A DNA stretch of 21,089 nt. Origin: a virus. The position numbers and the translations under genes are program-made. The stretch lies in IMG/VR virus record IMGVR_UViG_3300024518_002904, positions 1-21,089 of that record. The stretch is one strand, 5' to 3'. How positions within the stretch are numbered: position 1 is the first letter of the stretch; each line of letters begins with the position of its first letter. Positions 1 through 21,089 of the stretch are shown one piece after another. The notes below the pieces were generated by a model. It did not search any database. It saw only the letters and a program-made list of their open reading frames with translations, and had not been told where the DNA came from.

Positions 1-207
1 AACGCTTGCCGCTGGATCTGGGAATTGCCAAGCTGTTCTGCCGCCAATTGAAATATTCGCATTTACACTCAGCACTTCTACGGCTGAAGATGAGCCTATT
101 GTATCTATGAAATCTTCGCAATTATGTTGTATTACTAATCCGTCTGTTATTAGCTGTGTGGTTGAGTGAAGAGTGCCGGCAAAAAAGCCCATTGGTGTTA
201 TAAACAT
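1..207 (-). CDS. Unrecognised protein, N-terminal 69 residues only (gene runs off the left edge)
   Basis: An open frame starts at the ATG at 207-205 and continues to the window edge, so only the N-terminus is visible. The protein begins MFITPMGFFAGTLHSTTQL. A strong ribosome binding site (AAAAGGAG, about 10 bases upstream) fixes the start. The visible part is rich in Ser, Thr, Ile and Val and contains a segment like VLSVNANISIGGRTAWQF, which suggests beta structure. It follows the fibre-like gene at 251-1105 after 43 bases and is probably in the same transcript. I recognise no family. Its position and composition make a virion (tail or fibre) protein the likeliest guess, but that is inference. 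Confidence 0.6.
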   Translation of the reverse strand, partial: MFITPMGFFAGTLHSTTQLITDGLVIQHNCEDFIDTIGSSSAVEVLSVNANISIGGRTAWQFPDPAASV

Positions 208-250
208 TAATCTATGTCTCCTTTTGTTTATGATTTGAAATTTGTTTTTT

Positions 251-1105
251 TTAGCTGAAATTCAAACTAGCAGCGATATAATATTTTACTCCGTCATAAA
301 AAATGGATAACATATCTTCTGCGCTGGCGGCTGTAGACAGGGTAACGGCTGTCCCTCCGGCTTTTTTAAAATCTGCCCCCAAGGTGAGGGTTCTTCCGCC
401 GGTTGAGTCCTGCTTAATTTTAAGCATATATGTTCCCGGTGCAACATTAGTAACAGAGTTGAGTGTTAAATTTCCCGTTGCAACGAGCGAGGCGCAGTTT
501 CCCAATTGTGCATCCCACGAGATAGCTCCGGAGACATTTCCCAAACTTTGGTGCTTTGTCATACCCAGAACATTATCAGACAAAGAAACTTCAATAGAAT
601 TACCAGAACCAGCTTGGGCAATAGCCATCTCGCCTCCAGACTTAGCTGAAATTCTTTTAAAAGTCATCGCTCCGGATGCAACGGATCCCAGTACGGACTC
701 ACCTTCTGCCGTGCCTCCCAGGCTAGTAATATTAGTAATTGCCTCTGAAGTGTCACCGGTCACAATTCCCGATGAAGATTGAGCCTTTACCAAGGTAGAG
801 GATGCTGCCGTAGAAGTCAGGGATACCCTATCATATGTTGTGACATTTAATGTGCCCTTGATTTTTAATTCGGTACCGCCTACGACGGTGTCCAAATCTG
901 ATTGCGGGCCAACATATCCAATAACCTCCCAGAGACCATCGGAAATTTTTCTTCCGTAAACTTTCACCATGACACGACTCAAGATAGCCAATTCGCTCTC
1001 TCCAGACGCATCGATGTTCGCAGCATAATTTTCGAGCGTGTGATCCACACTGCCGTCAACCTGCGCTATTAAACTGTTGGGCCCTAACCCTAAAACTTGT
1101 GCCAT
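251..1105 (-). CDS. Beta-rich fibre-like virion protein (284 aa)
   Basis: The 284-residue protein starts MAQVLGLGPNSLIAQVDG and has an AGGAGG ribosome binding site just upstream of the ATG. It is rich in Gly, Ser, Thr, Ala and Val. The last 80 residues (LTLNSVTNVAPGTYMLKI, then a GGRTLTLGADFKKAGG segment and a final IFYDGVKYYIAAS) look like the C-terminal beta domain common in phage fibre and receptor-binding proteins. No enzyme motif is visible. It comes after the second gp14-like gene, separated by 83 bases that hold a small hairpin and a CTATTTAT element, so it may start a new transcript. Fibre, spike or decoration roles are all possible; the beta-rich structural character is reasonably clear, the exact job is not. 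Confidence 0.7.
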   Translation of the reverse strand: MAQVLGLGPNSLIAQVDGSVDHTLENYAANIDASGESELAILSRVMVKVYGRKISDGLWEVIGYVGPQSDLDTVVGGTELKIKGTLNVTTYDRVSLTSTAASSTLVKAQSSSGIVTGDTSEAITNITSLGGTAEGESVLGSVASGAMTFKRISAKSGGEMAIAQAGSGNSIEVSLSDNVLGMTKHQSLGNVSGAISWDAQLGNCASLVATGNLTLNSVTNVAPGTYMLKIKQDSTGGRTLTLGADFKKAGGTAVTLSTAASAEDMLSIFYDGVKYYIAASLNFS

Positions 1106-1146
1106 CCTCTTACCTCCTGGTGCTTTTTTATTTGCACATTTTCATT

Positions 1147-1154
1147 ATAAATAG
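1147..1154 (-). promoter_or_regulatory. CTATTTAT element upstream of the 284-aa gene
   Basis: The sense strand reads CTATTTATAATG, 49 bases upstream of the ATG at 1105. It is an exact copy of an octamer found upstream of three other genes in this window. It may be a late-promoter core. It directly abuts the hairpin at 1154-1168, sharing one base. Function is inferred only from recurrence and position. Confidence 0.4.
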
Positions 1155-1168
1155 GCTCCGCTGGAGCC
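1154..1168 (-). terminator. Small GC-rich hairpin after the second gp14-like gene
   Basis: The sequence GGCTCC-AGC-GGAGCC (sense strand) forms a perfect 6-bp stem with a 3-base loop, 20 bases past the stop of the 281-aa gene. It is followed by TATTTATAAT, a poor U-tract, so termination would be weak or partial. It could instead stabilise the 3' end of the upstream mRNA. Confidence 0.4.
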
Positions 1169-1188
1169 AAACGATGTAAAAGTTTTAT

Positions 1189-2034
1189 TTAAACTAGCGT
1201 TAAAATCTCCAAGATCAATCGCGTGTCGGCGGAGATTTCAAAGTTTGTAAATATGTCGCCACAATGAATATAAAATTCGCCAGTAAGACTACTATCTGTC
1301 AATAATTGTCTCAAGCCATCATCATAGATTGCTGTCTTTTCCAAAATTATAGTCTCTGTGACTCCGAGCAACGACTTTACAGATGAGCCGGCAGGTATTG
1401 TTGCATAAGTTTCCGGAGTGGTATAAACAACCCTAACAACATTTCCCGATATGGGGGATGATGGTGAAGATGGCGAAGATGGCGACGATGTTGTGGTGGT
1501 GTCAGATGTTGTGGCCACTAAGGAGGCCTGGACATCCTCCGGTAAAACACTCAAATTAATTAAACCTCTCCTTGTCCTTATACACTTTGCCTCAATTTGA
1601 AATAGGTGATTAACTTGTCCGAAAAGCTGCCTGTCTTCCAAAAGCGAGACGATTTCGAAAAAAGATGAGCCATATTGTATATAATCTCCCTCCCTAACAT
1701 ATAAATTTTGATCTTCAAAGAGTCTACGTTCATGAAATCTAACAATTATAGAGTATGTTTTATCTAATCCAAAATTATCTGTTGTTGTGTTGATCCCCTC
1801 AAATTCAACCAAAGCATATACTCTAACTGGTGGTAAGAAGCATTTTTCTATTGCCTCGCCATAAAGTGGGTGGAAATTTGTTCTTTCCATTGATATTGGT
1901 AAGTAAGTGATCGCCTGACCCTCTACTCTTTCTAACAATTCATCATTGACCTGTTTTACTAAGTCTCGCTCTTTTTGTCCGAAAAATAACGGAGGCGGGG
2001 GGTTTGATGGTTTCGTCCATTTATTGTCTGCCAT
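1189..2034 (-). CDS. T4 gp14-like neck protein, second copy with C-terminal extension (281 aa)
   Basis: Residues 1-165 are about two-thirds identical to the protein encoded just upstream (2047-2550), including the shared start MADNKWTKPSNPPPPLF. The core resembles T4 gp14: the YVREGDYIQYGSSFFEIV segment corresponds to the EGDLIYFP..NSLFEI region, followed by an LFGQ..H.FQIEAKC segment. In T4, gp14 is a neck protein that acts with gp13 at the head-tail junction. This copy adds about 115 residues: a Thr/Ser/Pro linker (178-195, with SSP repeats) and a C-terminal domain (196-281) that I do not recognise. The gene lies 12 bases after its paralogue. The gp14 assignment is from memory of the T4 sequence; the paralogy is directly visible. 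Confidence 0.78.
   Translation of the reverse strand: MADNKWTKPSNPPPPLFFGQKERDLVKQVNDELLERVEGQAITYLPISMERTNFHPLYGEAIEKCFLPPVRVYALVEFEGINTTTDNFGLDKTYSIIVRFHERRLFEDQNLYVREGDYIQYGSSFFEIVSLLEDRQLFGQVNHLFQIEAKCIRTRRGLINLSVLPEDVQASLVATTSDTTTTSSPSSPSSPSSPISGNVVRVVYTTPETYATIPAGSSVKSLLGVTETIILEKTAIYDDGLRQLLTDSSLTGEFYIHCGDIFTNFEISADTRLILEILTLV
1460..1486 (-). repeat. Three tandem 9-bp repeats encoding the Ser-Ser-Pro linker
   Basis: On the plus strand the unit GATGG(T/C)GA(A/C) occurs three times in a row, with a degenerate fourth copy before it. It encodes the SSP repeats that join the gp14-like domain to the extra C-terminal domain of the 281-aa protein. Repeat slippage could change linker length. 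Confidence 0.8.
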
Positions 2035-2046
2035 TAATATTTTTTC

Positions 2047-2550
2047 CTATTTGGAATCCAAGACTTTCAAATCTATTAATCCCTTTCTAGCGTGTATACA
2101 TTTTGCAATTATTTGAAATTTATGCTCAATTTGTCCGAATAATTGTCTATTATCTTCCAAACTTACGATCTCAAATAGAGTATCTCCATATAAAACAAAG
2201 TCCCCCTCTCTCACATATGTATCTTGATCTTCTTGTAGTCGTCTTTGGTGAAAATTAATTGTTATAGTGTGTTCCTTATCTAAACCATAATTTTCAGTTT
2301 TTGTTTTTATTCCCCCGAATTCAACTAACGCATATACTCTTATTGGCGGTAAAAAGCTTTTTTGTACAGCCTCGCCATAAAGTGGATGAAAGTTTGTTCT
2401 CTCGACAGATACTGGTATATAGAGAATACTCTGACCAATGACCCTTTCCAGCAATTCATCATTGACCTGCTTTACTAAGTCTCGCTCTTTTTCGCCAAGA
2501 AATAGGGGGGGAGGCGGATTTGATGGTTTTGTCCATTTATTATCTGCCAT
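2047..2550 (-). CDS. T4 gp14-like neck protein, first copy (167 aa)
   Basis: The 167-residue protein is the core-only version of the neighbouring 281-aa protein. It begins MADNKWTKPSNPPPPLF, with a proline-rich N-terminus, then ERTNFHPLYGEA, RVYALVEF, YVREGDFVLYGDTLFEIV and RQLFGQ segments. The latter part matches the layout of T4 gp14, the neck protein that acts with gp13 to close the filled head and receive the tail. It is shorter than T4 gp14 (256 aa as I recall). It sits 3 bases after the gp15-like gene. With gp13-like and gp15-like genes immediately upstream, the context supports a head-tail connector role. It could alternatively be called a generic neck protein. Confidence 0.8.
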   Translation of the reverse strand: MADNKWTKPSNPPPPLFLGEKERDLVKQVNDELLERVIGQSILYIPVSVERTNFHPLYGEAVQKSFLPPIRVYALVEFGGIKTKTENYGLDKEHTITINFHQRRLQEDQDTYVREGDFVLYGDTLFEIVSLEDNRQLFGQIEHKFQIIAKCIHARKGLIDLKVLDSK

Positions 2551-2553
2551 GGC

Positions 2554-3420
2554 TTAATATTCCTTTTTATCTCCGAAAATTACTCTCTCGCGGGTGAATC
2601 TCAATTCTGCTGCCGACTCACGAATTGTAATTTTTGGCTGTGGATCATTTTTATCTGAACCTATTATATATCCGAGGACTTTTAAATTTATTGTTGTTAT
2701 AAATTTTCTCTCTTCTTCTTGTAAATTTGATATATTATTATCTAAGGAAAATTGTCCCTCAATAAATCCCTCAAATCTATGCCCGTCCCTATTTATAAAA
2801 AAATTATTTATTTGGCCGGTAGATGCTACAAATGGTGCAAATATTTCATTCATCTGCTGTTGATATTCCGTATTGATGGTAACTTTGTAATTTGCAACAA
2901 CGTAGGTTGGGATTGGTATTGTCATTATTTCATAAACAATTTTTTTATTTTCAAATGGGTAGGTTTGCTGATTAAACCTGCGTCGGGAGTCTGCGTTCGC
3001 AAAATTGGATGTTTTCTCCTGCTGTATGCGCCTCGCAATTGTTATTGTGCCCCCCTTGGCATCATTTTGACGCGGAATGTGTGACCAAGCAACCCCCCTC
3101 ATGTTGGGGTCTTTTATTAAAGATTCTCGCTCGATACTCATCACGGGCAGAGTAAAAATATTATCTTTATTTCTCAGTTCCTTATTATCTTTAATTTGAT
3201 ATGATCTTTCAGCCATTGACCAAATTATTGGAACTTTTCTCCAGCCCTCGTTTGTTGAACAAAAGATATTTAATTTTTCATTCACCCAGTCATAAAGAGC
3301 ATAGTCTATTGTCTCAATGGTGGAGGGCATAAAGGAAATCTCTTTCAGGGCCGGGGATGCTTCACCCTTCGTTGGATAATATGGCCTATAATCATCATAT
3401 TTTTCTTTTTTGCTACTCAT
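2554..3420 (-). CDS. T4 gp15-like tail sheath stabiliser / tail completion protein (288 aa)
   Basis: The pattern matches T4 gp15, the hexameric protein that caps the contracted-tail sheath and tube and docks to the neck. Residues near 60 read WRKVPIIWSMAERSYQIK (T4 has a VPITYASKE segment). The middle holds FTLPVMSIERESLIKDP, then IVYEIMTIPIPTYVVANY (T4: MIYELSIFTRYEDD) and a C-terminal ERKFITTINLKVLGYI strand (T4: RIEWSLTFEVNGW). The length of 288 is close to T4's 272. The gene lies between gp13-like and gp14-like genes with 6-base and 3-base gaps, so the four neck genes probably share one mRNA. T4 gp3, the tail tube terminator, is a less likely alternative. Confidence 0.85.
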   Translation of the reverse strand: MSSKKEKYDDYRPYYPTKGEASPALKEISFMPSTIETIDYALYDWVNEKLNIFCSTNEGWRKVPIIWSMAERSYQIKDNKELRNKDNIFTLPVMSIERESLIKDPNMRGVAWSHIPRQNDAKGGTITIARRIQQEKTSNFANADSRRRFNQQTYPFENKKIVYEIMTIPIPTYVVANYKVTINTEYQQQMNEIFAPFVASTGQINNFFINRDGHRFEGFIEGQFSLDNNISNLQEEERKFITTINLKVLGYIIGSDKNDPQPKITIRESAAELRFTRERVIFGDKKEY

Positions 3421-3426
3421 AATATT

Positions 3427-4695
3427 TTATCCCTGAAAAATCAACATCGGTACTAATTTTTGTATGTTCTCGACAGCCTGCGCCTTTTCGGCGTCTGATT
3501 TGGCGATAGCCGAATATGTCAACTGATCAAGTATTTCTTTTAATTCTGTTCTCAATGCCCCTTGTTCTGTTTGGGCCTGACTCAACAATTCCGATGCATT
3601 TAGGGTTACTGATTCTCCAGGAATCGGTATTGTCTGGAATTTTCCCCTAATTTGACCAAGAGTCTCTTTTGATAATGCTAATGCAAATCTTCGAATCCAC
3701 TGTTTTCCTATTGAATTAATATTATTATATGGAATATTGTCAAATGGAATTGTGTTCATATTATTAATTCCATCGGTTCCATTATCAAAATCCTCATTAT
3801 TCTCCCACGGTGCTGGAATTACAGAGAACTCCACCCACATAAAGCGGTAAGAACTCAACAACTGTGGTTCTGGGAAAATCCTTAATTTATTATTTTTTAA
3901 TTCGTATGAATAATGAGACAACCTTGTCCATAAATGGTCTTCGTAAGCTTTTGCTTGCAATTTATTTTGCCAGACAGGAATCACCTCAAAAGATGAATCA
4001 TCTGTATATTGGCCATAATACAACAAGTTTCCAACAACATTGAGACCACCATAATAACCAAAAAATCTCCACATTGCAGAGGGAGTTTTATAAAAAACCT
4101 TCTTTACCAAGACCCTTTTATCTCCAATAATCCCAGCAAATGCTGCGGGATCTCCATTTGGTTGTGTCCCGGTTGCCGAAGATCCTGAAATAATTGCTTG
4201 CAAATCGTAATCTTGCTGCCCCTCTTTTAACTCGAATGAAGCAGAATAAATTGGAATTGTTCCACCAATATTTGCCTCGAAAGAGAAGCCGTCCGAAACC
4301 CTTCTTGCGTATTCGAACATGACGCGAGGAAATTTTAAATTGACATTTTCGGGGCCCGTTTTTCTTTCCCCCTCATGATCAAATGTTCCCGTGGTTTGCC
4401 CCAGAACGTCCGATAAAATGTTCTTCGATTGATGAAGGTTTACTAAATAACTATATTCTAACACCGCCTCTTGATAATTCGCGTAAACATTTTCTGCTTT
4501 TAATTCTATATCTAAAACGTCGCCGCCCAGCTTTCTATATGTGTACGAAACCTGCTCTGTCGCTCCCGATAAAAAATCTGTTGAATCACTATAAACACTC
4601 AGCGGCAGACTATCTGCGACCTCCAATATACTGCCAGTTGATGGCAAAATTGATTTGCTTGACTGACTAGCCGGGGTTAGGGTGGGTAGTGCCAT
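3427..4695 (-). CDS. T4 gp13-like neck / head completion protein (422 aa)
   Basis: This resembles T4 gp13, a neck protein needed to complete the filled head and attach the tail. Near the N-terminus LGGDVLDIELKAENVYANYQ matches T4's [20 protein letters not shown]. Near the C-terminus QWIRRFALALSKETLGQIRG, then an IPIPG.SVTLNASELLSQAQ segment and GALRTELKE match T4's RWVKDYATALAKELNGQI and the following ALREEL segment. At 422 residues it is longer than T4's 309; extra sequence lies in the middle and at the C-terminus. The AGGAG ribosome binding site and ATG at 4695 follow a strong terminator and a CTACTTAA element, so it probably heads its own neck-gene transcript. Confidence 0.87.
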   Translation of the reverse strand: MALPTLTPASQSSKSILPSTGSILEVADSLPLSVYSDSTDFLSGATEQVSYTYRKLGGDVLDIELKAENVYANYQEAVLEYSYLVNLHQSKNILSDVLGQTTGTFDHEGERKTGPENVNLKFPRVMFEYARRVSDGFSFEANIGGTIPIYSASFELKEGQQDYDLQAIISGSSATGTQPNGDPAAFAGIIGDKRVLVKKVFYKTPSAMWRFFGYYGGLNVVGNLLYYGQYTDDSSFEVIPVWQNKLQAKAYEDHLWTRLSHYSYELKNNKLRIFPEPQLLSSYRFMWVEFSVIPAPWENNEDFDNGTDGINNMNTIPFDNIPYNNINSIGKQWIRRFALALSKETLGQIRGKFQTIPIPGESVTLNASELLSQAQTEQGALRTELKEILDQLTYSAIAKSDAEKAQAVENIQKLVPMLIFQG

Positions 4696-4713
4696 AATAT
4701 AAGTTCTCCTGCT

Positions 4714-4721
4714 TTAAGTAG
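4714..4721 (-). promoter_or_regulatory. CTACTTAA element, variant of the recurring CTATTTAT motif
   Basis: It lies 26 bases upstream of the gp13-like ATG and just downstream of the strong terminator at 4729-4762. A promoter is expected here if the terminator is efficient, which supports the variant motif. It differs from CTATTTAT at two positions. Confidence 0.35.
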
Positions 4722-4728
4722 TTTTCAT

Positions 4729-4762
4729 AAACACAAAACCCCTCCACAAATTTGTGGAGGGG
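4729..4762 (-). terminator. Rho-independent terminator after the major capsid gene
   Basis: A perfect 24-base palindrome (CCCCTCCACAAA followed by its reverse complement) lies at 4739-4762, 30 bases past the capsid stop codon. On the minus strand it is followed directly by TTTTGTGTTT. A long GC-rich stem with a T-rich tail in gene direction is a classic intrinsic terminator. It separates capsid from neck genes. Confidence 0.9.
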
Positions 4763-4792
4763 CGTCATTTAACTTCAATAGGAGGTTAAATT

Positions 4793-6520
4793 TTAGATAA
4801 GATCCTGGACAATAACCAATCCGTACATATCTGGTCGTACCATCTTCTTGGCATAACGAGTCATGACGCCTTTACGCGGCACGAAGTCCTCGGTACCGAA
4901 AATGGTAGGAGTCATCTGGAGAGGCACATACGGTGCGTATACATATCCGCTTTCGAGGAAAGAAGAACCTTTACGTCCTGCGAGAACAACGTTCCGTGGG
5001 AAGTAAGGATCGACGTAAACGTCAAACTTCTTGCTTAACGAGCCGATTTTAACAGCACCAACCTGACCACGATCATCATCGTGAGTCACAGCTCCACGGA
5101 ATCCAGCGGTGAACTCAAGAAGATTTGCAACTTCTGGTGAACACACCAAAAAGTTTGCGCCTCCACGGAGAGTCTTACGGTGAATTTGAGCCGAGACATC
5201 ATTGATGGTCTCAATCAAGGTTTCATACCATTCGCTGACATTGCCGGTGAAGTCTGGGAATCCAGCTGTAGGATCCAATGGAACTCCAGTTCCACGGTTC
5301 ACAAACTTACCAGGAAGTCTAGACCAGAACAAGGTTTCAGCGGTTGCACCCTTTACGAGATCTTCCAAGATTTCTTGGTCGATTTCAAGAGCGATGTGCT
5401 CTGAAAGAACGCTTGTCAACTCAACTTCGGCATCCAAGTTATGGTATGCATTCAAATCTTGAGCCAATTCTGGCGTCCACTTAGCCTTGAGCTTCTTGGT
5501 TTTAGCCGTAACAGAAACCGAATCAACCTTGATGTCGATTTCAGGAATCTGACTTTCGTTCTCAAGTCCCCAAGTATCTAGGCCGACGACAGAGCCGAGG
5601 GCTCCTCCCTGATTCATGTTATCATCGATGACAAAAGTTGCGTCATCATCAGCAACAAGCGTGCCAGAAAGAGCAATGGTATCGGTACCATCGGCAACAA
5701 CAAACAAGATATTTCCTACAGTATTTGGATCGTCGCGAGTCAAGCGGCGGACCTGAGTAGTATCAACAACTCCGGCGTTATCAAGGGTAATAGTGACATA
5801 ATCCTTGATATTGAACTGATCTGCAGTAAGAGTACTCAGCGGAACAGAAACAACTGCTGCGGCTGTTCCAGAAGCAATATCCGGATCAAAACGCACCAAG
5901 CGATCTCCAAGGGCCGCGAGAGCTGTACCGGCAGGTCCTGTACCAGACCAAGCGCTACCATCTGTTGGCCCACCAACAGTACCAGAAGCCATAGATAGGC
6001 CGGTAAGGGTAAGTCCGCCAGTTACGGAGCCAGTAGGGCTTGAATAGCCGTTATTCAAGGAATAGTAGCTTTGTTCTGCAAGGTCTCCAGCGAGTGAAAC
6101 TCCGCCGGTGATTTGCTGACCAACAACGCCACCACCATGAATAGAATCTCCACGTCGATAATCAAGGCGTCCAGCCAATGGGCCGCCATAAGTAAAATCG
6201 AGGAAGAAAATGAGTCCCGCAGGGAGGCTCATGGGTTGAACGCTAACGAGATCGTTTGCGATCAGTCCGCCGAAAACTCGGCGAACAATTGGAAATGCGA
6301 CAGATGCGAAACCTTCCACATCACCGCCTGCCATTGAAGATGCTTCGCGAAGAAGCTCTTTGGCTTGATTTTCTAAAAGGCTTGCCATGCCGTGCTTTTT
6401 CCGTTCATCAGAAAGCCCCTCTAAAAGACCAGTTTGTTCCCACTTGTCAACAAGTGCTGCACCTTCCTTAGAGAGATCACGACGGACAATACCTTCGGTT
6501 AATTTATTTAAAATAGACAT
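4793..6520 (-). CDS. Major capsid protein, T4 gp23-like (575 aa)
   Basis: This is the major head subunit. The segment VSVQPMSLPAGLIFFLDFTYGG (residues about 97-118) matches the conserved gp23 region VQPM.GP.G..F....YG. The C-terminal part has YVYAPYVPLQ and RYAKKMVRPDMYGL, also typical of gp23. The N-terminal 60 residues are helical and charged and end in L57-R58-E59 followed by A60. This fits the gp21 protease site (L/I-x-E before A/G) that in T4 removes the first 65 residues. The gene follows the scaffold gene by 17 bases, has a GGAG ribosome binding site, and ends at a strong terminator. Codon choice looks less AT-biased than in the neighbours (many AAG and AAC codons), as expected for a very highly expressed protein. 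Confidence 0.96.
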   Translation of the reverse strand: MSILNKLTEGIVRRDLSKEGAALVDKWEQTGLLEGLSDERKKHGMASLLENQAKELLREASSMAGGDVEGFASVAFPIVRRVFGGLIANDLVSVQPMSLPAGLIFFLDFTYGGPLAGRLDYRRGDSIHGGGVVGQQITGGVSLAGDLAEQSYYSLNNGYSSPTGSVTGGLTLTGLSMASGTVGGPTDGSAWSGTGPAGTALAALGDRLVRFDPDIASGTAAAVVSVPLSTLTADQFNIKDYVTITLDNAGVVDTTQVRRLTRDDPNTVGNILFVVADGTDTIALSGTLVADDDATFVIDDNMNQGGALGSVVGLDTWGLENESQIPEIDIKVDSVSVTAKTKKLKAKWTPELAQDLNAYHNLDAEVELTSVLSEHIALEIDQEILEDLVKGATAETLFWSRLPGKFVNRGTGVPLDPTAGFPDFTGNVSEWYETLIETINDVSAQIHRKTLRGGANFLVCSPEVANLLEFTAGFRGAVTHDDDRGQVGAVKIGSLSKKFDVYVDPYFPRNVVLAGRKGSSFLESGYVYAPYVPLQMTPTIFGTEDFVPRKGVMTRYAKKMVRPDMYGLVIVQDLI

Positions 6521-6537
6521 ATTTTCAAAATCTCCTT

Positions 6538-7551
6538 TTATGGTTGTCTGTTTTTCTTTATTCCAGCTAAAATCTGCATACGATCCACCACAGGTGTATC
6601 TTTGCTTCTTTTTGCCTTTCTAGGTAAAGTGGCAGAGGGTCTTTCGATGGTCTCGCGTAGTGATTGTGGCTGTGCTCTACCTGTTACACTTCCCACTGCG
6701 CCTTTCAGAGTTTCAAATATTACCTTTGCTTCTTCGATCGAATCGGATTTTGACAGAGTATCAACAATTTTAGATTTTTGTCGCTCATTCAGGGAGGTAT
6801 CTACTAAAATCCTATTCGTATAAATTAATCTCGCGTTAGAGAGATTAACCTTTTCAATGTTTTCTTTAAATGTTTTTAACGCCATTATCATTTTGGCGCT
6901 CTTTTCTTTGAGAGTTTTATTTTCTTCAGAAAGTCTTTCACCAGCATCGATCAACGCTTTTACCTGCTCTTTTGCTTGTGTTGCCGATCTTCTAGCTAGC
7001 TCCATCTCTTCTTTATAATTCATAATATCTTCTGGAGTTCCTGCCCACCCTTCTTTTTCCGGATGGATATCTACGACTAGTTCTTCCAAAATTTCATCTA
7101 AATCTGCTATATCTAAATCAATTTCCTCTTCCAGTGTCGCATCAACGGAAACAGAAGAGATTTCATCTTCCTCGGAACGAGATGGCACACCAGTTGAGAC
7201 ATCGTCAGCAACATCCTCATGGGAAGATGCATCACCGACAAGTTCTTCATCTATTTCAGCTAGGGCCTCGGACATTTCTTTCAATTCTTCCATGCTTAGG
7301 ACAATTTCGCTGTCCGATGCAGTTTCGTCTGCAGAGCCGGCAAGAGGAATATTGTCCTCAAGAGAAGAAGAAATAGATGCAGATGTATCTTCTCCAGAAA
7401 TATCAAATTCTTCCTCTTGTTCCAAGAGGTTTTCCACAGCTTCTTTAATATCCGTAGAATACTTGCTTAAAATTGCAGATTCTGCGTTCTTTATGGCGGC
7501 CTCTTTTAAGGCTGAGGCATCAACTATTGCTTGTTCCAATAATGAAGACAT
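6538..7551 (-). CDS. Prohead core scaffold protein, T4 gp22-like (337 aa)
   Basis: An acidic, helix-rich protein directly upstream of the capsid gene, the standard place of gp22, which forms the internal core on which gp23 assembles. Residues 45-165 are very Glu/Asp/Ser-rich; residues 180-250 look like coiled coil. The C-terminal part has SLNERQKSKIVDTLSKSDSI followed by EEAKVIFETL, a pattern I associate with gp22-like proteins of T4-like phages, and a basic tail. Several sites fit the prohead protease rule (L15-K-E before A18, I35-K-E before A38, I-E-E before A in the C-terminal part), in line with T4, where gp22 is degraded to peptides during maturation. An AT-rich 101-base leader carries a CTATTTAT element. 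Confidence 0.88.
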   Translation of the reverse strand: MSSLLEQAIVDASALKEAAIKNAESAILSKYSTDIKEAVENLLEQEEEFDISGEDTSASISSSLEDNIPLAGSADETASDSEIVLSMEELKEMSEALAEIDEELVGDASSHEDVADDVSTGVPSRSEEDEISSVSVDATLEEEIDLDIADLDEILEELVVDIHPEKEGWAGTPEDIMNYKEEMELARRSATQAKEQVKALIDAGERLSEENKTLKEKSAKMIMALKTFKENIEKVNLSNARLIYTNRILVDTSLNERQKSKIVDTLSKSDSIEEAKVIFETLKGAVGSVTGRAQPQSLRETIERPSATLPRKAKRSKDTPVVDRMQILAGIKKNRQP

Positions 7552-7562
7552 TTATATTCTCC

Positions 7563-7624
7563 CTTTATAAAAATACTCAAAATAAATAGTTATTCAATTT
7601 ATAAAAAGACATATTTTTATAAAG
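7563..7624. repeat. Perfect 13-bp inverted repeat flanking a CTATTTAT element
   Basis: CTTTATAAAAATA at 7563-7575 is the exact reverse complement of TATTTTTATAAAG at 7612-7624. The 36-base spacer holds the CTATTTAT element (7582-7589) and another ATTTATAAAAAG stretch. It lies in the AT-rich gap before the scaffold gene. It could be an operator, a protein-binding site or an mRNA hairpin; AT-richness makes chance partly credible. Confidence 0.55.
7582..7589 (-). promoter_or_regulatory. CTATTTAT element upstream of the scaffold gene
   Basis: This is an exact copy of the recurring octamer (sense strand ACTATTTATTTTG), 38 bases upstream of the scaffold ATG at 7551. In T4 the scaffold and capsid genes are transcribed late, so a late promoter is expected near here. 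Assignment as a promoter is inference. Confidence 0.42.
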
Positions 7625-7652
7625 AGCAAAAATGTATTTAAAAATTTATTAT

Positions 7653-8060
7653 TTAATCTGTTAATCCTGCGCCAGTTAGGGCAAACATTTCCGCTGATCG
7701 TATGCCCGTTAAATCCGCTACCAACTCGAATGAGCCGTCCGTTCCGGCGGTGTCCAAAGAAATATATATTTCTTTACATTTGCTATTTAGGGTGATATTA
7801 TCTCCCTTGCTTGACAGGGTAAAATAGTGGTGGCCGCTAATAACACTAGCGGTTGCTGATGAATTAAAGTGTACTCGAATTGCTATACTTCCGGAGGTGT
7901 TTGAAATAAGAATGTTTTTTGTCACATTTGGAAATTCTACTTTAATTTCCCCGTTGTTTGGTCCGGCACCATCCAAAACCGACCCTGTCAAGTATGGAGT
8001 TCCACCAACTTGATAGGAGCCGACATTTTGTAGCCCAGCCTTATATTGATAAATTGACAT
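7653..8060 (-). CDS. Small beta-rich virion-like protein (135 aa)
   Basis: The 135-residue protein begins MSIYQYKAGLQNVGSYQVGG and alternates polar and hydrophobic residues in beta-strand style (KNILISNTSGSIAIRVHF, SGHHYFTLSSKGDNITL, KEIYISLDTAG). No enzyme motif is seen, and there is no signal peptide. Its size, composition and place just before the scaffold and capsid genes suggest a head decoration or fibre-base protein. I know no named family for it. An AAGGAG ribosome binding site precedes the ATG. The gap to the bS21 gene upstream is 51 bases and carries a CTAATTAT variant of the recurring element. Confidence 0.7.
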   Translation of the reverse strand: MSIYQYKAGLQNVGSYQVGGTPYLTGSVLDGAGPNNGEIKVEFPNVTKNILISNTSGSIAIRVHFNSSATASVISGHHYFTLSSKGDNITLNSKCKEIYISLDTAGTDGSFELVADLTGIRSAEMFALTGAGLTD

Positions 8061-8081
8061 TTATTGAACTCCTTGCATCTT

Positions 8082-8089
8082 ATAATTAG
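8082..8089 (-). promoter_or_regulatory. CTAATTAT element, variant of the recurring motif
   Basis: The sense strand reads ACTAATTATAAG, 29 bases upstream of the ATG at 8060. It differs from CTATTTAT at one base. The similar spacing to the start codon is the main support. Confidence 0.3.
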
Positions 8090-8111
8090 TTTCAAGTTTT
8101 ACAAACCTTGA

Positions 8112-8384
8112 TTATCTTTTATTTCTTTTTTTATTTTTGGTTTCTGCCAAAGTGGAGCCGGCCTCCCTCTTATTTTCCTCTTCTAAAAGTTTTTGCAAAA
8201 CCCTCTTTCTCTTCTTTGCGGCCTTTCTTTTTTTTGTGGATGGCTTCTCATAATATATATTTTCACGAACTTTTTCCATGATTTTGTTTTTTTTACATTT
8301 TCTTATAAATCTTTTAATCATTCTCTGCTGTGTATCGTTCCTGCCCCTTGGCTTGACTGATACATTCACTGCTTTTTTTGACAT
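8112..8384 (-). CDS. rpsU: Ribosomal protein bS21 homologue encoded by the phage (90 aa)
   Basis: Bacterial small-subunit protein bS21 binds near the 3' end of 16S rRNA and helps mRNA selection at initiation. The match spans residues 7-70: NVSVKPRGRNDTQQRMIKRF, then IRKCKKNKIMEKVRENIYYE followed by KPSTKKRKAAKKRKRV. This is the bS21 plan, with a beta start, an RRF-like basic helix, the YEKPS turn and a Lys/Arg-rich helix. The last 20 residues form an extra basic tail rich in Lys, Arg and Asn. At 90 residues it is slightly longer than typical cellular bS21 (about 70). It has a GGAGAT ribosome binding site and a CTATTTAT element 30 bases upstream. Phage-encoded bS21 is known from cultivated and uncultivated viruses. 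Here it sits among late virion genes, which suggests late expression. Confidence 0.93.
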   Translation of the reverse strand: MSKKAVNVSVKPRGRNDTQQRMIKRFIRKCKKNKIMEKVRENIYYEKPSTKKRKAAKKRKRVLQKLLEEENKREAGSTLAETKNKKRNKR

Positions 8385-8406
8385 TCTATCTCCATTTGTC
8401 TTCTAT

Positions 8407-8414
8407 ATAAATAG
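8407..8414 (-). promoter_or_regulatory. CTATTTAT element upstream of the bS21 gene
   Basis: An exact octamer copy (sense strand CCTATTTATATAG) lies 30 bases before the bS21 ATG at 8384, in a 44-base gap. On the opposite strand it reads TATAAATA, the T4 late-promoter consensus, but that orientation points away from all genes. Confidence 0.42.
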
Positions 8415-8428
8415 GGTACTGGTGTAGT

Positions 8429-8866
8429 TTATTCTATTAAAGTTCTCTTTCCATCGTCATGCATCAAGAGGACGGGATATCCAAGATCGCGGTAGCGTTG
8501 GATTTCATTTTTTGTCTCCTCATGTCCGTAGGCTTCATCTGTTTTTGAGCCAACCATAATGGTGGGATTTCCATATTTTGTATTGCTGGCGAAAAATATA
8601 ACCCCACTATCTATCGGCTTTCTCACTGGCTGACCTCGAAGCCATTCGCATATATATTCGCGACAAGACTTGGGGCAACTTGTTTTGAAAATGGAACACC
8701 CAGGGCCACTTTTATTTAAAAAGTTACAAGGCTTTCTTTCTGGTTTATGCCAGATCGGAACACCGGGTTTTTCGGGATTGAAAACATTATCCGAGTAAAC
8801 ATGAGTTACTGTACAGCACTCTGAACAATCCCCGCAAGAGCGATTTGGATCTTTTTTAAGCGCCAT
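8429..8866 (-). CDS. Cysteine-cluster protein, YkgJ-like (145 aa)
   Basis: The N-terminal half holds nine cysteines: C11, C14, C17 and C18 in CGDCSECC, then C47, C57, C64, C68 and C73 in CNFL, GCSIF and CPKSCREYICEW. This spacing fits the YkgJ / CxxCxxCC family, thought to bind zinc or an iron-sulfur cluster; biochemical functions are mostly unknown. The C-terminal half (IFFASNTKYGNPTIMVGSKT and a VLLMHDDGKRTLIE end) looks like a small alpha/beta domain. The start overlaps the stop of the 979-aa fibre-like gene by one base (TAATG), so translation is probably coupled. It sits between a fibre gene and bS21, an odd place for a metal-cluster protein. The family call rests on cysteine pattern alone. 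Confidence 0.8.
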   Translation of the reverse strand: MALKKDPNRSCGDCSECCTVTHVYSDNVFNPEKPGVPIWHKPERKPCNFLNKSGPGCSIFKTSCPKSCREYICEWLRGQPVRKPIDSGVIFFASNTKYGNPTIMVGSKTDEAYGHEETKNEIQRYRDLGYPVLLMHDDGKRTLIE

Positions 8867-11805
8867 TAATGGACCGCGCCTTCTGTGAAGGCGATTCCCT
8901 CAATCTGCAAAGCTACCATAGTCAATTCGGAATTCATTGTTGTTATATCAATTTCTACAAAAATCATATCTCCCTCGTATGCTGCGGAAATATCCGCAGG
9001 AGTCGTCTTAGTTAGTGAAAAAAACTTGTCTGCAACTCCCGCTGGCGTTGATTGACTGTCAACACTGGCAGCGTTGGTTGTCCACACTTCGGTATTTGCT
9101 GCTGTCCTTTCGATTGGTATGATGGCACCGCTAGGGTCGGCAATTAAATTTCCCTGAAGCTGCGCAACATAGTGTTTAAAATTTAGAACTGTGGCGGTGG
9201 AGGTGGTATTAAACGCGTATATTAGCTTAATGGCCAGCGGGAAGGCTGTACACAACCCGGAAGGTATTTCAAGTATAGATCCGGCGACTGAGCCATTGCC
9301 GGTGGCGGCGTCGAGGACAACATCTTTAACGGTGAAACTAATATTTCCTCCGCTCCCTACGGTATAAGTTTCGTCAGTAAGCATGCCGCCTCCCAAATCC
9401 GGATTGAGTGAAATTCTCTTTTTCCACTGAGCAAGACCAGCAGCAAATTTCTGTCCTTTCGCGTTAATCACAGTATGAGACGGCATTAATCGAAACCTCT
9501 CGAAAACTGGAGCCGTAGTTACTGTGCTTTCTATTCTAACCCTCATCCAACGGCCCGTGACACCGTTAATAAGTGTTGGCTCCCAAGAATCGTTATTCGT
9601 AATTCCCGCAAACAATCTTTCTTCGCTGTTTGCCCTCAAGAATATATTATTGGCGTACCTATATTGCTCTTCGGATGATACAGCCATAACTCCAATTTCT
9701 GTCCAAGTGTCGGCTGCGGATTGATATTCAAGAATAAAGTTTCCGGAGCCAGTGGTGGCCGCTGTGGTCTGATCAACTTCCAGCCCCCAGTGTTTTAGCG
9801 TCGTGTCCGAACTATCTTTTCTGTTTGTACACCACAGGATGGAACAGCCTGCCGAAGCGGATTGGAATGAGAAAGTTGAGCCTTCGGTGCTTGAGCCGCT
9901 CGTTGATACATCGATGAAGTTAGAACCATTGTCTCCTCCTGCGGCGTCGTTGGTCGTCGTAAAAATTGTGTTGTTCGTTGCATAGTTCGTTCCCTCTCCT
10001 GCCGAAAAGCCACCTCCGAACTCTGGATGACCTATAACTTGATTGGCGCCCCATAATTGTTGCGATGCCTCGTCGGCGCCAATGCCCTCGGTAAAAAATG
10101 TCCAAGCATGATCCGAGGGAATCCAGGTTGTTGGGATGTCAAATACACCATTCATGAAGGCTGATAATCTTGTAATTGCGGCGTCACCGGTTAAGCCGGC
10201 ATCAACCTTAATATCGTTGACTGCTGGGTCTGAAAGTCCAGAAGTAACCAGCAAACTTGCAGAATTAGATGTGAGGTGAAAAGTGTTTTGAATGTTAAAG
10301 AGGTTGACTCCTTGGAGGACCACGACTGCTGAACCCCCAATACAAAATCCATCTTCCACGTTTGTTGCGCCCATGTTTATGTCGATGCCTTGAAATCTTC
10401 CTCGATTGCCTACTCTTGGGCTTGCGGGGCTGTATGCTCTTACAGCACAGTCAACTGCGCCGGCGGAGTTTGGAATATGTACGCCCTCAACGGCCAAAAT
10501 TCCATCTTGTACATCCAAGATGGCATCACAGTCTCCTGTAGAATATCGAATTTCAAGAGCGATTGTCTTTCCTCGTCCAATATTTCCGTAGCCGGATCCT
10601 CGGAGTCCCGTGCCGCCATAAAAGGAAAGAAAGTTGGCGCTGGCGACCTGACTAGGAGCCGAGCCACTAAAACTAACGGCATAGGATCCAGTATCTGCGG
10701 GGATCGCGATTTTGAAATCTTTCAGCAAACTTCCGTCTGCGAGTTGAAAAACATCACCAGTTCCGGTTGAAGAGGAGACATCTGTTACTTGCCAGCCGGC
10801 TTCGCCGGTGACCGAAATGCCAGCAGGAATAACAATCGGCGTATCCTCAATATAGGTTCCGGGGCCAACTCGGACATAATCCCCAGCAACCGAGGCTGCC
10901 ACTGCGCCAGAGATCGTCAGGTAAAAGGTCTCTGCGCCCGTTGAATCAATCCTGCCAATTGTTCCAGATGGAATTGTAAGATTTGTCAGGTTTGATCCGT
11001 CGCCGTAAAATGCAGATCCGGAGATATTTCCAGAACCACTTATGTCTCCTGTAACTGCGAGTGTCGTTCCATCGAATTGTAAATTAACCTCACCCTGGAC
11101 GCTACTTGCATCTACGGCTGTTATAATATAGTTATCTATTCCATTGGTGTATGTTGAAATTGGGGCTGATGGCAGGTTCGTAAGATTTGACCCATCACCA
11201 TAGAATGCTGAACCAGAAACGTTTCCTGATCCAGAAATATCTCCTGTAACCGTCAGCGTGTTGCTACCCGTGCTCCAAGTAAAATCTGCGTCACCAGCAA
11301 ACGAGCCGTCATCGTTAAATTGGATTTGTGTATTGGTGCCACCAGGTGAACCACCTGGGAGGTTTGTTAAGTTTGACCCGTCACCATAAAAGAAGGCGCC
11401 CGAAATGTTTGCAGAAGCCGTTATATCACCCGTGACTGTTAATGCATTTGATGTCTTATCCCAGACAAAATCGCTGTCTCCGCCAAATAGACCACCGTCA
11501 TTAAATTGGACATAAGTATCTAATCCGCCTGGGACAGAACTGCTTAATCCGATGATGCTGCTTGCCGAAAGAGGGCCGTTGATGAAGACGGAACCGGTAA
11601 ACTGGTGAGTATCATCAGCAGAGTCACCGAATTTTGTATCACCATCAGCATCAATGTGGGTAACATTCGTATTTATGACATTTACATTGTACTCATTGGC
11701 GGTTACAGATCCGGAGACAACGAGGTCACCATCGATCTCAACCGGGCCTCCTTCAAAGACTACTTTGCCACTAACATAATTTCTACTGGGTCTAAATCTT
11801 GACAT
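8866..11805 (-). CDS. Large modular fibre-like protein with beta-helix region (979 aa)
   Basis: Residues 1-8 (MSRFRPSR) and the following GDLVVSGSV match the N-terminus of the gene before it, suggesting a shared virion anchor. Residues 99-277 hold three modules ending in FYGDGSNLTNL(P/T) (139, 201, 266), two of them starting with a QFND..F.GD.DF.W segment; such modules are common in phage tail-fibre-type proteins. Residues about 290-560 look like a right-handed beta helix (GDYVRVGPGTYIEDTPIVIP). The C-terminal 400 residues are beta-rich and possibly host-binding. No signal peptide or catalytic motif is evident. Its position between protease and scaffold genes would suit a head fibre, but a tail fibre encoded out of place is equally possible. 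Stop and start are coupled to both neighbours by TAATG overlaps. Confidence 0.85.
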   Translation of the reverse strand: MSRFRPSRNYVSGKVVFEGGPVEIDGDLVVSGSVTANEYNVNVINTNVTHIDADGDTKFGDSADDTHQFTGSVFINGPLSASSIIGLSSSVPGGLDTYVQFNDGGLFGGDSDFVWDKTSNALTVTGDITASANISGAFFYGDGSNLTNLPGGSPGGTNTQIQFNDDGSFAGDADFTWSTGSNTLTVTGDISGSGNVSGSAFYGDGSNLTNLPSAPISTYTNGIDNYIITAVDASSVQGEVNLQFDGTTLAVTGDISGSGNISGSAFYGDGSNLTNLTIPSGTIGRIDSTGAETFYLTISGAVAASVAGDYVRVGPGTYIEDTPIVIPAGISVTGEAGWQVTDVSSSTGTGDVFQLADGSLLKDFKIAIPADTGSYAVSFSGSAPSQVASANFLSFYGGTGLRGSGYGNIGRGKTIALEIRYSTGDCDAILDVQDGILAVEGVHIPNSAGAVDCAVRAYSPASPRVGNRGRFQGIDINMGATNVEDGFCIGGSAVVVLQGVNLFNIQNTFHLTSNSASLLVTSGLSDPAVNDIKVDAGLTGDAAITRLSAFMNGVFDIPTTWIPSDHAWTFFTEGIGADEASQQLWGANQVIGHPEFGGGFSAGEGTNYATNNTIFTTTNDAAGGDNGSNFIDVSTSGSSTEGSTFSFQSASAGCSILWCTNRKDSSDTTLKHWGLEVDQTTAATTGSGNFILEYQSAADTWTEIGVMAVSSEEQYRYANNIFLRANSEERLFAGITNNDSWEPTLINGVTGRWMRVRIESTVTTAPVFERFRLMPSHTVINAKGQKFAAGLAQWKKRISLNPDLGGGMLTDETYTVGSGGNISFTVKDVVLDAATGNGSVAGSILEIPSGLCTAFPLAIKLIYAFNTTSTATVLNFKHYVAQLQGNLIADPSGAIIPIERTAANTEVWTTNAASVDSQSTPAGVADKFFSLTKTTPADISAAYEGDMIFVEIDITTMNSELTMVALQIEGIAFTEGAVH
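10975..11511 (-). repeat. Three diverged in-frame modules of the fibre gene
   Basis: Modules at 11356-11511, 11170-11325 and 10975-11082 encode QFND...TVTGDISGSGN.SGSAFYGDGSNLTNL-type units, about 62-65 residues apart. The third lacks the QFNDDG part. DNA identity is visible but decayed, so the duplications are not recent. They may be sites for recombination between fibre genes. Confidence 0.8.
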
Positions 11806-13310
11806 TATGGAATGGCCCCCCCGAGAAGACCCTCAACTGCTGTTGCTAATCTGTCAATTGCACCTTGCGAGGCATCTGGGGCAGTGGCTGCCCAATCTCC
11901 CGGAGTTCCCGGAGAATAACGAATTTCGTATTCCTTAAATGGCGGATTCGCGCCGCTGATAAAAGTTAAATCTGGCATCGTGCTTATGTTTGAGGTTCCG
12001 CCATCGGCGGAGACAACATTGATACCAAGAGAGCTTGACAGGGAAGAATCGGGATTATAGAAAACTCTTGCCCCGTTTGCTGCCTCAACAGCATAATCTC
12101 CCGTAATTGCCCCATACATTTCTGGTAAGTCCACAGCACCGTCGTAATAATCCGATGCTATTGTATTTACACCAACTGCACGGGGGCACGTTGTGGAGCC
12201 GGTAAACTCAAAAAATCTAAAAAGTGCCGCATTTGAATCATAAGCCGTTGTGCCATTCACCTGTATTCCATCTGATTCTCGGAAAACGACTTCGCCCTGG
12301 ACTATTAGAGACCCTGCACTAAGCGCCTTGATCAGTTGATTTGATCCATCCATAACTGTTGATTTTATATAAAGGGCGCCCTGCGTACCCCCATTTAGGG
12401 CGGCTGTCATTTGAGAATAGCATGTTGTTATATTAACCCTTCCAAAGTTGGCAGATAGCGCCTTCAATATTGAGCCTGGAGCGCCAAACTTGCAGCCGCT
12501 GTAAACGATTTTTTGAACACACTTATTATAAAGAGTGGTTCCGGCGCCGGCAGCAGGATCTGCATCGAACTCGATATCCCAAAATGTCAACTCTGAAGAA
12601 AAGTGGACACTAGGATCTGATGTGCTTCCGTTTACGGCATCGGGTGGGATGACAAATTTTGTGCCAAGGCCCTTAATCGAAAGAGTATTTGTTCCTGGAA
12701 GGCTTGCGGGCCCCTGCGAATGGGCGATATAAAGTCTGGTTGTGGGGCCAGATGTGGCCTCGTTTGCGTAAACCCAAGCTTTTCGGAAAGGTAAAAATCC
12801 ACTGTCTCCAATCTCAATTGGGGTGCCTCGCAAATCATCTTCAGCATAGGTGTTCCCAAGAGCTGCATCGATAATGGAGCCATCTGCTTTTGAGGAAGAA
12901 ACTGTCGTCCAGGTGCCATTATCAAGACTTGATGTTGCGCCATAAAAAATGGCATTATGGGCTTGGAAATTTAAAGGGAGGGTATAATCGCCCGGTGCGC
13001 AATAGATAGAAACAGCCTGATAAGTGCCACCCGAATCATAAAGCTCGATTCCCGTTGGTATTCTTTCCAAAACTTTTTTAAGTGTTTTTAGGGCACTACC
13101 AGAAGTTAGGCCGTCGCTTTTATCACTTCCAGATGAAGAATCAACATATAAGTTGAGTGTTTCACCAACTTCTCCGCCGTAACCCAGACCATCGCCTCCG
13201 TCATCAAGCAAATAGCGACGGACTCCTTCAATATTTTTCGAGACATCTAAATCTCCATCTATTGTGGAATCCCCAGATATTCTACTCCTACTTGGCCGAT
13301 ATCTTGACAT
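11805..13310 (-). CDS. Fibre-like protein with pectate-lyase-type beta-helix (501 aa)
   Basis: The start MSRYRPSRSRISGDSTIDGD and GDLDVS repeat the N-terminal plan of the 979-aa protein encoded next (1-base overlap, TAATG), pointing to a common attachment point. Residues 50-130 (LNLYVDSSSGSDKSDGLT, ALKTLKKVLERIP, VSIYCAPGDYTLPL) have the look of the opening turns of a parallel beta-helix of the pectate-lyase fold. Residues 130-440 continue as short repetitive strands. No glycosidase or lyase active-site motif is certain. The gene has its own CTATTTAT element 23 bases upstream and a GAGAGG ribosome binding site. A head fibre or tailspike is the best guess; enzymatic activity on surface glycans is possible but not shown. 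Confidence 0.82.
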   Translation of the reverse strand: MSRYRPSRSRISGDSTIDGDLDVSKNIEGVRRYLLDDGGDGLGYGGEVGETLNLYVDSSSGSDKSDGLTSGSALKTLKKVLERIPTGIELYDSGGTYQAVSIYCAPGDYTLPLNFQAHNAIFYGATSSLDNGTWTTVSSSKADGSIIDAALGNTYAEDDLRGTPIEIGDSGFLPFRKAWVYANEATSGPTTRLYIAHSQGPASLPGTNTLSIKGLGTKFVIPPDAVNGSTSDPSVHFSSELTFWDIEFDADPAAGAGTTLYNKCVQKIVYSGCKFGAPGSILKALSANFGRVNITTCYSQMTAALNGGTQGALYIKSTVMDGSNQLIKALSAGSLIVQGEVVFRESDGIQVNGTTAYDSNAALFRFFEFTGSTTCPRAVGVNTIASDYYDGAVDLPEMYGAITGDYAVEAANGARVFYNPDSSLSSSLGINVVSADGGTSNISTMPDLTFISGANPPFKEYEIRYSPGTPGDWAATAPDASQGAIDRLATAVEGLLGGAIP

Positions 13311-13325
13311 ATTTTTTCCCTCTCA

Positions 13326-13333
13326 ATAAATAG
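13326..13333 (-). promoter_or_regulatory. CTATTTAT element upstream of the fibre gene pair
   Basis: An exact octamer copy (sense strand GACTATTTATTGAG), 23 bases upstream of the ATG at 13310, in a 36-base gap. It would let the fibre, Cys-cluster and possibly bS21 genes be transcribed separately from the protease operon. Confidence 0.42.
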
Positions 13334-13346
13334 TCAGAAAGATAAA

Positions 13347-13769
13347 CTAAATCATGTTTTTCCAATTGTTTCCGCCAGCAATTGCCATAATTCCACTTAT
13401 ATCAACGCCGGGATCATCTGGAGAATAATTTGATAGTGGGCCATTGCTTGTTTTTTGACCTGGAGATCCGGGCCTCTTGATGGGTTCAACGTTTTCGAAT
13501 ATTCCCTCGAAACCACCACCGAGTGATTCTTCTAATTTTCTTTTTTTCGCACTCATGGATTGCTGAACCCCCTCTTGAAGCTCAACTCGCTGTCTTGAGA
13601 AGTCGCGTTCTGGCTCTGGCGTCTTGGCTTCAACAATCGTTTGCTGGGAGCCAATACCAACTGCCACTTCTTTGATTAAATTTGACAAAACTCCCTCTTC
13701 AAAAATGATTTCTTTGATGCATTGCTTAATAAGGGGTTTTAAAATTTTTTGTAGTTCTTGTTTTTTCAT
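13347..13769 (-). CDS. Probable prohead core protein (140 aa), family not recognised
   Basis: The protein begins MKKQELQKILKPLIKQCIKE, an amphipathic basic helix, followed by IIFEEGVLSNLIKEVAVGIG. The middle is charged (Glu, Lys, Arg, Gln) and the C-terminus is Gly/Pro/Asn-rich. Two sites fit the gp21 cleavage rule: I45-V46-E47 before A48 and L64-Q65-E66 before G67. In T4 the small core proteins gp67 and gp68 lie near gp21, and gp67 is cut by the protease. Here the gene overlaps the protease gene by four bases (ATGA), so translation is coupled. No sequence similarity to gp67 or gp68 is visible to me; the core-protein role is inferred from position, charge and cleavage sites. Confidence 0.72.
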   Translation of the reverse strand: MKKQELQKILKPLIKQCIKEIIFEEGVLSNLIKEVAVGIGSQQTIVEAKTPEPERDFSRQRVELQEGVQQSMSAKKRKLEESLGGGFEGIFENVEPIKRPGSPGQKTSNGPLSNYSPDDPGVDISGIMAIAGGNNWKNMI

Positions 13770-14380
13770 TTATTATCCAAAATATTGTTCAAGGCACGAT
13801 TAATCCTATCGGCTTTAGTAAAAATGTTTGGCTCTTTATATTGTTTGCCTTCCTGTAAATTCATAAATGCATTTGGTGTTGAAGGCTCGGAGACGAAATC
13901 AAAGCAAATAAGTTGGAAATCATCTTCAACCATTGTTCCCTGTTGTCCTTCTGTGACCGAACCAAGTCCTCGCGAAGAAATACCCAATTGAACTCCCGAT
14001 TCAACGAGGGATCTTAAAATCCCTCCGGACGGAGTATCGAGAATTTTAACTGTTCCCATAACTTTTGGACCATCTGCCCAGATATTTGTAACCATGTGGC
14101 TTGCATTTTTTAGATTAATAACGGAATCGTCTGGATGATCCAGCTCGCCCAGGGCGCGCCGTTCTTTGACAAGCTTTTGATATGTTTTCATCTCTCTCAT
14201 GAGAGTTTGCATAGGATAAATTCTCCCATTACCATTCGGAGTCTCAGCTAGCTGCATTAACCCAGTAAGATACATGGAATTATTTTCTGTGATATCTCTC
14301 TTTTCTGCCTCTGTCAGAAGATCTTGGCAGACGCCCCCTTCGCAGAGAGCGTAGTATTCTCTTAGTAAAACTTTACTCAT
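13766..14380 (-). CDS. Prohead maturation protease, T4 gp21-like (204 aa)
   Basis: This serine protease (T4 gp21 family, MEROPS S80) digests scaffold and trims the capsid protein inside the prohead. Conserved blocks are in order: NGNGRIYP (50-56), RRALGELDHPDDSVINLKNA with H82 as the likely catalytic histidine, ILDTPSGGILRSLVESG (114-129), LGISSRGLGS with S135 or S136 as the nucleophile, and FDFVSEPSTPNAFM (160-173). The length is close to T4's (about 212). A very strong ribosome binding site (AAGGAGGGG) lies in front of the ATG. The last four bases overlap the start of the 140-aa gene. It is followed not by scaffold, as in T4, but by a block of five other genes before the scaffold gene at 7551. 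Confidence 0.96.
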   Translation of the reverse strand: MSKVLLREYYALCEGGVCQDLLTEAEKRDITENNSMYLTGLMQLAETPNGNGRIYPMQTLMREMKTYQKLVKERRALGELDHPDDSVINLKNASHMVTNIWADGPKVMGTVKILDTPSGGILRSLVESGVQLGISSRGLGSVTEGQQGTMVEDDFQLICFDFVSEPSTPNAFMNLQEGKQYKEPNIFTKADRINRALNNILDNK

Positions 14381-14394
14381 TTTCTCCCCTCCTT

Positions 14395-14402
14395 AAAAGT
14401 AG
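14395..14402 (-). promoter_or_regulatory. CTACTTTT element, weak variant of the recurring motif
   Basis: The sense strand reads ACTACTTTTAAGG, 22 bases before the protease ATG at 14380. It has two mismatches to CTATTTAT, so support is mainly positional. It starts one base after the stop of the 17-codon mini-ORF. Confidence 0.25.
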
Positions 14403-14456
14403 TCAACAGCCGTTTTTGCAGCGGCGGACGTTTTGAAGCATATATCTTTTAAGCAT
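14403..14456 (-). CDS. 17-codon mini-ORF, basic Cys-containing peptide
   Basis: The frame encodes MLKRYMLQNVRRCKNGC and ends in TGA. Its ATG follows directly on the TAA of the 97-aa membrane protein gene and has an excellent ribosome binding site, GGGAGGTGA, 7 bases away, located inside the last codons of that gene. It fills most of the 76-base gap before the protease gene. Five basic residues, no acidic residues and two cysteines are visible. Against a real gene: the length is tiny and I know no homologue. It could be a leader peptide for the protease gene. Confidence 0.4.
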   Translation of the reverse strand: MLKRYMLQNVRRCKNGC

Positions 14457-14750
14457 TTAATCACCTCCCTTGTTTTGGATTTTGATGCCACAGTCGTCAA
14501 AGACCATGTTTAGTATATATGATGTCCCCGAACTTAGCCAGCCGCAAATTAAAAAATTCACGAGTGTTAGTTCATAAGTAAATAGTTCGGTAAAAGGATT
14601 AACGCCGCATAAAAAGACGCCAACCCAGAATCCTATACACATAGGACAGGTCCAGAAATAACCATTTGGTCTTATCTTCCCAAAAATCTTTCCATAGCAG
14701 ATTAATTGGGTTAAACCGTAGGCTGTTAAAATAAAATAGAGGAGGCTCAC
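14457..14750 (-). CDS. Small membrane protein with CPMC motif (97 aa)
   Basis: Hydrophobic segments at about residues 2-20, 38-50 and 62-83 suggest two or three membrane spans. Between the first two lies GYFWTCPMCIGFWVGVFLCG, with C35 and C38 in a CxxC pair. The end is short and polar with C87. This plan (membrane span, RP..F.CPMC.GFWVG) recalls small proteins of unknown function (DUF1360-like) in bacteria and phages; the family name is tentative. The start codon is GTG at 14750, overlapping the TAG of the 183-aa gene by one base (TAGTG) with AAGGA just upstream. Its place among head genes is unexpected; an inner-membrane role in head assembly (T4 proheads form at the membrane) or an unrelated host-directed role are both possible. 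Confidence 0.78.
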   Translation of the reverse strand: MSLLYFILTAYGLTQLICYGKIFGKIRPNGYFWTCPMCIGFWVGVFLCGVNPFTELFTYELTLVNFLICGWLSSGTSYILNMVFDDCGIKIQNKGGD

Positions 14751-15301
14751 TAGTCCTTCTTTTGTTCTTCAAGCATGTAGCTCATCCAATATGGCTGATA
14801 AGTGTATCCCGGCTTGATTGACCCCTTTTCTGCAGCCTGCGGAACTTCTCCAAGCTCTGTTGAGTCTTTATCTGTGGGGTGTGTATAATAATCATCGAGC
14901 ATCTTTTCATAATCTTCAATATAATCATAATATGGTTGCTCTTCTTTTAAAAACTTATAAATTCCATAAATTGTGTAATCTACAGCGTTGATGTCCTTAT
15001 CTTTCGGAGTCGGAATTCGGCCCTCAAGAGACCCATAAACACTGCCTCCCTTTACGGACTCGTAATCAACCACTCCGCGCCTCTTTAGAAATTCAAAAAG
15101 ACGACTTTGCGCCTCATAAACTGTTTCCGAAAAGTCATTTTTAGCGAAAGTTACGACTTTGCTCTTTTGCGGCATTATTACAATATCCATTTCTTCGTGA
15201 TCAAAAATTAGAATATTCCCATCCAGAGATTTTCTAGCTTTTAATTCTAGAGTAACTGTTTTTTCTAGATGTGCGCCTCCGACCTGAATTGTAATTGGCA
15301 T
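14750..15301 (-). CDS. Conserved-looking phage protein of unknown function (183 aa)
   Basis: The protein starts MPITIQVGGAHLEKTVTLEL and has an alpha/beta N-terminal half (GNILIFDHEEMDIVIMPQKS) followed by a helical, acidic and Tyr-rich C-terminal half (EEQPYYDYIEDYEKMLDDYY). It contains no catalytic motif that I know, no signal peptide and no membrane span. It lies one base after the 272-aa gene and overlaps the start of the membrane protein gene, so all three are probably translated from one mRNA. The place between portal and protease is where T4 keeps its small core genes 67 and 68, but no similarity to them is evident. A role in head assembly is a guess from position only. Confidence 0.75.
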   Translation of the reverse strand: MPITIQVGGAHLEKTVTLELKARKSLDGNILIFDHEEMDIVIMPQKSKVVTFAKNDFSETVYEAQSRLFEFLKRRGVVDYESVKGGSVYGSLEGRIPTPKDKDINAVDYTIYGIYKFLKEEQPYYDYIEDYEKMLDDYYTHPTDKDSTELGEVPQAAEKGSIKPGYTYQPYWMSYMLEEQKKD

Positions 15302-15302
15302 T

Positions 15303-16121
15303 TTATTGTAATTCCTTAACTAAATTCTGAATTTTTAGAATTTCATGAATAAATTTATTATCAAGAGTTCGTTTTGATGTTGATTCTAATATTTCTAAAA
15401 CTTTTTTTGTTTTTTCGAACATCTCTACGTCTGATTTTATCTCTCTTGAATTTAAAGATTCAGTTACCGCCCTTCTTAATCTGGGTATTTCTTCATTTAA
15501 AAAAATTTTCATTTCAACACCATTATCCGAAAATGACCCAATATACCTGCTTAAAAGAAGTTTTTGCTCTTCCAAAAGTTGTCCTGAGTATTTTTCATTG
15601 AATTTTTTAACGAATGTCTTATATGTTAAATTATCAATTGGCTTTAATAAATCCCTATCCTTCTCTTCTTGACTAATCATACCGCCAACCATTTGATTTT
15701 CCAGCAATACTCTTTGTCTTGTTTTGACCCTTGGATTGAAAATTTGGAAAACTGTTGCCAAATCTTTATAGTTTGGAATAAAATTTGAAAAAACCTCCGA
15801 GGATATATTCTTATTTATCTTATTGATAATCGCACTTTGCTCTTCGAAGAGCTGTTTATGATTTATTCCCTTTTTCTGCATTCTTGATTCAAAAATAATT
15901 CTTTGGGCAGTATTTTTATCTACATTTTTAGTATAAAGAATGGATTTATAAATTTCCAAATCTTTAGCCAAAGTAGTGTTGCCCTTAAAATGCTCTCTTA
16001 ACAGCGTCATTATCGTGCGCTTTTTACGATCATCTTTATCAATAACTGACTTTGTCAATTCTCTTATTAGCGCCTCAAAAATAAAGGCTGTATTACGCTT
16101 TTTGTTGTGTTTCATCTTCAT
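15303..16121 (-). CDS. Helical charged protein between portal and protease (272 aa), unknown function
   Basis: The protein begins MKMKHNKKRNTAFIFEALIR and is almost entirely helical, with many Lys, Glu, Asn and Ile residues. Segments such as KKRNTAFIFEALIRELTKSV, FNPRVKTRQRVLLENQM and ELQ-ended heptads suggest coiled coil. Its start lies inside the 3' end of the portal gene (29-base overlap); a second ATG two codons in is also possible. A GGAG stretch about 10 bases before the first ATG supports the longer form. I recall similar KKRNTA-starting proteins next to portal genes in marine T4-like phages, without a known function. It may be a prohead core or portal-associated assembly factor; that is inference from position and helical content. 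Confidence 0.78.
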   Translation of the reverse strand: MKMKHNKKRNTAFIFEALIRELTKSVIDKDDRKKRTIMTLLREHFKGNTTLAKDLEIYKSILYTKNVDKNTAQRIIFESRMQKKGINHKQLFEEQSAIINKINKNISSEVFSNFIPNYKDLATVFQIFNPRVKTRQRVLLENQMVGGMISQEEKDRDLLKPIDNLTYKTFVKKFNEKYSGQLLEEQKLLLSRYIGSFSDNGVEMKIFLNEEIPRLRRAVTESLNSREIKSDVEMFEKTKKVLEILESTSKRTLDNKFIHEILKIQNLVKELQ

Positions 16122-18069
16122 TTATCTGAATCTCCGAATTTTCTAATTCTACAATTAAATCACGAATTTCTGACTTAGCCTCAAATAGCAATGTTTCCTC
16201 GCTACTATAAGTAGGCTCTCCAACTTCGTAAATACCCCTAGAAAGACCCATTAAATCGGACATTCCTGGGGTAATATCTTTTTGTTTTGGTATGGCCATG
16301 GCTGAATAATTGTGTTGACGGCCTGAGCGGCTGTCTCCGCCTCTAAATTTTTTAGAAACGTATTTTTTTCCCTTGGCTTTCTTGGAAAGAGATCTTTTTG
16401 TGTGTTTTCTTGAGCGATCATCTCTTTTTGCCGGAGCTGCCAGGAGGGCGCCCTCGTCATCTCCGCCAAGTTCCTCTCCGCCGGATTCCTCTCCGCCGGG
16501 TTCCTCTCCGCCGAGATCAAAATCATCTCCACCCATATCATCACCCAAATCTCCCATTTCATCAGAACCGAGTCCGAGGTCCCCACCCAAACTGGCGGCC
16601 GCCTGTTCGCCGGCGGATTCAGCGGCTGCATTTAATTCTGCTTCATACGTTCTGTCGTGAAACATTTCTCTTTGATTTCTGACAAATTCCTCTTCCGATA
16701 AATTAAAAATATTTTGAGCAATCCAGCGCCGGCTAAAGAAATTCTCCGTTGCACCCCCCGCAATATCAAATTTAATTTTCCAGTGCTCTAATTCCTGCAT
16801 TTCTGCTATCTTGGAGGGATTATTTAGCTTCAACCTGAAACCAACAAGATCGTCACCCCTGAAACCAAGCGTATAGAGGTGGACAATTCCTATTTTTTCA
16901 AGTTCTGCGATAACGGCGCGCTGCAACCTCTGGATTGTCCGTGCAAATCTTACGTCTTTTTGTGCTAAAGTTGTTTTATCCTCGTTAGCTCCCCCCTCCG
17001 AATCACTTGAGAGGTATGCGGACGGAATTTTCAGTGCAGCAAAGAGTTTATCTCTAAGATATTTAACATCATCAATGTCTCCAGTGAACTGTCCACCCTG
17101 CAATGTTTCGATTTTTGATGATTCACCGCCGCGAACTGGAATAAAATAGTCCTCTTCTACCGAAAGCGGATTATAACGTAAGTCGACGCGGCCCGTATTG
17201 GCATCAACTACTTGATTTCTCTTCATGGAAGTAATTGTTTTCTGGACAAAGGTTTCGACATCTTGCGGAGCGATGTTACCCACATCAATATAAAAAACGC
17301 GGCGTTCAGCAGAGCGAACGATGCGATAAGCCATCATTGCGTCTTCCATTAGTGTCAATTGTCTCCAAATTCTCCTTCCAGACTCAAGAACCGAAGTACC
17401 ATATGGGGAGTACTTGTCATTTCCCAATACTCTAAAGTGAGCAATTTGCCAATTTTCAAAAGTCATACCGGCAGAATTCCACTGGTACTGGACATAATTG
17501 GGATTTGTTGGATCTTCTCCCTCCATTCTCTCTACCTCTTTAAGCGGGATGGGGATTACGGATTTAATTCCAATTCTCTCGTCAATATCGAGATAAAGAA
17601 TAAAATCTCCGAATTTGCACATAGATCGGCACCAGCCATAGAGATTGTGATTAATATTTAAAATATTTTCGTATAATGACCTCAAAATAGATTTAATTTC
17701 TTCGTTTGAACACTCAACGTGCAACATGGGAGACAATGCTGAATGAGTCGTCATCTCATCTGCATAAATATCCATAGCAGATGCAATTTCGGGCATATAT
17801 TCCATCTGCTCATAGTCAATATATCTTTCTGCCCTGTTTTGTTGTGCCATTATTTTTGAATGCATAACATCAAACGGGCTGTATTCTGATCTTCTGAATT
17901 GTTGACCCGACGCGGACCTGAATTGCGTGGAATATTTGTCCAGGGCGCTTCTTCGAATCTTTCGATTCATTTGTGTACGCCAGTTTACGATTGGTCCGGA
18001 AAATAGTCTCGTTAGTCTTCTAAATAATTCAGATTGTGGATTATTTGGATTATTTTTTTGATCAGCCAT
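16093..18069 (-). CDS. Portal vertex protein, T4 gp20-like (658 aa)
   Basis: The portal forms the ring at one capsid vertex through which DNA enters and to which the neck binds. Diagnostic parts are YMPEIASAMDIYADEM, RRIWRQLTLMEDAMMAYRIV, RSAERRVFYIDVGNIAPQDV, then SVEEDYFIPVRGG, ETLQGGQFTGDIDDVKYL and KLFAALKIPSAYL, all as in gp20. The protein is longer than T4's 524 residues. The extra C-terminus (about 495-658) has a Gly/Asp/Glu-rich stretch (495-541) with GGEE repeats, then a Lys/Arg-rich stretch (544-580), then a conserved-looking end. L-F-E before A near the C-terminus would fit the gp21 site. It follows the terminase gene by three bases and overlaps the 272-aa gene. Confidence 0.96.
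   Translation of the reverse strand: MADQKNNPNNPQSELFRRLTRLFSGPIVNWRTQMNRKIRRSALDKYSTQFRSASGQQFRRSEYSPFDVMHSKIMAQQNRAERYIDYEQMEYMPEIASAMDIYADEMTTHSALSPMLHVECSNEEIKSILRSLYENILNINHNLYGWCRSMCKFGDFILYLDIDERIGIKSVIPIPLKEVERMEGEDPTNPNYVQYQWNSAGMTFENWQIAHFRVLGNDKYSPYGTSVLESGRRIWRQLTLMEDAMMAYRIVRSAERRVFYIDVGNIAPQDVETFVQKTITSMKRNQVVDANTGRVDLRYNPLSVEEDYFIPVRGGESSKIETLQGGQFTGDIDDVKYLRDKLFAALKIPSAYLSSDSEGGANEDKTTLAQKDVRFARTIQRLQRAVIAELEKIGIVHLYTLGFRGDDLVGFRLKLNNPSKIAEMQELEHWKIKFDIAGGATENFFSRRWIAQNIFNLSEEEFVRNQREMFHDRTYEAELNAAAESAGEQAAASLGGDLGLGSDEMGDLGDDMGGDDFDLGGEEPGGEESGGEELGGDDEGALLAAPAKRDDRSRKHTKRSLSKKAKGKKYVSKKFRGGDSRSGRQHNYSAMAIPKQKDITPGMSDLMGLSRGIYEVGEPTYSSEETLLFEAKSEIRDLIVELENSEIQINEDETQQKA
16471..16515 (-). 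repeat. Three tandem 15-bp repeats in the portal gene
   Basis: The plus-strand unit TTCCTCTCCGCCG plus two bases occurs three times in a row (16471, 16486, 16501). It encodes GGEE(P/S/L) units in the acidic part of the portal tail. A degenerate copy precedes it. The unusual GC-rich purity suggests recent slippage expansion. Confidence 0.85.
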
Positions 18070-18072
18070 TTT

Positions 18073-19662
18073 TTATCCTTTTATTAGCCATGAATATTGC
18101 TTATAGTCTTCTTTTGCCTTAAACATTTTTTCATCCAAGGCTTCTTTCTTATTATAGCCTTCCATTCCTGGAATTGTTGTATTTATTTTTGTATTGACAG
18201 CAACCATTGAGTTTAAACAAGCTTTTTTAAATTCTATATCTCTCTTATTTACTGTTAGCGCCGTGTCTCTTACCCAACATGCTATTGCTAATGACATTAT
18301 TAAGTCATCATTATATCCCCTCATTGCTTGAGGTTTGCCATTATACCAGATAAAAGTGCGCAATTCGTTGGAAAAGCGAACAGAATATACTTTAATTAGT
18401 TTGTTTCTCACGAATTCTTCCAATTTTGCCACAATAAGGGGCCGTGTTTTTAAAGAAGTAGTAAATCCCGCCACTGCGTTGGCCATTCTTTCGCCCTGAT
18501 GACTCTCTACGAACTCATGAGTGCTTTTTACGGAGTAATATAAGTTTGAATATTCTAAATCAATGAGCTTTTCAAGCACAGATATTCCAATTCCAACATT
18601 TTCCACCACCAATAAGCAGTTTCCATATTCTTTTCCCGCTTGCATGAGGACGTTGGAGTACATATCCAAACTTGGTTTTCCTTGATATTCCGCAACAACC
18701 TCCATTGTTTCTAGTTTTATAATATGAAACACAGAATAATCTGCGCCGTCGCCTCTGGCAACGTCTGCCACCAGCAAATAAGAACATTGAGGATCATATT
18801 CTTCCCAAATCCACATATTTCTGTCGAATCCTGCCCTATATTTAGGATCACATACCATTCCCTCTATCCAGTCAATGTCGTCTGGGTGGATCACACTCTC
18901 ACCTGATGTATTGAAGTTACATTCTAGCTCTTGGGCTATCTCTCGGCGAGACATATTCCTCGTTTCTTTGTCGAACCAAGCCTGATCTCTGTCAGGATGG
19001 ACGTCCCAGTTCAGTATAATGGGATGAAAATCGTTTGACCCCTCCGATGCCTCGCTATATGTCTTGTGAAACCAATTTCCCACACCATTTGGAGTCGATA
19101 ATGCGATCACTCGACCACCAGTTGAGATTGTGGGATATAAACCGGCCCATAATTCATCCAAACTCTCAACGTGTGCGGCCTCGTCGATCACCAAAAGAGA
19201 GAGGGCCTCAGAACGACCAGCATCGCCGGAAGTAGAGGCGGCTTGGATCTGAGAACCGTTAGAAAGTTCGAAAGATGCCCTATTGTCGATAGATATTTCC
19301 GCGATGAGAAGGAAATTCGGAATATTTTTCATAATTGCCTTGACTTTCTTAACAAGGTTGGCCGCTGTTTTGAATTTTGTGGCCATAACGAGGATGTTTT
19401 TGTCTCTATGAAACAACATCATCCAAACAATATAGCCGGCAGCGATGGTTGAGATACCCAACTGTCGTGCTTTGAGGATTACATTAAAGCGATAATCATT
19501 AAAATCAACTAACAAATCCGCCTGATAATCATAGGTCTTGAATGGAATAAGTCCCTTGATCGGATGTGAGATTCTTGCGTAATTATTTACGAAGTAGACC
19601 GGATCTTTTCCACACTTCAATATTTCAGCTACTATTTCCTTTTTGGATAGTGTGTATGACAT
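18073..19662 (-). CDS. Terminase large subunit, T4 gp17-like (529 aa)
   Basis: This ATPase-nuclease motor cuts and packages phage DNA into the prohead through the portal. The ATPase part has a Q-motif-like YDYQ (44-47), a Walker A KARQLGIST (64-72), Walker B SLLVIDEAA with D160 and E161, and the coupling motif ALSTPNG (187-193). The nuclease part has D300 in LLVADVARGDGADYS, E354 in LLVVENVGIG, and D452/D453 in NDDLIMSLAIA, the expected acidic triad of the RNase H fold. Walker A lacks the classical Lys before Ser/Thr and instead has Lys-64 and Arg-66 early, as in a number of phage terminases. The length suits the family. It stands directly upstream of the portal gene. Confidence 0.97.
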   Translation of the reverse strand: MSYTLSKKEIVAEILKCGKDPVYFVNNYARISHPIKGLIPFKTYDYQADLLVDFNDYRFNVILKARQLGISTIAAGYIVWMMLFHRDKNILVMATKFKTAANLVKKVKAIMKNIPNFLLIAEISIDNRASFELSNGSQIQAASTSGDAGRSEALSLLVIDEAAHVESLDELWAGLYPTISTGGRVIALSTPNGVGNWFHKTYSEASEGSNDFHPIILNWDVHPDRDQAWFDKETRNMSRREIAQELECNFNTSGESVIHPDDIDWIEGMVCDPKYRAGFDRNMWIWEEYDPQCSYLLVADVARGDGADYSVFHIIKLETMEVVAEYQGKPSLDMYSNVLMQAGKEYGNCLLVVENVGIGISVLEKLIDLEYSNLYYSVKSTHEFVESHQGERMANAVAGFTTSLKTRPLIVAKLEEFVRNKLIKVYSVRFSNELRTFIWYNGKPQAMRGYNDDLIMSLAIACWVRDTALTVNKRDIEFKKACLNSMVAVNTKINTTIPGMEGYNKKEALDEKMFKAKEDYKQYSWLIKG

Positions 19663-19673
19663 TTGTTATTCTT

Positions 19674-20387
19674 TTAAGATTTAACGTGCTTCTTTAAAAT
19701 ATGGTCCCCGATGGGAACGCTCGAAGTTTCATTGTGGTTACCTGTGAGCCACACAAATTCACCGTCGCGGGGCTCCATATGTGTCTTCAGAACATCATCC
19801 TTTACACGGCCATCATATGTATTATCAATTCCCCCGTTTATATCAGAAGTTAGTGTAAGTGTCCAATAGTAAGTAGGTTTTGAAAATCTACCTTCTTTCA
19901 AAAACTTTTGGTATTTTACATCCACAGAATTTGAAATTCCCTCACCAAGAGTCTCAACGTTTTTCATTCCACCAATTTTAAAAAGCTTATGACACATAAC
20001 AAACGTCCTAATTCGACTCGTATTTTGCACAATACATTTTATTTCCTCTTTTGGAGAGAGTGAAAGAGATTTCCCTGTGATTATTTTATATTCTTTTTTA
20101 AGAAAGTCCGCAATTGCATGAATTCTGCGATCACATTCCTCTTCGAATCCAGATGCATAAACATCGGACAATTTTATATTTGCCTCATAATTAATTTGAA
20201 GCATATCTCCGATAATTTTCACCCCGAAGCCGTCTAGGACGCGAGAATCAATAATTGGACAGCCCTCCTCTCGACTTAGTCCGATTTTCTTGGCATCTCC
20301 ACTTACGAAGCGTTCGTCGTGGGCCCCATCATAGGCATTTGCGGCTGCCTGATTAATACCTTGTATAATTTCTAATGTTGTTGCCAT
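19674..20387 (-). CDS. Unrecognised protein upstream of terminase (237 aa)
   Basis: I place the start at the ATG at 20387 (MATTLEIIQGINQAAANAYD), which overlaps the preceding stop by one base (TAATG) and has an AGGGA ribosome binding site; a frame opening at 20534 would lie inside the upstream gene. The N-terminal half mixes helices and short strands (VKIIGDMLQINYEANIKLSD, RRIHAIADFLKKEYK). The C-terminal half is beta-rich with KPTYYWTLTLTSDING. No known motif is seen. The spot just before the large terminase gene is where T4 and many phages keep the small terminase subunit, but the coiled-coil, helix-turn-helix plan of that subunit is not obvious. Another possibility is a virion or head-associated protein. 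Confidence 0.75.
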   Translation of the reverse strand: MATTLEIIQGINQAAANAYDGAHDERFVSGDAKKIGLSREEGCPIIDSRVLDGFGVKIIGDMLQINYEANIKLSDVYASGFEEECDRRIHAIADFLKKEYKIITGKSLSLSPKEEIKCIVQNTSRIRTFVMCHKLFKIGGMKNVETLGEGISNSVDVKYQKFLKEGRFSKPTYYWTLTLTSDINGGIDNTYDGRVKDDVLKTHMEPRDGEFVWLTGNHNETSSVPIGDHILKKHVKS

Positions 20388-20728
20388 TATTCTTCCCTCG
20401 TGTCGGCCATTAATTGCCGGATCTTGTCTGCGAACCTCTCGCGTTGGTCCACTGGCGTTTCTTTTCCGGAATAACGCGACAATCGCACATCGCCACTTGA
20501 CAGAGCGTCGACGGCCGCGAGTAGGTTTTTCCAATGCTGCTCTTCTGATGTATGCGGGCTCTCTGTTGGCTCACGAGTGTCGAGAGGATCAGTAAATGGA
20601 GTTCCGCCCAGGTCAACGTCGCCACCCTCATACTCACTCCAGTCCCATTTCCCACCTTTAAAACCTTCAGAAATAGATTCAAGTTCTTCTTTAATGATTT
20701 TTCTCAATTGTGATTTCGTAAGTTTCAT
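20387..20728 (-). CDS. Small charged protein with possible capsid-targeting N-terminus (113 aa)
   Basis: The protein begins MKLTKSQLRKIIKEELESIS. This N-terminal motif (KxQLRKIIKEEL) is one I remember from many otherwise unrelated small proteins of marine phages. It forms an amphipathic basic helix and is followed by I19-S20-E21 before G22, a fit to the gp21 protease rule. T4 internal head proteins carry a similar N-terminal targeting peptide (MKTYQEFIAEA) cut in the same way. The rest is hydrophilic, with no recognised fold. The gene lies three bases after the zinc-ribbon-like gene and is coupled to the next gene. An internal head protein is a plausible but untested role. Confidence 0.75.
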   Translation of the reverse strand: MKLTKSQLRKIIKEELESISEGFKGGKWDWSEYEGGDVDLGGTPFTDPLDTREPTESPHTSEEQHWKNLLAAVDALSSGDVRLSRYSGKETPVDQRERFADKIRQLMADTREE

Positions 20729-20731
20729 AAT

Positions 20732-21089
20732 TTATTCCTTTTGTTGTGGGCGCCAGCCTGCTTTCCAGCGATTTTCTCTGCCTTCGACCCATTGTATATA
20801 ACATTTAAAGCAACAATCAAACTTTGTCATGTAAACATTGTCTCGCAAATCAAAAGAAAATGAAGAACAAACCGGACAAACTCGATCCTCGTCTTTACTA
20901 AATAGTTTTTTACTTATTAAAATGCCATCAACTTCTACTTTTTCGTTCTTTTCTCGGTATTTTACCTCTTTTTGATACAATTCGCGAAGTTGTTGCTGGT
21001 ATTCTTTTTCTTTCTCGTCAGTCCAATCAGATTTGGGGTGTTTTATAGCCTCTTTTCCATACTTCTTAGAAATGGCGACTTCATACTTG
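20732..21089 (-). CDS. Zinc-ribbon-like protein, C-terminal 118 residues (start beyond window)
   Basis: The frame is open from the right edge of the window; the in-frame TTG at 20980 is an internal codon, because codons before it (YQQQLREL) continue the same protein. The visible part has a Lys/Glu-rich helical region, then VCPVCSS, about 18 residues, and CCFKCYIQWVEGR, which form two CxxC-type knuckles able to bind one zinc ion. It ends ENRWKAGWRPQQKE. I associate this ending with small unknown proteins of marine phages. The function is not known to me; a DNA- or protein-binding zinc ribbon is the natural guess. Confidence 0.75.
   Translation of the reverse strand, partial: KYEVAISKKYGKEAIKHPKSDWTDEKEKEYQQQLRELYQKEVKYREKNEKVEVDGILISKKLFSKDEDRVCPVCSSFSFDLRDNVYMTKFDCCFKCYIQWVEGRENRWKAGWRPQQKE

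Follow-up and report, generated by a model that had tools for sequence, protein, structure and literature searches.

The window, by which we mean the whole 21,089-base IMG/VR virus fragment analysed here, carries its recognised genes all on the minus strand. Their order runs, in the upstream part, from the large terminase through a T4-type portal, three small conserved genes and the gp21 prohead protease to a 140-aa gene, and continues in the downstream part with two fibre-like genes, a Cys-rich protein, the ribosomal protein bS21, a small protein, a putative scaffold, gp23 and likely head-tail genes. Since a portal (PF07230), a protease (PF03420) and a capsid protein (PF07068) of T4 type are all present, the fragment is T4-like. 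The genes on which the argument rests are the following.

18073-19662, minus: large terminase gp17 (phrog_2, 3.5e-51; PF03237)
16093-18069, minus: portal gp20 (PF07230, 254 bits)
14457-14750, minus: conserved small protein of unknown function (phrog_781) with CPMC..GFW and TELF motifs and an embedded promoter, predicted from sequence
13766-14380, minus: prohead protease, T4 gp21 (PF03420, 98.9 bits; phrog_207, 1e-54)
13347-13769, minus: small conserved gene without family match, recognised by synteny, directly upstream of bS21 in most relatives
8429-13310, minus: inserted fibre-like genes (8866-11805 and 11805-13310) and Cys-rich protein (8429-8866), none of which occupies the slot in L002, L003 and L006, the nearest relatives
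8112-8384, minus: phage bS21 (rpsU-like), 90 aa, with a basic C-terminal extension (Pfam/TIGRFAM, PDB sequence matches, fold, dN below dS)
7653-8060, minus: small conserved protein downstream of bS21 (synteny)
6538-7551, minus: putative scaffold in the T4 gp22 position (position only; no family match)
4793-6520, minus: major capsid protein gp23 (PF07068, 250 bits)

The preliminary description had placed bS21 inside a late head-gene cluster, and the gene does lie among those for terminase, gp20, gp21 and gp23. Its further statement that bS21 sits between fibre and scaffold genes is right as to position, but both names come from sequence character or position, without a clear family match. The two fibre-like proteins share the start MSR(F/Y)RPSR, and the larger contains repeat units resembling GDISGSGNISGSAFYGDGSNLTNL. 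The Cys-rich protein matches CxxCxxCC (PF03692) below threshold, and no homologue of it was labelled among the fetched relatives. Elsewhere in the window, the adjacent genes 1189-2034 and 2047-2550 (both minus) have the same MADNKWTKPSNPPPPLF start and are alike over much of their length, and they are probably a tandem duplication.

The product of 8112-8384 is securely a genuine bS21. The open reading frame begins with ATG, with TGGAGAT just upstream, and matches Pfam PF01165 Ribosomal_S21 over residues 15-62 with 36.3 bits (cut-off 27, E 4.5e-9), which bears out the homology claimed beforehand, as well as the NCBIfam equivalog TIGR00030 S21p with 33.5 bits (cut-off 28.95). The core as originally drawn had to be trimmed, because the segment VSVKPRG that it included falls outside the profile match. 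The PDB sequences that match it best belong to bS21 chains from bacteria, with E-values from 3e-6 to 2e-5. The two short helices and the long C-terminal helix expected of the fold appear in the AlphaFold2 model (H19-32, H35-43 and H48-89; mean pLDDT 91.8), and the top PDB fold matches in Foldseek are bS21/mS21 chains, the best being 9fib_U (probability 0.92, TM 0.74 by target). For a helical protein as short as this one, no Foldseek match in the PDB had a significant E-value (none below 0.1). A tblastn search of phage records with the window bS21 gave no match.

The phage family has the consensus NVxVxPRxxExxERxIKRFxKKVKKExIxExxRxRxYYEKPSxKKR and is strongly basic, with a median net charge of +18. 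The extra basic tail described at the C-terminus is real: the window protein, at 90 aa, is longer than the family median of about 75, and only its nearest relatives, L002 and L006, have such a tail in common with it. Close pairs of relatives have dN of 0.07-0.17 against dS of 0.58-1.1 (dN/dS near 0.1-0.16), showing that the phage bS21 is under purifying selection. We were unable to read a host lineage from bS21, as the most similar bacterial bS21s, found in a genome scan with 12 of the 33 phage bS21s, were scattered over Firmicutes, Firestonebacteria, Chloroflexota, Planctomycetes and others.

Relatives of the window were collected as viral contigs by a capsid-protein search, which returned at least 80 at 59-77% identity. 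The PF01165 scan took in 80 whole records, including L002, which was added from a bS21 search, and leaving out one short capsid relative, L080. Among the matches listed, 33 of the 80 records had a PF01165 match, and bS21 occupied the same slot wherever the slot was present; gene labelling by homology to the window suggests that the bS21-negative records are fragments ending short of it. In every one of the 30 records with both flanks, again among the matches listed, bS21 lies on the same strand between the protease side (the protease or a homologue of the 13347 gene) and the scaffold. Since 28 of these records were chosen by capsid alone, the other two being the window and L002, and all 28 capsid-chosen relatives that span the interval contain bS21, the gene is a core gene of the lineage and not a stray acquisition. 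The interval itself varies: it also holds fibre-like genes in the window, L011, L016, L031 and others, and a small gene precedes bS21 in L022 and L033, while bS21 is constant. The slot does not change, and the fibre genes that separate protease and bS21 have been inserted into it. Outside the lineage, a 484-kb uncultured phage has a bS21 before its scaffold gene, and Flavobacterium phage immuto has a related head module with a different small gene in the bS21 slot; this 75-aa gene does not read as bS21 and has no match to the family profile.

A constant place between protease and scaffold could also mean that bS21 now serves as part of the head, packed as a small basic protein in the prohead core or virion and perhaps entering the next cell together with the DNA. 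The fixed position in the 30 records and the strongly basic character of the family would suit such a role, and encapsidation has been raised by Chen et al. (PMC9723584). However, the bS21 core, with its EKPS motif and helices, has been kept, which packing would not need, and immuto has a related head module without bS21, so that we regard this explanation as quite unlikely.

The lineage has a late-type motif of its own, ACTATTTA(T/C), that is, ACTATTTAY, which is enriched about 60-fold between genes. There, dinucleotide frequencies predict about 3 occurrences of ACTATTTA and 2.5 of CTATTTAT, and 177 and 104, respectively, were observed, whereas the T4 late consensus TATAAATA was not enriched between genes (4 observed, 3.1 expected). 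Over all loci, CTATTTAT occurs 151 times on the coding strand and 8 times on the opposite strand, and CTATTTA sites lie mostly 25-50 nt ahead of a start. At 51 of 63 loci the motif lies ahead of the scaffold gene, and at 40 of 71 ahead of a gp13-like gene; it is never found directly before the capsid gene, which comes after the scaffold. From this distribution, ACTATTTAY is apparently the late promoter of the lineage. It resembles the T4 late promoter, which is served by gp55, in being a short AT-rich element near the start, and differs from it in sequence. A gp55-like late sigma factor is encoded in two long relatives, in a region beyond the window fragment: in the 160-kb relative G038 (L127:1333-2046, plus strand; phrog_234, E 4.5e-9) and, as a 55% identical copy, in G040. 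A T-tract, a further difference from T4, often lies 14-17 nt upstream of the motif before the scaffold and gp13-like genes; for the scaffold sites, the idea that it is a mere terminator tail was rejected, as only 1 of 51 has a stable stem there. Some enrichment of the motif was also seen in immuto, and Microcystis phage Mel-JY01 had no clear enrichment of ACTATTTAY over control. The sites in the window that concern us are the following.

14577-14586, minus: ACTATTTACT within the 14457-14750 coding region, a promoter predicted to serve the protease, the 13347 gene and bS21 (codon invariance)
13325-13334, minus: ACTATTTATT before the inserted fibre-like genes (PWM 14.8)
8406-8415, minus: CCTATTTATA, a weak copy of the motif, 31 nt ahead of the bS21 start (PWM 9.2, whereas the four strongest sites in the window score 13.7-14.8)
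7581-7590, minus: ACTATTTATT before the scaffold and capsid genes (PWM 14.8)
1146-1155, minus: CCTATTTATA before the 251-1105 gene (PWM 9.2)

The preliminary description had given bS21 a candidate late-promoter element of its own. A late-promoter-like element does lie upstream, but it is the weak CCTATTTATA and not the T4 consensus, and the motif stands directly before bS21 in only 4 of 32 loci. The T4 sequence was rejected as the bS21 promoter because at 8406 it lies on the wrong strand; on the bS21 strand TATAAATA occurs once in the window, far off at 2797. In most loci, the element closest to bS21 instead lies within a gene further upstream, and transcription of bS21 may begin there. The motif had seemed to stand before the protease in 21 records, but nearly all of these sites fall inside the 14457-14750 gene, where the element coincides with the codons of the conserved TELF. 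To tell constraint on the protein from constraint on the DNA, codon use was compared among 26 divergent copies of this gene. The codons of the element were GAA in 25 of 25 copies, CTA in 25 of 26 and TTT in 24 of 24, although the lineage uses CTA for about 10% of its leucines, whereas modal-codon fractions at other conserved four- and six-fold degenerate columns of the same gene were 0.31-0.62. The binomial figure for these codons is 3e-25, which is not a true probability as the copies are related. This contrast within one gene points to constraint on the DNA. In L023, which has lost TELF, the motif is found ahead of the protease in a non-coding position. We therefore predict that in most members a late promoter embedded in coding sequence would drive the protease, the 13347 gene and bS21 together. 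In the window, the fibre insertion puts about 6 kb between bS21 and this promoter, a distance for which the two elements preceding the fibre genes and bS21, respectively, would make up. It is possible, and we propose it tentatively, that bS21 is an obligatory late head-operon gene turned on with the protease through a non-T4 embedded promoter, one sigma factor thereby timing both ribosome retuning and head maturation. In another gene, gp23, an alignment of 78 relatives has at least one conserved Leu column with a modal codon fraction of 0.94 against a mean of 0.49, possibly another DNA-level signal.

The late genes were described as having Shine-Dalgarno (SD) sites, and this held both in the window, where 15 of 20 genes have one, and beyond it, where an SD site precedes the major capsid gene in 71 of 78 relatives (random sites would give about 11), the scaffold gene in 54 of 67 and bS21 in 18 of 32. 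Because Bacteroidetes usually do without SD sites, SD use by the lineage argues against a Bacteroidetes host. At the position of Tyr54 of Flavobacterium johnsoniae (reference sequence verified as 7jil), a residue reported to block the anti-SD in Bacteroidia, all 35 phage bS21 copies have R, K, A, N or S. The Bacteroidetes bS21 phages of Chen 2022 (clades a-e, PMC9723584) likewise have bS21 beside TerL, portal, prohead protease and MCP, but theirs has an aromatic residue at this position, and its strand is not that of the structural genes but the opposite one. SD use and the lack of an anti-SD-blocking Tyr therefore set the lineage apart from Bacteroidetes-type bS21 phages. In the survey of 900 published bS21 phages in the same paper, the prohead protease was the commonest structural gene nearby (310), and that survey may include members of this lineage.

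Other known phages share parts of this arrangement. Mel-JY01 (PP395634) has an annotated RpsU in the same slot and on the same strand, in the order protease - hypothetical - RpsU - ... - capsid; its capsid is 49% identical over 61% of the query and thus outside the scanned lineage (59-77%). Pelagibacter phage HTVC008M (PMC6375957), a marine myovirus, also has bS21, but its gene adjoins cobS, hsp20 and replication genes, not a head cluster, and its sequence is distant. The Far-T4 phages (Roux 2015, PMC4360716) are likewise T4-like phages of aquatic viromes with divergent gp23, gp20 and gp17, and in the capsid comparison their member RM378 comes out as one of the closest named phages; that paper does not mention bS21 or promoters.

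We consider it fairly probable, though by no means assured, that bS21, a fixed part of the head module, is transcribed late and loaded onto host 30S subunits in place of host bS21 during capsid protein synthesis, where it would bias initiation towards phage mRNAs with SD sites. In most members, bS21 would probably be transcribed late with the prohead protease and its neighbour. The protein, made alongside the head proteins, could then exchange with host bS21 on 30S subunits; this step is suggested by the protein family, by the finding that 70S ribosomes of E. coli take up HTVC008M bS21 (PMC6375957) and by late-stage transcription in lake phages, in which phage bS21 and structural genes were highly transcribed in the same samples (PMC9723584). 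Finally, subunits carrying phage bS21 may favour SD-led late phage mRNAs.

In the single biochemical assay, ribosomes with HTVC008M bS21 gave only about 5% of normal GFP in vitro (PMC6375957), a result that inhibition fits as well as retuning does. Phage bS21 in host ribosomes might thus depress translation of host mRNA, a shut-off, without favouring phage mRNA. We think this unlikely, since the assay used E. coli ribosomes and not those of the natural host, late placement would be poor timing for a shut-off, and a general poison would also stop capsid synthesis. Alternatively, the phage might supply extra bS21 against low or degraded host bS21, with specificity unchanged. Since bS21 binds loosely and can be exchanged (PMC6375957), providing more of it would suffice to load subunits that have none; however, the phage proteins follow a consensus of their own, KKVKKE..I.E, and a family member shares only about 32-55% identity with its best bacterial matches. 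This suggests altered properties, and we regard mere supply, too, as quite unlikely. Retuning of host ribosomes towards phage mRNAs with SD sites is hence the reading we prefer.

Phage bS21 and its place near head genes are already known from published work, and the idea of a late takeover is also in print (Chen 2022, PMC9723584; Mizuno 2019, PMC6375957). As far as the open-licence PMC literature shows, the constant same-strand bS21 slot in an SD-using lineage is new, as are the ACTATTTAY promoter and its coding-embedded copy, though priority for all of these is not certain; a search of that literature for CTATTTAT as a late promoter returned only unrelated papers. These findings bear on the question whether ribosomes are retuned by phages for their late mRNAs. 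A lineage in which bS21 always stays between protease and scaffold argues strongly, by comparison, that the protein matters for virion production, and the promoter motif together with the synonymous-codon signature offers a direct and cheap handle on the timing.
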